Below, one piece after another: positions 1-64,000 of a stretch of DNA of 64,000 nucleotides. Under the pieces are notes generated by a model. It saw only the letters and a list, made by a program, of their open reading frames with translations, did no database searches and was not told the DNA's origin. The stretch is from Methanoculleus bourgensis MS2 (GTDB lineage Archaea > Halobacteriota > Methanomicrobia > Methanomicrobiales > Methanoculleaceae), in contig NC_018227.2 of assembly GCF_000304355.2 (NCBI RefSeq), positions 1,488,001-1,552,000 on the forward strand. The letters are read 5' to 3'. The translations under genes and the position numbers were made by a program. How positions within the stretch are numbered: the first letter of the stretch is position 1; each line of letters begins with the position of its first letter.

Positions 1-2
1 CG

Positions 3-701
3 GCGGTCGTAAAGCTGATCCAGGAAGGCGAGGTCTCGATGACCCAGCAGGCAGTGGAACGGCGTGATATCCTCATCGAAGCCGGTATGGATAAGGACGA
101 GGCCAAGAACGTCAGGGCGATCGAGGGCACCAATATGTTCCTCGACATGACGAAGGGTATCCAGTACCTCAACGAGACGATGGAACTGGTCCTCGACGGC
201 TGGCGCGAAGCGCTGCGCGGCGGTCCGCTCGCCGACGAACTGGTCCAGAACCTCAAGGTGCGGCTTGTGGATGTGAAACTCCACGAGGACGCTATCCACC
301 GCGGTCCTGCCCAGGTCATCCCGGCGGTCAGGAGCGCCGTCAAGGCCGGTATTCTGATGGCCGGGGACTCGCTCCTTGAGCCTATCCAGAAGATCCAGAT
401 CACGGTCCCGAGCGAGCAGATGGGCGCGGCGACCTCACAGATCCAGGGCCGGCGCGGTCAGGTCTTCGATATGCTGAGCGAAGGCGACACGATGACGATC
501 GTCGGCAGGGCACCGGTCGCCGAACTCTTCGGGTTTGCCGGAGATGTCCGGTCCGCCACCGAGGGCCGCGCGATGTGGAGCACCGAGTTCGCCGGGTTCG
601 AACTGGTTCCCTCCGGCATCGTGGATGATGTGGTCAGGAGTATCCGCCGGCGCAAGGGCTTGAAGGAACAGCTCCCGCGGCCGGAAGATTACCTGTCGTA
701 A
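3..701 (+). CDS. fusA: Elongation factor aEF-2, C-terminal part (5' truncated by window)
   Basis: Archaeal translation elongation factor 2, the GTPase that drives ribosomal translocation. Only the last ~232 residues are present; the frame is open to the window edge, so the GTPase domain lies outside. What remains covers the later part of domain IV and domain V. The motif AIHRGPAQ (codon near 297) contains the histidine that in this family is modified to diphthamide, the ADP-ribosylation target. The C-terminal stretch GRRGQVFDM followed by [16 protein letters not shown] is typical of domain V. The gene ends in TAA, and a 671-base gap with little coding content follows. Confidence 0.95.
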
Positions 702-1372
702 TTGTCTCATCGAATACCCTCAATTTTTCTTTTTCATTTGCGAGCGGATGTGTCCGGCGAAGGCTGCCGGATCGAATCATTAGTGAGATCTCCGGCCGTA
801 AGAGGGAATTTCCTGCCTGAAGATCAGCATACCTCTGGTGTTCTTCTGCCGGTACGAAACCGACGATACGTGCGATGCCGATCAAGGCCGGCGCTGATGC
901 GCAGAGGGTACGTTCGTCCATCGTTCGCCTCAGGGCGGGTTTTTCTGTGGTTTTTCCGGTTTTTTTGGACCGGATTGGGAACCCCAAAGAGAAAGCCCGC
1001 TGTGTGGCTCGCCGACGGGTATTTCACCTAAATTTCCACGAAGAGATCCCTGGTTTGGCGACCGGGAGCCTCCCCTGTTCTGTTCCGTTCCATCATGCCC
1101 CGGGTCTGGCTTGTGCGGAGAGGGGGAGACCCTCTTCCCCGCGGTGAAGAGCCACCACGTTCCACTGCTCCCCGGGGATAGGTCGCTGATCTTGAAGCAA
1201 CCGTTGTTTGGCACACTTATGACTCGTTCCATCTTTTTTGCACGGTTGTCGTCCTTGTAGCGCCTGAGGTCCGTGACCGGGTTGAACGTATCGCCGGAGG
1301 CGCTCACCGTACAGATGTTCACCCTGACCGAATCATTGATGTGGCACGGGGGTATCTCACGGTCGGGATGGT
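702..1372. other. Intergenic region with decayed repeat and possible gene fragment
   Basis: No convincing intact gene lies here. Bases 1152-1168 resemble the core CCACCACGGTCCACTGC of the dispersed repeat seen elsewhere in the window (one mismatch), preceded by the purine-rich block GGAGAGGGGGAGACC also found near 15850. The motif TATTTCACCTAAATTT at 1020 matches the end signature of that family. A T-rich patch follows the aEF-2 stop (725-735) and could end its transcript. The right end may hold a gene fragment (separate entry). Confidence 0.5.
1143..1360 (-). pseudogene. Possible gene fragment, function unknown
   Basis: Read on the minus strand, about 70 codons give a protein-like sequence (NICTVSASGDTF, then TDLRRYKDDNRAKKM) with natural residue composition. 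It has no good start codon and runs into the repeat-derived sequence at 1143. It may be the tail of a lost gene. I do not recognise the family. Confidence is low because the stretch is short and the claim rests on composition alone. Confidence 0.25.
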
Positions 1373-2143
1373 ATGACGAACTTCAATCAGGGTCTGCAGG
1401 GTCTCGCCGGGAACGGGCAGGCGGCCCTGGCCCCGGCACAAAAGCCGGAGAGCGCTGCCGGCCGCTACCTGCCGGCGGTCATCCCTGTGCCGCTCACCCT
1501 GACCACCGCGTTCATCGTCAGGGACCGGGGCGTGCTCCTGGTCGACACCGGCAACCCCGGGGATGAGGCAGCCATCCTGACCGCGATGAGGCGGGACGGT
1601 ATCGGGCCTGACGACGTCTCCCTGATCCTCATCACGCACGCCCATCCGGACCACTACGGGAGCACCGACGCGCTCCGGGACCTGACCGGTGCACCGGTCG
1701 CCATTCATTCAGCCGACGCCGGAACCATGCGCCTGGGGTTTGACGGGCTCACCTTTTCTGCCGGCATCATCCCGCGCCTGATTGGATTTGCAACAGGCAG
1801 GATGACCGTCCTTGATTCAGGCGGCGTTGAGCCGGATATCGTCATCGAGAGCACCGCCGACCTTGCGGCCTTCGGGATCAGGGGGTCCGTCATCCCCACG
1901 CCGGGGCATACCCCCGGCTCGGTCTCGATCCTTGTCGCCGGCGGCACCGCCATCGTCGGCGACCTTCTCGTTGCCCTGCTCCGGGGTGGGAGGCCGCGAA
2001 TGTCCTTCCGGGCTGAAGACCCCGCGACGGCGCGGAGGAGTCTTAGCACACTCCTCACCTTCGGGCCGGAACGCATCTACGCGGCGCACGGGGGGCCCTG
2101 GTCAGGAACAGAGGTTCGGAGGCGGTTCGGAGAGGGGTGGTGA
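1373..2143 (+). CDS. MBL-fold metallo-hydrolase
   Basis: 256-residue protein of the metallo-beta-lactamase superfamily. The dinuclear-zinc motif HAHPDH is at residues 89-94, followed by the downstream ligands in PTPGHTPGS and GDLL and a final His in AAHGG. The fold is shared by glyoxalase II-like hydrolases, lactonases and others, and the substrate cannot be told from sequence. The N-terminal ~25 residues are not conserved-looking, so the true start could be slightly downstream. It stands alone, 89 bases ahead of ppcA and on the same strand. Confidence 0.85.
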   Translation: MTNFNQGLQGLAGNGQAALAPAQKPESAAGRYLPAVIPVPLTLTTAFIVRDRGVLLVDTGNPGDEAAILTAMRRDGIGPDDVSLILITHAHPDHYGSTDALRDLTGAPVAIHSADAGTMRLGFDGLTFSAGIIPRLIGFATGRMTVLDSGGVEPDIVIESTADLAAFGIRGSVIPTPGHTPGSVSILVAGGTAIVGDLLVALLRGGRPRMSFRAEDPATARRSLSTLLTFGPERIYAAHGGPWSGTEVRRRFGEGW

Positions 2144-2232
2144 CGGAACCGGAGGGCTTTTCCTGTCAACCGTGAAAAATTATGAGGTTTACAAGAGGGG
2201 ATGGCCCCCCACATGATGGAGTACAGAAGTCC

Positions 2233-3690
2233 ATGCTACGGATACCGCAGTGTATGAGCACCCAGCACCCTGACAACGTCAACCTGCCGTTCTTTGCCGA
2301 GAGCCCGGAACTCGGCGGTGAAGACGAGGTTCAGGAGGCGTACTACGCCTATTCCCACCTGGGGTGCACCGAACAGATGTGGGACTGTGAGGGAAAAGAG
2401 GTCGACAACTTTGTGGTCAGGAAACTCCTCTCCCGGTATGATGCGTTCTTCAGGGAGAAGAGACTCGGCAGGGACGTCTTCCTGACGCTCCGGGTTCCAA
2501 ACCCCGAGGTCGAGACGGCCGAGGCAAAGATACTCCTCGAGACGCTCGAGAGCATCCCGCGGTCGTATGATACGGCGTGCCTCTTCTACGGGGACGAGTG
2601 TCCCCCGATATTCGAGGTCATTCTCCCGATGACGGCGTCCCACACTGCCATCGATAATATCTACCGCTATTATACCGATATCGTCGTCGGGAAGCAGGAG
2701 AGAAGTCTCGGTGAGGGCGGCATGACCATCGCAGACTGGATCGGGAGGTTCCGGCCGGACCGGATCAACGTCATCCCACTCTTTGAAGAGATGGACCATA
2801 TGCTGGATGCGCACAACGCGGTCAGGCGCTACCTCGAAGGGAAGGATATCACCCACCAGCGCGTCTTTCTCGCCCGGTCGGACCCGGCGATGAACTACGG
2901 GATCGTCAGCGCGGTCCTCCTGAATAAGATCGCGCTCCAGCACCTCCAGGAGGTCTCGGAGGAGACGGGGACGGGGATATACCCGATCATCGGTGTGGGT
3001 TCGGCGCCGTTTCGGGGCGGCCTCTCACCCCGGACCGTCGACCAGGTCACCGCCGAATACCCGAGCGTCCATACATTCACTGTCCAGTCTGCGTTCAAGT
3101 ATGACTACCCGCTCGAAGAGGTCCAGAACGCGGTCCGGAGATTGGAGGAGCGGAGGCCCGGTAGACCCCGACCCGTCGACGAGGCGGCGGCGCTCGACCT
3201 GATTGAGAGGTATACACGGGCATACGAGCGACGGCTCGGGCCTCTTGCCCCCCTGATCAACCGGGTTGCCCGCTACGTTCCTGAGCGGCGGAAGCGGAAA
3301 CTGCATATCGGTCTCTTCGGGTATGCCCGGAGCACCGGCGGGATCACCCTGCCGCGGGCGATCAAGTTCACCGCTGCCCTCTACTCGGTCGGGTTCCCGC
3401 CCGAGATCCTCGGCCTGGATGCGCTGGACGATACGGATATCGGGTTCGTCAGGGAGACCTACGTCAACTTCGACGAGAACCTGAAGGCCGCTGCCCGCTA
3501 CCTGAACACGGAGACGGGGCTCGTCCCCCGGGAGCTTGCGGCCCGGGTGGCCGACCTGGTGGATATCGAGCCTGACGAGGAGCATGCGGAGGTCACGGCC
3601 GAGATCGCCCGGGCGCTCCGCGAGAACGATATCGGGAAGTTGAGCGCCCTTGTCCTGCAGGCGGCGCATTGCCGGAAGTTCCTGGGGTGA
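2233..3690 (+). CDS. ppcA: Phosphoenolpyruvate carboxylase, archaeal type
   Basis: 485-residue archaeal-type PEP carboxylase (PEPCase type 2), which makes oxaloacetate from PEP and bicarbonate; in methanogens this feeds the partial TCA branch to 2-oxoglutarate. The N-terminus MLRIPQCMSTQHPDN is the family signature and fixes the start at the ATG at 2233, with GGAG about 11 bases upstream; an in-frame ATG at 2182 would add non-family sequence. The length fits the archaeal class and is about half that of the bacterial enzyme. The C-terminus (AAHCRKFLG) is complete. The gene converges on the DUF1917 gene across a repeat-filled gap. Confidence 0.95.
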   Translation: MLRIPQCMSTQHPDNVNLPFFAESPELGGEDEVQEAYYAYSHLGCTEQMWDCEGKEVDNFVVRKLLSRYDAFFREKRLGRDVFLTLRVPNPEVETAEAKILLETLESIPRSYDTACLFYGDECPPIFEVILPMTASHTAIDNIYRYYTDIVVGKQERSLGEGGMTIADWIGRFRPDRINVIPLFEEMDHMLDAHNAVRRYLEGKDITHQRVFLARSDPAMNYGIVSAVLLNKIALQHLQEVSEETGTGIYPIIGVGSAPFRGGLSPRTVDQVTAEYPSVHTFTVQSAFKYDYPLEEVQNAVRRLEERRPGRPRPVDEAAALDLIERYTRAYERRLGPLAPLINRVARYVPERRKRKLHIGLFGYARSTGGITLPRAIKFTAALYSVGFPPEILGLDALDDTDIGFVRETYVNFDENLKAAARYLNTETGLVPRELAARVADLVDIEPDEEHAEVTAEIARALRENDIGKLSALVLQAAHCRKFLG

Positions 3691-3746
3691 GCGGGTCCTA
3701 TAGGGTGTTTCGCGCGAAGCAACAGTTGTAGTGGGGTATATCATCT

Positions 3747-3968
3747 AAAAACCCCCATGAAAACCGCCCCGTTTTGGGCAGTTTATCATACCCGGGCAGG
3801 GTTTTTCCGGGTATCGTCACACACTGCCCCCGCCGCCTGCAGGGAGGGGGCGAGCCCCCCTCCCCTGCCCCCACCCCGCCGGGGTGATGTCCACCACGGT
3901 CCACAGCAGGGGATGAAGCGATTTTCATTCGTGCAACATGAGACTCTGCCTCATAGTGGTTTCAGGCG
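3747..3968 (+). repeat. Dispersed intergenic repeat R1, full-length-like copy
   Basis: Copy of the main dispersed repeat. Blocks in order: CATGAAAACCGCCC-like sequence at 3757; CCCGGGCAGGGTTTTTCCGG followed by a TATCGTCACACACTGCCCCC-type block at 3791-3830; a GC-rich hairpin (GAGGGGGCGAGCCCCCCTC) near 3842; CCACCACGGTCCACAGC at 3891-3907; and CATTCGTGCAACATGAGACT at 3927, running to GTGGTTTCA. The right end abuts the DUF1917 gene exactly: the terminal TCA of the repeat is the complement of that gene's stop codon. It separates two convergent genes and could act as a bidirectional terminator or mRNA 3' stabiliser (inference). Confidence 0.75.
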
Positions 3969-4612
3969 CTGTAATAGGTAACCTTCTTGCCCTCTTCGCT
4001 GTACTCGCCCCGGTAGGTCTCGATGTTTCGTTTGTAGCCGAGCCGTTCCACAAAACCGAGGTCACGGAGCCGTTCGCGGACCCGCATCACGTCAGCCTCG
4101 TCCGCCCAGTCCCGGGTGTAGACATAGATGACCGCCCGCTCGTCGCGTGAGTCGGGGTTCGGTTTGGCGGTGCTGACTTTCGCCGATATCCCGAGCATCC
4201 CGCGCGCCGTCTCGTCACGGATCTTTCTCCACGCCTCATCCACCTCGCCGCGGGGGACGAAGATGAGCCATTTTCCTACCTGCTCATCATCAAGACCCCT
4301 CGCTGCCGGTCCCGGCTCGTCCTGGACGATCCAGTACATCCGGGTCGTCTTTGAGGGGAGAATGCCCTCACCCGCCAGTATCTCTGCGTAGATCGTGTCT
4401 ATCTCGCCGAACCGCAGGAGAAGCGCCTCGGCGAGCGCCGGGTAGTCCTCCCGGAACCGCCCGAAGATCTCACGGACGTCGGCTTCAAAATCAGTTCCCT
4501 GCTCGACATGTTCAAACAGGTAGGGACCATGGGCACCGAGTTCGCGGTCGAGGAAGATCTCAAAGATCCCGTATGCGACCTCGGCCAGGGACTCCGGATC
4601 GATCTCTTCCAT
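3962..4612 (-). CDS. DUF1917 domain protein (BLES03/UPF0696-like)
   Basis: 216-residue protein. The C-terminal two-thirds fits the DUF1917 family related to eukaryotic BLES03: YWIVQDE, then GKWLIFVPRGEVDEAW, then GMLGISAKVSTA, ending in a YKRNIETY motif. The family's biochemical role is not established. The start is taken at the ATG at 4612 (MEEIDPES); the frame is open further upstream but that part overlaps thi4 and does not look like protein. The gene lies 43 bases downstream of thi4 on the same strand and may be co-transcribed with it. Its stop codon is formed at the border of the dispersed repeat. Confidence 0.8.
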   Translation of the reverse strand: MEEIDPESLAEVAYGIFEIFLDRELGAHGPYLFEHVEQGTDFEADVREIFGRFREDYPALAEALLLRFGEIDTIYAEILAGEGILPSKTTRMYWIVQDEPGPAARGLDDEQVGKWLIFVPRGEVDEAWRKIRDETARGMLGISAKVSTAKPNPDSRDERAVIYVYTRDWADEADVMRVRERLRDLGFVERLGYKRNIETYRGEYSEEGKKVTYYSA

Positions 4613-4655
4613 ACCTATTGGTAACTGCCGGAGCAGTAAAAAATGATCTGATGTG

Positions 4656-5420
4656 TTACCGGCCCAGTCTCGCCGCGACCAGGTCTGCGGCACGCTCTCC
4701 GGACAGAAGCATCCCCCCGAAGATCGGTCCCATGCGGCACTCCCCGGCAACGGCGTTTGCCGCCATCCCGGTAACGAAGAGGCCAGGGAAGACCTCCCGC
4801 GTGTGATCGAGGATCTGCGACTCCGCACGCTCGGCCCACATGAAACTCTCACCCTTCACCTGGAGTCTGCCGCCTTTCCGTTCGATCATCCGGGCGACCA
4901 TGGCATCGTGGCCGGTCGCATCGACGGTGCAGGTGCAGGCCACGGTGAGCGGGTCGACGTGCAGCCCGGCCATATCGACCGGCGTCCAGTTGATGACGAG
5001 ACCGCCGACCCTGCCGTCGCCACGGATCATGACGTCCTCGACGGTGGTGAGGTTGAAGAACTCGACGCCGGCATCACAGGCTGCCGCGGTGAGTTTGGAG
5101 ACCGTCTCAACCGATTTTGCGACGTAGTAGCCCGGCTCAAACTCCCGGTAGGTGATCCCGAACCGGTCAAGGAGCCGCCGTGCCTCATCCTGGACAACGA
5201 TCCGGGGAAACATCATCCCGCCGCCCCACATCCCTCCGCCGATACTGAGTTTCTTCTCGATGAGTGCGCACTTGACTCCCTTCTCGCCAAGAAGGGCGGC
5301 GCAGGCGAGCCCTGAAGGTCCACCGCCGACGACGGCAGCGTCCATCTCAAGGTAGTCGATGATCGCCTGATGCTGCTCCTCGAGAATAGCCCTGCTGATG
5401 GTCACTTCGTTGAGTGTCAT
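4656..5420 (-). CDS. thi4: Sulfide-dependent ADP-thiazole synthase Thi4
   Basis: 254-residue Thi4 family enzyme, which makes the thiazole half of thiamine from NAD and glycine. The dinucleotide-binding motif GGGPSG is at residues 32-37, followed by the glycine-rich GGGMWGGGMMFPR segment. At the position of the sacrificial cysteine of yeast Thi4 there is a histidine (His154 in AGLHVDP), as in the methanogen enzymes known to take free sulfide as sulfur donor; the protein is therefore expected to be catalytic rather than suicidal. The start ATG at 5420 (MTLNEVTIS) has AGGATC just upstream. ThiC, for the pyrimidine half, is at 25.5 kb. Confidence 0.93.
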   Translation of the reverse strand: MTLNEVTISRAILEEQHQAIIDYLEMDAAVVGGGPSGLACAALLGEKGVKCALIEKKLSIGGGMWGGGMMFPRIVVQDEARRLLDRFGITYREFEPGYYVAKSVETVSKLTAAACDAGVEFFNLTTVEDVMIRGDGRVGGLVINWTPVDMAGLHVDPLTVACTCTVDATGHDAMVARMIERKGGRLQVKGESFMWAERAESQILDHTREVFPGLFVTGMAANAVAGECRMGPIFGGMLLSGERAADLVAARLGR

Positions 5421-5561
5421 CTGATCCTTAACTATATCGCCCCGGTCACATAAGGGCACCCCTCCGGGGTGCGGGATACGCAGGAATCCGGTTCAGGAGT
5501 GACCACCCCGGGAAAAACCAGCATATGTATTAAAGGGGATCCGCTCCAATACAATTCTATC

Positions 5562-6443
5562 ATGAAATGGACGCGCGACTTCGGTCTCACCATGAGGATG
5601 CTGCTGACGTCGTTCCTGCTCCTCATAGTCTACCTGATCTTTCTGGGCATCCTCGCGGCCCTTGGATTCAGCTTTGGATTCCTCCTCTTCGCCGCTGCCG
5701 CGATGGCGTTCGTCCAGTACTTCTTCTCCGACAAACTCGTGCTCTGGAGTACCGGCACCCGTATCGTCGGCGAGGATGAGTACCCGGAGTTGCACCGGAT
5801 GATCGAGCGCCTTGCCGCCAGGGCAGACCTCCCGAAGCCGACGGTCGGGGTTATGCCGTCCCCGGTCCCGAACGCGTTTGCGACCGGGAGAAGCCCGAGA
5901 CATGCCGTCGTGGCTGTGACGGATTCGATCATGCGGATGCTCACGCCCGAGGAACTGGAAGCGGTGATCGCCCATGAGATATCGCACGTGAAGAACCGGG
6001 ATATGCTGACCCTGACGATGGCGAGTTTCATATCGATGCTTGCCTTCCTGATCATGCGCAACTGGATCTTCATCGGGCTCTTCAACAACCGCGACAACAA
6101 CATGGGCGCACTGATCCTGGTCTACATCGCCTCGATCATCGTCTGGATTGTGAGCACCCTGCTCACCCGTGCGCTCTCCCGCTACCGGGAGTTTGCCGCG
6201 GACCGGGGCAGTGCCTACCTGACTGATAACCCCCGGGCGCTGATATCGGCGCTTCAAAAGATCAGCGGGCGGATGGATTACATCCCGGCCGAGAAGAAGC
6301 AGGAAGTGCAGGGCGCAAACGCCTTCTTCATCATCCCGGCCCTCTCCGGGAACACCCTGATGGAGCTCTTCTCCACGCACCCGTCGCTTGAGAAGCGGGT
6401 GGCCGCCCTCGAGGACCTGGAGGCACAGCGGAGGGGATACTGA
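5562..6443 (+). CDS. htpX: HtpX-like membrane zinc metalloprotease
   Basis: 293-residue M48 family protease expected in the cytoplasmic membrane with its active site in the cytosol, where the family degrades misfolded membrane proteins. Two hydrophobic segments at ~11-55 precede the catalytic motif HEISH (138-142); a second pair of membrane segments follows (~155-200), and the third zinc ligand lies in YREFAADRGS. The length is normal for HtpX. The start is the ATG at 5562 (MKWTRDFG). An AT-rich TATGTATTAAA about 35 bases upstream fits an archaeal TATA box, so the transcript probably has a very short leader. Confidence 0.93.
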   Translation: MKWTRDFGLTMRMLLTSFLLLIVYLIFLGILAALGFSFGFLLFAAAAMAFVQYFFSDKLVLWSTGTRIVGEDEYPELHRMIERLAARADLPKPTVGVMPSPVPNAFATGRSPRHAVVAVTDSIMRMLTPEELEAVIAHEISHVKNRDMLTLTMASFISMLAFLIMRNWIFIGLFNNRDNNMGALILVYIASIIVWIVSTLLTRALSRYREFAADRGSAYLTDNPRALISALQKISGRMDYIPAEKKQEVQGANAFFIIPALSGNTLMELFSTHPSLEKRVAALEDLEAQRRGY

Positions 6444-6467
6444 GCCCAACCGGGATCCCCACCACCC

Positions 6468-6478
6468 AATATTTAATA
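6468..6478 (+). promoter_or_regulatory. TATA box for the tRNA pair
   Basis: AATATTTAATA lies 39-49 bases before tRNA-Gly. With a usual ~25-base spacing, transcription would start near 6501 and the two tRNAs would be made as one precursor. A second AT-rich word (GTATTTAGG, 6494-6502) is a weaker alternative. Confidence 0.5.
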
Positions 6479-6516
6479 CCCAGCACGGTCAACGTATTTA
6501 GGCAGATCGTTCACTC

Positions 6517-6587
6517 GCATCGATGGTCTAGTGGTATGACTTTGGCCTTCCAAGCCAATAGCCCGGGTTCAATTCCCGGTCGATGCA
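6517..6587 (+). tRNA. tRNA-Gly (anticodon UCC)
   Basis: A complete cloverleaf can be drawn: acceptor stem GCATCGA/TCGATGC with discriminator A, D arm GTCTAGTGGTATGAC, anticodon stem TTGGC/GCCAA with loop CTTCCAA (anticodon TCC at 6549-6551), and T arm CCGGG-TTCAATT-CCCGG. No intron is visible. The 3' CCA is not encoded. Confidence 0.95.
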
Positions 6588-6589
6588 TG

Positions 6590-6663
6590 GGGCTCGTGGT
6601 CTAGCTGGTTATGACGTCGCCTTCACACGGCGAAGATCCTGAGTTCGAATCTCAGCGGGCCCA
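6590..6663 (+). tRNA. tRNA-Val (anticodon CAC)
   Basis: Cloverleaf with acceptor GGGCTCG/CGGGCCC and discriminator A, anticodon stem TCGCC/GGCGA with loop TTCACAC (anticodon CAC at 6624-6626), and T arm CTGAG-TTCGAAT-CTCAG. It lies 2 bases after tRNA-Gly, so both are probably processed from one transcript. CCA is not encoded and no intron is seen. A run of foreign-looking sequence begins just downstream. Confidence 0.95.
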
Positions 6664-6768
6664 TCCCGATTCTCCTATTAAAGCCATTAATGGCTTTTAT
6701 TCGTCAAATGCATCTCCGAATCCCTATTCATCCTGTCACCCGATCTTTTCTCCAAGGGCCCGGTCGCT

Positions 6769-7590
6769 TCATCGCTGTATCGGGTGGCGAGACCAGAAGT
6801 CTGAGAGCGCTTCGGCCATGCCTCGGGGATTCTGCATCTGCAGCCCATGGGCAGCGCCCGGAAGGAGGAAGCCCTGGATGTTGGGGAACCAATCGAGCAT
6901 CAGTCGCTGCGTCTCTCCAAAACGCGCCCAGAGTGCGATGCTTTCGCTGCCATAGATCGCGAGCACGGGCTGCCGGATTCGCGAAGCTTCGCCTTCCCCG
7001 AAACTCCATGCCAACAAAGCAGGTATCTCCTGCTCGAAAGCCGTTGAAGCATCGGCGACGGCCTGATCGAACGCCCCTGGCAGTATCTGTTCTAGCGCCG
7101 TTCGATACCCCTTACCAAACCGTGATTGTAGGAACTCATCCACCAGTTGTTCGGGATTCTCGTTCCGGAACCGTTGCCAGCCTTGCTGCAAGGAGTCCCG
7201 GTAGGAAGGGCCCGAAGATCCTATGATGAGCGCCGGTTCGAGGAGAGCCAGCGAATGGACGATATCCGTATCCTCCAGGGTAAGCTGCAGAGCGATACAG
7301 GCACCCAGGGAGTGTCCTAACATGTGGGCACGCGGGATGCCCAGATGATGCAGTAGGGCCTTGCTGTCCGCAGCCTGTTGGGCAATACTGGTGGAAGATT
7401 TGGTGCGGCTACTACTCCCGTAGCCACGGCGATGATACAGGATAAGGCTAAATTTCTCGCTCAGTATGGGCTCCTTCACCAACGGCATTAAGGAGTCCGC
7501 GATGAGCGCACCATGGATGAGGAGAGCGGGCTCTCCAGACCCATATACTTCGTATGCCAGGATGGCACCGTTGACTTCAAGAGTATCCAT
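6769..7590 (-). CDS. Alpha/beta hydrolase, possible transferred gene
   Basis: 273-residue alpha/beta-hydrolase fold protein. The oxyanion-hole region is LLIHGALI (~23-30), the nucleophile elbow is GHSLG at 92-96 (Ser94), a catalytic Asp is likely in the LAIYGSE region, and the catalytic His lies in GAAHGL near the C-terminus. The substrate is unknown; relatives include esterases and haloalkane or dienelactone-type hydrolases. By eye its GC content and codon choice (more A/T-ending codons) differ from its neighbours, and it sits next to a tRNA gene, which suggests acquisition. It is convergent to the tRNAs. Confidence 0.85.
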   Translation of the reverse strand: MDTLEVNGAILAYEVYGSGEPALLIHGALIADSLMPLVKEPILSEKFSLILYHRRGYGSSSRTKSSTSIAQQAADSKALLHHLGIPRAHMLGHSLGACIALQLTLEDTDIVHSLALLEPALIIGSSGPSYRDSLQQGWQRFRNENPEQLVDEFLQSRFGKGYRTALEQILPGAFDQAVADASTAFEQEIPALLAWSFGEGEASRIRQPVLAIYGSESIALWARFGETQRLMLDWFPNIQGFLLPGAAHGLQMQNPRGMAEALSDFWSRHPIQR

Positions 7591-7729
7591 GTCCTCCGCC
7601 TCCTCTCAATCCAGCCTCATACGTTCACGGGATACCCTGGTTGCACTTGGTGGATAAGAACGTTTCATCTCACCAATGATCCGCGATTCTTGAGTGTGCT
7701 GGTTTGGGCCGTGCGGTTGTTATGGGGGT

Positions 7730-8199
7730 GAAGTTCATCATCAAAGACTCTACGCATGCGAATCCTCTATTTCCATGGTCATCGGGATGATCATCACCGA
7801 CAACTCCTTCGGGTGCGTCGCGCATACCAACCGCGACGGCGTTGAGGTGCCGGGGATTGTCCGGAACCGCGAGCACTACACCTTGATGAGTGAACTCCGT
7901 CGACGAGAGCGGCAAGCTGGTCGGGACGGTCTCGCTCCAGTCCCCCTCGATCGCCGCCTTCGAGGCGAACGCCGCGGAGGTCTACGGTAACACCGCCCTC
8001 GCGGCCGCGATGGGTGGGGAGCCCGTCCGGCGACTGCGGTCACGAGACCTACTACGATCAGTTCAAGTGCCACGACCCAACGGGCGACGACTACTACGTC
8101 ACCTTCACCCAGAAGAGTGTCCGGATCTCTTCCTGCCAGGACGATGCGATCAAAAACAAGATCAAGGCCTGGGCAGACCTGGTCCCCGCGCTTGAGTGA
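7730..8199 (+). pseudogene. Frameshifted remnant of an unrecognised gene
   Basis: Three protein-like segments follow one another in different frames: IITDNSFGCVAHTNRDGVEV (~7788-7847, running on to ~7885), SGKLVGTVSLQSPSIAAFEA (~7911-7970, running on to ~8020) and HETYYDQFKCHDPTGDDYYV (~8047-8106), which continues to a stop at 8199 (ADLVPALE). They read as one ancestral gene broken by at least two indels. The family is not recognised. The exact 5' end cannot be set. A hairpin plus T-run terminator starts 1 base after the stop, which supports this being a former transcription unit. Confidence 0.5.
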
Positions 8200-8200
8200 A

Positions 8201-8226
8201 CCGGGAGCACCCTCCCCGGCTTTTTT
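8201..8226 (+). terminator. GC hairpin followed by T6
   Basis: CCGGGAG-CAC-CTCCCCGG (with one bulged base) followed by CTTTTTTG. It resembles a bacterial intrinsic terminator and begins one base after the stop of the decayed gene. Confidence 0.6.
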
Positions 8227-8400
8227 GAGGTGCAGGACTACCTCGCCGTCGGGAAGACGACCTACCATGCCCGGCGGCGGTGGCTCGCTGATGCCGGGAT
8301 CATCGACCCCCTCTGCACCGGGAAGGGGTATGAGGTCTTCCTCCGCTCCGCTTCCGACGAGGTTGCCGCCGTCTGCGCGGGACCTGATAGAGACCGGATC
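8227..8400 (+). pseudogene. Fragment resembling a helix-turn-helix segment
   Basis: An open frame from ~8230 gives VQDYLAVGKTTYHARRRWLA and continues with DAGIIDPLCTGKGYEVFLR, protein-like with the pattern of a small winged or plain HTH (GKTTYHARRRWL). There is no clear start, and the frame runs into repeat sequence. It is probably a leftover of a regulator or of a mobile-element gene; the function is not assigned. Confidence 0.25.
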
Positions 8401-8559
8401 CTGCCCGTGATTCGTAACCCGGGGTCATCGTTTTGGTTTGGGGTAACGGTTATGCCCGGTCGGTCTCGCGAGGCCGAACTCACCTCACCTGTCAAAAGAC
8501 CGATGATTGGACCGGTGATGGGGCGGGGTAATACTGACAGTACCGCATACACTTGTGGA

Positions 8560-8785
8560 CCATTTCACCTTATGTTGCGGGTTCTGGTGCGGATCACGCG
8601 GAAGATCGCGAAGGGGTGTGGAGCGTTCATGGGGCAGAGCGAGAGGCTGTACGCAGGAAAACACCCCATTCCCCAGGCTCTCACCCCATGCTGTGGACCG
8701 TGGTGGCTATCACCCTGGGGCACAAACAGAACCATGATTCCCCCACCCGCCAAAGCCCGGGCGGTTTTCATGGGAAATGCTAGCT
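8560..8785 (-). repeat. Dispersed repeat R1, inverted copy
   Basis: Same block order as at 3.8 kb but reversed: the end signature ATTTCACCTTA with GGTTCTGGTGCGGATCAC at 8565-8600; the block ATGGGGCAGAGCGAGAGGCT, complement of the CATGAGACTCTGCCCCAT-type block, near 8629; GTGGACCGTGGTGG at 8693-8706; and GCCCGGGCGGTTTTCATGGG near 8756. It fills the gap before the PAC2 gene, which is transcribed toward it. Confidence 0.7.
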
Positions 8786-8992
8786 GAAATGATCCACTAG
8801 AGCGTTGATGGCCGCTTCGTGCACAAGGATGCTCCATGAGATCGCGACGACAGATTCTTCCCTCGCGCGAGATCTCATCCCCTGCAACCGTTGACGCACG
8901 CTGAAACCCGCAAAGAACGTACTGGCGATCAGCCGGATCCCACGCGAAGACAGCCGGGCAGGAGACCCGCACGTACCCAAAAAAAGGATATC

Positions 8993-9739
8993 CTATCCGA
9001 TATAATTCAATTCTTCCCGGCTCTTGGCCTCCTCGGCCTCCCGGATCTTCTCTATCGCCTGCTCCATATCCTCCGCACGCTCCTGCAGGGAGGTATGGTC
9101 GACCTCGATCCCGAGCAGGCTGCAGAGCACCCCAAGAAGACTATCGGCGCTCTTCGGGTCGACGATATACCCGCTCGTCTCGCCCATCAGACAGATCCCC
9201 TCGATCCCCCGCACCTCACCAAGACCGAGCAGGAGCCCTGACGCCCCCACGATCACCCCGCCCGTCCCGGCGTTCTCAAACGACCCCCCGGCCGCCTCCA
9301 CCTCAGGCCGGAGCTGCTCCATATTGACCGCCGAAAGAACCCTCGGGGTCTCGACCAGGTGGCCGACGCCGTAGCCTCCGAGGGCATAAATCCGCTGGAC
9401 GCCCAGGTCTTCGGCGATATCCAGGTAACTCTCAGTCAGGATATAGTGCCCCTCTGCCGAGGTGCTCTGGAAATCCCCCACGAGAAAGAGAATCGCCTTC
9501 CCGTCCTTCTCGCAGCGGTAGATCTCGTTGCAGACGAGTTCGGTGACGCCCCGCTCGTCAACGACCACCTGCGGCGGGAAATGGAGCGAGTAGATCTCCG
9601 CTACCAGCTCGCCCCCTAACTCGTCGATAAGGTGGTCGGCGACCAGTTTTCCCACATGCCCGATGCCGGGCAGCCCCTCGATCAGGACCGGTGCCTCGAT
9701 ACCATCTTCCCGAAAAAAGTTCACGGTGACGTTGTCCAT
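8993..9739 (-). CDS. PAC2 family protein (proteasome assembly chaperone-like)
   Basis: 248-residue PAC2 family protein. Family hallmarks are the N-terminal LIEGLPGIGHVGKLVA, the HFPPQVVVDE segment and the glycine-rich ALGGYGVGHLVETPRV region. Archaeal members are homologous to proteasome-assembly chaperones (PbaA/PbaB), and some bind the proteasome; the exact role here is inferred. The C-terminus is a charged helix rich in Glu. Its start overlaps the end of nop10 by 19 bases, making it the last gene of the minus-strand translation/replication cluster, an arrangement common in Euryarchaeota. Confidence 0.9.
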   Translation of the reverse strand: MDNVTVNFFREDGIEAPVLIEGLPGIGHVGKLVADHLIDELGGELVAEIYSLHFPPQVVVDERGVTELVCNEIYRCEKDGKAILFLVGDFQSTSAEGHYILTESYLDIAEDLGVQRIYALGGYGVGHLVETPRVLSAVNMEQLRPEVEAAGGSFENAGTGGVIVGASGLLLGLGEVRGIEGICLMGETSGYIVDPKSADSLLGVLCSLLGIEVDHTSLQERAEDMEQAIEKIREAEEAKSREELNYIG

Positions 9740-9888
9740 CTGCGTACCACCCTCCTGTAACTTCCGTATCTATCCTCTGGCGAAAAACGTGCCGGATGAG
9801 CCGGCCGCGTCGGCCGGCCGCAGACCGGGCAGACCAAAGAGAGCGTGTATCGCCGGTCATACGGGCACCTGCGGATGCGGCTGCTCAT
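9721..9888 (-). CDS. nop10: H/ACA ribonucleoprotein subunit Nop10
   Basis: 55-residue protein with the Nop10 pattern: MSSRIRRCPYDRRYTLS, then CPVCGRPT, then HPARFSPEDRYGSYRR. In archaea Nop10 joins Cbf5, Gar1 and L7Ae in the box H/ACA complex that makes pseudouridine in rRNA. Cys and His residues of the N-terminal half fit a small zinc-binding fold, although the first Cys pair is reduced to one Cys (CPYD), as in several homologues. It lies between aIF2-alpha (6 bases upstream) and PAC2 (overlapping), the usual archaeal location. It is shorter than common gene-calling cut-offs. Confidence 0.92.
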   Translation of the reverse strand: MSSRIRRCPYDRRYTLSLVCPVCGRPTRPAHPARFSPEDRYGSYRRVVRRWTTSP

Positions 9889-9894
9889 GCTCTC

Positions 9895-10674
9895 TTATCC
9901 GGCCTTCTGCTTCCGGATAAACCTGCCGGACCCGCCCGCCCGCTCGACCACGCCGACAGCGGCATTCGCCGCCTTCTCGATAGCCTTCTCAGCCAACTTA
10001 TAGTCGGGCGCGGTCACTTTTATCCGGTATTTCGGGGCCCCGATGTAGACCAGGTCGATCTCGACATCCTCGATCTTCGGTTGCGCACTCCGGAGCGCCC
10101 GCCTGATCACGTTGACCCCGTCGGGGCGGGCCGACATCAGAATAAGATGCCCTGTGATCGTCACCCGGGGCACCTTCACGTTATCGTGCGCGATGGTGAT
10201 GAGCGAATCCTTGACCCGCTCGTCGAGTTTCAGCCGCTCCGCCGCCTCACCACCGGTGGTGACGATATCCTCAAACGCCGGGTAGAGCAGGCCGTATTCA
10301 TGGTATATGGCCTCCTCAATGACCCCCCGGTCCACTCCAGTCGCCTCAGCGGCGAACCCGACCCACTTGGTGGCCTTCTGCTCGTTCTTCCACTCGTGGA
10401 TCTTCTCGCGCCGCTGGTGTTCGTTAACGTCTTTAAGCGAGAGATCAATGTGGCCACGGCTCGGGTCGACATTCAGGACCTTGCAGACGACCTTCTGTCC
10501 TTCGCGTATGTAGTCCCGGATATACTTAATCCAGCCCCGTGCTATCTCGGATATTGGTATGAGCCCTCTTCGCCCGTTGTACTCATCCAGGGTCACGAAC
10601 GCCGCAAAATCCTTGACGTCCGCGACCGTGCAGACAACGAGTTCTCCGTCTTCGGGCCACTCTCTCTCATGCAT
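9895..10674 (-). CDS. eif2a: Translation initiation factor aIF2 subunit alpha
   Basis: 259-residue alpha subunit of archaeal IF2, which with the beta and gamma subunits delivers initiator Met-tRNA. The N-terminal S1/OB domain (ELVVCTVADVKDFAAFVTLD, then GLIPISEIA, then DLSLKDV) is followed by the helical and C-terminal alpha-beta domains. The start is set at ATG 10674 (MHEREWPEDG), which fits the family and has GAGTGAT 8 bases upstream; a TTG at 10689 would overlap the S27e stop. It lies in the operon between rps27e and nop10. Confidence 0.95.
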   Translation of the reverse strand: MHEREWPEDGELVVCTVADVKDFAAFVTLDEYNGRRGLIPISEIARGWIKYIRDYIREGQKVVCKVLNVDPSRGHIDLSLKDVNEHQRREKIHEWKNEQKATKWVGFAAEATGVDRGVIEEAIYHEYGLLYPAFEDIVTTGGEAAERLKLDERVKDSLITIAHDNVKVPRVTITGHLILMSARPDGVNVIRRALRSAQPKIEDVEIDLVYIGAPKYRIKVTAPDYKLAEKAIEKAANAAVGVVERAGGSGRFIRKQKAG

Positions 10675-10681
10675 GAAATAA

Positions 10682-10870
10682 TCACTCAAGTACTGCCAGT
10701 ATCTCAGCCTTTATATCAGCTTTCCCGCCGCGGGGCTCTGCGAGGAGACGCCCGCAGACACTGCATTCCACAACGGTACTTGCCTTCTCAAAGACTATCT
10801 GTTCATTCTCACAGTCGGGGCACTTTACCTTCAGGAAAGCGCTCCTATTCTCTCTGTTCAGCCGGACCAT
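10682..10870 (-). CDS. rps27e: Small ribosomal subunit protein eS27
   Basis: 62-residue zinc-ribbon ribosomal protein. The four zinc ligands are in CPDC (17-20) and CSVC (36-39). It begins [17 protein letters not shown] and has the usual archaeal length. It is seven bases from the upstream L44e gene and ahead of aIF2-alpha, a cluster conserved across Euryarchaeota. Confidence 0.96.
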
Positions 10871-10877
10871 AATAACC

Positions 10878-11156
10878 TCACTCCGTCAGTTCAAATTTAC
10901 CGGCCCGGAATCCCGGCCGGAGATGTGCCTTCCCGCAGACCGTGCACCGGTATCTCACGTTGATCTTCTTCGTCGGCTTGTCGCCGCCGGGCACCTTGCT
11001 GAACTTGCCCATGTTGCCCACAGTGCTCCTGCGCGCCTTCTGACGATCGATCCAGTTGAAGTGGCGTACCCGGCCCCTCTTCACCCTCACGACCTCATGA
11101 ACCTGGTGGTTCCTGCAGAATGGGCAGTACGTCCTGAATTTTGATGGCATCTTCAT
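10878..11156 (-). CDS. rpl44e: Large ribosomal subunit protein eL42 (L44e)
   Basis: 92-residue L44e, a zinc-ribbon protein near the ribosomal E site. Ligands are CPFC (residues ~11-14) and CTVC (~72-75). The basic central part ([20 protein letters not shown]) is highly conserved. The ATG at 11156 is preceded by AGAGG at 8-base spacing, and MPSKFRTY begins two codons later; either ATG is possible. It is followed after 7 bases by rps27e. Confidence 0.96.
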
Positions 11157-11184
11157 GATAATAGCCTCTACTCGAGTACCTATA

Positions 11185-11835
11185 TTACTTGTTAAGCCTG
11201 ATATTTAAGGCTATGTCGCGCTCGCAGAGCACATCTGCATTGTTTTCCGGCAGGGTGACGATATCCCCCTGCTTCAACGCATAGACCCTCCCGTCAACTC
11301 CCATGAACGACTCCATATCAGAGCGGATGTACACAAGGGCGTAGGGAGACGTGACAGGGCGGGGAGCGGCCGGCTCCGGACTGACAACGGTCTCGACGGG
11401 CTCATCGATTGAGTCCATGGCCGCCGCACCGGCGCTGCCGAAAGGATACTCCTCCCCGTGGACGAGCGTCTCCCGGCAGCCCTCGATCGCGTCGATGATC
11501 TGCCCGTACATCGCCCGCTCGGCTGGGAGCATCTTTTTAGCCTCCTCCCTGTCGAAGTACTGCCCCTCGATCTGCTGGAACGCAAGGTCGAGGATCTGCC
11601 GGGTCCGGAGCGAGAAGATCTCCTGCACGGTATCGGTGATGCTCCCGATCTCCTCGATGACCAGGCTCCCCGCCCGGCTCTCGAGTGGATTTTCAAGGCT
11701 GTAATAGTCGGTCTTAAGTTTCTCGATATACTCCCGGGCATCCTCGTAGAGACCGGGCTCGATATAGGAGAGCCTGCCCGTGTGGTGCATATCAAGCAGC
11801 GTCTGCCGCAGTTTCTCCAGTAAGTCGGCGGTCAT
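11185..11835 (-). CDS. GINS complex subunit, Gins51/15 type
   Basis: 216-residue DNA replication factor. The N-terminal ~120 residues are helical (the A domain; note [21 protein letters not shown] and [13 protein letters not shown]), then comes a Pro/Ala-rich linker at ~140-160, and a small beta domain at the C-terminus ([20 protein letters not shown]). The A-then-B order marks the Gins51/15 type, which in many euryarchaea forms a homotetramer that links MCM and Cdc45/RecJ. It lies 4 bases downstream of priS, a pairing conserved in archaea. Confidence 0.85.
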
Positions 11836-11839
11836 TGCC

Positions 11840-12955
11840 TCACGTACCCCCTGCGATCTCTGCTACGTTGCGGCAGCAGAGGAAGACCGCAAGCGCCTCG
11901 GGCACACTCACGGTCCCGGCTTTGAGCGCGTAGGTATTCCCGAGCAGGGAGGTGGTGAAGTCCATCTTCAGGTCCACCCGCACCTCCCGCTCACCGAAGA
12001 CCACCGCGTCAACGAGCGGGTCGAAATCGGCGAAGTCGCGGATGTCAAGCGGCACCACCCGCATACCGCTGCCGCCGTGCAGCGACCCCGGCGCCCGGAT
12101 CAGGCGCTTGATATCGGTCGTGACCGGTTCGTCAGCACGCGCCCCCGCGTCCCTGACCCGCTCCTCAAACCCAGGCGAGGCCATGATCGTCCGGACGACC
12201 CGGTTCTGCAGGAGCGTGCCGGGGCTCTTCGCACGGAGGGTATCGAGGCCCAGAAGGAACTCCTGGCCCACCCGCTTGCCGATCCCGTCAAGCTCCCCGA
12301 TATACGCCGTCGCCTCTGCCGGGTCAAGACCCGCGAGCCAGGCGAGGTGGTCGTGGAGGGCGCCCGCGTAGCGCCGCCGCCACCCGGTTGGGGGAGCTCC
12401 GGGGGCGAGCATCACGGCCGGGTCAATCCCGATACCGCAGACGTAATCGATGATCTCGCGCCGTTCCGGGCTCCCCCACCCCCGGACAGCGATATCGGTG
12501 ACATGGACGTGGTAGCCGCGCCCCCCCGAGAAGGCGAGCCTGATGTGGTTCCTGGAGAACCCGAGCTCATTGATCAGCATCCCGAGCAGTTTTTCGGTCT
12601 CCTCCTTGACCCGCGCAAGCATCATCGCGTAGGGGCCGCGGACGATCTGGTCGGCGTCAAGGTCGAAGATCAGGTCGGCGCCGGCCCAGTGCTTCTCGCT
12701 CATCGTCGGCGCCGACGGCGTCTGGTAGTAGGCGGTCGAGTAGTAGACGTGGGCGGGCACCAGGTTCTTCACGTAGGCCTCGAGTTCCTGCGGGTCCATA
12801 AACGCCATGTGCCGCCGCATCCTGACGTCGGATGTGGTATCAAAGAAGACAAAACCCCATTCGCGCTGCTCAAGGGAGGACGGCACAATGAGATTCTGCC
12901 TCCGGTAGTACTCCATGAACCTCTGCTTCACAAACTCGAGCGTCGCGGGCTTCAT
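11840..12955 (-). CDS. priS: DNA primase small (catalytic) subunit PriS
   Basis: 371-residue archaeo-eukaryotic primase catalytic subunit, which makes replication primers together with PriL (not in this window). The metal-binding acidic motif is FDLDAD at 97-102, and the nucleotide-binding SGGRGYHVHV is at ~143-152. A third conserved His/Lys region (LIRAPGSLHGGSGMRV) is also present. Its ATG overlaps the stop of elp3 by 4 bases, and GINS follows closely, so this is one transcription unit. Confidence 0.95.
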   Translation of the reverse strand: MKPATLEFVKQRFMEYYRRQNLIVPSSLEQREWGFVFFDTTSDVRMRRHMAFMDPQELEAYVKNLVPAHVYYSTAYYQTPSAPTMSEKHWAGADLIFDLDADQIVRGPYAMMLARVKEETEKLLGMLINELGFSRNHIRLAFSGGRGYHVHVTDIAVRGWGSPERREIIDYVCGIGIDPAVMLAPGAPPTGWRRRYAGALHDHLAWLAGLDPAEATAYIGELDGIGKRVGQEFLLGLDTLRAKSPGTLLQNRVVRTIMASPGFEERVRDAGARADEPVTTDIKRLIRAPGSLHGGSGMRVVPLDIRDFADFDPLVDAVVFGEREVRVDLKMDFTTSLLGNTYALKAGTVSVPEALAVFLCCRNVAEIAGGT

Positions 12956-14526
12956 ACAACTGTCTTGATCATATATGGCCCCACTCGTTCATATCCCTGT
13001 TTCCTGTAGTAGGGCCGCACCCCGACACCGCTCATCACCGCGACCCGCGCAAAACCCTGGCCACGGGCCTCCTCCTCGGCGCGGGAGAGGAGCCGGGCGC
13101 CGAAACTGCGGTGCTGCCACTCGTCCCCCTCCGCCGGGGTGCTGAGGGGGACCACGCTCCCGTAGACATGGAGCTCGCGCAGGAGCGCCGCACCGGAAAG
13201 TTCCTCGCGGAAGGTGCGGTGCGGGAACCGGAGCCGGGCAAACCCGACAAGGGCATCCTCAGAGCCCGCCTGGATGAACCGCTCCTCCCCGCCGCATGAC
13301 GCGTAGGCATACGTCGAGACCGCCACCTCCTCCGGCGCGGGCGTCCTGCCGACCTCCCGGCACCTGATGCACCGGCACCGCAGCCCCTGCTCACAGAGAC
13401 GCTCCCCGGCAAGCTGCCGGAAGTTGCTGTGCCGGGAACCGGCGACGATCAGTTTTGCCGGGATGTCACGCTGGATGCGCTGGAGACGGACGTACTCGGG
13501 GAGGAGGGATTTTCCATAGGCGATGAGGTCGATCAGTTCGTCCTCGGAGTAGGGGCGGTAGTCGCCCCGCTCCCAGAGCGCCTCGATCTCAGAGCCTGGC
13601 GTCACCAGGGTCGGGTAGATCTTCAGAAAGTCCGGGCGGAACCGGGAATCGGCGAAGAGTTCCCGAAACATCCATCGGTCGTCCTCCATGCTTGCCCCGG
13701 GGAGGTTTGGCATCATGTGGAACCCGACCTTCAGCCCGGCGTCGCGGAGGAGAGAGTTTGCCTCGACCGATTCCGCGACCCCGTGGCCCCTCCGGTTGTA
13801 ATCGAGGATCCGGTCGTCCAGGTGCTGGACGCCGAGCTCCACCTTGGTCACCCCCATCTCGAGCATCCGGTTGATATGCTCCTCCCGGCACCAGTCCGGC
13901 CTCGTCTCGAACGTGATCGCGACGCACCTGACCCCCGACGTCTCGTTCGCGGCAAAGACCGCGTCCAGGTCCGGCTTTGCCGCCGGGACCCCGGCCTGGG
14001 GGTAGTCGTTCATCGCCTGCACGGCTGCCCCGACGAACCACTCCTGGTATTCGACCGGTCGGGCGGTCATCGTCCCGCCCATCACGATCAGCTCCGTCTT
14101 GTCGACGTGGTGGCCGAGCGCCTCAAACTGCCCGAGCCGTGCCTGCACCTGGTCGTAGGGGTCGAACGCGTGCTCCCGGGCCCGGAGCGCCGCCGGTTCC
14201 TCGCCCGTGTAACTCTGGGGGGAGGCGAACGGGTGCTCCGGCCCGCCCGGGCAGGGCAGGCATTTCCCGTGAGGACAGGGGTGGGGTGATGTCATCACCG
14301 CGACAGGCGCCACACCGGAGAGCGTCCGGGTGGGTTTCACGAGGAGGAGCGGGCGGAGGAGCTCGCGCTCCTCCGGGGCGGCTGCGGCGAGAATCGCGGA
14401 GTTTTTGGGCATATCGGCGCTGTATTCCCGGCAGACCGCAAGCTTGATCCGCTGGATGTCAGGGTCGGGCCCCGTAGAAAAGATGCGGGAGATGATCTCC
14501 CGGAGTATCCCGGTATCGTTCATCAT
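12952..14526 (-). CDS. elp3: tRNA uridine(34) acetyltransferase Elp3
   Basis: 524-residue Elp3 family enzyme, which starts the cm5U34 modification of tRNA wobble uridines. The radical-SAM half has the cysteine motif CPHGKCLPC near residue 83-91, followed by QSYTGEEPAALRAREH. The C-terminal ~150 residues are a GNAT acetyltransferase domain (the LHVYGSVVPL and GFARVAVMSGVGVRPYYRKQ regions). The length is normal for archaeal Elp3. The start abuts the TAA of the UPF0058 gene, and the end overlaps priS by 4 bases. Confidence 0.93.
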   Translation of the reverse strand: MMNDTGILREIISRIFSTGPDPDIQRIKLAVCREYSADMPKNSAILAAAAPEERELLRPLLLVKPTRTLSGVAPVAVMTSPHPCPHGKCLPCPGGPEHPFASPQSYTGEEPAALRAREHAFDPYDQVQARLGQFEALGHHVDKTELIVMGGTMTARPVEYQEWFVGAAVQAMNDYPQAGVPAAKPDLDAVFAANETSGVRCVAITFETRPDWCREEHINRMLEMGVTKVELGVQHLDDRILDYNRRGHGVAESVEANSLLRDAGLKVGFHMMPNLPGASMEDDRWMFRELFADSRFRPDFLKIYPTLVTPGSEIEALWERGDYRPYSEDELIDLIAYGKSLLPEYVRLQRIQRDIPAKLIVAGSRHSNFRQLAGERLCEQGLRCRCIRCREVGRTPAPEEVAVSTYAYASCGGEERFIQAGSEDALVGFARLRFPHRTFREELSGAALLRELHVYGSVVPLSTPAEGDEWQHRSFGARLLSRAEEEARGQGFARVAVMSGVGVRPYYRKQGYERVGPYMIKTVV

Positions 14527-14793
14527 TTAGTGTTCGGTCATAACCCCTTCGGAACGAACATCATGCTGGTGCCCGATGTAGGGGTTATGGTGGGATCTGA
14601 TATGCTGGACGACCTCGCCCCCGAGGGTCAGAATAGCTTTTTTATGCGAGATCTTATTCTTATGGATATGGACTGGTGAGATGTGGAGAGCATTATACTG
14701 GTCGGTCGGGACCTCCTCCCCGGTGGTTCCTTCATAATACTTCTTAATGTGGACTAACAGCATGTGTAAGTGGAGCAGCTCTTCTTTTTGCAC
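14527..14793 (-). CDS. UPF0058 family protein
   Basis: 88-residue small conserved archaeal protein of family UPF0058; function not established. It begins MQKEELLHLHMLLVHIKKYY and is unusually rich in His (HISPVHIHKNKISHKK, then HIRSHHNPYIGHQH), so metal binding is possible. The start is a GTG at 14793 preceded by AAGGTGATATC, a good Shine-Dalgarno match. It is the first gene of the long minus-strand cluster leading to PAC2. Confidence 0.85.
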   Translation of the reverse strand: MQKEELLHLHMLLVHIKKYYEGTTGEEVPTDQYNALHISPVHIHKNKISHKKAILTLGGEVVQHIRSHHNPYIGHQHDVRSEGVMTEH

Positions 14794-14832
14794 GATATCA
14801 CCTTTTCCTCGAAGAATACTACTGTCCGCGGG

Positions 14833-14846
14833 TAAATATATTTTAT
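14833..14846 (+). promoter_or_regulatory. TATA box for the ADP-ribosylglycohydrolase gene
   Basis: TAAATATATTTTAT lies about 20-30 bases before the ATG at 14862, so the mRNA would be nearly leaderless, although GGTGATC 8 bases before the ATG could also serve as a ribosome-binding site. The region between the two divergent starts (14794-14861) must also carry the leftward promoter for the UPF0058-elp3 cluster. Confidence 0.5.
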
Positions 14847-14861
14847 TGGTGATCTTTTTAT

Positions 14862-15734
14862 ATGAATGAGATGCGGGCAGTCGGAGCGTTTATCGGGCTT
14901 GCAATCGGGGATGCCATGGGCGCGCCCCTGGAAGGCCTTCCGCCGCGGTCGATTGCTGTAACGGAGATGCTGGGCGGCGGGATTCACAACACCCTCCCGG
15001 GGCAGTACACCGACGATTCCCTGCAGGCGTCAGCCCTCGCCGGGACCCTCATCCAGTGTGGGGGGGTTGATCCCGAAGACTTCGCAGGGCGCCTGGTCCG
15101 GGTATACCGGGCCCATCCTGAGTTCTTCGGGCCGACGTCCCGGGCCGTCCTCGATCTCATCGAGAGCGGCGTCGGACCCGAGGCTGCCGCGGCCAGGGTG
15201 CATGAGGCACGGGGAGGGAGCCGGAGCAACGGGAGTGTCATGCGCGGGATCCCGGTCGGCATATTCTACCCCCCGGAGGAGGTACGGGCGGCAAGCCTTG
15301 CCGCGTCCCGCGTCACGCACTTTGACCCGGCGGCCGGTGAGGCGTCTGCGTTCGTCAACCGGATGGTCAGCGGGATGTGCCGGGGAGAAGAGGCGGACGT
15401 GGCCTTCGGGGAGGCCCTCGCCGCCTGCAGGGATGCGGAACTAAAGGATCTGCTCGGGGACTACCGGGCCTACCCGCCCGAACCCTCGCTCGACGCCGTC
15501 CTCTGCACCCACTGCGCCGTCAGGGTCTTTCTGGAGGCATCATCATTCCGGGAAGCCGTGATTGCGGCGGTCAACCTCGGGGGCGACGCCGATACCGTCG
15601 GCGCCATCACCGGCGGCCTCGCCGGGGCACGCTGGGGGTTAGGGACAATCCCGGAGTCATGGTTATCGGCGCTCCAGGACCGGGAGGAACTCATCGATCT
15701 CGCTCGAAGGCTCTGGTCGGCGAGCAGGGCGTAA
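14862..15734 (+). CDS. ADP-ribosylglycohydrolase family protein
   Basis: 290-residue protein of the ADP-ribosylglycohydrolase (DraG/ARH) family, which removes ADP-ribose from proteins or small molecules. Metal-binding motifs are GLAIGDAMGAPLEG at the N-terminus, YTDDS (~47-51) and the C-terminal NLGGDADTVGAITGGLAGA. The central RSNGSVMRGIPV is also typical. There is no dinitrogenase-reductase gene nearby, so the target is unknown. It stands alone, divergent from the UPF0058 operon. Confidence 0.9.
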   Translation: MNEMRAVGAFIGLAIGDAMGAPLEGLPPRSIAVTEMLGGGIHNTLPGQYTDDSLQASALAGTLIQCGGVDPEDFAGRLVRVYRAHPEFFGPTSRAVLDLIESGVGPEAAAARVHEARGGSRSNGSVMRGIPVGIFYPPEEVRAASLAASRVTHFDPAAGEASAFVNRMVSGMCRGEEADVAFGEALAACRDAELKDLLGDYRAYPPEPSLDAVLCTHCAVRVFLEASSFREAVIAAVNLGGDADTVGAITGGLAGARWGLGTIPESWLSALQDREELIDLARRLWSASRA

Positions 15735-15756
15735 CGGGACAGTGCACCCAAATATT

Positions 15757-15925
15757 CCCCTGAAAACCGTGTAGGGTTGGCGAGCGGGACGTTTCAGGGA
15801 ATTCGCTCATCAGGCCCCGGGCACAGATTTCCCACGGGTATCGCCTCTGCGGAGAGGGGGAGACCCCCTCCCCGGTCCCCACCCCCAATTGCGATATCCA
15901 CCACGGTCCACTGCATGGGGCTAAG
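15757..15925 (+). repeat. Dispersed repeat R1, first of a tandem pair
   Basis: Contains CTGAAAACCG near 15762, GGCCCCGGGCACAGATTTCC followed by GGGTATCGCC near 15814-15843, a GGAGAGGGGGAGACCCCCTC hairpin at 15851, and CCACCACGGTCCACTGC at 15898-15914. The distal CATGAGACTCTGCC block is missing; the next copy starts instead. It lies in the convergent gap between the ADP-ribosylglycohydrolase and UPF0179 genes. Confidence 0.7.
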
Positions 15926-15944
15926 CCCGGGGAAGAATCAGGTT

Positions 15945-16220
15945 CTGGCTACCCCCGGATACGGCTTTCCTCCCGTCTATCGCCACGCACTGCCCCCGCC
16001 CCCGGGCGGGGGAGGAGGCCGGAGGCCGGGAGGGGTGGGGGTACAGGAAGGGAATAACAGGTATCTTCTGCCCACCCCCAACGTGATTCCCACCACGGTC
16101 CACTGCCCGGGCCATCCCGGGGGAAGGCGTTTCTCATTCGGGCAGCATAAGACTCCGCCCCATAGTGGTTTCACACGCAACGTTGGCTCACGCACAAGAA
16201 CCAGCAAAATAAGGCGAATC
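15945..16220 (+). repeat. Dispersed repeat R1, second of a tandem pair
   Basis: Blocks: TATCGCCACGCACTGCCCCC near 15978, a GC-rich inverted motif (CCCCCGCCCCCGGGCGGGGG) followed by AGGAGGCCGGAGGCCGGG, CCACCACGGTCCACTGC at 16090-16106, the CATTCGGGCAGCATAAGACT block at 16136 ending in GTGGTTTCACAC, and the end signature GCACAAGAACCAGCAAAATA at 16192, followed by AGGCGAAT. It is the most complete copy in the window. Confidence 0.75.
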
Positions 16221-16282
16221 GCGGTAACGCATGCAGCTGGCGCTCCTCCTCACACTTGCAAAGACGGCCCGGTGCAGTAACC

Positions 16283-16735
16283 TCAGACCGGCCGGAGTTC
16301 CACCAGTTTCAGGGACCGGCCCCGCTCGCAGGGCTCGGGGGCGTTGCCGAGGACCTCCCCGACGACGTACTTCTCCCCCTCAATGATGCCGTCGGGGCGG
16401 CAGAGCCGGTAACTCCGGCAGCCAGTCTTTGGGCAGGAGAACTCGTAACTGATCCTTGAGTTTGCGATCGCCATATCAGCGCTGATCAGCGCGACGACCG
16501 GCGCCTCCACGACATCGACCGCAACCACCGCCTCGTGGTGGACCGGGCAGTCGTGCCTGGTGTTTGAACGGACGGTCACGACCCGGTACTTCTTCCCGGG
16601 CTGCAGGTTGTGGCAGACCTTGCGCACCTTGCAGTTCTCGCACTCGGGGCAGACGCTGCCCTCGTAGACAAAATCCAGCCCCGGCTTTGCGAGCACAACC
16701 CCGACCAGCGTCACCTTCGTCTTCTGTTTTGTCAT
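16283..16735 (-). CDS. UPF0179 family protein
   Basis: 150-residue archaeal UPF0179 protein of unknown function. It is Cys-rich: CPECENCKVRKVCHNL in the first third and CPKTGCRSYRLC, then CERGRSLKLVEL in the last third, suggesting bound zinc or an Fe-S centre (inference). The ATG at 16735 follows GGGAGTGAGTGAGG, which overlaps the stop of egsA, so the two genes are probably translationally coupled. Confidence 0.88.
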   Translation of the reverse strand: MTKQKTKVTLVGVVLAKPGLDFVYEGSVCPECENCKVRKVCHNLQPGKKYRVVTVRSNTRHDCPVHHEAVVAVDVVEAPVVALISADMAIANSRISYEFSCPKTGCRSYRLCRPDGIIEGEKYVVGEVLGNAPEPCERGRSLKLVELRPV

Positions 16736-16741
16736 CCTCAC

Positions 16742-17824
16742 TCACTCCCGGTAGAGCATCTTCACAAGGTCCCGCGCCGATTCAGGGGTCAGCCCCATAT
16801 CCAGTATCGTGAACCGTTCCGGCCGGATCGTCCGGGCGGCAAGCAGCGCCTCGACAGCAGTTTCGTCGTCGATCCCGATCTCTGCGGGGGTGGTCGGTGC
16901 GCCGATCGTTCGCAGGGAGTCGCGGATCCCCCGCCAGTCCCCGCCGTGGAGGTACATCGTTATGATGGCCCCGATACCGCACTTCTCCCCGTGGAGACCT
17001 TTGCCGGGCGCGAGCCGGTCCAGTGCGTGGGAGAACTTGTGCTCGCCGCCGCTCGCGGGCCGGGACGACCCCGCGATGCTCATTGCAACCCCTGAGGAGA
17101 CCAGCGCTTTCGTCACGAGCCAGGCGCTCTCCTCGGAGTGCGGTTTGATGAGGTCGGCGTTCTTAAAGAGGATCTCGGCGGTCATCCGGGAGAGCGTCAG
17201 CGCGTACTCGGAGAGCGGTTCGCCCCTGAGCCGGTGGGAGAGTTCCCAGTCGAGGATCGCGGTGTGGTTTGCGATGATATCCGCACACCCGGACGCGAGC
17301 AGCCGGTGGGGTGCCGACGCGATGATGGCGGTATCGGCGACGACCGCGATGGGCGGCTCGGCGGCAAGCGAGACGTTCCCCTCGGGTGTCGGGACCGACG
17401 CCCGCGATGAAGCGATACCGTCGTGCGATGCGGCGGTAGGGACGCTGATGAAGTGGCGGTCGGTATTGTACGAGGCGATCTTCGCGGTATCGATGACCCG
17501 GCCGCCGCCGACGCCGATGACGAACCCCGCCCCGGCCGCCGCCGTTTCGGCCTTCCTGATCGTCTCGAGGGGGTCGCCGGCGGCGGCTGAAAACGTCGTA
17601 ACCTCGTAAGAGCCGGCAAGCAGCGCCTCGACCCGTTTCCCGGCCACGTCCCGCGTCTGCTCTCCCGATATAATGAGCACAGCGTCGCCGAGATCAAGGT
17701 CTTCGCAGACGGCCGGAACCTGCTCGATGACATCGTGGCCGATGACGACGTCACGGGGGAGCTGCATCCATTTGGACTTGTCGAAGACCTTTGTTCTGAG
17801 TAAGTTTATGCCGCCTGCGCTCAT
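16742..17824 (-). CDS. egsA: sn-glycerol-1-phosphate dehydrogenase
   Basis: 360-residue NAD(P)-dependent enzyme that reduces dihydroxyacetone phosphate to sn-glycerol-1-phosphate, the backbone of archaeal ether lipids. The nucleotide-binding GVGGGRVIDTAK and the segment VPTAASHDGIASSRAS are characteristic. Zinc ligands are expected in DGIA, GEHKFSHALD and LHGEKCGIG. The length matches the family. It is divergent from the DUF63 gene with only 11 bases between the starts. Confidence 0.95.
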   Translation of the reverse strand: MSAGGINLLRTKVFDKSKWMQLPRDVVIGHDVIEQVPAVCEDLDLGDAVLIISGEQTRDVAGKRVEALLAGSYEVTTFSAAAGDPLETIRKAETAAAGAGFVIGVGGGRVIDTAKIASYNTDRHFISVPTAASHDGIASSRASVPTPEGNVSLAAEPPIAVVADTAIIASAPHRLLASGCADIIANHTAILDWELSHRLRGEPLSEYALTLSRMTAEILFKNADLIKPHSEESAWLVTKALVSSGVAMSIAGSSRPASGGEHKFSHALDRLAPGKGLHGEKCGIGAIITMYLHGGDWRGIRDSLRTIGAPTTPAEIGIDDETAVEALLAARTIRPERFTILDMGLTPESARDLVKMLYRE

Positions 17825-17835
17825 TGAGATCAGTA

Positions 17836-18681
17836 ATGATTAGGGAGTTCCTCTACAAATACTACATCGATCCCATTCGTTACGGCCAGGCGTATACGCT
17901 CGTCGATACGCTGACCTACGCCCTGATACTCATCGCAGCGGTCTACATTGTCTACCGGGGCCTCCAGCGGTATAAGATTGCTGTCGACGACGAACTGGTG
18001 CTTGCGACCATGCCCTTCGTCGTCCTCGGCGGGCTCCTCCGGGTCGTTGAGGATACCGGTATGATCACATCGGACTTCCGGTTCCTCCTGATCACCCCCC
18101 TGATCTTCTTTACCGTCTTTGTGGTCGCGGCAGTAGCCCTCTTCGCCGGGAAACTCGCTGAGAACGCGGGACTCGTCGCCAGGTACAGCCGTGTCTACGG
18201 GGGCGTCGGCATCGTCGCCTGTCTTCTTTCCACCGCGGCGCTCGTCTGGTTCGGGCTTTCCGAGACGACGATCGCGCTCGACGTCCTCGTCGCCATCCTC
18301 GCGCTCGCGTCGGTCTCATCGCTCGCCCTCTGGGCGCTCCTCGTCTACGGTGCGAAGTGGGACTACGCCTCAAACATCCTCTACAAACTCCTCATCTTCG
18401 GGCATATGCTGGATGCGAGCGCGACAAGTTACGGCATCGACATCCACCCCATCCACTACGTGGAGCAGCATGTCGTGGGCTCGAACCTGATCGAGGCGAC
18501 CGGCACGGCGTTCTCGATGTTCCTCCTCAAGATCGCAGTCCTCATCCCGGCTATTTATATCCTCGAGATGTACAAAAAAGAGGGAAGTCCGGGTCTCTGG
18601 CACCTCATCCTGCTTGCCATGATCGTCGTCGGCATGGCGCCGGGGATACGGGACATGGTACGGATGGTGCTCTATGTCTGA
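17836..18681 (+). CDS. DUF63 family membrane protein
   Basis: 281-residue polytopic membrane protein with about seven or eight hydrophobic segments. It fits archaeal DUF63: FLYKYYIDPIRYGQAYTLVD at the N-terminus, GGLLRVVEDTG, and the loop HMLDASATSYGIDIHPI. No function is established for the family. The ATG at 17836 is chosen over a TTG four codons upstream. Its end overlaps the next membrane protein gene by 8 bases, indicating a two-gene operon. Confidence 0.85.
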   Translation: MIREFLYKYYIDPIRYGQAYTLVDTLTYALILIAAVYIVYRGLQRYKIAVDDELVLATMPFVVLGGLLRVVEDTGMITSDFRFLLITPLIFFTVFVVAAVALFAGKLAENAGLVARYSRVYGGVGIVACLLSTAALVWFGLSETTIALDVLVAILALASVSSLALWALLVYGAKWDYASNILYKLLIFGHMLDASATSYGIDIHPIHYVEQHVVGSNLIEATGTAFSMFLLKIAVLIPAIYILEMYKKEGSPGLWHLILLAMIVVGMAPGIRDMVRMVLYV

Positions 18682-19240
18682 AAACTCGCTTGCCCGCGCT
18701 ACGCTCCTCGCGGCCGTCCTCTTCGCAATCTCGATAGGCCTCGGTGTCTTTGCCGTGGCCCGCGACCCGACGGTCGGCATGGGGGTCATGACCCTCTTCC
18801 GCGACCAGGTCGCAAGCCAGCTCCTCTCCGACTCCCCGCCGGTCCTCGCGTTCAAGCTATTCTTAAACAACCTCGGCGCCTGCACCCTCCTCTTCCTTGG
18901 GGGAGCGTCGCTTGGGATCGTCACGGTGCTGATCCTCACGACGAACGGGCTCCTGATAGGTGCGGTGGCGGAACTCATGCGGCAGCAGCAGGGCACGCTC
19001 TTCATCGCGGCGGCGCTCATCCCGCACGGCATCTTCGAGATCCCGTCGTTCCTCATCGCGGGCGGACTCGGGCTCCTCCTCGGCCGGGCGCTCATGACCG
19101 AGTGGCACGGCGGGGGCGATGCAGCCGCTGCGGCGGTACCCCTTGCCCGCCTCTTTCTCCGGATAGTCGTCCCGCTTCTTGCGGTTGCGGCGGTTGTAGA
19201 GGCATTTATTACGCCAGTAGTCCTAGTTATGATCGCTTAA
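18674..19240 (+). CDS. SpoIIM-like (DUF95) membrane protein
   Basis: 188-residue membrane protein of the stage II sporulation protein M / DUF95 family. It has an N-terminal membrane helix, the FLNNLGACTLLFLGGASLGI segment, and the family hallmark LIPHGIFEIPSFLIAGGLGL, with a final hydrophobic helix at the C-terminus. In bacteria the family takes part in membrane remodelling during spore engulfment; its archaeal role is unknown. It overlaps the DUF63 gene. Confidence 0.85.
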   Translation: MSENSLARATLLAAVLFAISIGLGVFAVARDPTVGMGVMTLFRDQVASQLLSDSPPVLAFKLFLNNLGACTLLFLGGASLGIVTVLILTTNGLLIGAVAELMRQQQGTLFIAAALIPHGIFEIPSFLIAGGLGLLLGRALMTEWHGGGDAAAAAVPLARLFLRIVVPLLAVAAVVEAFITPVVLVMIA

Positions 19241-19276
19241 GAGAGGCAGATCAACAATTTTTGAGGTACGAGACGG

Positions 19277-20710
19277 ATGGAAGAAGATACTGGCGCACTT
19301 CCCCGGAAAGAAGATTTTTCACGGTGGTATAATGAGATCCTCTGGCGAGCCGAGATCATGGACGTCCGCTACCCGGTCAAGGGGCTGTACGTCTGGTATC
19401 CCCACGGGTTCGCCGTCAGAAAACGTGCATACGGAATACTCAGGGACCTGATGGACCGCGAACATGAGGAGACGATGTTCCCGCTCCTGATTCCCGAGAC
19501 CGAGTTCATGAAAGAGGCCACGCACATCAAGGGCTTCGAGGACGAGGTCTACTGGGTCACTCACGGCGGCAAGAACGAACTCGATGTGCCGCTCGCACTC
19601 CGACCCACGAGCGAGACCGCCATCTACCCGATGTACTCGCTCTGGATCCGGTCGCATACGGACCTGCCCCTGAAACTCTACCAGATCGTCAATACGTTCC
19701 GCTACGAGACGAAGCATACCCGCCCGCTGATCCGTCTCCGTGAGATCACGTCGTTTAAGGAGGCGCATACCGTGCACGCGACGCGGGAGGAGGCGGCGGC
19801 GCAGGTCGAGGTCGCGCTCGGTCTCTACCGGGAGTTCTACGACAGCCTCAGGGTGCCGGTGATCGTATCCCGCCGCCCCGACTGGGACAAGTTCCCGGGC
19901 GCCGATTACACCATCGCGGTCGATACCATCATGCCCGACGGAAAGACCCTCCAGATAGGGACGGTGCACATGCTCGGCGACCACTTCTCGCGGACCTACG
20001 AAATCACCTACGAGGACGCAGATGGAGAACAGCAATACGCCTACCAGACCTGCTACGGCATATCCGAACGGTCGATTGCGGCGATCATCAGCGTTCACGG
20101 CGACGATAAGGGGCTTGTGCTGCCGCCCGAGGTTGCGCCGATCCAGGTCGTCATCGTGCCGATCATCGTCGGGAAACGGCGCGACGAGGTGCTCTCGGCC
20201 GCCGCGGCGCTCGAGGAGGAACTCAAAGAAGCCGGGTTTGTCGTGAGGCTGGACGACCGGGATATGCGCCCGGGCGCAAAGTATTACCACTGGGAGATGC
20301 GCGGCGTCCCGCTGCGGATCGAGATCGGGCCGCGGGACATCGACGCGAACACGGTCGTCGCCGTCACCCGCGACGGTCAGAAGACCAAGCTCGACCGCCG
20401 GGGCGTCGTCGAAGGAGTCTTCTCGGTCCTTGCCGGGTTCCGGGAGGGGATCTGGGCGACGGCGCGGCAGGCGATGGCCGACCGGATCACCGTGGCGGCG
20501 ACCCTCGAGGAGACCGCCGAAGCAGTGAAGAACGGGGTTGCGGTCGTCCACTGGTGCGGATCGCAGGAATGCGCAGAAAAGATTGAGACGGCGGTGGATG
20601 CAAGCATCCTCGGGTCCGATATCCGCTCGGACCTGATTACCGTCTCTGACGGCCCGTGCGTCGCCTGTGGCGACAGGGGCACGTCCACTCTGGTTGCCCG
20701 GACCTACTGA
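19277..20710 (+). CDS. proS: Prolyl-tRNA synthetase, archaeal/eukaryotic type
   Basis: 477-residue class II aminoacyl-tRNA synthetase. Motif 2 is in [20 protein letters not shown], and the proline-binding region [10 protein letters not shown] precedes it. The C-terminal anticodon-binding domain starts near [16 protein letters not shown]-type sequence, and the extra C-terminal domain, typical of archaeal ProS, ends with a zinc-binding set (CGSQEC ... CVACGD). The stop codon abuts the stop of the convergent zinc-ribbon gene. Confidence 0.95.
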
Positions 20711-21166
20711 TCAGCAGGCCGGGCAGGTGTACTCTCTCGGGTACTCGGGGGACGAGAGGTCCCCTGAGATCATTGCTTTTCCACCCGAGATGAAGATCCT
20801 GCCGCACTTCGAGCACCGCTTCGGGAGCAGTCGTTCCCAGCGGCGCATAGGAACTTCCAGAGTGATCCGCATCTTCTCCGCGTCCGCAGGGTCGCTCTGG
20901 AGAAGTTCCTCGTACCGGGAGATGACCTGCATGACGTGGAGCGGGTTTGCTCCCTCGTTGCAGAACCGTTTAAAGACAAAGAATTGGAAGATCATCCATC
21001 CCAGGTCTGAGCGCTCGAGGGTCTCCTCATACTCACTGCACGTTCCGTCGTCTTCATCGAGGGAATACCCGCAGAGGGGGCAACGCCCGCCCACAAGTTC
21101 GTCCAGGAAGACCTCTTCGTGGCAGCTGGGACAGGTCGTGTGGGGGGTATGCATTCTGGAAGTCAT
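20711..21166 (-). CDS. Zinc-ribbon protein of unknown function
   Basis: 151-residue protein with three CxxC pairs or pair clusters: CPSC and CPLC near the N-terminus, and CSKC ... CPAC at the C-terminus, so one ribbon at each end. The middle is helical (RSDLGWMIFQFFVFKRFCNE). I do not recognise a named family. The start is set at the ATG at 21166 (MTSRMHTPH), with GAGG 9 bases upstream; the frame extends 24 codons further. Confidence 0.7.
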   Translation of the reverse strand: MTSRMHTPHTTCPSCHEEVFLDELVGGRCPLCGYSLDEDDGTCSEYEETLERSDLGWMIFQFFVFKRFCNEGANPLHVMQVISRYEELLQSDPADAEKMRITLEVPMRRWERLLPKRCSKCGRIFISGGKAMISGDLSSPEYPREYTCPAC

Positions 21167-21728
21167 GATGTTGGCCTCATACCATTTACTCTCTCCGAAG
21201 ACACGGGCGCTGCCGCATGCCTCCTGAAAGTATTCCACGCTTGAATGCGCGGGCTCTACGATTGCCTTGAGGTTTTACTACGTATTGCGCTGGTGGTGCT
21301 CTTATACATGTCGAATGCTTCATCCGGATCTCTTCGCCCGATAGTGCGAGATCCGTGCCGTCTGGTGCTCGCGGTATGCGCCGGTGCCTGCCAGAGGAGG
21401 GGCGATCGGCGGCGCCCGCACGGCGGGTAACCCGGGGATGAAGAATAGTGAAGATGCGCCGCGCGATCGCCTGAAAGAACGAAGGAAGGTAGAGGCATGG
21501 CCGGGTGATCCTGCCGGGTCATTGTATCCTGTCTTCCGGGCCCCGGTGTGGATCGCCACATCACACGGGAGAGAGGAAGACTTCGTGGCCTTCCGCGTGA
21601 GGCAGGGGTGCGCCTGAAACCACGATTGAGTCTGCGCTCTCCGGGCTGCAGACGTGAAGACCGCCCCTCCCTGAACCCGGGCCCCTGACGTGAAAACCGT
21701 GGCCGGGAGTCTCAAATTGCCGCGCCGT
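21167..21728. other. Gene-free interval
   Basis: Short open frames here lack protein-like composition on both strands. The words GAAGACCGCCCC (21658) and GAAAACCGTGGCCGGGAG (21692) match the left-end block of dispersed repeat R1, so a decayed copy is possible. Nothing else is recognised. Confidence 0.4.
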
Positions 21729-22043
21729 TCACATCCGGTTTAAGGCCTCCCTCCCTGACATCCCGATCTCGACACGGCGCTGCACCGCCGGGAGATTTGC
21801 CGCCTTCACCTCGGCGTCCATGAGGTCGTCGAGGGTCTCCAGGGTGGACTCCTCAGAGACGCCGACGATCGCTGCGGGAACGCCAAAGACTGCCAGCGCC
21901 TCGATATCAAACCCCTCGGTCCCGATCATCCCTTCGTCGGTCACCCAGGTCATCAGGCTGGTCTCCCCGACTGGGATAACGTATCCAAACGCGTCCTTAT
22001 AACTGAGCCGCGTCCGCTGGTGACATAGGATCTGCTGAGCCAT
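21729..22043 (-). CDS. DUF1805 (YunC-like) protein
   Basis: 104-residue protein fitting DUF1805: GYVIPVGETSLMTWVTDEGM, DIEALAVFGVPAAIV and a C-terminal RRVEIGMSGREALNRM. The domain is known from Bacillus YunC; no function is established. It is divergent from cofH, with about 118 bases between the starts. Confidence 0.8.
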   Translation of the reverse strand: MAQQILCHQRTRLSYKDAFGYVIPVGETSLMTWVTDEGMIGTEGFDIEALAVFGVPAAIVGVSEESTLETLDDLMDAEVKAANLPAVQRRVEIGMSGREALNRM

Positions 22044-22161
22044 GGCAGTCGGGATGCATCCGGGAGTAATAAGTGTATGCCCTGTTCCCGGGGTAACAGA
22101 AGATTCTTGAGATACAGCGACAACCGCAGATTACCCATACGGGAAGACGGTCGGGGTGGGT

Positions 22162-23292
22162 ATGACGCCGCAACTGCGAACAGTGCTTGATGATGTGCTC
22201 GCCGGCCACCGGCTCACCGAGGAGGAGGCCGTCCGGCTCCTGAAGGTCCGGGACCGGGGCGTCCTGGAGATCGCCGCTGCCGCGGACGAACTCCGGGAGC
22301 GGATGGTCGGCGAGACCGTCACCTATGTCAGGAACCAGAACATCAACGTGACCAACCTCTGCGTGAACGCATGCGGGTTCTGCGGGTTCTCCCGGAAGCC
22401 GGGCGACGCAGACGCGTATCTCCATGACGAGGTCGCCGTCAGGGAGAAGGCCCGGGCGGCGCGTGAGCGGGGTGTCACCGAGGTCTGCACGGTCAGCGGC
22501 CTCCACCCGGACTTCGACGCCCAATCCTACATCGATATCATATCCTGGATACGGGACGAGGCACCGGGGGTCCACATCCACGCGAGCAACCCGATGGAGG
22601 TGGCCTATGCCGCGAAAAGAAGCGGTATCTCGACGCGGGAGGTGCTCATCGGGATGAAGGCCGCGGGGCTCGGGACGCTCTGCGGGACCGCGGCCGAGAT
22701 CCTGGTGGACTCTGTCCGCGCGGTGATCTGCCCAGGCAAGGTCGATACCGCGACCTGGGTCAGGATCATCAGGGAGGCGCACGACCTTGGCATCCGTTCG
22801 ACGGCGACGATCATGTACGGCCACTGCGAGTCGGTGGAGGATCGGGCCAGGCACCTCGCGATCCTCAGGGAGATCCAGGATGATACCGGTGGGTTCACCG
22901 AGTTCGTGCCCCTCTCGTTCATCCACGAAAACACCCCCCTCTACCGGGCGGGACTCGCGCGGCCCGGGGCGACGGGGAGGGAGGATATCCTGATGGTCGC
23001 GGTGGCCAGGCTCTTCCTTGACAACATCAAAAATATCCAGGCGTCCTGGGTGAAACTGGGGAGGAAGATGGCGGAGATAACACTCCTTTCCGGCGCAAAC
23101 GACCTTGGGGGGACGATGTTTGAGGAGAGCATCTCACGGAGCGCCGGCGCCCGGGGGACGGACTACCTGGACCCTGCCGAGATGCGGCGGATGGCCGAAG
23201 ACCTGGGGCGGACGCTCCGGCAGCGGACGACGACCTACGAACTGGTCCGGGGAGAGACCGTAGCCGGAGTTATTCCTGGAAGTTGTGCATGA
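22162..23292 (+). CDS. cofH: F420 precursor (FO) synthase subunit CofH
   Basis: 376-residue radical-SAM enzyme that, with CofG, builds 7,8-didemethyl-8-hydroxy-5-deazariboflavin, the chromophore of coenzyme F420. The CxxxCxxC cluster motif is at Cys67, Cys71 and Cys74 (CVNACGFC). Other family marks are VCTVSGLHPDF, IHASNPMEV and FIHENTPLY. The ATG at 22162 follows GGTCGGGGTGGGT; a GTG two codons upstream is an alternative start. CofG is not in the window. Confidence 0.93.
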   Translation: MTPQLRTVLDDVLAGHRLTEEEAVRLLKVRDRGVLEIAAAADELRERMVGETVTYVRNQNINVTNLCVNACGFCGFSRKPGDADAYLHDEVAVREKARAARERGVTEVCTVSGLHPDFDAQSYIDIISWIRDEAPGVHIHASNPMEVAYAAKRSGISTREVLIGMKAAGLGTLCGTAAEILVDSVRAVICPGKVDTATWVRIIREAHDLGIRSTATIMYGHCESVEDRARHLAILREIQDDTGGFTEFVPLSFIHENTPLYRAGLARPGATGREDILMVAVARLFLDNIKNIQASWVKLGRKMAEITLLSGANDLGGTMFEESISRSAGARGTDYLDPAEMRRMAEDLGRTLRQRTTTYELVRGETVAGVIPGSCA

Positions 23293-23483
23293 GGCGGTAG
23301 CGATCCAGGGCACCTAACCTCAGGGATATCGGGGGGCTCCGGAGTCCGACTTTCGCCAAAGGCTGGGCGGGGGAGAGTCCGGATCCGGCATCCGGCACGG
23401 GGATTCATCAGAACATAGAAAGACAGTGCTGGGCAACCCGCATCTATTTCACCCGGAGATGCCGGATCGTATTATTCCAGGAA

Positions 23484-23495
23484 AATTATATATAT
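23484..23495 (+). promoter_or_regulatory. TATA box upstream of the DUF1328 gene
   Basis: AATTATATATAT lies ~65 bases before the ATG at 23556, giving an expected start near 23515 and a ~40-base leader. The leader includes a small GCCGGT/ACCGGC hairpin at 23522-23538 and the Shine-Dalgarno GGGGGAGA. Confidence 0.5.
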
Positions 23496-23555
23496 CCCAA
23501 AATCAAGGATGCCTCCTCAAAGCCGGTCAGATACCGGCGTTTGGGGGAGAACAAT

Positions 23556-23714
23556 ATGGTAAATGGTCTTGTGGGTCTTGCGATCCTCTTCTTTGTACTG
23601 GCACTTGTCTTTGCCATACTCGGGGCACGGGGCGTTGCAGGAATCTCGATGTCGATTGCGAAGTGGCTGATCATCCTCTTCATCGTGCTCGCTATAATAT
23701 CGCTGCTGCTCTGA
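23556..23714 (+). CDS. DUF1328-like small membrane protein
   Basis: 52-residue protein, almost entirely two hydrophobic helices: [20 protein letters not shown], then a glycine-rich turn [14 protein letters not shown], then a second helix. This matches DUF1328/YtjA-type small membrane proteins (inference from pattern). It has a good Shine-Dalgarno site and its own TATA box. Small size hides it from length-limited gene calling. Confidence 0.75.
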
Positions 23715-23853
23715 CCACTGCCGGGGGCAGGCGGATGGTCCGCTGGCCCCCAGCGACAACCTCACCCTTTTGCGGCAGGCGCGGTCGGAGAGCAACCTCG
23801 TTCATACCCGGCGCTCGCTGAGCCCCACCGGCCCGGGAACTCTTCCCTTGCCT

Positions 23854-24405
23854 TCAGTCATCAGGCTGGAGGTAACTGATGATCTTACCCGCAACCTGCC
23901 GGGCCTGCTTCATCGCCCGTTCGTCTTTGCGGACATCCCCCGGCGCATAGCCCTTGCCGCAGACGTAGCCGAGGTATGAGAACTCATGGGAGTTTAAGAA
24001 CCCCTCGATGGTCTCAAGCGCCCGCTCACCCCCCCGGTCGGCGCAGACGGCGACGCCCACCGCCTTCCTCCCTGCAAGCCTCCTGTCGTGGTAGAGGGAG
24101 TAGGTCCGGTCGATCAGGTTCTTCGTCTGGCCGTTGATATCGTAGTAGTAGGTCGGGGCGCCGAGGACCAGCACCTCGCAGTCGATCATCTTCTCTGCAA
24201 CGCCCGCCCAGTCGTCATCCTCAGTCACGCACCATTTCGCCTCTTTGCAGGCCTCACAGCCGGTGCAGGGCCTGATGTCCATCCCGGCAAGCGAGAGGTA
24301 TTCGGTCTCGATGCCCGCCTCCCGCACCCGGTTGAGGATGGTGGTGACCAGCAGCGCGGTGTTGCCGGTCTTGCGCATACTTCCGGAGATCCCGAGAACG
24401 TTCAT
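23854..24405 (-). CDS. Iron-sulfur flavoprotein (Isf-like), NADPH-dependent FMN reductase fold
   Basis: 183-residue flavodoxin-like protein. The FMN-binding loop is GSMRKTGNT (8-16), and the compact cluster motif CTGCEACKEAKWC (47-59) fits the CX2CX2CX4-7C signature of archaeal Isf, which binds a 4Fe-4S cluster and FMN and serves in redox or oxidative-stress reactions in methanogens. APTYYYDINGQTKNLIDR is the second flavin loop. It is followed on the same strand by the DUF123 and MBL genes in reverse operon order (MBL, then DUF123, then this gene). Confidence 0.88.
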   Translation of the reverse strand: MNVLGISGSMRKTGNTALLVTTILNRVREAGIETEYLSLAGMDIRPCTGCEACKEAKWCVTEDDDWAGVAEKMIDCEVLVLGAPTYYYDINGQTKNLIDRTYSLYHDRRLAGRKAVGVAVCADRGGERALETIEGFLNSHEFSYLGYVCGKGYAPGDVRKDERAMKQARQVAGKIISYLQPDD

Positions 24406-24408
24406 GGT

Positions 24409-24858
24409 CTAATGCACGCTTCCTTCATTCTTGATTGTTGCGATGCGGGCATCAAGGTCCATCCTCGCGAACACAGCAAGGAGTTCGGGGACCGGGTCTC
24501 CGGGACGGGAGAAGAGGTGCGAAGCACAGGTGCAGTCGCTGCACCCAAAGCCGGGGACGCACGCCCCCCCGATGGCGCGGGCGAGGTCGCACTCACAGTC
24601 CCGGTCGGTTGCGGCGGTGACGACGGCGGCAGGCGCAAAGTGCGGGTCGAGGAGGAGGTAGTCGATATGCCACCGGGGAGGACGGTCACGGCAGCGGGCA
24701 AGCCGCAGGTGCCGCCTCACCCTAGCAAGACCCCCGCTCCCCCGGGCCGACCCGACGTAGATCTGCCGGCCCGCGGCGAACTCCCGCACCCCGAGGGCGC
24801 CGATCCTGACCTCACAGCAGGGGTTTTCGAGGACGAGGGCGTAGACTCCTTTATCCAT
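24409..24858 (-). CDS. DUF123 / Uri-type GIY-YIG-like protein
   Basis: 149-residue protein of the DUF123 family (COG1833, related to GIY-YIG nucleases). GVYALVLE and IYVGSARGSGGLARVRRHLR are the diagnostic segments, followed by WHIDYLL. The C-terminal half has a Cys-rich patch (GGACVPGFGCSDCTCASHLF). Nuclease activity is inferred from the fold only. The start ATG at 24858 overlaps the end of the MBL gene by 8 bases, and its stop is 3 bases before the Isf-like gene. Confidence 0.85.
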   Translation of the reverse strand: MDKGVYALVLENPCCEVRIGALGVREFAAGRQIYVGSARGSGGLARVRRHLRLARCRDRPPRWHIDYLLLDPHFAPAAVVTAATDRDCECDLARAIGGACVPGFGCSDCTCASHLFSRPGDPVPELLAVFARMDLDARIATIKNEGSVH

Positions 24859-25453
24859 AGTACCGGAGCGCTTCCCGGGCGGCTGCGATATGCCTCCCGC
24901 CGCCCGTGGGGGCAGGCTCCCCATGCCCGGGGTAGAGGCCAACGACGTCGAGCGTTGTCAGGCGTTCGATGGATGCCGCGAGCGCCTCCCGGTCCCCGCC
25001 CGGGAAATCGTAGCGCCCGAACGACCCGCCGGTAAAGACAGTATCCCCCGAGAAGAGCACCCGGGTCTCAGCGTCGTAGAGGCATATCCCGCCCGGGGTG
25101 TGCCCGGGTGTGTGGATCACGCGGAGGCTCCCGACCCGGTCGCCGTCCCGGAGGGTGGTGTCGGGGACGATTCCGGGCGACCGGGCGCCGAAGAAGGCGG
25201 CAAGGCTCCGTGCATCATCAGCGAGGCCGGGTGCGTCCGCCTCGTGGATGCAGACGGTCGCATCGTTGCAGATCCTGGCAATCTCCTTGATGTGGGCGAT
25301 ATGGTCGTAGTGGGCATGGGTGATGACGATCGTCTCGATAGCACCGGCGTAGGGTTGTACGGCCATCGGGAGAACGCCTGCATCCACAAGGACGTCTCCG
25401 TAAACAAACGAATTGGCGTAGGTCGTGCCGCTCGCGATCCACCGGACTGACAT
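24851..25453 (-). CDS. MBL-fold hydrolase, glyoxalase II-like
   Basis: 200-residue metallo-beta-lactamase-fold protein. It has the HAHYDH motif (~50-55) and further ligands in HTPGHTPGGICLY and FSGDTVFTGGSFGRYDFPGG, ending with PGHGEPAPTGGG. This is the hydroxyacylglutathione-hydrolase-like subgroup; methanogens lack glutathione, so the thioester substrate is unknown. The start is ATG 25453 (MSVRWIAS), with GGGAGG about 17 bases upstream. It is the first gene of a three-gene leftward operon. Confidence 0.88.
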   Translation of the reverse strand: MSVRWIASGTTYANSFVYGDVLVDAGVLPMAVQPYAGAIETIVITHAHYDHIAHIKEIARICNDATVCIHEADAPGLADDARSLAAFFGARSPGIVPDTTLRDGDRVGSLRVIHTPGHTPGGICLYDAETRVLFSGDTVFTGGSFGRYDFPGGDREALAASIERLTTLDVVGLYPGHGEPAPTGGGRHIAAAREALRYYG

Positions 25454-25487
25454 GCAGACTAATATGGCCTCCCGACAAATGTTTCTT

Positions 25488-26768
25488 ATGCATACCCTGA
25501 TCTCTGCATGCCTGCGCGGGGTTCCGCCCGAGGTGGAGGCGGTCGCCCGGGAGGAGGGACTCGTCCCGCACCATGCCGCACGGGCTGTCGCCCGCGGCCG
25601 GATCGTCATTCCTGCAAACCCCGTACGGCCCCACAGGCTCTGCGCCATCGGCGAGGGGTGCAGGGTGCGGGTCAACGTGAATATCGGGACGTCGGGCGTC
25701 CGGTGCGACGAGGACCTCGAGATCGAGAAGGCGAAGGCGGCCCTCCGCGAGGGGGCGGACGCGCTGATGGACCTCTCGACCGGCGGCGATCTCGCCCGTA
25801 TCAGGCGCCGGATCCTCGCTCTCGACGCACCCGTCGGCACGGTCCCGGTCTACGAGGCGGTCCGGCGGGCCGGGAGTGCGGCTGACGTCGACGCCGACCT
25901 GCTCTTTAAGGTTATCCGGGAGCACTGCCGGCAGGGCGTTGACTTCCTGACCCTGCACTGCGGCGTGAACCTTGATGCCCTCGCATCGCTCCAGGCTGAT
26001 CCCAGAACGATGGGTGTCGTCAGCCGGGGCGGGGCCTTCCACGTGGCGATGATGGCCGCGACCGGTGAGGAAAACCCGCTCTATGCCGAGTACGACTACC
26101 TGCTCGAGATCCTCGCCGAACACGACGTGGTCATAAGCCTCGGTGACGGGATGCGCCCCGGTGCGTTCGTGGACGCCACCCATCTCGCGAAGACGACCGA
26201 GTACCTGGCACTCGGGCACCTGGCGAAGCGGGCGCTCGCCGCCGGGGTGCAGCGGATGATCGAGGGGCCGGGGCATATCCCGGCCGACCAGGTCGGCTAC
26301 AACGTCAGGATGATCAAAGAACTGACCGACGGCGCCCCACTCTACCTGCTCGGCCCGCTCGTGACCGATGTGGCGCCCGGCTACGATCACGTGGTGGCGG
26401 CGATCGGCGGCGCGCTTGCCTGCATGCACGGCGCCGACTTCCTCTGCATGGTCTCCCCGAGCGAGCACCTGGCGCTGCCTGACGTCCGCGATATCGTGGA
26501 GGGGACGAGGGTAGCGAGGATCGCCGCACACGTCGGGAGCCTCTCCCGGGCCGCCGGGAGCACCAGGAACCGCGAGATCCGGATGGCGGAGGCGCGCCGG
26601 AGCCTCGACTGGGAGAAGCAGTTTGAGGCGGCGCTCTTCCCCGGGGAGGCCCGGCGCATCCACGAACGGGACGGCGAGATCGAGACCTGCTCGATGTGCG
26701 GCGACCTCTGTGCCATAAAGACGGTCCGGGAGATCCTCCGGGTCCCGGAAGAGCGGATGGACCCGTAA
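25488..26768 (+). CDS. thiC: Phosphomethylpyrimidine synthase ThiC
   Basis: 426-residue radical-SAM enzyme that converts aminoimidazole ribotide to hydroxymethylpyrimidine phosphate for thiamine. The C-terminal cluster motif CSMCGDLC is present; ALMDLSTGGD, MRPGAFVDA and EGPGHIPADQV are strong family marks. The start is uncertain: ATG 25488 (MHTLISACLRG) fits homologues, but an in-frame ATG at 25464 is possible. The gene is divergent from the MBL gene across only ~35 bases. No THI-box riboswitch was recognised upstream. Confidence 0.93.
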   Translation: MHTLISACLRGVPPEVEAVAREEGLVPHHAARAVARGRIVIPANPVRPHRLCAIGEGCRVRVNVNIGTSGVRCDEDLEIEKAKAALREGADALMDLSTGGDLARIRRRILALDAPVGTVPVYEAVRRAGSAADVDADLLFKVIREHCRQGVDFLTLHCGVNLDALASLQADPRTMGVVSRGGAFHVAMMAATGEENPLYAEYDYLLEILAEHDVVISLGDGMRPGAFVDATHLAKTTEYLALGHLAKRALAAGVQRMIEGPGHIPADQVGYNVRMIKELTDGAPLYLLGPLVTDVAPGYDHVVAAIGGALACMHGADFLCMVSPSEHLALPDVRDIVEGTRVARIAAHVGSLSRAAGSTRNREIRMAEARRSLDWEKQFEAALFPGEARRIHERDGEIETCSMCGDLCAIKTVREILRVPEERMDP

Positions 26769-26779
26769 CCCCTGTTTTT

Positions 26780-27538
26780 TCACAGCCTTCCCGGCAGCGT
26801 CCGTGCGTGCAGCATCATAGCCGCCGCCATGAAGAGGAGGGCAAACCCTGCAAGAACGGCGATATCGACAGCGATGGGGAATGCGTTTGCTTCTCCGAGA
26901 GAGTAGCGGGCGATATCGGTGAAATAGGTCAGGGGCGAGAGAACGGCGACCAGTCTCCCCCAGACCGGCAGGCTCTCGACCGGGATGAATATGCCGGAGA
27001 TGAAGATCAGCGGGAACTTGATCAACGACGAGAGCATCATGATGTTCTGCGGAGCGTTTGCCGGCGGGACCGAGAGGAGGGTGCCGAGCGCCGAGAAGCA
27101 GACGGCGCCGAGGAGGATGCCGGCAAGGAGCACGGCGGGGTGGCCGACGGCCACACCGAGGGCAAGGGCGATCCCGACCGGGACGAGCGTGATCCCGACA
27201 CCGAAGACGAACGAGGCGAGGATATCCCCAAAGACCAGCGCCGGAACGGTGACCGGGGCGGCTGCCAGCCGCTCAAGCGTCCGTGCCTGGGCCTCCCAGG
27301 GGAAGATCACCGGCGAGACCGCCGTCGCCGTGAAGAAGAGCGTCATGGCAAGCAGGCCCGATACCAGGAACGGGAGCGACGCGAACCGGTTTCCCACCGA
27401 GAAGGCCAGGAAGAGGAAGAAGGGTATCAGGAGACCGAAGATGACGACCGGCCCTTTGACGTAGTAGATCCTGATATCCTTCTTCGCGATGACGAAGGAA
27501 CGGCGCACCTGCCCGGCGATCTCGGGAGGCCGCATCAC
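26780..27538 (-). CDS. ABC-2 type transporter permease
   Basis: 252-residue membrane protein with six predicted membrane segments and the ABC-2 family pattern (GPVVIFGLLIPFFLFLAF; later IFISGIFIPVESLPVW and LSPLTYFTDIARY). It should pair with the ATPase encoded just upstream to form an exporter; cargo unknown. Its start overlaps the end of the ATPase gene by 4 bases. Confidence 0.9.
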   Translation of the reverse strand: MMRPPEIAGQVRRSFVIAKKDIRIYYVKGPVVIFGLLIPFFLFLAFSVGNRFASLPFLVSGLLAMTLFFTATAVSPVIFPWEAQARTLERLAAAPVTVPALVFGDILASFVFGVGITLVPVGIALALGVAVGHPAVLLAGILLGAVCFSALGTLLSVPPANAPQNIMMLSSLIKFPLIFISGIFIPVESLPVWGRLVAVLSPLTYFTDIARYSLGEANAFPIAVDIAVLAGFALLFMAAAMMLHARTLPGRL

Positions 27539-28470
27539 CCGTCACCCGCCGTGATGGAGAGGAAGACCTCGTCGAGCGTGGGCGCCGGCGTATCCAGGGA
27601 GAGGATCCGCGCCCCTTCTGAGCGTGCGAACGAGACGATCGACTGGATAGCGGTATCGATATCCCCGGCCGAGACCCGGCAGCGGCCATCGGTTCCCGTA
27701 ACGCCGGCGATCCCGGGGAGCGCGGCGAGCGTTCTCGTGTCAACCCGGCGGTCGAACCCGACGAGGATCACGGCGATCCGGTCGATCGTCCTCTTCAGCC
27801 GCTCAGGCGTATCGATCGCCGCAATCCTCCCGCGCCTGATGATCCCGACCCGGTGGCAGAGCCGGTTGGCCTCATCCATGTTGTGCGTGGTCAGGAAGAT
27901 GGTCGTCCCCGCCTCGTTGAGGCGCTGGAGCATGGTGATGATCAGGTGGGTGCTCTGCACGTCAAGACCGCTGGTGGGCTCGTCGAGGAAGAGGAGCGGA
28001 GGCTCATGCAGGAGCGCCATACCGAGAATCAATCGTTGCCGCATCCCTTTGGAGTAACCATGCACCCGGTGATCCTGCCGGTCCAAAAGACCGAGTTCGG
28101 CCAGCGTCTCCGCTATCCTTCCTTCCGCCCGGGTGCGGGGAACCCCGTAGAGGTCAGCTGCAAGGAGCATGTTCTGCCGGCCCGAGAGGTCGAGATAGGC
28201 GTTGGCGGTCTCGGGGACCACCCCCATCTGTTGCTTTGCCGGCACGGGGTCACGCGCGATATCGTACCCCATGACGCGAACCAAACCCGCGTCCGGCCTG
28301 ATGATCCCGGTGAGCATCCGGACGGTCGTCGTCTTTCCGGCGCCGTTCGGCCCAAGGAAGCCGAAGATCTCCCCTCTCCGGACGTCGAAGGAGACGCGAT
28401 CGACCGCCACGGTATCGCCGAAACGTTTTGTGAGGTCCCTGACATCGATAGCGGTCGGTCCTGCGGTCAT
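27535..28470 (-). CDS. ABC transporter ATP-binding protein (ABC-2 exporter, DrrA/CcmA-like)
   Basis: 311-residue ATPase. Walker A is GPNGAGKTTT (~40-49), the signature is YSKGMRQRL, Walker B is LLFLDEPTSGLD, and the H-loop is TTHNMDEA. A C-terminal extension of ~90 residues is typical of the DrrA-like class. It is the upstream partner of the ABC-2 permease (4-base overlap), together a two-gene export system. Confidence 0.92.
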   Translation of the reverse strand: MTAGPTAIDVRDLTKRFGDTVAVDRVSFDVRRGEIFGFLGPNGAGKTTTVRMLTGIIRPDAGLVRVMGYDIARDPVPAKQQMGVVPETANAYLDLSGRQNMLLAADLYGVPRTRAEGRIAETLAELGLLDRQDHRVHGYSKGMRQRLILGMALLHEPPLLFLDEPTSGLDVQSTHLIITMLQRLNEAGTTIFLTTHNMDEANRLCHRVGIIRRGRIAAIDTPERLKRTIDRIAVILVGFDRRVDTRTLAALPGIAGVTGTDGRCRVSAGDIDTAIQSIVSFARSEGARILSLDTPAPTLDEVFLSITAGDG

Positions 28471-28506
28471 GCCCCTTCCTTCCCGGGCGGGGGCAAAAAA
28501 GTTGCG

Positions 28507-28899
28507 TCAGGCTCGTCCCGCGCCGAGGATCCGGACCGCGAGCAGGGCGGCGTTCTCGCCGTTATCCACCCCGACACAGGCTACCGGGACGCCTTTCGGC
28601 ATCTGGACGATCGAGAGGAGGGCGTCAAGCCCCATCAGTTTCCCGCTCACGGGGACACCGATCACCGGCCGCTCGGTCTTTGAAGCGACCACCCCGGGGA
28701 GGGCCGCCGAGAGTCCGGCGATCGCGATGAAGACGCGGGCGTCGCTCCCCTTCACGTACCCGTCCAGCCGCTCCGGGTCACGGTGCGCCGAGATCACCTG
28801 GTAATCGTAGGATACGCCGTGTTCCTGTAACTTCGCAAACACCTTCTCCGCGACGGCCTCGTCCGAGGCGGAACCGCAGATTACCGCGACATCAACCAT
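28507..28899 (-). CDS. purE: N5-carboxyaminoimidazole ribonucleotide mutase PurE
   Basis: 130-residue PurE, which acts in purine synthesis to form [20 protein letters not shown] and the catalytic-loop sequence SAHRDPERL are characteristic, and [11 protein letters not shown] follows. The ATG at 28899 has the strong Shine-Dalgarno GAGGGAGGT immediately upstream. The length (~130) is somewhat short for bacterial class I PurE (~160) but usual for archaeal forms. PurK is not adjacent. Confidence 0.9.
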
Positions 28900-29037
28900 A
28901 CCTCCCTCTGGTATGCCCCTGCTCCCACATCTCTTTGTCGATATCGCACGGTGGAGAGGTTGATATGAATCCACATCCAACAACTTTTGCGATTAATAGC
29001 GTCTGTCCCCGACGAGACGACAAGGACTGATCGAGCA

Positions 29038-30629
<1,592 letters not shown>

Positions 30630-30687
30630 TGCGAAAAGAGAAGATTATCTGATTATCCGGTGAGTACTACCATAGGGAGAGATTCAA

Positions 30688-31095
30688 ATGGCGATACAAC
30701 TTGGATTTGTCGTCGCGGAGTTCAACCGTGACATCACCTACATGATGGAGATCGAGGCCCGGGAGCACGCGAATTTCCTCGGGGCCGAGGTGACCGAGAC
30801 GGTCTACGTCCCCGGCGCCTACGATATGCCGCTTGCGATCAAGAAGATGCTCAAGGCAGGAGACGTCGATGCGGTCGTCACCATCGGGTGCGTCATCGAG
30901 GGCGCCACCCAGCACGACGAGATCGTCGTCCAGCACGCCGCGAGGAAGATCATCGACCTCTCGCTCGAGTACGACAAGCCCGTCGCTCTCGGCATCTCCG
31001 GGCCGGGTATGACCCGGATGGAAGCGACCGAGCGTATCGACTACGCCAAGCGTGCCGTTGAGTCGGCAGTGAAGATGGTCCAGCGATTGGGATGA
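30688..31095 (+). CDS. ribH: 6,7-dimethyl-8-ribityllumazine synthase
   Basis: 135-residue lumazine synthase. The N-terminal GFVVAEFNRDIT, the substrate-binding VPGAYDMPLAIKKM, VVTIGCVIEGATQHDEIV and the final part with the phosphate-contact region are clear. Flavin supply matters here because F420 synthesis (cofH) uses the same pyrimidine precursor. The end overlaps the next aminotransferase gene by 4 bases. Confidence 0.95.
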   Translation: MAIQLGFVVAEFNRDITYMMEIEAREHANFLGAEVTETVYVPGAYDMPLAIKKMLKAGDVDAVVTIGCVIEGATQHDEIVVQHAARKIIDLSLEYDKPVALGISGPGMTRMEATERIDYAKRAVESAVKMVQRLG

Positions 31096-32222
31096 GAGGC
31101 TTATCGGAGAAGATTGCGGGCATTGCTCCCTCCGCGACGATCGAGATCTCGAACGCTGCAAAGCGGATGGCAAAGGAGGGGATCGATGTCATCAGCCTCT
31201 CCATCGGCGAGCCTGATTTCGATACGCCGGAGCATATCAAGGATGCCTGCATCGATGCCCTCCGCCGGGGGGAGACCCACTACGCCCCGAGCGCCGGGAT
31301 CCCGGAACTGACTGAGGCGGTTGCGGAGAAGATCACCCGCGAGAACGGGTTCCCAGCGCGGCAGGACGAGGTGATCGTCACCTGTGGGGCGAAGGATGCC
31401 ATCTACGAGGCGATGGAGGCGGTGCTGAACCCCGAGGACGAGGTGCTCCTCCTCGATCCCTCCTGGGTCTCCTACGAGCCCTGTGCCCTGATCGCGGGCG
31501 CGAAGGTCCGGCACCACGCGCTTGACCCGGAAACCTTCCAGGTCGACGACACCCTTCTATCGGCAGTCGGTCCCCGGACGAGGATGATTGTGGTCAACTC
31601 TCCGTCGAACCCCTCGGGCGCGGTGCTGAACGCGGACTCGCTCGGGCTGATCGCCGATATCTGCCGGGACCACGACCTCTTCGCGCTCTCTGACGAGATC
31701 TACGAGAAACTGGTCTACGGGAAGAAGCCGGTTTCGGTCGCCTCCCTCCCTGATATGGCGGAGCGGACGATCACCGTCAACGGGTTCTCGAAGGCCTACG
31801 CGATGACCGGGTGGCGGATCGGCTACGCGGTCGCACCCCGGCCGGTCATCAGGCAGATGGAGAAGGTGCAGCAGCACACCATATCGCACCCGACGACGTT
31901 TGCGATGTTCGGTGCGGTCGCCGCGCTCCGGGGCAGCCAGGACTGCGTTGAATCGATGCGGCGTGAGTTCGAGCGACGGCGCGACTACATTATCCCGGCG
32001 TTCTCTGATCTCGGTTACGCCACCGCACCGGCGGACGGCGCTTTCTACGCTTACGTCAACGTCGGGGGCGACGATATGGCGATCGCCCGGTCATGGCTCC
32101 ACGACGCCCACGTTGCGGTCACCCCGGGGACGGCGTTCGGCACCCCCGGCTGGCTCCGGGTCTCCTACGCGACCTCGATGGAGAACCTCGAGGAAGCGAT
32201 CGGGCGGATTGCGCGGGTATAG
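31092..32222 (+). CDS. Class I aminotransferase (aspartate aminotransferase family)
   Basis: 376-residue fold-type I PLP enzyme. The PLP Lys is Lys234 in NGFSKAYAMTGWRIGY; other marks are SIGEPDFDTP at the N-terminus, NSPSNPSGA and the carboxylate-binding Arg in GWLRVSYATS. The aspartate or aromatic substrate cannot be told from sequence. It lies in an operon with ribC and ribH (4-base overlap with ribH). Confidence 0.92.
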   Translation: MRGLSEKIAGIAPSATIEISNAAKRMAKEGIDVISLSIGEPDFDTPEHIKDACIDALRRGETHYAPSAGIPELTEAVAEKITRENGFPARQDEVIVTCGAKDAIYEAMEAVLNPEDEVLLLDPSWVSYEPCALIAGAKVRHHALDPETFQVDDTLLSAVGPRTRMIVVNSPSNPSGAVLNADSLGLIADICRDHDLFALSDEIYEKLVYGKKPVSVASLPDMAERTITVNGFSKAYAMTGWRIGYAVAPRPVIRQMEKVQQHTISHPTTFAMFGAVAALRGSQDCVESMRREFERRRDYIIPAFSDLGYATAPADGAFYAYVNVGGDDMAIARSWLHDAHVAVTPGTAFGTPGWLRVSYATSMENLEEAIGRIARV

Positions 32223-32452
32223 AATCCCTCTTTTTCTCTCAACCCCCGGACCCGGCGGGTGGCTCCAGACGGCCGGCACACAAGCCACATATAATCTGCT
32301 GTCGTATTCTCCGTTGTCCTGGAGGTATTCTCTCACCAAAATCCCTTGCTACCGGGCGAGAACGCATCTCGTGCTGCCTGTTGCTGGTCGCGCTGTTGCA
32401 CCCGCGCCGGTGGGAAACAGGGGATGGGCGAGTATACCCCGGAGGTGGGACG

Positions 32453-33193
32453 ATGAGAAGGAGTTACCTGGTGCTGCTGGTCCTGGTTTTCGGAATCGCG
32501 GTCATCTCTTCGGGCTGCACAGGAGTGATCAGCGTTCCGGTTGCCCATCCGCTGCAGATCGAGGAGGGGCCGGTAACCGGGGTATGGGAGGAGATCCTCA
32601 AGGCCGCGGATCTCCGGAACGATACGGTACAGCTGGAGACATTCGATATCCACACGGACGCCGGCGGGGAGGTCGATTCGCTGCACATCCTCTTTTCAGG
32701 GGTGCGGCACGAGAAAACGGTCTGGTACGACGCAGCGCTCACCGGGACCGACCGGGTCGTCCTCCGGCAGGAGACAAGACCGGAATCGTCCGGTTCGGGG
32801 CCGCACCCCTCCGGGGTCTTCGAGGCACTGGACACCTGCTTCCGGACCACACCCCGGGAGGACGGGACGATCACATCCGCAGATCTCCTGAACGGTGTCA
32901 ACATAGTGTTCGATAGCGAGTATATCCGGACCTTTGCATACAGCGATGGCCGCCTGCACCCCTTGCGTCTGGTCACGTTCCCCCGGGACGAGACGGTGTA
33001 TTATCTGAGTGTGTGCAACTACCCCGAGCCCACCATGAACGGAACAGGGGATCACCGTTCGGGAGGGGGAGCCACCGGGGGGGCATGCCGGGGGTGTGAG
33101 CAGCCGTGCCTGACCCTGTTCACCGAAGACCCGCTGGCAAAAGCGCCCTCGGTCGAGAGACTGCCGGAGACGGCCCCCGCCTCCGGGCAGTAG
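32453..33193 (+). CDS. Predicted lipoprotein, function unknown
   Basis: 246-residue protein with a lipoprotein-type signal: a hydrophobic N-terminal helix (SYLVLLVLVFGIAVISS) followed by the lipobox-like SSGCTG, with Cys at residue ~22. The rest is hydrophilic with beta character, and a second Cys cluster (GACRGCEQPCLTL) lies near the C-terminus. I do not recognise a domain. The start ATG at 32453 follows GGAGGTGGGACG. It converges on the TPR gene with 15 bases between the stops. Confidence 0.75.
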   Translation: MRRSYLVLLVLVFGIAVISSGCTGVISVPVAHPLQIEEGPVTGVWEEILKAADLRNDTVQLETFDIHTDAGGEVDSLHILFSGVRHEKTVWYDAALTGTDRVVLRQETRPESSGSGPHPSGVFEALDTCFRTTPREDGTITSADLLNGVNIVFDSEYIRTFAYSDGRLHPLRLVTFPRDETVYYLSVCNYPEPTMNGTGDHRSGGGATGGACRGCEQPCLTLFTEDPLAKAPSVERLPETAPASGQ

Positions 33194-33208
33194 TGCAGGA
33201 ACCCCTCC

Positions 33209-34858
33209 TCACCGCGGCAGACGCTGCAGCCTCTCGTAGTATTTGACGGCCTCGGCGGAGCGGTCGAGAGAGATGAGAGCCATCGTCATACCCCTGAGCG
33301 CGTCGGCATCGTCGGGGTTCGCGGCGAGTGCCCGGTTGTAGCATTCGAGCGCCTCCTCAGAACGTTCCATGATCACGAGAGCGTTTCCTTTCATGCTCCA
33401 GATCTCCACCTTTGCAGGGTCGGCCTCGAGCGCCCGCGCATAACAGGTGACGGCCTCGCCGTACCGCCCGAGGATGAAGAGGGCAAGACCCTTCTTGCAC
33501 CACGCGTCCGCGTTCCCGGGGTTGGCCCGGAGTTCCTGGTCATAACAGACGAGCGCCTTGTCGTAGTGCGAGAGGATCGAGAGGACGTTTGCCTTGTTGT
33601 TCCAGACCCCACGGTTCACCGGGTCGATCTCGAGCGCCCGCTCGTAGCAGACGAGCGTTTCTTCGTAGCGCTCGAGCCGGTAGAGCGCGTTTCCGTAGTT
33701 GTTCCAGGCGACGGCGTTCTCAGGCGTCGCCCGGACCACGGTCTGGTAATTCGCGACCGCCGCCTCGTAGTTCCCGAGTGCGTAGTAACTCTCGCCCCGG
33801 TAGTAGCAGGCGCCCGGGTGGTCGGCCCGGAGCCTGAGCGCCTGGTCGAAGCACTCTATCGCCTTCTCGTAGCGCTTCAGGTTGAAGAGAACGAGACCCT
33901 TCCGGTGCCAGATCTCGGGATCGATGGCGTTCTCCCTGAGCGCCCGGTCAAAGCAGATGAGCGCCAGGTCGTAGCGCTTCAGCCTCTTCAGCGCCATGGC
34001 TTTATGATACCAGATCCCGGCAAGATCAGGGTTGGTCCTGAACGCCCGGTCGTAACAGTCGATCGCCTCCTCGTAGCGCTCCAGGTTCTGGAGTGCAAGG
34101 CCCCTGTTGTACAGGGTTTCGGCGTCACCCGGGCGGACGGCGAGCGCCCGGTCGAAAGACCGTACAGCCTCCTCGTAGCGTTTCAGCGTTGCGAGCGTGC
34201 GTCCCCGCGTAGACCATGTATCGGCATGACCAGAATCGATGGCAAGCGCTTGATCGTATGAGTCGAGGGCGTCCCCGTACCGGGAGAGAAGGACCTGGAT
34301 CGTCCCCCGGGCATACCAGGCATTTGCGTTCCCGGGATCGAGCGCGATGACCCGGTCGTAGCAGTCGATCGCCGCGTCATACCGCCTATCGACGGCAAGC
34401 ACTGTTCCCCTGGCAAGCCAGGCCTCGATGCGGCCCGGCTCGATAGTGACAACCCGGTCGTAGCATGCGAGCGCGTCGGTGGTCCGCCCCATGTTTCTGA
34501 AGGCGTGCCCCCGGGTGAGCCAGGCATCCGCGCAGTCGGGTGCGAGTTTCACCGCCTGCCCACAGTACTCAGCGGCCTCCTGGTAGTGCTGAAGGCGGTA
34601 GAGCGCCTGACCCCGGGCGGCCCAGAGCCGGACACAGTCAGGATCGATCCGGATCCCCTGGTCGAAGCATTCGGCCGCCTCCCGGTAGCGACAGGCGGTG
34701 TTGAGGACGCGTCCTTTGTGGTACCAGGCAGTGGCGGCATTGGCGTTCAGTTTGAGGGCCCGGTCGTAGCACTCGATTGCGCGATCGTACTGCCCCCGCT
34801 CGCCGTATGCCCGTCCCTTCCTGCACCAGTCCTCGGCACTCTTCCAGGGAAGAACCAT
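33209..34858 (-). CDS. Large tetratricopeptide-repeat protein
   Basis: 549-residue protein consisting almost entirely of about 16 consecutive 34-residue TPR units with the pattern W-x-x-x-G-x-x-L-x-x-L-x-R-Y-x-x-A-x-x-x-[FY]-D-x-A-L. No other domain or signal peptide is seen, so it is probably a cytosolic scaffold. The start is set at ATG 34858 (MVLPWKSAEDW), where the repeats begin; the frame is open upstream, but that part has no repeat character and overlaps the RadC start region. A second, shorter TPR protein of the same style is at 54.4 kb. Confidence 0.88.
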   Translation of the reverse strand: MVLPWKSAEDWCRKGRAYGERGQYDRAIECYDRALKLNANAATAWYHKGRVLNTACRYREAAECFDQGIRIDPDCVRLWAARGQALYRLQHYQEAAEYCGQAVKLAPDCADAWLTRGHAFRNMGRTTDALACYDRVVTIEPGRIEAWLARGTVLAVDRRYDAAIDCYDRVIALDPGNANAWYARGTIQVLLSRYGDALDSYDQALAIDSGHADTWSTRGRTLATLKRYEEAVRSFDRALAVRPGDAETLYNRGLALQNLERYEEAIDCYDRAFRTNPDLAGIWYHKAMALKRLKRYDLALICFDRALRENAIDPEIWHRKGLVLFNLKRYEKAIECFDQALRLRADHPGACYYRGESYYALGNYEAAVANYQTVVRATPENAVAWNNYGNALYRLERYEETLVCYERALEIDPVNRGVWNNKANVLSILSHYDKALVCYDQELRANPGNADAWCKKGLALFILGRYGEAVTCYARALEADPAKVEIWSMKGNALVIMERSEEALECYNRALAANPDDADALRGMTMALISLDRSAEAVKYYERLQRLPR

Positions 34859-35046
34859 TTTGTGAGTGATAGTGGTCCCCCAAACAAAAGGATTTCGATA
34901 GGGGCTGGGGGAATTCCGCCGGCCGCGAGAAGAACTGCCACCTGAAGCCTCCCCGGCGGGGATATCCTCCCTGAGTTCGGGGCTGTTTGGCAACGTATAC
35001 ATGTCCCAGGGTCGAACCCGAGAACAGGAACAACCTCTCAGGCCGG

Positions 35047-35721
35047 ATGAGCATGAAGAAGATGCGCGATCTCCCGAGCCACGACCGTCCACGTGAGAAA
35101 CTGGCCTCCCGCGGAGCGGAAGCCCTCACCGATGTCGAACTGGTCGCTCTCCTCCTCGGGCGGGGCGTGAAGGGGCGGGACGTCTCGCAGATCGCCGGCG
35201 AAGTCGCACGCTACCTGAAGGATAACGGCGGGAGTCCGTCGTACAAAGAACTCCTCGCGATAGAGGGGGTCGGTTCAGCGAAGGCCTGTGAGATCATGGC
35301 CTGCTTCGAACTCGGGCGCCGCTACCTGGCAGACGACGGCGTCGCGGGGAGCCGAATCACCCGCCCCGATGACGTGCTTCCGCTGGTCAGCGAGTGGCGA
35401 GATCGGAAACAGGAGTATTTTTTGTGTATCACGCTCAACGGTGCCGGGGAGGTGATCGAGCGCCGGGTCGTCACTGTCGGGATCCTGAACCAGAGCCTCG
35501 TCCATCCCAGAGAGGTCTTTGCCGAGGCGATCACCGACCGTGCCGCATCGGTCATCCTGGTCCACAACCACCCATCGGGGACCCTGGAGCCCTCCTCCCA
35601 GGATATCGGCATCACCCGGCAGCTCGTCGAGGCCGGGTCGATCCTCGGCATCAGGGTGCTTGACCATATCATCATCACCAAAAAGAGCCACGTGAGCCTG
35701 AGAGAACTCGGGCACCTCTAG
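35047..35721 (+). CDS. radC: RadC family JAMM-domain protein
   Basis: 224-residue RadC. The N-terminal helix-hairpin-helix region (LLAIEGVGSAKACEIMACFE) is followed by the JAB/JAMM metal site VHNHPSGTLEPSSQD. RadC was once called a DNA repair protein but its true function is not settled. The family is mainly bacterial and appears in some methanogens. The start is one of several close ATGs (35047, 35053, 35062); the first is used. It is divergent from the TPR gene. Confidence 0.9.
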   Translation: MSMKKMRDLPSHDRPREKLASRGAEALTDVELVALLLGRGVKGRDVSQIAGEVARYLKDNGGSPSYKELLAIEGVGSAKACEIMACFELGRRYLADDGVAGSRITRPDDVLPLVSEWRDRKQEYFLCITLNGAGEVIERRVVTVGILNQSLVHPREVFAEAITDRAASVILVHNHPSGTLEPSSQDIGITRQLVEAGSILGIRVLDHIIITKKSHVSLRELGHL

Positions 35722-36164
35722 CCGCCGGGATTCCGGTAAATGGTTCTACTGATGCCCTTGCAGCCGGCGCCCGTGTTTGCCATGAAGACCGCCCGGGCCT
35801 TGACGGTTGGAGGGACCGGTGGTCAGATTTTAGCATTCATAGTGCCCCGGTAAGACCGGATGACCCAAACCCGGGAGGTCTTCTCCCGGGCACAGTTTTC
35901 CATCGGGTAGCACCACGTACAGTCCCCGTTACTCAGGAGCGGGGAGGAGCGCACGCTCGGCCGGCAGGGAGGGGGAGACCCCATACACGCTAACGTTTGG
36001 TATGGAGATTCACGGGAATGACGCTCGATTCAGTAGATGAGGGGCGGTTTTGGGCATTACTGCTTAGTCTGCGGTCAATAGCCCACCTCCTCGAGAAACT
36101 GTCTTGATCCCGGTCAGGGAGCATACGGTGAGAGCCCGACCGGTTCGCACCAGAAGTTCATCGT

Positions 36165-36310
36165 GCCCGGGCAGGGTTTTCCCCGGGTATCGCCACACAC
36201 TGCCCCCGCCCCCTGAGGGGCGGGGGAGGAGGCCGGAGGCCGGGCGGGGTGGGGGCTACGAGGAGGGATCTACGAGTTCCGCCGCCTGTGGGGAGGGGGC
36301 TCGCCCCATA
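36165..36310 (+). repeat. Dispersed repeat R1, left half
   Basis: CCCGGGCAGGGTTTTCCCCG begins the copy near 36167 and is followed by TATCGCCACACACTGCCCCC near 36188, then GCCCCCTGAGGGGCGGGGGA and GGAGGCCGGAGGCCGGG. It ends in GGAGGGGGCTCGCCCC, beyond which unrelated sequence begins. It is nearly identical over this stretch to the copies at 3.8 and 16.0 kb. Confidence 0.75.
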
Positions 36311-36554
36311 GGCGTTAACTTACCAGCTGGGTGGAATGCATTCTCGGTGATACCGGCAAGTACCAGGCAATCGGCGAGTTCTCATCTATGCCCCAAGGCA
36401 ATCCGTTTCCCATGAGATTTCCATGATCCCTATCGTTTGAAGCGCAGAAGGACTATTGCCGCACACCACCGGAATTGTGTGGCTGATATCTCGTCAAATC
36501 AGCCACATTTCACCGAATAGGATATTATCCGCTCGAATTCTCATGGCTAAAGTT

Positions 36555-36705
36555 AGCGCTCATGGGGGCTCGCCCCCTCCCCGGTCCCCACCCCCAGGGC
36601 GATGCCCACCACGGTCCACTCTCCGGGGACAAACCTGAGGGGAGGCCATTTTCATGCGTGCAGCCTCTCGCATAGCCCCGTGTGGGTTTCACACAGCATG
36701 AGTTG
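36555..36705 (+). repeat. Dispersed repeat R1, right half
   Basis: CATGGGGGCTCGCCCCCTCC opens the copy, followed by CCACCACGGTCCACT at 36606-36620, the CATTTTCATGCGTGCAGCCT block at 36647 and GTGGGTTTCACAC at 36682. Together with the copy at 36165 it could be one element split by ~240 bases of inserted sequence (see findings). Confidence 0.7.
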
Positions 36706-36874
36706 CTTCACGCGGAATATCCCGGATTTTTAGCTGCCCTGGAGTACTACCACGATCGGAAACAGGGTTACCAACACTACAGCCATCCTGCATTCCACCC
36801 GCCTGAAGAGGATTTGCAACAAAAGTCCCCGCTCTTTTCGAGCAAATCCCAGTTGTCCCGGATTCCCGTCCCCG

Positions 36875-36886
36875 AAAAAGTTTATC
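36875..36886 (+). promoter_or_regulatory. TATA/BRE-like promoter of the Yip1-MacB operon
   Basis: CGAAAAAGTTTATC combines a purine-rich BRE-like word with a TATA-like TTTATC. Start of transcription is expected near 36907-36912, giving a leader of ~15 bases before the ATG at 36925. Confidence 0.4.
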
Positions 36887-36924
36887 CCCTCTCGCTTGCT
36901 ACGGGTATGCGAGGCACAATCGTC

Positions 36925-37581
36925 ATGAATACTGGATTTCTCCGGGTGCTGCTCGACCCCGGGCGTTTCTTCGAGGAACGTATAAAGAATGAGCCGGGCC
37001 TGAAGATACCGGCGCTGATCGTGCTCGTCTACGGGCTCATCGGTGCGGTCTCGGCCGCGCTGGCGGTGAATGTGGTCATCGCCCTGCTGCCCGCGGAAGC
37101 GCAGGCCTTCGGGGCGATAGGGGTGGCTTTCGCCGTTGCCGGTGCCATCGTCGTGGGGTTCCTGACATGGGTCTTCTACGCCGCTGTCTTCTACATCCTC
37201 TCGATGCTCTTTGGGGGCGAGGGAACGTTTACGCGGACGCTGGAGGTTACAGGCTACGGTCTCCTGCCCCAGGTCTTCGGGGGCATCATCGGGGCTGTCT
37301 TCTCCTACCAGGTCATATCAAACCTGACAATCCCCCCGATAACAAACCCTGAGCAGATCGCTGAGGTATCCGAGAGCCTGGCAATCCTGGTTGCGACTGA
37401 CCCCCTGACACAGATCGCCGGGCTCGTGGGCATTATCTTCATTCTCTGGAGCGCAAACATCTGGATCTTCGGCATGAAATACGCGCGCAACCTCTCCACG
37501 CGGGACGCTGCCCTCACCGTCGGGATACCGGTGGCGCTCTACATCGCCTATATCCTCATCACTCTCATCGGATGGCTGTAA
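36925..37581 (+). CDS. Yip1-family membrane protein
   Basis: 218-residue protein with an N-terminal cytosolic segment carrying the family mark FLRVLLDPGRFFEERIKNEP and five hydrophobic segments after it. Archaeal Yip1 proteins often accompany ABC transporters of the MacB class. The ATG at 36925 (MNTGFLRV) is chosen; an ATG six codons upstream is possible. One base separates it from the next gene, so it leads a four-gene operon (Yip1, secreted protein, ATPase, permease). Confidence 0.82.
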   Translation: MNTGFLRVLLDPGRFFEERIKNEPGLKIPALIVLVYGLIGAVSAALAVNVVIALLPAEAQAFGAIGVAFAVAGAIVVGFLTWVFYAAVFYILSMLFGGEGTFTRTLEVTGYGLLPQVFGGIIGAVFSYQVISNLTIPPITNPEQIAEVSESLAILVATDPLTQIAGLVGIIFILWSANIWIFGMKYARNLSTRDAALTVGIPVALYIAYILITLIGWL

Positions 37582-37582
37582 G

Positions 37583-38719
37583 ATGAAACCACTTCACCTC
37601 TTTGTTATATCACTCATATGCATCGTCGCCGCAGCCGTCGTGCCGGTCTCTGCAGGGCCTGCCGACATCGCGGTGACATCCTCCACGGTCGATCCTTTAG
37701 TCCTGATGAAGGGCGACACCGGGACGCTCACGGTGGAGATCAAAAACAACGGTGCCGATAGCGTCTCCATCCGGAGCGCCCGGCTCTACGGCAGCGGGGT
37801 CGTGGCCCTGAGCGACTCCTACCCCTCGGTCGGGGATATCGGCGCCGGCACAACAAAGACCTTCACCTTCACCGTCCGGGCGGACGCCGGGGAGGGGACG
37901 TTCTACCCGGTCTTTGTCATCGACTTCCAGGACGGCGGAAACCTCCGCTACCCGGTCCCGGTCCAGGTCGAGGACACCCCCCTCACCGCATCGATCGTCG
38001 GGAAACCTGACGCATTCTCTGAGGGGAGGACAGCCGACATCACCGTCCGGGTCGGGAACCCCCGCCCGAACGCCGCTTCCGGCGTCCAGATGATCCCGCA
38101 GGGGGCCGGGTTTACCGTCACCCCGACCGGCGCATTCATCGGCGCTCTCGCGCCTGACGGGTCCGGGACCGCAGTCTTCAACCTGACCCCGGCAGACGAG
38201 ACGGACGTCACCTTCAAAGTGCTCTGGCGCAACGGCATCAACACCCACTCCGTCGACCTCACCCTGCCGGTCACCTTCGGCGAGGACAAGCGGCGGGCGG
38301 ACCTGGTCGTCACCAACGTCGAGGTCACGCCCGAGGCCGGGGGATACCGGATCGTGGGCGACGTCACGAACGCCGGCCTCGAGCCCGCACGCTCGGTGCT
38401 CATCACCCCGGGGGCGCCCGCCATCCCCACCGACCCCTTCAGGGTCTACGTGGTGGGCACCCTCGACCCTGACGACGCCGCCCCGTTCGAGGTGACGTTC
38501 AAGGCCGATGGGAACGCGACTGAGATCCCGGTCGTCGTCGAGTACCGCGACAGCGACGGGAACCGCTACACGATGACCACGATGGTCGAGGTCGGCGGCG
38601 GTGCGGCGACGCCCACGAAGGAGCGCGACGGCGGCTTTCCCATAGCCGGCGTGGTCATCGCGGTCCTCATCGCCATCGGCGTCATCGGGGCCATCTACTA
38701 CTCCTGGAGACGGAAGTAA
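37583..38719 (+). CDS. Secreted, membrane-anchored beta-sandwich protein (CARDB/S-layer-like)
   Basis: 378-residue surface protein. It has a signal peptide at ~1-24 (FVISLICIVAAAVVPVSAG), then repeated ~100-residue immunoglobulin-like modules with the pattern GDTGTLTVEIKNNGADSV, RTADITVRVGNPRPNAASGV and DLVVTNVEVTPEAGG (CARDB/NPCBM type), and a C-terminal membrane helix followed by SWRRK. The bulk should be outside the cell. Position 5 bases before a MacB-type ATPase suggests it works as the extracytoplasmic component of the transporter (inference). Confidence 0.82.
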   Translation: MKPLHLFVISLICIVAAAVVPVSAGPADIAVTSSTVDPLVLMKGDTGTLTVEIKNNGADSVSIRSARLYGSGVVALSDSYPSVGDIGAGTTKTFTFTVRADAGEGTFYPVFVIDFQDGGNLRYPVPVQVEDTPLTASIVGKPDAFSEGRTADITVRVGNPRPNAASGVQMIPQGAGFTVTPTGAFIGALAPDGSGTAVFNLTPADETDVTFKVLWRNGINTHSVDLTLPVTFGEDKRRADLVVTNVEVTPEAGGYRIVGDVTNAGLEPARSVLITPGAPAIPTDPFRVYVVGTLDPDDAAPFEVTFKADGNATEIPVVVEYRDSDGNRYTMTTMVEVGGGAATPTKERDGGFPIAGVVIAVLIAIGVIGAIYYSWRRK

Positions 38720-38724
38720 CGACG

Positions 38725-39393
38725 ATGCCGGTCATCAGTTTCGATAACGTCACCAAGGTCTACCCCCTCCCGGCCGGCGACGTTGTGGCGCTCGCCGGCA
38801 TCGATCTCGCCATCGAGAAGGGCGAGTTCGTCCTGGTCATGGGGCCGTCGGGGTCCGGGAAATCGACGCTCCTAAATATCATGGGCTCGCTCGACGTCCC
38901 AACCTCAGGCGAAGTCACCATCGCCGGAAGGCAGATCAGCAGGATGAGCGACGACGAACTGACCCTCATGCGGCGGGATCACATCGGGTTTGTCTTCCAG
39001 CAGTTCAACCTCATCCCGCTGCTGTCGGTGGTCGAGAACGTCGAGTACCCGCTCATCCTGAAAGGCAGGCAGGCAGGGGACCGGGAGCGGGCGATCGAGG
39101 TTCTCGCGGCGGTCGGGATCACAGAGACGCATCTCACCCACAAACCCGGCGAACTCTCGGGCGGGCAGCAGCAGCGGGTGGCGATCGCCCGGGCGCTCGC
39201 AAACGACCCCGACTTCCTCCTCTGCGACGAACCGACCGGAAACCTGGACACAAAGACCGGGACCGCGATCATGGACCTCATCGCTCGGATGAACCGTGAG
39301 GAGGGCAAGACCGTCGTCATGGTCACCCACGACCCCCGGATGACCGAGTATGCCGACCGGACGGTCAGGATCGTGGACGGGAGGCTGGCATGA
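38725..39393 (+). CDS. ABC transporter ATPase, MacB/LolD type
   Basis: 222-residue ATPase. Walker A is GPSGSGKST, the signature is [15 protein letters not shown], Walker B is [12 protein letters not shown] and the H-loop is MVTHDPRM. The sequence is of the LolD/MacB/FtsE class. Its end overlaps the permease by 4 bases. Together they form a type VII (mechanotransmission) ABC system. Confidence 0.95.
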
Positions 39394-40535
39394 CCTTCTT
39401 CGACCTCGCTCGCCGGAACGTCAGCCGCCACTGGCTCAGGTCGATCCTCGCGGTCACCGGGATCGTCATCGGTGTCATCGCGATCGCCTCGATGGGCATC
39501 CTCGGCAACAGTATCGGCCTCATGTTCAACGATATGGTCACCGACGTCGGCGACACCATCGTCGTCTCCCCGGCGATGGGTTCGGGTACCACAGCGTTCA
39601 CCGAACGGCAGGTTAACGATATCGCCCGGGCGGCCGGTTCCAACCGTGTCATACCGTTCGCAAGCACCTTTGATACGGTAACCGTGGGCGAGACAAAGAG
39701 CGGCGCCATGATCTACGCGATGCCTGCCGGGGATATCCCCTTCCTGCTCGAGAAGGAGGCAGGGACCTACCCGAGAGATACGGGCGCCGGGTGCATGATC
39801 GGGAGCAAACTCGCCGAGAACGGTAAGGAGACCGGCCTCAAACTCGGTGCCCGGGTCAAAATCGGGGACGAGACCCTGCGGGTGACGGGCGTGCTCAAGG
39901 AGCGGGGGATGGGGTTTGACATCAACCCCGACTACGCTATCATCGTGCCCTACCGGTGGTACTCGAACCACTACGACGAGGACGAGTACGACCAGGTCAT
40001 CGTGAAGGTCCGGGACGTCAATGACCTTGACGCGGTCAAGGAGGCGATCGAGGAGAAGATGAACCGGCGGGAGGATGTCGTCAACGTCATGGACACGAAA
40101 GCGATCCTCGAGAGCGTCTTTGCGGCCGCTGACTCGATCACGGTCTTTTTGATGGGCATCGGCGCGATATCGCTCATCGTCGCCGGGGTCTCGATCCTGA
40201 ACGTCATGATGATGTCGGTCACCGAGCGGATCAAGGAGATCGGTGTCCTGCGGAGCATCGGCACCCGCCGGAACGAGGTGATGCGGATGTTCATCTACGA
40301 GGCGATGATCCTCGGGATTGCGGGGGCCATCATCGGGGGAGTGCTGAGTTTCGGTACCGGGTACCTGATGACGGCAGTCCTTGTCGGGAACCCGGATTAC
40401 CTCTTCAACCCAACAAGCCTCCTCTACATCGTCTTTGGGATGGCGTTTGGCATCATTACGAGCGCGGCCTCAGGCCTCTACCCGGCCTGGAAGGCGGCGC
40501 ACTTAAACCCGATCCAGGCGCTTCGTCACGAGTGA
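39390..40535 (+). CDS. ABC transporter permease, MacB/FtsX type
   Basis: 381-residue permease with the MacB topology: one N-terminal membrane helix (~17-40), a large extracytoplasmic domain (~40-250), then three helices. The C-terminal FtsX domain shows [20 protein letters not shown], then [10 protein letters not shown], ending [13 protein letters not shown], the standard family tail. Such systems move or transmit force to surface lipoproteins or peptides; cargo unknown. Confidence 0.95.
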
Positions 40536-40540
40536 CGGTC

Positions 40541-40813
40541 TTACCCCGGAGACTTCTCTTTTTCCCGCTCGATATCGTCACGGAGGGTGCCGATCGCGTC
40601 CCTGACCGTGAGGGGCGCTCCCGGGAGGAGCGCGATATACTCGTCCTCGCCTTCGGAAAACAGCAGCGCAACCGGCGTCAGGCTGACCACGGCGGCTCCC
40701 CCCCGGGAGAGAGCAAGCGTCCTGACGACCGGGATGATGCAACGGTCCCCGACCCGGCGTGCACCGCCGATGACGAGGTCGCCACCCCCCTTCTCCTCAC
40801 GCACCCGGAGCAC
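40541..40813 (-). CDS. Small GerW-like protein
   Basis: 90-residue protein. The core GDRCIIPVVRTLALSRGGAA followed by VVSLTPVALLF resembles the GerW/YtfJ pattern seen in the gene two positions upstream, so it may be a shortened paralogue. The start is a GTG at 40813 (or GTG 40804); it overlaps the end of the DUF2953 gene by 17 bases, so coupling is likely. It converges on the MacB permease gene with 5 bases between stops. Confidence 0.65.
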   Translation of the reverse strand: MLRVREEKGGGDLVIGGARRVGDRCIIPVVRTLALSRGGAAVVSLTPVALLFSEGEDEYIALLPGAPLTVRDAIGTLRDDIEREKEKSPG

Positions 40814-41468
40814 CTCTCCCTGATACCTGACGGAGCCGCTGCCTGACCGGTTTTTGCAGAAGTGCGCTTGCGACCGGGATGATGATCAGGAGCGGACGGC
40901 GGACCTGCATCCTGAGCGTGAAGGTCCCCTCAAAGACCTCGTGATCAAAGACCGGTGTCATCACGAAGTCGACCGCTTCCGCCGGCCAGAGGGCGTAGCG
41001 GAGAGCGGTGCAGTAGCCGTAGATCATGCCGGTATCGGCGGGGTTCTCAAGGCCGAGGGTGATGTCCCCGCGGAGCGTCTCAAGGTAGAGCGACCGGAGT
41101 GTGGCGGCGACGACCTTCCGGAGATGCGGCCAGAGGTCAACGGCGGCGCTGAGGTATTCCTTCACCGGGAGGGGCGGCTTCCGCTCTTCTTTCTTCTCCT
41201 CCGGCGGCGGAGCGGCGGCTATCTCCGCAAGGTCCCGGGTCATGACCGGGCGGCCGGCGATGAGAACCTCAAGCACCCCCACCCCGTCGGCGACCTTGAC
41301 CCTCGCTCCCAGGATGCCCCAGGCTACGACTGCCGTCGCCGCGGCGCTCTCCCGTGTGCATCCGGCGACGGTCTCGACAGTCACCGGGACCAGGTAAAGG
41401 GCAAGCAGGAGAGCGAGGATGATGGCGGCGATGATGAGAAGGATAATGACGAGAAGGGTCGCGGCCAT
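40797..41468 (-). CDS. DUF2953 family membrane protein (YtfI-like)
   Basis: 223-residue protein with an N-terminal membrane helix (LLVIILLIIAAIILALLLAL), a linker rich in Pro/Glu/Lys at ~88-105, and a C-terminal part with the DUF2953 features GLENPADTGMIYGYCTALRY and VFDHEVFEGTFTLRMQVRRP. In Bacillus the DUF2953 gene ytfI lies beside gerW (ytfJ), and the same pairing occurs here. Function unknown. Confidence 0.75.
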   Translation of the reverse strand: MAATLLVIILLIIAAIILALLLALYLVPVTVETVAGCTRESAAATAVVAWGILGARVKVADGVGVLEVLIAGRPVMTRDLAEIAAAPPPEEKKEERKPPLPVKEYLSAAVDLWPHLRKVVAATLRSLYLETLRGDITLGLENPADTGMIYGYCTALRYALWPAEAVDFVMTPVFDHEVFEGTFTLRMQVRRPLLIIIPVASALLQKPVRQRLRQVSGRGAPGA

Positions 41469-41489
41469 AGAAAAGAGGTGATGAGGACC

Positions 41490-41924
41490 TTATGCCTCTT
41501 CCTCACCGCTGACCGGGATCTCCTTTCCTGTTTCCGGTGCCTTGCCCTTGCGCTGCTGCATCATCATCTCGCCGCCCTTCTCGATGGCCTTTGAGATGTG
41601 CGGGCCGACCGTCTCCCCGAGCGTCGTGATCACCTCGGCGATCTCGCTCTTCTTCTTGAGTGATATTACCTGGATGCCCTCAGGGCCGGGCACACCCTTG
41701 TTGATGAGAACCAGGGCGACGGCCGATATGCCGCCTCCGCCGCCGGTTCCAGACCCGCCGCCCTGCTTGCCTTCCCTGATATCTCCTCTGCCTTCGCCGC
41801 CGCCGAACCCGAACCCGAACTCGGCGACCGGGATGATAATCCGGTCGCCGGCCTCGACCGGGGCACCGAGGATGGCGCTCGCGCAGAGTGTTCGTGCAAG
41901 TTGATCGACGGTTATCTGGAGCAT
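41490..41924 (-). CDS. GerW/YtfJ family protein
   Basis: 144-residue protein of the GerW (YtfJ) sporulation-protein family: VDQLARTLCASAILGAPVEA, then GDRIIIPVAEFGFGFGGGEG, a glycine-rich loop, and VALVLINKGVPG. In spore-forming bacteria GerW affects germination; in a methanogen the role must differ and is unknown. Start ATG 41924; TATA box near 41977. It is first in a three-gene leftward operon with DUF2953 and the small paralogue. Confidence 0.85.
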   Translation of the reverse strand: MLQITVDQLARTLCASAILGAPVEAGDRIIIPVAEFGFGFGGGEGRGDIREGKQGGGSGTGGGGGISAVALVLINKGVPGPEGIQVISLKKKSEIAEVITTLGETVGPHISKAIEKGGEMMMQQRKGKAPETGKEIPVSGEEEA

Positions 41925-41971
41925 CGATTCGCCAGTCACACTATTCACCACAGGTATTCCAGTCTCTGGCC

Positions 41972-41982
41972 GTATATATAAT
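41972..41982 (-). promoter_or_regulatory. TATA box of the GerW-like operon
   Basis: GTATATATAAT on the plus strand (ATTATATATAC on the minus strand) centred ~53 bases from the GerW start; expected transcription start ~41950. The element is nearly symmetric, so it might also serve the methyltransferase gene on the other side. Confidence 0.5.
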
Positions 41983-42066
41983 GGTTGGGGTCTTCCCGGG
42001 GCTGCAGGGCGCGTATCGGGGGCGTATGGATACCTACTTACGCTCACAGGGCGACCGGAAAGGCAG

Positions 42067-42918
42067 ATGAAGGATGATATCGCTGTGGATTGGAACGAGG
42101 TCTGGAAGCGGAGGCTCGCCCTGAACCGGTCGACCCGGAACTTCCGGGAGGGGGCCGACCTCTGGGGCGACCGGGAGCAGGCCCGGCGGTACGCCGCCCG
42201 GTCGGAGGCTGATCATGCCCACCGGGTTGCCTGGACCCTGCAGGACCTCGGGGTCTCTCCGGGCGACCGGGTGCTCGATATCGGGTCCGGGCCCGGGACC
42301 CTCGCCCTGCCGCTTGCCCGGGCCGGTGCCCGGGTGACGGCGGTCGATCCTGCAGAGGGGATGCTCGCCGAACTCCGTGCGGCGGCTGAGCGGGAGGGGA
42401 TCACCGCGATAACCACCGTCCATGCCCCCTGGGAGGAGATCGATCCGGACCGCGATCTTGCGCCGCCTTACGACCGGGTGGTCGCCTCGTTCTCGCTTGT
42501 CATGCCTGATATCAGGTCGGCGCTCGCCGCGATGGATGCGGTAGTCTCTGAGTCAGGGTCGGTCCACCTCTACTGGTTCACCGACGAACCGCCCTGGGAG
42601 CAGCTCTACCTCGCGCTCTGGGAAGACCTGCACGGGGCGCCGTACCACCCAAGGCCGAAGGCCGACTGTCTCTTCAACGTCCTCTACGGCATGGGGATCT
42701 ACGCAAACATCCTGATGCGCCCGATGGACGAGAGGACCCTCTTTGCGACCGTGGAGGACGCGGTCGACCACTTCGCTCCCCGGATGAGCGTGGAGACCCC
42801 GCGGCAGCGGGAGGTTCTCCGCGGCTACTTCCGCGAGCACCTCGTCAGGCAGGACGACGGGCTCGCTCTGGTCGGGCGATCGACGTATGCCGCGATATGG
42901 TGGCGGAAGCAGGGGTAG
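42067..42918 (+). CDS. SAM-dependent methyltransferase
   Basis: 283-residue class I methyltransferase. Motif I is VLDIGSGPGTLALPLA (~69-84), the acidic end of strand 2 is VTAVDPAEGM, and ASFSLVMPD matches motif IV. The substrate is unknown. The N-terminal segment with WNEVWKRRLALNRS and the C-terminal FREHLVRQDDG are shared by a group of methanogen methyltransferases (recalled pattern). It stands alone. Confidence 0.88.
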   Translation: MKDDIAVDWNEVWKRRLALNRSTRNFREGADLWGDREQARRYAARSEADHAHRVAWTLQDLGVSPGDRVLDIGSGPGTLALPLARAGARVTAVDPAEGMLAELRAAAEREGITAITTVHAPWEEIDPDRDLAPPYDRVVASFSLVMPDIRSALAAMDAVVSESGSVHLYWFTDEPPWEQLYLALWEDLHGAPYHPRPKADCLFNVLYGMGIYANILMRPMDERTLFATVEDAVDHFAPRMSVETPRQREVLRGYFREHLVRQDDGLALVGRSTYAAIWWRKQG

Positions 42919-42925
42919 GGGAGTA

Positions 42926-43130
42926 TTTCACCTTAGCTTGAGGGGGCGTGGGAGCGATCGCCGGTCTCTCGCGTTGAGCGCGAAGGACGCGAAGTTCGGC
43001 TGCTGGGCGGCATAGTCCCCTTCGCGCTCTTCGCGACTTCGCGTGAGGTTTCGGTATAGAGGTGCTCCAGTCTCTCGCGCTCTCCCGCGTGGTTTCCGCG
43101 TGAGATTCCATACCCCCTATACCGAAACCC
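42926..43130. repeat. Dispersed repeat R2 (GCGAAG-rich inverted motifs)
   Basis: Starts with ATTTCACCTTAGCTTGAGG and CGTGGGAGCGATCGCCGGTC, then GAGCGCGAAGGACGCGAAG, its complement-like CTTCGCGCTCTTCGCGACTT with CGCGTGAGG, and CTCCCGCGTGGTTTCCGCG. TTTCGGTATAG at 43050 is repeated in reverse complement (CTATACCGAAA) at 43117, so the segment can fold on itself. It fills the gap between two convergent genes (methyltransferase and DUF457-like). Confidence 0.7.
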
Positions 43131-43715
43131 TCAGAGCAGGAACCGCCAGCCTGCGGCCAGTGCGGCGATGACGGCGAGGACGAGCACGGCAACGACTGCC
43201 CGGCGGGCGGGGGGGCTTGCGAGCCGGTTGATGGCGGTTGTTAGTTCCCGCCGGTAGAGGACGGCAAACAGCCCGATGATCAGGAAGAGCAAGACCCACT
43301 CGCTCGACTGCGAGAGCTGCCGCCAGATGGCGTCCCAGAGGTAGTGTTCCGGGTAGTAGTGCCGGGGGACTGGCCCAAGGAACGGCCAGAACCAGGTGAC
43401 CGGGTTGTGCCACATCCCGTCGAGGATCTGGTGGCTCGCCATCCCGACGGCTACCGCGAGGAGGCCGATCCTCTGGTGGTAGTGATAGAGGAGGAGGCCG
43501 GCGAGGACGACCAGGAAGAGGATGGTGAGACCGTGGAAATATATCCTGCCGTAGTTGACCGTCCCGGCGAGGACGATGTGCCCGAGAGGCTTGTCGATCA
43601 GGTCGGGGAGCACGGCGCCCAGTGCGGCGAGCGCGACAACGCGCCGGTCGCCGACAAAACCCGCCAGCACAAGGCCGATGAGGATGCCGGCCATGACGTG
43701 GGCGAGGAGATACAT
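43131..43715 (-). CDS. DUF457-like membrane-bound metal-dependent hydrolase
   Basis: 194-residue polytopic membrane protein. His and Asp residues sit at membrane edges (LAHVMAG, ALGAVLPDLIDKPLGH, YFHGLTI, ASHQILDGMWHN), the pattern of the YdjM/DUF457 membrane-bound metal-dependent hydrolases. The start is uncertain: ATG 43715 (MYLLAHVM) is used, but the frame continues to a GTG at 43790, closer to the divergent TATA element. Divergent from trpB2. Confidence 0.75.
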   Translation of the reverse strand: MYLLAHVMAGILIGLVLAGFVGDRRVVALAALGAVLPDLIDKPLGHIVLAGTVNYGRIYFHGLTILFLVVLAGLLLYHYHQRIGLLAVAVGMASHQILDGMWHNPVTWFWPFLGPVPRHYYPEHYLWDAIWRQLSQSSEWVLLFLIIGLFAVLYRRELTTAINRLASPPARRAVVAVLVLAVIAALAAGWRFLL

Positions 43716-43824
43716 CGGCACCCAGTGGCAGAGCAGCCATATACCCTTTTTCCCCGGGCGGCGGGGCAGGGGTTCGGGCGGTGCAGTCACAATGGTACTA
43801 CATTGCTCGTTGTTGATGCGTAAT

Positions 43825-43834
43825 GCATATATTC
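43825..43834. promoter_or_regulatory. Divergent TATA box of the trp operon, with candidate operator
   Basis: GCATATATTC lies 23-32 bases before the trpB2 ATG, so the trp transcript would be essentially leaderless; the element is nearly palindromic and could also serve the leftward gene. The words GTACA-GG-GTACA at 43835-43846 lie between TATA and start. In Methanothermobacter the regulator TrpY binds TGTACA words at the trp promoter; the same word type here is a candidate operator (inference). Confidence 0.5.
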
Positions 43835-43856
43835 GTACAGGGTACACCATGAATGC

Positions 43857-45215
43857 ATGCAGACGAAGATCCTCCTTGACGAGGGGGAGATGCCGAAACG
43901 GTGGTACAACATCCAGGCCGATCTTCCACTACCCCTGGACCCGCCCCTCCACCCGGCGACCGGGAAACCGGCAACCCCCGACGACCTCCGCCCCATCTTC
44001 CCGATGGAGCTGATCAGGCAGGAGATGAGCAGAGAGCGCTACATCGATATTCCGGCCGAGGTCCGGGATATCCTCACCCTCTGGAGACCGAGCCCCCTCT
44101 ACCGGGCAAGAAGGCTTGAAGCGGCCTTGAAGACCCCGGCGAAGATCTACTATAAGTGGGAGGGCGTAAGCCCGCCGGGCTCGCATAAGCCCAACACCGC
44201 CATCCCCCAGGCCTACTACAACCGCGAGGAGGGGATCGAGCGGCTCGCGACCGAGACCGGGGCGGGGCAGTGGGGATCGTCGCTTGCGTTCGCAACGAGC
44301 CTCTTTGATATGGAATGCACCGTCTACATGGTCAGGAGCTCGTATGAGCAGAAGCCCTACCGGAAGAGCATGATGCAGGTCTACGGCGCCGAGTGCATCC
44401 CGAGCCCGTCGCTGAAGACCCGGTCGGGCCGGATGGTGCTCGGCCGCGACCCCGACACCCCGGGCTCCCTCGGTATCGCCATATCAGAAGCGGTCGAGGA
44501 CGCGGCGAGCCACGATAACACCAACTACGCGCTCGGCTCAGTCCTCAACCATGTCTGCCTCCACCAGACGATCATCGGCCAGGAGGCAAAGCAGCAGCTC
44601 GCGGTTGCGGAGGCCTACCCTGACGTCGTGATCGGGTGCGTCGGCGGCGGCTCGAACTTCGCTGGGATCTCGTTCCCGTTTGCAGGCGAAAAGATCACGG
44701 GAAAGCACCCCGATATCGATATCATCGCGGTAGAGCCTGCAGCATGCCCGACCCTGACGAAGGGGCTCTACACCTACGACTACGGTGATGTCGCGGGGCT
44801 GACCCCGATCATGAAGATGTTCACCCTCGGCCACGACTTCGTCCCGCCTGCGATCCATGCGGGCGGCCTGCGCTACCACGGGGCGTCGCCGCTCGTATCC
44901 AGGCTCGCCCACGACGGCGTCATCAGGCCGGTCGCCTACTACCAGAACGAGGTCTTCGAGGCTGCCGTGACCTTCGCCCGGACCGAGGGGATCGTCGTCG
45001 CGCCCGAGGCGGCCCACGCGGTGAAGGCCGCGATCGACGAGGCCCTCAGGTGCCGGGAGACCGGCGAGGCAAAGGTGATCCTCTTCAACAACTCCGGGCA
45101 CGGCAACTTCGACTTCTCCTCCTACGAAGCCTATTTCGCGGGAGGGCTGGCCGACTACGAGTACCCGGTGGAGCTGATCAAAGAGTCGCTCTCCCGGCTG
45201 CCGGTGACGGGGTGA
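43857..45215 (+). CDS. trpB2: Tryptophan synthase beta-like subunit TrpB2
   Basis: 452-residue TrpB2-type enzyme, longer than canonical TrpB (389 residues here). The PLP Lys is Lys111 in [20 protein letters not shown] and the phosphate loop [11 protein letters not shown] are present. The N-terminal insert ([18 protein letters not shown]) marks the TrpB2 class. TrpB2 enzymes make tryptophan from indole and serine or phosphoserine without the usual alpha-subunit contact. It is first gene of the trp operon; its TGA overlaps the ATG at 45215 by one base. Confidence 0.94.
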
Positions 45216-46698
45216 TGCCGGTGGACTGGAGAGGGCTCGAAGAGAGCTGAACCGGAACCCGGGCGGGCGACCCCTCGTCGTCCCGGTATTCGTTGAACTC
45301 CCGCTTCCCGCGGCCCCGCCGGCAGACCTCTACGCCTCCCTCCGGGAAGGCCCGGGATTCCTGCTCGAGTCGCTCGAGGGGGGCGGGAAGTTCGCCCGCT
45401 ACTCGTTCATCTGCACCGCCCCGGCCGCGACCGTCGCCATGACCTCCGACGGTCTGGTGACGGTCTCAGGCGACCCCCGCATACGTGAGATCGCCGGGGA
45501 TATCGAGGCAGCCGATGCCATAGATGCCGTCCGCTCGTTCATGACCCGGTTCCAGGCCGCTCCGGCGCCGCTCCCCCCGTTTTCGGGAGGAGTTGCCGGT
45601 TACTTCTCCTACGACCTCGCCTCGTCGATCTACCCGGCGGTCCTGCCTGGTGCGGTGGAGGAGCCGGTCGCCCGGTTCATGCTGGCGCTGGACTGCCTCG
45701 CCCTCGATCACCAGAGCGGGCGGCTCGCGGTCATCAGGAACCTGCTCATCACCGACGAGGGCGATGCAGAGGAGGAATACTCCAGGGCCGCCGATGCGGT
45801 CGCAGCCGGCGCCGCCCGAATACGCGATCTCTCCCCGGCACGCCCGGCCGACCCGGACCCGGCCGGGGTCGCGGCGTCGTCATCCTGCACCGCTGATGAG
45901 TTCTCGGGCGCGGTCCTGCGGATCAAGGAGCATATCGCGGCAGGCGATATCTTCCAGGCGGTCCTCTCCCGGAGGCTCACCTGCCCCGCCGTGGGCGACC
46001 CGTTCGGCATCTACCGGCGGCTCCGGACGAAAAACCCGAGCCCCTACATGTACTATCTGGACTTCGGGGACCTCACGGTCGCAGGGAGCAGCCCCGAGAT
46101 GCTCGTCCGTGTGGAGGGGGATCGGGTGACGACGGTCCCGATCGCCGGGACCAGGCCGCGGGGATCGACCCCGGCGGAGGACGACCGGCTGGCTGCCGAA
46201 CTCCTCGCCGACGAGAAGGAGCGCGCCGAGCACATCATGCTCGTCGACCTGGCACGGAACGACGTCGGGGCGGTCTCGACGTTCGGGAGCGTCGCGGTGG
46301 AGGGGTTCATGGCCGTCGAGCGGTTCTCGCATGTCCAGCATATCGCCTCCACGGTCTCGGGCACGCTCAGGGAGGGGTGCGACCGCTTCGACGCTCTGCG
46401 GTCCTGTTTCCCGGCGGGGACCGTCTCGGGCGCCCCGAAGGTCAGGGCGATGCAGGTCATCGGAGAGATGGAGGAGCTCAGGCGCGGGGTCTACGCAGGA
46501 GCGGCCGGCTACATCAGTTTCTCAGGCACGATGGACCTTGCGATCGCCATCAGGACGGTCGTCGTCCGGGACGGCGTCGCATCCATCCAGGTGGGGGCCG
46601 GGATCGTGGCCGACTCTGACCCCGGCCGGGAGTGGGCCGAGACCGGGAGCAAGGGGCAGGCGATGCTTGCTGCCCTCGGTGCAACGGAGGTGCAATGA
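45215..46698 (+). CDS. trpE: Anthranilate synthase component I, TrpE, with frame break near its start
   Basis: TrpE converts chorismate to anthranilate with ammonia from TrpG. The conserved protein is encoded from ~45247 (RPLVVPVFVELPLP, then FLLESLEGGGKFARYSF with the Trp-feedback LLES motif) to 46698 (chorismate-binding signature near TVPIAGTRPRG and FPAGTVSGAPKVRAM). That frame has no ATG, GTG or TTG before the ATG at 45439, which would delete ~65 conserved residues. The ATG at 45215, overlapping the trpB2 stop as TGATG, starts [11 protein letters not shown] and stops at 45248. Inserting one base near 45246 joins the two frames (GLEE-x-LNRNPGG). It is either a real lesion, a sequence error or recoding. 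Confidence 0.85.
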
Positions 46699-47280
46699 TG
46701 CGGGTGCTCATCGTCGACGGTTACGGGAGTTTCACCCACAACCTCTGCCAGCAGATCGGGATCCTCGGGGCCGAACCGGTCGTGGTGCAGGGCGATACAC
46801 CGCCCGACCGGCTCAGCTTCGCCGTGTTTGACCGGATCGTCCTCTCACCCGGGCCGGGGCATCCCGGGGATGTTGAGCTCTACCAAGGCGGTCCTCACCA
46901 CGATCAGCCGCACCGTCCCGACGCTCGGGGTCTGCCTCGGCCACCAGGCGATCGGGCTTGCCTTCGGGGCGCAGATCACCCAGGCAGGCAGGCCGATGCA
47001 CGGGAAGCAGTCGGTCGTGCGGCACGACGGTGCCGGGCTCTACGCGGGGGTGGGAAACCCCCTCGTCGCGACACGCTACCACTCGCTCGTCATCGACCCG
47101 GCCACGGTCCCTGACTGCCTCGAAGTGACCGCCCGGAGCGACGACGACGGCGCGGTCATGGGCATCCGGCACCGGGAGTTCCCGATTCACGGGATACAGT
47201 TCCACCCGGAGAGCATCCTCACTCCCGACGGGAACCGGCTGATGGCAAACTTCCTCTCCGGCACGGGGGACCGGGCATGA
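46695..47280 (+). pseudogene. trpG: Anthranilate synthase component II, TrpG, frameshifted
   Basis: Class I glutamine amidotransferase that supplies ammonia to TrpE. It starts MMRVLIVDGYGSF at 46695 (4-base overlap with trpE) and is correct to SPGPGHPGDVE (~46877). From 46879 the family sequence continues in the next frame (STKAVLTTISRTVPTLGVCL, then GHQAIG) to 47280. Removing one base at about 46878 restores one reading frame. The catalytic Cys (GVCLGHQ) and His-Glu (FHPES) lie after the break, so the uninterrupted first frame cannot be active; it ends at 47114 with nonsense sequence. Confidence 0.85.
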
Positions 47281-48293
47281 TCAGGGAGGCGATCGCCCGG
47301 GTCTCCTCCGGCACCGACCTCACCCCGGCAGAGGCGACGGGGGTGATGGAGAAGATCATGCAGGGCGCCGCGACCCCCGCCCAGATCGGCGGGTTCCTCA
47401 CGGCGCTGCGGATGAAGGGGGAGACCGAAACCGAGATCGCGGCGTTCGCCAGGGTGATGCGGGCTGCCGCCGTCCCGGTCTCCCTCCCGGCCCCGGAGGC
47501 GCGGGTCGATACCTGCGGGACCGGGGGTGACGGCGCAGGGACGTTCAACATCAGCACCGCGGCCGCCTTCGTCGCTGCCGGTGCAGGGGTCTCCATCGTG
47601 AAGCACGGGAACCGGGGCGTATCGAGCCGGTGCGGTTCGGCCGACGTCCTCGAGGCGCTCGGGGTCGCGGTCACGACACCGCCCGACCGGATCCCGGGCG
47701 TTCTCGCGGCTGCCGGGATCGCGTTCCTCTTCGCCCCGGTCTACCACCCGGCGATGCAGCACGCCCGGTCGGCCAGGCAGGAGATCGGGATCAGGACGGT
47801 CTTCAACCTCCTCGGCCCCCTCACGAACCCGGGCCGCGTCGGGGCACACCTGCTCGGCGTCTACGATCCCCGCCTGACCGCCCCGGTCGCCCGGGTGCTC
47901 GGGGACCTCGGGGCCAGGCGGGCGATGGTTGTCCATGGCGCGGGTCTGGACGAGATCGCGACGACCGGGCCGACGGTCGTCGCGGAGCTCAGGGACGGGG
48001 CGATCCGGACCTACACCCTCGACTGCACCGAATTTGGGATCCCACGGGCGCCCGCCGCCGCCCTCCGGGGCGGCGGGCCTGAGGAGAACGCCCGGATCCT
48101 CCTCTCGGTCCTCGCAGGCGATGGGGGGCCGGCACGGGATATCGTCCTCCTCAACGCCGGGGCGGCGGTCTACATCGGTGGGAAGACCGCCGATCTCGCC
48201 GGGGGAATCGCCCGTGCGGCTGAGTCGATCGACTCGGGGGCTGCGCTCGACCGGCTCCAGCGGTTGATCGAGGTTGCCGGGGGTGCGTCGTGA
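47277..48293 (+). CDS. trpD: Anthranilate phosphoribosyltransferase
   Basis: 338-residue TrpD, which joins anthranilate and PRPP. It has the PRPP-binding signature [37 protein letters not shown], and LGPLTNPG later on. It is intact and full length. The start overlaps the end of trpG by 4 bases (ATGA). Confidence 0.95.
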
Positions 48294-49045
48294 TCATCGA
48301 CGAGATCCTCCGGAGCACGAGGGAGCGGGTGGCGACGATCCCGGCCGACATCCACCAGATCCATCCCGTCCCGGCCCGGAGCCTCGCGGACGCGATCCGC
48401 GCCTGCACCGACCGCATCGCAATCATCGCTGAGGTGAAGTACGCCTCCCCCTCGGGTGGGCGGGCGGCATGCACCTCCCCGCCGGAGGCGCTGGCAGCCG
48501 AGTTTGCCGCCGCTGGAGCGGTAGGGGTCTCGGTCCTGACCGAACCCTCGTTCTTCGGGGGGAGCGCCGCAAACCTCGTCCGCGTCCGCGCCGCGGTCCC
48601 CCTCCCGGTGCTCAGGAAGGACTTCATCGTCGACGAGCGGCAGGTCGCCGAGACCCGGGCGATGGGGGCCGACGCGATCCTCCTGATCGCCCGGGTGCTC
48701 GGTGACGGCCTCCCCCGGTTCGTGGACGCCGCCCACGAGGCAGGGCTTGACGCGCTGGTGGAGGTCCGGAACCGCGACGAGGTTGAGATGGCGCTCGCCA
48801 CCGGGGCGGACCTGGTCGGGATCAACAACCGCGATCTCGGCACGCTCAAGGTCGACCTCTCCACCACGCGGCGGCTTGCCGGATTCATCAGGGACGAGGG
48901 GAGGCTCGTCGTCTCTGAGAGCGGGATCCTCTGGCCCTACGATGTCCGGAGCCTCAGGGACTGCTGCGACGCCTTCCTCATCGGGTCGGCGATCATGAAC
49001 GCCCGGGACCGGAGGAGAAGACTGGAGGGGTTTGTATTCGCGTGA
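48290..49045 (+). CDS. trpC: Indole-3-glycerol-phosphate synthase
   Basis: 251-residue TIM-barrel enzyme. Marks are [11 protein letters not shown] near the N-terminus, [48 protein letters not shown] and VVSESGI. It starts with GTG at 48290, overlapping the trpD stop by 4 bases. Intact. Confidence 0.94.
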
Positions 49046-49614
49046 AGGTCTGCGGCGTCACCACGGTCGGCGACGCCCTCATGGCCGCTGATTTTGGGGC
49101 CGACGCGATCGGTGTCGTGCTTGAAAGCCCCTCTCCCCGGTCGGTCTCACCGGAGCGGGCGGCAGCGATCTTTGCCGCCGTCGGCCCCCTGGCCGTCACG
49201 GTCGCGGTGACGGCGACCACATCAGCCGCCGGGATCGAGGGGATCCTCAGGCTGCGGCCGGGCGTGGTCCAGGTGCCAGCAGACTGCGAGGTTCCGCCCG
49301 GTGCCGGGGTCAGGGTCATCAGGTCGGTCGCACCCGGCGACCCGGTCCCGGAGAACTGCGACGCCGTGGTGGTCGACGGAAGCCGGGGGACCGGGATGGA
49401 GTTCGATGAAGATTATGCCGGGTGGGTCATGGCGCAATCAGCGGTGCCGGTGATCCTCGCCGGCGGGCTTACGCCGGAGAACGTCAGGAACGCGATAGAT
49501 GCCCTCCGCCCCTACGGGGTGGACGTCGCCTCGGGGGTGGAGTCACGCCCCGGCGTGAAGGACCCCCGACGGGTCAGGGCGTTTCTTCTGACATGCAGGG
49601 AGAGTGGTGTATGA
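49042..49614 (+). CDS. trpF: Phosphoribosylanthranilate isomerase
   Basis: 190-residue TrpF with a GTG start at 49042. The N-terminal [20 protein letters not shown] with the catalytic Cys, [15 protein letters not shown], and the C-terminal [11 protein letters not shown] and [19 protein letters not shown] are the family pattern. It is slightly shorter than bacterial TrpF (~200). The start overlaps trpC by 4 bases and the end overlaps trpB by 4 bases. Intact. Confidence 0.93.
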
Positions 49615-50780
49615 TACAAAGTCGATTCGGAGCGTTCGGGGGGCAGTACGTCCCCGAGACGCTGATGGAAGCGCTCATGGAGCTCGATGAGGCCTACCGC
49701 CGGGCCAGGGAAGACCCGGCTTTCGTAAGTAGGCTCTCGTTCTACCTGACCGAGTACGCGGGGAGGGAGACCCCGCTCACCTTCTGTGAGAACCTCTCCC
49801 GCGACCTCGGGTGCCGGGTCTACCTGAAGCGGGAGGACCTGCTCCACGGTGGAGCGCACAAATTAAACAACACCCTCGGCCAGGGGCTGCTCGCAGAGTT
49901 CATGGGCAAACGCCGGCTCATCGCCGAGACCGGGGCCGGGCAGCACGGTGTGGCGACCGCGATGGCTGGTGCGGTCCTCGGTCTCCCGGTCGAGGTCTAC
50001 ATGGGCGAGGTCGATACAGAGCGGCAGCGGTTGAACGTCTACCGGATGCGCCTCCTCGGCGCCACGGTCCACCCGGTCGCTGCAGGGACCAGAACCCTGA
50101 AGGACGCGGTGAACGAGGCGATGCGGGACTGGGTGACGAACGTCCGCGACACTCACTACCTGCTCGGCTCCTGCGTGGGGCCGCACCCCTTCCCCTCGAT
50201 CGTCAGGGACTTCCAGTCGGTTATCGGGGAGGAGACGAGGCGGCAGGTCCTTGACCGGGAGGGGAGGCTCCCTGACATGATCGTCGCCTGCGTCGGCGGG
50301 GGATCGAACGCCGCCGGTATGTTTGCACCGTTCATCGGCGCCGGCCCCGCCCTCGTCGGTGTCGAGGCTGCCGGGGACGGCCTTTCGACCCCCCGGCACG
50401 GGGCGTCGATCTGCGGGGGTTCGCCCGGGATCTTCCAGGGAGCGCTCTCCTACCTCCTCCAGGACGGCGACGGGCAGGTGCGGGAGACCCATTCGGTCGC
50501 GGCAGGCCTCGATTACCCGGGCGTCGGCCCTGAACACGCCTTCTGGAAGGAGCGGGGAGCGGTCAGGTACGAGGCCGTCACCGACCGGGAGGCGCTGGAC
50601 GCGTTCCGCTACCTCTCCCGGCGGGAGGGGATCATCCCGGCGCTCGAGTCTGCCCATGCGGTCGCCTACGCCTGCCGGGCCGCCGCTGACCTCAGTCCTG
50701 ACGGCATCCTCGTGATCAACCTCTCGGGCCGGGGCGACAAGGATGTCCCTGACGTGGCCCGGCTGGACGGGGTGGCCTGA
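49611..50780 (+). CDS. trpB: Tryptophan synthase beta subunit TrpB (TrpB1)
   Basis: 389-residue canonical beta subunit. It begins [18 protein letters not shown]; the PLP Lys is Lys84 in [25 protein letters not shown] and [12 protein letters not shown] follow. It partners TrpA, encoded next with a 1-base overlap. With trpB2 at the operon head, one transcript carries two beta-type genes. Confidence 0.95.
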
Positions 50781-51568
50781 TGAGCAGGCTCTCCGCCGCA
50801 TTCGCGGGCCGGAACGGTCCGACATTCGTCGGGTTCCTGGTCGCCGGAGACCCTGACCCGGCAACGTCGCTTACCGTCGCGAAGGCGATGATCGATGCCG
50901 GGGCCGGTATCCTCGAGGTCGCCGTCCCCTTCTCTGACCCCATGGCCGACGGCCCGGTCATCCAGCAGGCCCACGAGCGGGCGCTCGCCGCCGGGATGAC
51001 CCCGGATGCGACGTTCGACCTGGTGCGGGCGATCCGGGGTTACGCCCCGGTGCCGGTCGTCCTCTTTACGTATGCAAACATCGTCTTCCGGCAGGGGTGG
51101 GACCGGTTCGCCGTCCGGGCCGCGGGGGCGGGGGCCGACGGCCTTCTGGTCGTCGACCTCCCGCCCGAAGAGTCCGGGGACCTCTCGGCAGCCGCGGCCC
51201 GGCATGGTCTTGACCTCATCAGGCTCATCGCCCCGACGACATCGGCGGCCCGCCGGCGGCAGATCCTCGCCGGTGCGTCGGGGTTCGTCTACCTGGTCGC
51301 GGTCGAGGGGGTGACCGGTGTCCGGGACAACCTCCCGGCGCACCTTGCAGGCCTGATCGGGACACTCAGGCAGGAGACAGACCTCCCGCTTGCCGTCGGG
51401 TTCGGGGTCTCCCGGCCCGGGCACGTCCGGGCGATAGCGACCGCCGGTGCGGACGCGGTCGTCGTCGGGAGCGCCGTTGTCCGGGTCATCGGGGAGAGCC
51501 CCGGCGGCGGGGAGGAGATGGTGCAGGCGGTCCGGGACTACGTTGCCGGGATGACGGGGCGGCCATGA
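50780..51568 (+). CDS. trpA: Tryptophan synthase alpha subunit
   Basis: 262-residue TIM-barrel alpha subunit that cleaves indole-3-glycerol phosphate to indole. The catalytic acids are present as Glu46 (GILEVAVPFSD) and Asp57 (PMADGP). VAVEGVTGVRDNL and AVGFGVSRPGHVRAI are also family features. The ATG overlaps the trpB stop by one base (TGATG), and the end overlaps the next gene by 4 bases. Confidence 0.95.
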   Translation: MSRLSAAFAGRNGPTFVGFLVAGDPDPATSLTVAKAMIDAGAGILEVAVPFSDPMADGPVIQQAHERALAAGMTPDATFDLVRAIRGYAPVPVVLFTYANIVFRQGWDRFAVRAAGAGADGLLVVDLPPEESGDLSAAAARHGLDLIRLIAPTTSAARRRQILAGASGFVYLVAVEGVTGVRDNLPAHLAGLIGTLRQETDLPLAVGFGVSRPGHVRAIATAGADAVVVGSAVVRVIGESPGGGEEMVQAVRDYVAGMTGRP

Positions 51569-52668
51569 CGACCGTCGGTCTCCTGACAAACCCCATCGCC
51601 GGGATGGGCGGCGCCGTGGGGCTCAAGGGGACTGACGGCCAGGCCGCGGAGGCGCTCCGCCGGGGGGCGGTCCCCCGGGCTTCCTCCCGGGCCGCCGAAG
51701 CCCTCAGGCTCCTTGCGGGTCGGGGTATCCGGTTCCTCACGCCCGCCGGGGCGATGGGGGCCGATGCCCTCGATGCGGCGGGGATCACAGGGTATGAGGT
51801 TGTCTTCACCCCCGGAGAGCCGACGACGGCCGCGGATACCCGGGAAGCCTGCAGGGCGTTCGCCGCCGCCAGGGTCGACCTGATCCTCTTCTGCGGCGGC
51901 GACGGGACCGCCCGTGACGTCCTCGATGCGGTGGGGCGGTCGGTGCCCGTCCTCGGGATCCCGGCCGGGGTGAAGATGTACTCGGCGGTCTTTGCGGTCA
52001 ACCCTGCCGCGGCCGCCGCGGTCGTCATCGGGCTTGATGCGGCCCGGCTCCGCGACGCCGATGTCCTCGACGTCGATGAGGAGGCCTACCGGGAAGGGAG
52101 GCTTGCGGTCAGGTTCTACGGGGCGGCACGGGTTCCTTACCTCCCGGGGCGGGTCCAGGGGGCGAAGGCGGTCTTTGAGGAGGTCGACGACGAGCGGGCG
52201 AAGCGAGAGATCGCCAGGTTCATCGCTGAGGTGATGAACCCGGAGATCCTCTATATCGTCGGCGCCGGGAGCACCACAGAGGCGATCCTTGCGCAGATCG
52301 GACTCGAGGGGACGCTGCTCGGCGTCGACCTGGTCATGAACGGAAGAGTAGTCGCAAAGGACGCCGACGAGCGGACGATCCTCTCCCATCTTACGGGTGC
52401 GGCCGCCGCACGGATCATCGCAAGCCCCATCGGGGCGCAGGGGTTCATCCTCGGCCGGGGGAACCAGCAGATCAGCCCGGCGGTGGTCAGGCGGGCCGGC
52501 GGTCCCGGGAGGATCATCGTGGTGGGGACACCGGCAAAACTCGCCGGGACCCCGGCGCTCTACGTGGACAGCGGCGATCCGGCGCTGGATGGGGAGTTCG
52601 GGGACTCGATTGCGGTGGTATCAGGCTACCGGATCGCACAGCGGAAGCGGGTCGCCCATCACCGCTGA
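51565..52668 (+). CDS. ATP-NAD kinase-like protein (COG3199 group)
   Basis: 367-residue protein of the NAD kinase/diacylglycerol kinase superfamily. It has TVGLLTNPIAGMGGAVGLKG at the N-terminus, the GGDGTARDVL motif (~113-122) and GIPAGVKMYSAVFAVNP. This long form differs from ordinary NAD kinases and has no proven substrate to my knowledge. Its start overlaps trpA by 4 bases, so it is translated as the ninth gene of the trp operon. It converges on the PHP gene with 4 bases between stops. Confidence 0.85.
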   Translation: MTTVGLLTNPIAGMGGAVGLKGTDGQAAEALRRGAVPRASSRAAEALRLLAGRGIRFLTPAGAMGADALDAAGITGYEVVFTPGEPTTAADTREACRAFAAARVDLILFCGGDGTARDVLDAVGRSVPVLGIPAGVKMYSAVFAVNPAAAAAVVIGLDAARLRDADVLDVDEEAYREGRLAVRFYGAARVPYLPGRVQGAKAVFEEVDDERAKREIARFIAEVMNPEILYIVGAGSTTEAILAQIGLEGTLLGVDLVMNGRVVAKDADERTILSHLTGAAAARIIASPIGAQGFILGRGNQQISPAVVRRAGGPGRIIVVGTPAKLAGTPALYVDSGDPALDGEFGDSIAVVSGYRIAQRKRVAHHR

Positions 52669-52672
52669 GGGG

Positions 52673-53320
52673 TCATCTTTCGTTCGCCGGGCGGCACCAT
52701 ACGGGAGCGTCCTTCAGGTTCAAAAGAAGGTCGCCCGGCCCCTCGAAGGGGGCGACGGCGACAAACGCTCCGGCAAACTCGATGTGGGTGTGGGCGTCCG
52801 AGCCGGCAGAGACCGGTTTTTTATGCTCACCGGCGAACGCCCGGGCTTCGATGTCTGCTTCCGGTGAGCGGTTCCGGGCGTTGTAGCCCTCGACGATATC
52901 GATCCGGTCGATGACGTCCTGCAGGACCCCTTGATCGATCGTGCACAACCGGTGGGTGCAGAAGGGGTGCGGGACGATGGAGAGGGCACCCTGGTCGTCT
53001 ATGGCGTCAAGAGTCTCCGCGGCCGAGAGGCCGGGAGGGATCTCTTCGGTGAGGAACGCACCGATGATCTCGCCGTCCCGGGTGAGGATCTCTTCGGCGA
53101 GGATCTCCAGGATATCAGGGTCCTGCCTCCTGATCCGGGAATACACCTCCCGGGACCCCGCGATGCTGTTGTGGTCGCAGACCAGCGGGAGGATGCCCGA
53201 CCTCTCCCATGCCCGGACGATGGCGCCCACGCTCACCACCGAGTCGATGGAGTAGTCAGAGTGGACATGCATGTCGAGGAGCACGGTCTCGTTCGGGGCC
53301 CGGGGTACTGGTTGAGTCAT
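52673..53320 (-). CDS. PHP-domain metal-dependent phosphoesterase
   Basis: 215-residue PHP protein. Metal-binding motifs in order are DMHVHSDYSIDS (~16-27), CDHNSIAGS, an Asp/Glu-rich centre (EILAEEILTRDGE), IVPHPFCTHRL and AGSDAHTHIEF. The family includes histidinol phosphatase-like and nucleotide-hydrolysing enzymes; the substrate is unknown. It is convergent with the NAD-kinase-like gene, and its upstream side is the repeat-filled gap at 53.3-54.4 kb. Confidence 0.88.
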   Translation of the reverse strand: MTQPVPRAPNETVLLDMHVHSDYSIDSVVSVGAIVRAWERSGILPLVCDHNSIAGSREVYSRIRRQDPDILEILAEEILTRDGEIIGAFLTEEIPPGLSAAETLDAIDDQGALSIVPHPFCTHRLCTIDQGVLQDVIDRIDIVEGYNARNRSPEADIEARAFAGEHKKPVSAGSDAHTHIEFAGAFVAVAPFEGPGDLLLNLKDAPVWCRPANER

Positions 53321-53442
53321 AAAAAGGTCATCATCCGTGGGGGAACCGGGATCTCCCGGTGCAGGTCTCTATACAATAGTTGGTAGAACAATATTTGTCT
53401 TTCCCGGTATGGAGAACTATTGCACCGCTGCGGTTGATATCT

Positions 53443-53694
53443 ACTAGTACATCGATTCCAAATTGACAGACTATATCGGGCCTTCGTCCCATCCCCCGCG
53501 GAGCGCTCCCCTTCGTCCCCCCACCCCGCCCGCGCTTCGCGCTCCTCCCCCGCCCCTACCGGGGGCGGGGGCAGTACCCGGGCGTATATCCGGTGGAAAG
53601 CCGTCCTTCGGGATGCAAACCCCCGGATAGTGTGAAAAAAGGTCGATACTCTCCTCCGTTGAGCGTGCCGGTAATTTGGAATCATTGTACTAGT
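53443..53694. mobile_element. MITE-like element with ~22-bp terminal inverted repeats
   Basis: The left end has ACTAGTACA then GATTCCAAATT (53443-53464). The right end is the reverse complement with two mismatches (AATTTGGAATC then TGTACTAGT, 53673-53694). The 252-bp unit has no coding capacity; its middle (53490-53600) is an inverted half-copy of repeat R1 (GCGGGGGAGG-type blocks and GGGGGCGGGGGCAGTACCCG). No clear target duplication is seen next to the ends. Confidence 0.55.
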
Positions 53695-53815
53695 GCTCTT
53701 TGTCATCTTAAACCCAAAAATCCGACGTCACCTTCGCGATCTTCGCGACTTCGCGTGAGGTTGTAGCGGGCTCCCCGTCTTCATATGTGGCAATTGGCAT
53801 TCCACCTCGTGCATC

Positions 53816-53909
53816 GAAATCTTCAAAATAAAGTGACACGATGCACTAGTGCCAAGTCAACGACAAATTGTCGCAATAGTGCACCGTGTCATCTTATTTT
53901 AGAGATTTT
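53816..53909. repeat. Large imperfect palindrome
   Basis: Left arm at ~53816-53850 (AAATCTTC, then AAAATAA, GTGACACGATGCACTA) is matched by the complement of ~53874-53909 (TAGTGCACCGTGTCAT, then TTATTTTAGAGATTT). About 36 bp per arm and a ~23-base loop that itself holds GACAAATTGTC, a small palindrome. It overlaps the left end of the next inverted-repeat unit. Confidence 0.65.
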
Positions 53910-54155
53910 TGGAACCTTGTTGTCATCTTCAATGTAGAGATCTCCCGTCTCTCTTCGCGTCTTCGCGTCTTCGCGTGATGGGTAATAGAGAGTACCAACG
54001 TCTCACGCGAAGCCGCGAAGGGCGCGAAGGGGCGTTGCAGGGGATTATACCGAACTTCGCGGTCTCCCGCGTGGCTTTCTGCGTGAGACCAGAGTGCCCA
54101 TCCCAGCAGCACGAGCACGCCCATATCCGACGTTGAATGATTGACTTGGCACTAG
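53846..54155. mobile_element. Second MITE-like unit with 15-bp perfect inverted ends
   Basis: CTAGTGCCAAGTCAA at 53846-53860 and its exact reverse complement TTGACTTGGCACTAG at 54141-54155 bound a 310-bp segment. Its interior holds repeat R2 (TCTTCGCGTCTTCGCGTCTT at 53956; CACGCGAAGCCGCGAAGGGC at 54004). No transposase is encoded. It may be a relic of an insertion sequence with only the ends kept. Confidence 0.55.
53943..54105. repeat. Dispersed repeat R2 copy
   Basis: TCTTCGCGTCTTCGCGTGAT at 53962-53981 and CACGCGAAGCCGCGAAGGGC at 54004 face each other as an inverted pair, followed by CGCGGTCTCCCGCGTGGCTT and GCGTGAGACC. A shorter relative (CTTCGCGATCTTCGCGACTT, then CGCGTGAGGTTG) lies at 53732-53766, outside the 15-bp ends. 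Confidence 0.65.
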
Positions 54156-54410
54156 ATTATTTCACCTAATTTTACAGGTTCTGGTGCGGATCACCGCCCC
54201 AACACCCCGGGGTGCCTCTCGCGTCGCCGTGAAGCACGTGATGGGGTGCGAAACACTCATGAGGCTACCCCTCATGCTGCACAGATGAAAACGACCTCCT
54301 GGTTGGGGGTGGTTGCAGGATAGACCCGGTCTGTCTTTTCCGCCAGGCTCGCCCCGGGCAGTGGACCGTGGTGGGCTCGCCCCCTCCCCGCAGGCGGCGG
54401 AACTCGAAGA
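54156..54410 (-). repeat. Dispersed repeat R1, inverted copy
   Basis: The end signature TTATTTCACCTAATTTTACA is followed by GGTTCTGGTGCGGATCAC at 54179, the block CCTCATGCTGCACAGATGAA at 54268, the core GCAGTGGACCGTGGTGG at 54358-54374, and CTCGCCCCCTCCCC after it. The order matches the copy at 8.56-8.78 kb. It stands just downstream of the TPR gene stop at 54429. Confidence 0.7.
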
Positions 54411-54428
54411 CCCAGGGGCCGGCGTCCC

Positions 54429-55268
54429 TCACCACTTCTCGATGAGGGAGAGAAGCAATTTTCGGACCTCTACGGTCAGTTCACAGGAGGGGTTGATCTC
54501 AAGCGCTTTATCGGCGCACGCAAGCGCGTGGCGATACATCCCAAGGTGGTAGAGGACGCTGCACTTCATGCTCCATCCGGCGGCATACCGTGGATCGAGC
54601 GAGAGCACCCGGTCAAAACAGGCGAGCGCCTGCCGGTATTCCCCGAGCGCATACAGGGCACCCCCCCTCAGGCTCCAGACGCGGACATTCTCGGGGTCGT
54701 CGGCGATGGCCCGGTCGTAACAGGTGATGGCCTCCTCGTGCCGGTGCTGGAGGAAGCGTGCGTAGCCGAGATCGATCCAGGCCGCTACAAAGTGCGGATC
54801 GATCGCAAGCACCCGCTCGTAGCAGGCGACCGCGTCATCCAGGCGGCGCATCGCGGTAAATATCCCGCTCCGGTTGTACCAGGCGACCGCGGAGTTGGGG
54901 TTGAGCGCCAGGGCACGGTCGTAGCAGACGAGCGCCTCATCGAGCCGGTTGCGACGCCGGTGCAGCATCCCCCGGGAGACCCAGGCAGGAGCGAAGTCAG
55001 GGTCGATCGAGAGCGCCTTCTCCCAGCAGGCCAGCGCCTCCTCGTCCCTGCCGAGGAGATCGAAGAAGACGCCCTTGTTGTTCCACATCTTCACGTTCTC
55101 CGGATCGCGCTCGAGCACCCGGTCAAAACAGGCTATCGCCTCACAAAACCGCCCCTGCTGGGCGAGAGAAACCGCCTGCCTGCTCACCGCCGTATCAGTT
55201 CCCGGCCCCGCCCGGTCTTCGGGCTCGCCCTTTCCGAAGAGTCTTCCTGTAATACCCATTCCGGACAT
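54429..55268 (-). CDS. Tetratricopeptide-repeat protein
   Basis: 279-residue protein with about seven TPR units of the same style as the 549-residue protein at 33.2 kb (AIACFDRVLERDPENVKMWN, then ALACWEKALSIDPDFAPAWV). An N-terminal ~30 residues lack repeats. The ATG at 55268 (MSGMGITG) is used because the TATA box at 55301-55310 makes the upstream ATG at 55301 unlikely; ATG 55259 is also possible. Function unknown, probably a scaffold. Confidence 0.85.
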   Translation of the reverse strand: MSGMGITGRLFGKGEPEDRAGPGTDTAVSRQAVSLAQQGRFCEAIACFDRVLERDPENVKMWNNKGVFFDLLGRDEEALACWEKALSIDPDFAPAWVSRGMLHRRRNRLDEALVCYDRALALNPNSAVAWYNRSGIFTAMRRLDDAVACYERVLAIDPHFVAAWIDLGYARFLQHRHEEAITCYDRAIADDPENVRVWSLRGGALYALGEYRQALACFDRVLSLDPRYAAGWSMKCSVLYHLGMYRHALACADKALEINPSCELTVEVRKLLLSLIEKW

Positions 55269-55300
55269 CCCCCCCGTGGTCAGGCTACTGGTGGCGGGCA

Positions 55301-55310
55301 TATAATATAA
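55301..55310 (-). promoter_or_regulatory. TATA box of the TPR gene
   Basis: TTATATTATA on the minus strand, ~35 bases from the chosen ATG at 55268; transcription start expected near 55280. Confidence 0.5.
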
Positions 55311-55370
55311 CCGTTCCCCCGTCCCCGGCGACGACAGGCCGGGAGAGAGGGCCCTGGATGAGGGGGATAC

Positions 55371-55745
55371 TCACCGCCGGGCCACCCGTATCTGCCGGGC
55401 GCCGCGTGCGCCGCGGAGCGACGCCGGGTCGCAGGTGAGCCTTCCTACCAGGTTCACCGCGCCTGCAGGCACAGGGCGGTCGTCCGTGCTCAGGGGCGTG
55501 GGGCCGAAGAAGATCGCAAGCGCCCGTCCCGGCGGCCAGTAGCCGATATCCCCGGGATCGACCAGGGTGGTGGCGGTCTCGTCCGGCGGCAGCGCTACCG
55601 GGACCGCAAAATACAACTCGTCGCCCCACTCCTCCGGGGCCGCGTCGATCGGGAGCACCCTGAGGATCTCGGTGGCGGCGGGGGTATCGAAGAGCTCCGC
55701 CTCGAACGGGCGGCCGTCTATCTGGATGACGATATCGGTCGGCAT
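55371..55745 (-). CDS. Cyclophilin-like fold protein (TM1367-type)
   Basis: 124-residue protein with the all-beta cyclophilin-like pattern: FEAELFDTPAATEILRVLPI, GDELYFAVPV, VDPGDIGYWPPGRALAIFFG and FGPTPLSTDD. This small family has the cyclophilin barrel but lacks proline-isomerase residues; its role is unknown. Start ATG 55745. It is monocistronic as far as can be seen. Confidence 0.82.
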   Translation of the reverse strand: MPTDIVIQIDGRPFEAELFDTPAATEILRVLPIDAAPEEWGDELYFAVPVALPPDETATTLVDPGDIGYWPPGRALAIFFGPTPLSTDDRPVPAGAVNLVGRLTCDPASLRGARGARQIRVARR

Positions 55746-55796
55746 GGTGATCCTCCTGCTGCTGGTTCATTGCATCTCATATTTCCATGCGATTGT

Positions 55797-55895
55797 TGCG
55801 TCACGCGAAGCCGCGAAGAGCGCGAAGAGCGTGTAGTTCCTCCTCATTGTCACTCTTCGCACCCTCCCGCGTGCTTCGCGTGCGGCAGCCATCAG
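55797..55895. repeat. Dispersed repeat R2 copy
   Basis: GCGTCACGCGAAGCCGCGAA, then GAGCGCGAAGAGCGTG, and the opposing CTCTTCGCACCCTCCCGCGT with GCTTCGCGTGCGGCAG. It matches the copies at 43.0 and 54.0 kb in order and spacing. It lies in the gap between the HNH gene end and the cyclophilin-like gene start. Confidence 0.7.
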
Positions 55896-55946
55896 CCCCC
55901 CGCAACCTACACAATACGATGACCGGACCAGATAATCCTCACGGGA

Positions 55947-56393
55947 TTATGGGTTTTTACGGGAGTTACCCCGCCGCCGCACCGCTGCGATCACCTGCGC
56001 CACCCGCACGGCACCCCCCTCCCGGCGGAGGTCGGTATGCACCCGGGCGTGGCAGATGCCGCAGAGCGTGATGAGGTTTGCCAGGGCGTCGTGTGTCGGG
56101 TTCAGGTCGATGTGATGGACGTGGAGGTCTTTGGCTCCGCCGCAGATGGCGCACTGCTCCCCGTCGCGTTCCAGGATCGCGGTCCGCACCGCCTTCCACC
56201 CCCGGAGAGCGTACTTCTCCCGCGCCCTGATGGAGATCCCGAACTCCTCGCAGAAGACAGAACCGTCCTCGCGGACGGCGAACGGGCACTGGTAGCAGAG
56301 CCTGAGGAAGCCGTTCCGGTCCGGGTGGCCGTCGCAGAGAGGAGGCAGCGTGCGGTCAAACGCATCAAGGCTGAGCTGCAGGTCGGTGGTCAC
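55947..56393 (-). CDS. HNH endonuclease-domain protein
   Basis: 148-residue protein. The C-terminal half has an HNH site: CAICGGAKDLHVHHIDLNPT, then NLITLCGICHARVH, with two CxxC pairs for structural zinc and the HH catalytic pair. The N-terminal half has three further Cys (LCYQCPF, VFCEEFG), perhaps a second zinc site. The start is a GTG at 56393 with GAGATCATC upstream. It could be a stand-alone nuclease; no methyltransferase or mobile gene is next to it. Confidence 0.85.
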   Translation of the reverse strand: MTTDLQLSLDAFDRTLPPLCDGHPDRNGFLRLCYQCPFAVREDGSVFCEEFGISIRAREKYALRGWKAVRTAILERDGEQCAICGGAKDLHVHHIDLNPTHDALANLITLCGICHARVHTDLRREGGAVRVAQVIAAVRRRGNSRKNP

Positions 56394-56424
56394 GTTAGAT
56401 GATCTCTCTCGGGATACGGGATAA

Positions 56425-57255
56425 CTACTCGTTCTCCTCCTCACTGTAGGGGACCGGGACGTAGGCGACCGACGGGCGGCGGGGCATCGCCTGGGGGAAG
56501 AGGTCCATCAACTGGTAGATCCCGGCGGGGATACCGGGGGTGACCGGGAGCCCGAACTCCCGTGCCTGCTCAAAGGTTATCGGGTAGTCGTGAGTCCACC
56601 GCCCCTCGGTGAGCAGGCGTGCAAGGCTGTCCGCCCGCTCGGTCTCCATCCGGTCCCGGAGCAGGCCGGCCACGAACTCCCGCATCTGGTTCTGGGCCTT
56701 CGCCGCTATGTCGACCAGGATAAAGGTTGTGTCATCGATCTCCTCCGGCGGTTTCAGACGCGGGACCCGCAGGATCGACGAGGCCGGGTATTCTCCGATC
56801 CTGGGGTCGACCGGGCCGAGCACGGCGTTCTCGTCCATCGCCACCTCGTCGGCGGCGAGGCAGAGGAGCGTCCCGCCCGACATGGCGTAGTGCGGGACAA
56901 AGATCGTCACCTTCCCCCGATGACGCTGGAGCGCCATCGCGATCTGCTCCGAGGAGAGGATGAGGCCCCCGGGGGTGTGGACAATGAAGTCGATCGGCAT
57001 CTCCGGCGGGGTGAGCCGGATCGCCCGGAGAACCTCCTCAGAGTCGTTGATGTCAATGTAGCGATAGAACGGGATACCGAGAAACGCAACCCTCTCCTGG
57101 CGGTGGATGAGGGCGATGACCCGGGTACCTCGTTTCACCTCCAGGCCCCGGATCGCCCGCAGGCGGCGGGCCCGGGTCATCTGCTGCTGGATGACCGGCA
57201 CCGCGAAGAGGAGGAGGATGACGGCGATCAGCAGCACGGTCCAGATATCGGGCAT
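56425..57255 (-). CDS. Membrane-anchored Clp-fold serine protease (SDH/DUF114 family)
   Basis: 276-residue protein with one N-terminal membrane helix (WTVLLIAVILLLFAVPVIQQ) and a ClpP/SppA-like domain. IDFIVHTPGG (~95-104) is the oxyanion region, and the nucleophile is the Ser of YAMSGGTLLCLAADE; DENAVLGPVDPRIGEYPA follows. The family is related to signal-peptide peptidase SppA and to the 'serine dehydrogenase proteinase' domain. ATG 57255 is used, with AGGTGA 8 bases upstream; a GTG at 57267 is possible. Confidence 0.88.
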   Translation of the reverse strand: MPDIWTVLLIAVILLLFAVPVIQQQMTRARRLRAIRGLEVKRGTRVIALIHRQERVAFLGIPFYRYIDINDSEEVLRAIRLTPPEMPIDFIVHTPGGLILSSEQIAMALQRHRGKVTIFVPHYAMSGGTLLCLAADEVAMDENAVLGPVDPRIGEYPASSILRVPRLKPPEEIDDTTFILVDIAAKAQNQMREFVAGLLRDRMETERADSLARLLTEGRWTHDYPITFEQAREFGLPVTPGIPAGIYQLMDLFPQAMPRRPSVAYVPVPYSEEENE

Positions 57256-57312
57256 GCTCCGCGTCACCTGTGCGCACCCAGGGTAAAGAACGTTCGCACC
57301 GCGGGCCCATCG

Positions 57313-58398
57313 TCAGGAAGGGAGGAACTCGTCGATCGAGGTCTGCCGGGTGCGGCTGTCCTCAAACCCCGAGAGCCTGACCCCGAGGAGCCTGACCTCG
57401 GTGCCGTTGAGGAACGGGAGGAGGAGATCGCCCGCGGTCCGCCTGATAACCTCCGGGTCCGCGGTGAACCGGTCCAGTGTCAGTGACCGGGTGTGCGTCT
57501 CAAACCCCCGGTACCTGACCTTGACCGTGACGGTCCGGCACCGGAGACCATCGGCCGCGAGCGCCCCGGCAACTTCATCGGCAAGGTCGGCGATGGTCGC
57601 GGAGAGAAGGTCCGGATCGGCAGTATCCTCATCAAACGTCGTCTCCCGGGAGACTGATTTGCACCCCTCCCGGGCCTGCACCTCCGCATCATCGATGCCC
57701 CGGGCGAGACGGTGCAGCCTGATCCCGGACCTGCCGATCCGGGCGATGAGGGCCTGGACATCAGAACGGGCCAGGTCACCGATGGTCAGGACGCCCATCC
57801 CGGCCAGATCCTCGCCCGTCTTCTTCCCGACCCCGGGGATCTTTCCCACCGGCAGGGGGGCGAGAAACGCCGCGACCTCGTCCGGGGAGACGACCGTCAG
57901 CCCGTCCGGTTTCCAGTAGTCGGATGCGATCTTTGCCGCAACCTTGCCCGGCGCGATGCCGATGGAGCAGGTGAGCCCCTCGGCTTCCCTGATGTCCCGC
58001 TTGATTGCGGTGGCAAGCGCCTCCGCCGCCGGGAAACTGCCGGCACTGGTGACGTCGAGGTAGGCCTCGTCGATGCTCACCTGCTCGATGCGGTCGGCAC
58101 GCTCGCTGAGGATCGCCATGATCTCATCCGAGACGCGGGAGTAGAGCGGGCGGTTCACCGGGAGGTAGACACCGTGCGGGCAGAGGGTATACGCCCGGGA
58201 GATGGGCATACCTGAGTGCACCCCGTAGCGGCGGGCCTCGTAGGAGCAGGTGCTCACGACCCCACGGCCCGCCCCTCCCTTCGGGTCGGCGCCCACGATC
58301 ACCGGCCTGCCGGCAAGGGACGGGGCGCGGCGGATCTCCACTGAAGCGAAGAAACTGTCCATGTCCACGTGCATGATGATCCGGCCATCGGTTGTCAT
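57313..58398 (-). CDS. dinB: DNA polymerase IV (Y-family, DinB)
   Basis: 361-residue translesion polymerase. Catalytic acids lie in MHVDMDSFFASVE and in SIDEAYLDV; GSAGSF-type loops, the HhH region GKIPGVGKKTGEDLAGMGV and the little-finger domain follow. The C-terminus ends QTSIDEFL, a likely PCNA-interaction (PIP) peptide. The start is ATG 58398 (MTTDGRIIMHVDMD); the longer upstream frame lies in repeat R2 sequence. Full length for archaeal Dpo4-like enzymes. Confidence 0.93.
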   Translation of the reverse strand: MTTDGRIIMHVDMDSFFASVEIRRAPSLAGRPVIVGADPKGGAGRGVVSTCSYEARRYGVHSGMPISRAYTLCPHGVYLPVNRPLYSRVSDEIMAILSERADRIEQVSIDEAYLDVTSAGSFPAAEALATAIKRDIREAEGLTCSIGIAPGKVAAKIASDYWKPDGLTVVSPDEVAAFLAPLPVGKIPGVGKKTGEDLAGMGVLTIGDLARSDVQALIARIGRSGIRLHRLARGIDDAEVQAREGCKSVSRETTFDEDTADPDLLSATIADLADEVAGALAADGLRCRTVTVKVRYRGFETHTRSLTLDRFTADPEVIRRTAGDLLLPFLNGTEVRLLGVRLSGFEDSRTRQTSIDEFLPS

Positions 58399-58831
58399 TT
58401 GCGCGAAGGTCTCCCCCGGTATGCTGTGATAGTGTTTGGGGGTATGGTGATATAGCGCGTTCGCCGGGTCCCGCATGCTTCCGCGTGAGACCGGCGATCA
58501 CTCCCACGCACCCTCAAGTTAAGGCGAAATGCTCCAGGCATTGACACGGAGTCTCGTTCCCGGAACCCCCCACCCCGCTCACCGGTGCAATGCCGCCCCG
58601 CCCTGAACCCCGCGCGCCTCCCGGTGACCGGGGCGGGCAGATCAGGGGTCCGGGAACGGTAAAATCTGAAGAAGAACAGGAAAAGTCACTGACTTTGTAA
58701 TACGAATTTAAAACCTGATAATACGTGGGCGAGTGAGAACCACTCGCTCCACCTTCTCCAGCTGATCGGCAGGAATGCTTGCGATCGCGGATTGTGAGGA
58801 CGTGCACCTAAAAAGGGGGTTATGGAGGAGT
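58399..58831. other. Gap between mcrA and dinB
   Basis: Contains an R2-type end at 58480-58533 (GCGTGAGACCGGCGATCACT, then CACCCTCAAGTTAAGGCGAA; the complement of the start of the repeat at 42926), a GC-rich tract with CCGGTGACCGG (58620), an AT-rich part (58675-58725), the perfect 7-bp hairpin GCGAGTG/CACTCGC at 58729-58747, and the T-run after mcrA. No gene is supported. Confidence 0.55.
58810..58814 (-). terminator. T-run terminator of the mcr operon
   Basis: On the minus strand, CCCCCTTTTTAGG follows the mcrA stop by ~17 bases. Archaeal transcription ends at such T-runs. The hairpin at 58729-58747 lies beyond it and may be a backup signal. Confidence 0.45.
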
Positions 58832-60538
58832 TTACCTTGCCGGGATGATGAGCGAACGCTCACCGGCAGGCATAAACTCGCGGATTGCACCCTTCGCGAA
58901 CTCGCGGCGGGGCTCGGCGAAGTCGAACTTCAGGGCCGGGTCGGCGAAGCAGACCTTGACGAGCGGGCTGTAGCAGAACGCGTCGCCGCGCCCGTAGTGA
59001 GAACCGCCGACGATTGCGGCGTACTCGCCCTGGTGACCGACGTTCATCGCGTAGTTCGGGTAGTTCGGACCACGCAGCTCGCCCATTAGACCGCGGTCGG
59101 GCTCCATGGAGAGCGAGTTTGCAGACCCGCACTGGTCCTGGAGGTCGTAGCCGAAGAAGCCGAGACGCGACCAGCCGTCCTTGTGCAGGAGCATCGAGAG
59201 ATACCATCCGTTGAGACCGGCGTTGGAGTTGCCGGTTGCGATGGCGGTCGTGAGACCGGACGCAGCGGCGATGACACCAGCACGCTGGGACCCGCCGAAG
59301 TGGTCTTCCATCATGGTCGGGAACTGCTCGTACTGCTCCATGGCGTTGAGGGTGACCTCGGTTGCCATGTCGTTGACGACATCCTGGGTCGGCTTGATCT
59401 TGTCCTTCGCGCTCGGGTTCTTCCAGTCGACCTTGTACTTGTCCTTGATGTAGTCCATACCGTAGTAGGTGAACTCATCGAGGATGTTGTCGGTGTAGGC
59501 CGCGGTCGCGTACTGGGTGAATCCGACACCGCCGGACATGTAGGAACCGAGCCAGATCTGGTCGAAGAGCATGGTTCCGGCGCCGACGACCTCAAGGGCA
59601 GCCTTGGCGGGGTCGTTGGGGTACTTCCGGTTCGCCTGAACGATATCGGCGAAGAGACCGAACTTGATACCACCGGGCTCGTTCGGGCCACGGGCACGCC
59701 GTGCGGGCAGGAGCGAGGCCATCTGGACGACGCCTGCGTGCTTTGCAGCGAAGGAGAGGTCAGCGACGGCTGCCTCACCGGCGCACATCCGGTAGGCGGC
59801 GATGAAGGACATACCGATCTGCATCGCAGACCACCGGGAGGTCGTTCCACCATCACAGGTCCGCGAGACCGCGGTCGGGATGTGGATGGCCTGGTACATA
59901 CCCTTGCCGACTTCTGCCTTGAGCTCCTCGGCCTGCTTGGCGGGGAAGAGCTTCTCGATGTTCAGCAGGAACTGGGGCTCGATGTCGTCTGCGACATCGT
60001 CGTCACCGGTGAAGACCTTGACGTAACAGTCGTCGACGAGGCCGGGGTGGGTCTCGACCATGTGTTCCTGGACAACCGCTGCGCCGGGCATGGCGTGGTT
60101 TAAGATATGGAGGTACTCGTTGATCGTCTCGGGGGTAACCTCCTTGCCCAGACGCTTCTGCAGGGTCTGGTGGGCAAGGTCCATGCCGACGATGACCGTT
60201 CTCCTGATATCGTCCCAGAACTGCTGCATGGCAGAGTTGTTGACGTAGTGCAGGTCGTCGCCTTCAACGAAGACGCCGGTGCCGGAGACCTCGTAGGTCA
60301 TCAGCTGGCGCTGGCCCATCGGGATACCGCCAAGGTGGCAGCGCTCGGGATCGTACATGGAGATGCCGCGGTCCATCTCGATGGCACGGCTCGCCTTCAT
60401 GAACTCCATCTTACGAGGGGACTGGCGAACACCGTTAAACTTGTAGAACTCGGCAGTCTCGGACTCGATGTCCTGCCCCTGGAACTTCTCCTTGAGGGCC
60501 TTCAGGAACATCTTCTGGGTTCTCTCAATCTTTGCCAT
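58832..60538 (-). CDS. mcrA: Methyl-coenzyme M reductase alpha subunit
   Basis: 568-residue alpha subunit of the enzyme that releases methane from methyl-coenzyme M and coenzyme B. The F430-ligating Gln is in VVQEHM (Gln157). Positions of the usual modifications are recognisable: His267 (AAKHAG, N-methyl), Arg281 ([12 protein letters not shown], methyl), Gln418 (GGSQRAG), Gly463 ([13 protein letters not shown], thioglycine) and Cys470 (S-methyl). The ATG at 60538 follows GAGGAGTGATCACA. It is the last gene of the operon, 5 bases after mcrG. Confidence 0.98.
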
Positions 60539-60543
60539 TGTGA

Positions 60544-61308
60544 TCACTCCTCTTTCGGCATGAAGCCGTATTTCGTCCGCAGCGAGTGGATGCGCTGGAC
60601 GTATTCGATGTATTCAGTATCCTCACGGTAGGGGGTCCCTACGAGCGAGTGGAAGATCGTCGTGTGAGCCTTGAGCCACTTCTCATCCATGGGCTTGCCG
60701 ATAGCAACGGCACGGTCGAGGGGCTCGCCGATCTGGTTCTTGACGTACTTGACGACGCCGTCCTCATCGAGGATGCAGCGCTGGAGCATATCGAACATCA
60801 TGCCGTCTTCAGCGAGACGGAGCGAGTGACCGTGCACGGTCGCACCACGGATACCGACACGGGCCGGGTCGAACATCTCGGTCTCGAGAAGTTCCTTCGA
60901 GTACTTCTCAAGGTCACGCTCACGGCACTCGACGATCTGACGGCCAGAGAGCGTTCCGGGGTCGATACCGCGGAAGCGGTACATCTCTGCGTAGGTCCGC
61001 TGGTAGGGCTGCGAGGGCGCGTTGAACATCGAGTCTGCGAACTGGATGTAACGGACACGGTCGCCGGCCTTGGCACCCTCGGTGGGCTTGACGAGCTTGC
61101 GCATGGGGCAGTTGGGCTCCTGCTGCTCGGCGAGCGGCGGGTGGGCAGTCGGGTATGCCGATCCGGGAGCACGGTGGCCAAGGATCAGCACGATATCCTC
61201 ATCAGTTACGGAACGAACCTTCTCAAGCTTCTGGCTGGGGTTCATCTGCTTGCGCCGGTTCTCGGCGACAATCGATGTCCCGGGACCATACTGGGGCGTG
61301 TATGCCAT
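60544..61308 (-). CDS. mcrG: Methyl-coenzyme M reductase gamma subunit
   Basis: 254-residue gamma subunit; it begins [20 protein letters not shown] and has [20 protein letters not shown], which lies near the F430 pocket. The length is normal. The intergenic distance to mcrD upstream is 94 bases, with no mcrC between; mcrA follows after 5 bases. Confidence 0.97.
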
Positions 61309-61402
61309 TGTTTTATTCACCTCAAAGTGATTGTTATCTTATCCATTTCCTGTCTTGAACGACGTTCTGCCATATTCCCAGGGGTGAACGCAAACTCTCG
61401 CG

Positions 61403-61873
61403 TCACTGTCCTCTCCGGATAACCACCGGGTCTTCCCCGGAACGGGGGTCCGCAAGGCCGATGAGCGTTGTGTCGGCATCGGGGCCGAACTTCGCGTAAT
61501 CCACGAGCGTCGGAGCGGTCTTCATGAACCTGCCCTCCTGGAGCTGGTAGGGGAACTCCGTGAAGAAATCGTCGCAGTGCGACCGGATCTCCTCGATGAC
61601 CGAAGAATCCTCGACCTCCAGGATGACCTCACCCGCCTGGATAGCGAGCGCGATCTCGGCATCGCCGACATGGATCGCCCTGCGATCGGAGTGCGGGTTT
61701 GGGCTCCCCCGTGCCGGTCCGTACGGGACGGTGGCCGGCAGACCGGGACCGTGGATCATCATCCGGCGGATGCCGGCGATGCCGGCAAGCGTATTGAGCA
61801 GGCGCTCTGTCGTCTCAGGTTTGAGCATCCGAAGCGGCACAATCCTGACCTGGGGTAATTCGGCTTTCGTCAT
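61403..61873 (-). CDS. mcrD: Methyl-coenzyme M reductase operon protein D
   Basis: 156-residue McrD, an accessory protein that is not part of the crystallised enzyme and is thought to help assembly or activation. It begins MTKAELPQVRIVPLRMLKPE and contains GIAGIRRMMIHGPGLPATVP. The start is ATG 61873, 16 bases after the mcrB stop. Confidence 0.94.
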   Translation of the reverse strand: MTKAELPQVRIVPLRMLKPETTERLLNTLAGIAGIRRMMIHGPGLPATVPYGPARGSPNPHSDRRAIHVGDAEIALAIQAGEVILEVEDSSVIEEIRSHCDDFFTEFPYQLQEGRFMKTAPTLVDYAKFGPDADTTLIGLADPRSGEDPVVIRRGQ

Positions 61874-61889
61874 TCGAATCTCTGTTTGT

Positions 61890-63194
61890 TCAGGCTCCGT
61901 TTGCGATCTGGTTGATCGGCTTGTTGAACACATCGATCTTACCGTAGGTGTCGGCGAAGATCTTCGACGTGTTCTCGGGCGAGAACATCTGGGTTCCGGC
62001 ATCGAGTGCCGCTGCAGCGACCACACACGGGATGGCCACACCGTTTGCGTGGCGGGTCACGACGTGGTTGCCGTTGAAGATACCGGGGCCGCCGCCACCG
62101 TAGATCGAGTGGCTGAAGAACGAGAACCCGACAGCGGTACCCATGACACGGCCGTAGTCGCTGCTCGGGAGACCGGTCTCGTGCTCAAGCAGGTCGTTGA
62201 AGTACAGGAGCGTCGAGGAGACTGCCTGGGCGAACCGTCCGGCACCACAGTTGACGATGGTGGCTGCCATGGATCCCGCAGCAGTGTAGGCGTTCCAGAG
62301 CATGGGGTCCTTCGTGTCGTAGAACTGGAAGTATCCGCCCTTCTTGCCGGGGGTGATGACCTTGTCCTCGATAGCACGCTCGACCAGGCTCTGGACAACC
62401 GTACCAACGGTTCCAGTCTGGCCGTTTGCCTTGACGAGGTCGTAGACCATGTTGTTCGCGTTCAGGCCCTGGTAGGCGTAGGCGAGCAGCGTGGCACGCT
62501 CGAAGGGTCCGATGGCGGATCCCATCTCGAAGATACCGGCGGTCTCGAGCGTGGATGAGAGTGCAGCGCCCTGCAGGGCGTTCCTGTTGGTCATCATCAC
62601 GACGTGGTTGACCGGGATGTTCCGGAGCGCGTAGCCGAGACCTTCGTTGTTCTGGGGGATGTTCAGGATCGACGTAACGAGCGAGCCCTTCATGTCCTGG
62701 GTGTGCGGGTAACCGCCCCAGCAGGCCGCCTTGACGGTGGAAGCGTTGAAAGCGTCGACATTGAACTGGTCGACGATCGCGTAGGTGGTCGCGGAGGCGA
62801 CCGCGGTGATTGCTGCATCGTAGGTGGCCGCGTTGATCAGGCGCTTCGCCGGGACCTGGACAAGCTGGAGCTTTCCTCCGTTGAACTCCAGGATCTCGGT
62901 GTCATCACCTTCTTCAACCTGGATCATCTCCTTGATCTTGGCGACGATGGCGTCCTTGTTCTCCATGATGGGGAGATCCAGTTCTCTTCCCTTGATCTTG
63001 CCCTGTCCAAGTTTTCCGTTCTTGAGCGCATCCTGGATGCCCCCAAGGTTTACGTTGATTGTTCTCTTGGTCAGGTCGATGATCTTACTTGTGGCCGGGT
63101 TAACCAGCGGGCTGATTCTGTCGAGGGAGACGCCGCTCTTGAGCAGCTTCCCATCATCAGAATAGAGATCGATTGTTTCCGAGTATTTAGCCAT
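61890..63194 (-). CDS. mcrB: Methyl-coenzyme M reductase beta subunit
   Basis: 434-residue beta subunit and first gene of the operon. It begins MAKYSETIDLYSDDGKLLKS, has VNLGGIQDALKNGKLG, and near the C-terminus GFSFFSHSIYGGGGPGIFNG, which forms part of the active-site channel. Its promoter is in the AT-rich region to the right. Confidence 0.98.
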   Translation of the reverse strand: MAKYSETIDLYSDDGKLLKSGVSLDRISPLVNPATSKIIDLTKRTINVNLGGIQDALKNGKLGQGKIKGRELDLPIMENKDAIVAKIKEMIQVEEGDDTEILEFNGGKLQLVQVPAKRLINAATYDAAITAVASATTYAIVDQFNVDAFNASTVKAACWGGYPHTQDMKGSLVTSILNIPQNNEGLGYALRNIPVNHVVMMTNRNALQGAALSSTLETAGIFEMGSAIGPFERATLLAYAYQGLNANNMVYDLVKANGQTGTVGTVVQSLVERAIEDKVITPGKKGGYFQFYDTKDPMLWNAYTAAGSMAATIVNCGAGRFAQAVSSTLLYFNDLLEHETGLPSSDYGRVMGTAVGFSFFSHSIYGGGGPGIFNGNHVVTRHANGVAIPCVVAAAALDAGTQMFSPENTSKIFADTYGKIDVFNKPINQIANGA

Positions 63195-63320
63195 AGTATT
63201 TCATCCTTTTACCCTTGTTCAATGCATTCCGTTCATGAAAGAGACCGGGCATTCACCTGCTCCGGTTCCCTGAAGGCCGCTACTGCACGTCCCAAAAGGG
63301 ACTATAAGAGTAGAAGGAGG

Positions 63321-63334
63321 GTTATTAATAAAAT
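63321..63334 (-). promoter_or_regulatory. TATA box of the mcr operon
   Basis: On the minus strand TTTTATTAATAAC, followed by ...CTCTTATAGTCCC; transcription start expected near 63298, giving a leader of ~100 bases before mcrB. The leader has AAGGATGAAATACT next to the ATG (Shine-Dalgarno AAGGATG). Confidence 0.6.
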
Positions 63335-63905
63335 TTGCGAATTCAAATTGGATTTTAACGTAAATAATAATATTCATCGTAATTATATTCATATCAGGGT
63401 ATTTTAAAATCGGGATTCAATTGTCCAAATTGTTGATCGTTGTACTTAAAAAGGATTTCGACGGGTTGTCGCCCCTCAGTTCACGGCCTGGGAGGAGCAG
63501 CAGAGAGGGACATATTAAATAATAAAATGAACAAACAGATTAATAATAAGTATGATTATTTCTTCAGATGCAATGTCCAACAGTATCCACTTTCATACGT
63601 TGCACTCAAAGATATATAATGCTACCCAAAACGGACAGGATTTTTCAAAACCCTGATCGTCAGACGCCTGTTTTATGAACGCACCAGATTACGGTCAAAA
63701 TTAAAAGAGATGCAAATATATAGTGCTCACTAACTCACCAGCCATCCGTATCCAGGTGCACCGCGAGCCGGACAGGCGGGGGAGACCACCCCGGCCCGCG
63801 CCCCGGGAAGACCTGTGAGTATCCGGCTCAGGAGAGCCGCTCCAGGTGGAGGCGAGATCTGGTTTTTCGCGTATATTTAGGGGCACCGCTGCACCCACAC
63901 TCTCC
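63335..63905. other. AT-rich intergenic region upstream of mcrB
   Basis: A sharp composition change: 63320-63420 and 63500-63730 are AT-rich (AATTATATTCATATCAGG, TTAATAATAAGTATGATTAT) in contrast to the GC-rich genome. No gene is supported. The region probably holds regulatory sequence for mcr and for the gene on the right, such as a TATA-like GTATATTTAG at 63871. Confidence 0.55.
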
Positions 63906-64000
63906 ATGATATGCCTATTTACAGGTCAGATAGCCGATATTTATGCGAGCAGCCCCTTGCTCTGCCAGATCTGCGCCGCAGACGGAGCGTTGCCTCATGC
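63906..64000 (+). CDS. Possible start of an unrecognised gene (3' truncated)
   Basis: ATG at 63906 opens a frame through the window end (MICLFTGQIADIYASSPLLC ...). A TATA-like GTATATTTAG lies 26-35 bases upstream, consistent with a leaderless start. About 31 codons are visible, which is too little to identify. A second ATG at 63911 in another frame is also open to the end. Confidence 0.35.
   Translation, partial: MICLFTGQIADIYASSPLLCQICAADGALPH

Follow-up and report, generated by a model that had tools for sequence, protein, structure and literature searches.

R1 copies in the window differ in composition

The window is a stretch of 64,000 nucleotides from Methanoculleus bourgensis MS2 (positions 1,488,001 to 1,552,000 of a genome analyzed as one contig of 2,789,774 bp) and contains copies of a dispersed repeat, R1 (Table 1). 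One of these copies reaches into the minus-strand, Bles03-like gene at 3962 to 4852. The stop codon of that gene, whose border a first-pass annotation of this DNA had attributed to R1, falls in the final part of the copy, and R1 thereby sets the C terminus of the encoded protein.

Comparison of the window with itself recovered the R1 copies listed in the first-pass annotation, with E values down to 1e-22, and bore out its copy count and block order. The copies are not, however, instances of one common element: those at 36.17 to 36.70, 53.45 to 53.69, and 8.556 to 8.796 kb differ in make-up, and the first of these is a single R1 copy interrupted by a 256-bp MITE. The supposed end word of the repeat, GGTTCTGGTGCGGATCA...ATTTCACCTAA, is the terminal inverted repeat of the MITE family represented at 8.556 to 8.796 kb and falls outside the R1 core. 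Two related tetratricopeptide-repeat genes (33209 to 35092 and 54429 to 55301) were also detected as DNA repeats in the self-comparison; they are unrelated to R1. Further MITE-like elements, with ends TAGTGCATCGTGTCACTTTATTTT, are present at 53694 to 53845 and 53880 to 54150, and their inner word CTCACGCGAAGNCGCGAAG occurs again near 43015 and 55801 and within the A elements described below.

Table 1. R1 copies, core words, and MITEs in the window (window positions)
Feature	Position	Strand	Details
Degenerate core word CCACCACGTTCCAC	1152-1165	+	Copy without intact G4
R1 copy under study	3732-3964	+	From self-comparison, repeated elsewhere in the genome; degenerate MITE-A-like left end (3732), left arm with CCGGGTATCGTCACACACTGCC, hairpin, G4 tract, core word, TTTTCAT...CATGAGACTCTGCCTCATAG end
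GC hairpin GGGAGGGGGCGAGCCCCCCTCCCC and four C-tracts CCCCCCTCCCCTGCCCCCACCCC	3842-3877	-	C-tracts give a G-quadruplex motif on the complementary strand (central loop GCA; motif start 3855)
Core word CCACCACGGTCCAC	3891-3904	+	
Complete MITE-A, 241 bp	8556-8796	-	R1 core inside (word 8693-8706); flanks CTTG/CTAG, a target duplication with one mismatch
R1 core copy	15851-15961	+	Hairpin and G4 tract (from 15864), word 15898-15911
R1 left-arm module	15954-16053	+	TATCGCCACGCACTGCC at 15978 and GC hairpin
Second R1 core copy	16071-16173	+	Word 16090-16103; tandem to the first
R1 left-arm module	36166-36268	+	TATCGCCACACACTGCC at 36188
MITE-D insertion in R1 hairpin	36295-36576	+	Element 36308-36563, 256 bp, ends ATAGGCGTTAACTT/AGTTAGCGCTCAT; 13-bp duplication GGGGGCTCGCCCC at 36295-36307 and 36564-36576
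Right half of split R1 copy	36564-36662	+	G4 tract and core word 36606-36619
C-type MITE	53448-53689	-	Ends TACATCGATTCC/TACAATGATTCC, flanks CTAG/CTAG; R1 cargo is the left-arm module alone (53518-53604)
A/B-type MITE, 152 bp	53694-53845	+	No R1 core; adjoins the C-type MITE, one CTAG common to both
Truncated MITE-A with R1 core	54153-54413	-	Word 54361-54374; C-tracts deleted, hence no G4

The R1 core combines a GC hairpin, a G-quadruplex motif, and a conserved word

A genome-wide search with the core word CCACCACGGTCCAC, allowing at most one mismatch, gave 172 matches, compared with 1 for the reversed word. Resemblance through chance GC-rich composition, a possibility raised when the repeat was first annotated, is excluded by such near-zero controls. 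We analyzed 171 core sites in 119 stretches around the matches (594 kb, including the window). These stretches were picked around cores, which biases the number of insertions counted near cores; numbers that come from whole-genome searches are free of this bias.

The core spans approximately 100 bp and consists of a perfect GC hairpin, the four tracts of a G-quadruplex (G4) motif on the opposite strand, and the near-invariant word CCACCACGGTCCACTGC. When anchored on the word, the copies are similar from about -55 to +35 bases, and in one subfamily the similarity extends from -150 to +155. Across 51 diverse copies from several species, the common order is GGGGAGGGGG, a short loop, CCCCCTCCCC, a spacer of 2 to 5 bases, CCCC[A/T]CCCC(C), and GGYGATANCCACCACGGTCCACTGC; the GGGGAGGGGG and CCCCCTCCCC blocks pair to form the core hairpin. 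A left-arm module, composed of TATCGCCACNCACTGCC and a second GC hairpin, is often found 5' of the core.

The four C-runs of the core constitute the four-tract G4 motif on the complementary strand, and strong G4 motifs in this genome are nearly always associated with R1: 77 of 80 are at most 120 bp from a core word. None of 2,261 background windows contains such a motif, and shuffled flanks gave a mean of 0.03, against 77 observed. The congener G001, which is nearly without core words, has one such motif. About half of the cores retain an intact G4 (77 of 171 by a strict definition and 98 of 171 by a relaxed one). In stretches from two other congeners (L150 from G006 and L252 from G002), the core palindrome is longer and G4 motifs occur on both strands, as in GGGGGAGGGGCTGACGGGGAGGGGGG-loop-CCCCCCTCCCCTGTCCCCACCCCCC of L150.

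Two MITE families carry the core

Many cores lie within MITEs of two related families. The A ends, of the form TGSANCRTTTCANCTTA, occur in pairs spaced 140 to 300 bp apart, and the C ends, of the form TGCAACGATTCCNAATT, in pairs spaced 200 to 830 bp apart. The search for MITE terminal inverted repeats found 339 ends, against 6 in the reversed control; the genome-wide count of A-type ends was 337, compared with 0 in the control and 0 to 15 per congener. Among 173 candidate A/C end pairs, some of which overlap, 122 have equal flanking tetranucleotides (shuffled mean, 77; maximum, 92). The equal flanks include CTAC, GTAG, CTAT, GTAT, and ATAG, indicating that the target duplication is a 4-bp NTAN. 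A and C elements also stack head to tail, because an element end beside a CTAG target restores CTAG.

Empty sites in relatives were found for one A element and for two insertions that interrupt R1 copies, an A and a D. The first is a 246-bp A element containing a core (genome positions 898,652 to 898,897; duplication ATAG/ATAG), situated 52 and 54 bp from the neighboring genes. It is absent from congeners, at least six of which have sequence that aligns with the joined flanks through the junction. In the second case, at L138, an A element splits a core between GATAGCCACTAC and CTACGGTCCACTG, with CTAC duplicated, and the orthologous gap of G002 contains an intact core with no insertion.

Are all R1 copies members of one MITE family, the stand-alone cores being decayed remains? 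Inside A or C elements with matching or nearly matching duplications are 53 of the 171 cores; a further 39 have a single MITE end nearby, as decay would leave them, and the remaining 79 have none. The ordered blocks of the first-pass annotation would likewise fit a 240- to 300-bp A element. Comparison across the genus nevertheless makes this explanation largely false, since congeners with tens of cores have so few A-type ends, and the stand-alone copies of G006, G002, and G148 share a different surround (left arm ACACGG..TATCGCC). We consider it improbable. The A-end counts, high here and low in congeners, indicate instead that the MITE burst is lineage specific and the cores are not. The suggestion that R1 is a nonautonomous mobile element therefore applies to the MITE-borne cores and fails as a full account, because cores occur without MITEs throughout the genus and also occur at conserved positions.

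A third MITE family inserts in the core hairpin

MITE-D, an element of approximately 256 bp with ends ATANGCGYTAACTTT, inserts in the core hairpin. Its duplications of 12 to 13 bp are identical within a site and different between sites: GGGGGCTCGCCCC in the window, GGGGGAGACCCCC at L106, and GGGGGCAAGCCCC at L085. D-type ends gave 48 matches genome-wide and 1 in the control. The R1 stretches account for one-fifth of the genome sequence and contain 42 of the 48 matches, nearly all of which abut a G-run/C-run palindrome. The copy at L106 has an orthologue in G006 whose core is not interrupted by MITE-D. The IS4-family element IS231 has a preference for GGG(N)5CCC targets and produces duplications of a length similar to those of MITE-D; no IS231-like parent of MITE-D was identified here. 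Several G006 cores (L235, L241, and L154) are split by a different repeat that contains words such as GAGCACCGAAGGTGCG and GGTTCTACGAACCGTCG and is perhaps a species-specific counterpart of MITE-D.

We looked for mobilizing transposases at the six DDE_Tnp_1 loci of the genome. None of the six is bordered by A or C ends, and none is a parent insertion sequence with ends matching those of the MITEs. Two of the loci adjoin half of a D element, which is part of a split D copy. They are insertion sequences of 1,722 bp, 100% identical and in opposite orientations (L175:897-2618 and L176:1232-2953, at about 1.37 and 2.54 Mb in the genome), with a 554-amino-acid frame containing DUF4277 and DDE_Tnp_1 domains, and each abuts a different half of one MITE-D. 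Considered as the autonomous partner of D, this is apparently an unrelated insertion sequence that splits a D element. A chromosomal inversion between its two copies probably followed the split.

R1 is palindromic, intergenic, and multicopy, like the REP sequences, and its cores might be moved, as in a REP/RAYT system, by a Y1 (IS200-like) transposase. No Y1_Tnp domain is present in this genome, however, and the 7 of 35 congeners that have one are mostly core-poor or core-free (for example, G010, G030, and G019), while most core-rich congeners are without it. Such a system is extremely improbable.

Cores are enriched between convergent genes, whether mobile or not

The 132 core-bearing gaps comprise 63 convergent, 49 tandem, and 20 divergent gaps, as delimited by a simple codon-usage gene finder that may misjudge individual gaps. 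Convergent gaps are in excess over divergent ones (P = 2.4e-6), and the split agrees with the published distribution of the G4/hairpin motifs (Chashchina et al. 2021; PMC8044849). Only 2 of the 171 cores lie within predicted genes, and core orientation in tandem gaps (36:22) shows no significant preference. The ratio of convergent to divergent gaps is 23:6 for cores in MITEs and 30:9 for stand-alone cores. Because mobile and stand-alone copies are equally biased, the bias is no evidence for a function or a 3' end signal, and tolerance of insertions in such gaps can account for it.

The first-pass annotation also raised the possibility of a structured RNA, for which compensatory changes would be expected. 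A structured noncoding RNA or an RNA 3' end signal would be consistent with the near-perfect hairpin, preserved in 90% of cells. No consensus structure was obtained with RNAalifold on the alignment of 51 diverse copies, and none with ViennaRNA on 131 copies. Covariation of the hairpin pairs, which are essentially invariant G-C, was 0.051, no better than the 0.047 to 0.061 obtained when the partners were slid by -1 to -3 columns, and Rfam gave no match other than tRNAs. Together with the lack of a significant orientation bias relative to genes, these results make an RNA function very improbable.

R1 is restricted to one family, and many copies are old

Counts of CCACCACGGTCCACTG (at most two mismatches) range from 10 to 185 in most Methanoculleus genomes. 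The sequence is also frequent in one member each of two further genera in the family and falls to control level in the order's remaining families; outside the family, a core-word version of 16 bases is at background level. Within the genus, the sequence is nearly absent from the complete genomes of some congeners, among them G001 and G030, and is rare in G010. A longer core pattern was found in 54 contigs in a search of 84,980 genomes, all of them from Methanoculleus or from MAGs labeled Methanomicrobiales or Euryarchaeota. It had no match in viral contigs, and viral spread was rejected as an explanation. The family-limited counts and the near-absence from some congeners indicate that the repeat is family restricted and dispensable.

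For 7 of 20 core loci of G006 and G002, both flanking genes border one and the same core gap in M. bourgensis, against a chance expectation of approximately 5% (calculated from 132 core gaps and an assumed number of about 2,700 genes). Cores in the same gaps of other species indicate that many copies are old. At two more loci, the flanking genes are found next to different cores in M. bourgensis, separated by 4 and 15 kb, which suggests insertions or rearrangements at cores. Positional conservation is seen in part: at some shared gaps (L050 and L103, compared by eye), the core is stand-alone in the relative and MITE-borne here, and part of the conservation may therefore reflect repeated insertion into tolerant gaps.

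R1 as a hitchhiking palindrome and landing pad

Taken together, R1 is a composite of a core and MITE layers and is neither a structured RNA nor a single mobile element. We think it probable that an old, family-wide, REP/BIME-like palindrome has been multiplied in this genome by MITE hitchhiking and serves in addition as a transposon landing pad. The inner layer would be an old intergenic palindrome of the Methanomicrobiaceae, made up of the GC hairpin, the four-tract G4, and GYGATANCCACCACGGTCCACTGC, with REP/BIME-like behavior and with many copies inherited in place. The outer layer consists of gene-less MITEs, presumably mobilized in trans by transposases. Families A and C, with their 4-bp NTAN duplications, would have captured the core and scattered copies of it, and this hitchhiking would account for the high core copy number in M. 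bourgensis. For family D, the core hairpin is the preferred target, with 12 to 13 bp of hairpin duplicated. Copies may gather in convergent gaps mainly because insertions there spare promoters and genes. Counting against this explanation is that no transposase with matching ends is found among the six DDE_Tnp_1 loci.

Alternatively, the core could be a DNA element maintained by the host at convergent gene ends, with mobility secondary. It would act as a transcription boundary or as a topology or replication-pausing site, by means of a cruciform or G-quadruplex and a protein reading CCACCACGGTCCACTGC. The convergent excess, the scarcity of cores within genes, the preservation of the word and G4 tracts across genera, and the gaps that hold a core in several species are consistent with such an element, as are the oligonucleotides reported in the cited portion of PMC8044849 to adopt G4, hairpin, and triplex forms. 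Against it stand the equal bias of MITE-borne and stand-alone copies, the insignificant orientation preference in tandem gaps, the near-absence or rarity of cores in some congeners, and the loss of an intact G4 from about half of the cores. We judge it unlikely. The two ideas can be combined in a G4/cruciform switch between convergent genes, read by a protein through CCACCACGGTCCACTGC and spread or replenished by transposons as both cargo and landing site; this, too, is doubtful. Conservation of the word CCACCACGGTCCACTGC across species is stricter than the drift of dead insertions would suggest, which hints at protein recognition and is the best remaining pointer to a binding protein. Overall, we favor passenger DNA with REP-like behavior and give a host function of R1 a minor but real chance.

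Comparison with known systems

The G4/hairpin half of R1 has already been published. In the cited portion of their report, Chashchina et al. (2021; PMC8044849) describe G4/hairpin motifs of the Methanomicrobiaceae, termed rPQS, all of them intergenic, with about half tail-to-tail and 11% head-to-head; synthetic oligonucleotides fold in vitro as G4 (in potassium), hairpin, and triplex, and the authors favor a transcriptional role. R1 shares with rPQS the four G-runs, one-base outer loops, and the Methanoculleus central loops GCA, ACC, ACA, and CTGAC (most of the 80 motifs in this genome have TGC, GGT, TGT, or GTCAG at the center of the C-strand). It also shares the adjoining complementary C-tract that forms the hairpin, paired here in 90% of cells, the intergenic location, and the tail-to-tail excess. 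In that portion of the account, the C-tract is the sole flanking motif given, and CCACCACGGTCCACTGC and the left arm are not mentioned; nor are the MITE carriers, target duplications, nested insertions, empty sites, and positional conservation described here. Quadruplex repeats have been regarded as probable regulators, in the literature cited here, on the basis of their repetition and preference for gene ends. In this genome, about a third of the copies ride in mini-transposons and share the preference for gene ends, so that function can be argued neither from copy number nor from position.

The MITE families resemble other prokaryotic MITEs, as characterized in the cited part of a review (PMC10969869), in being short, gene-less, and present in many copies with terminal inverted repeats and target duplications. 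That part of the review names no Methanomicrobiales MITEs. Unlike usual MITEs as described there, the present families are interlocked at CTAG junctions and carry a preexisting G4 repeat as cargo, and no parent insertion sequence was found for them at the six DDE_Tnp_1 loci.

REP and BIME repeats are insertion-sequence targets (Tobes and Pareja 2006; PMC1525189), and R1 is like them in consisting of intergenic GC palindromes that are landing sites for specific transposable elements. R1 differs in being archaeal, in its G4 motif and unrelated sequence, in having no Y1/RAYT gene, and in that its inserters are gene-less. REP sequences that serve as transposon landing pads have a counterpart here in an archaeon, one in which the order of nested insertions can be read.
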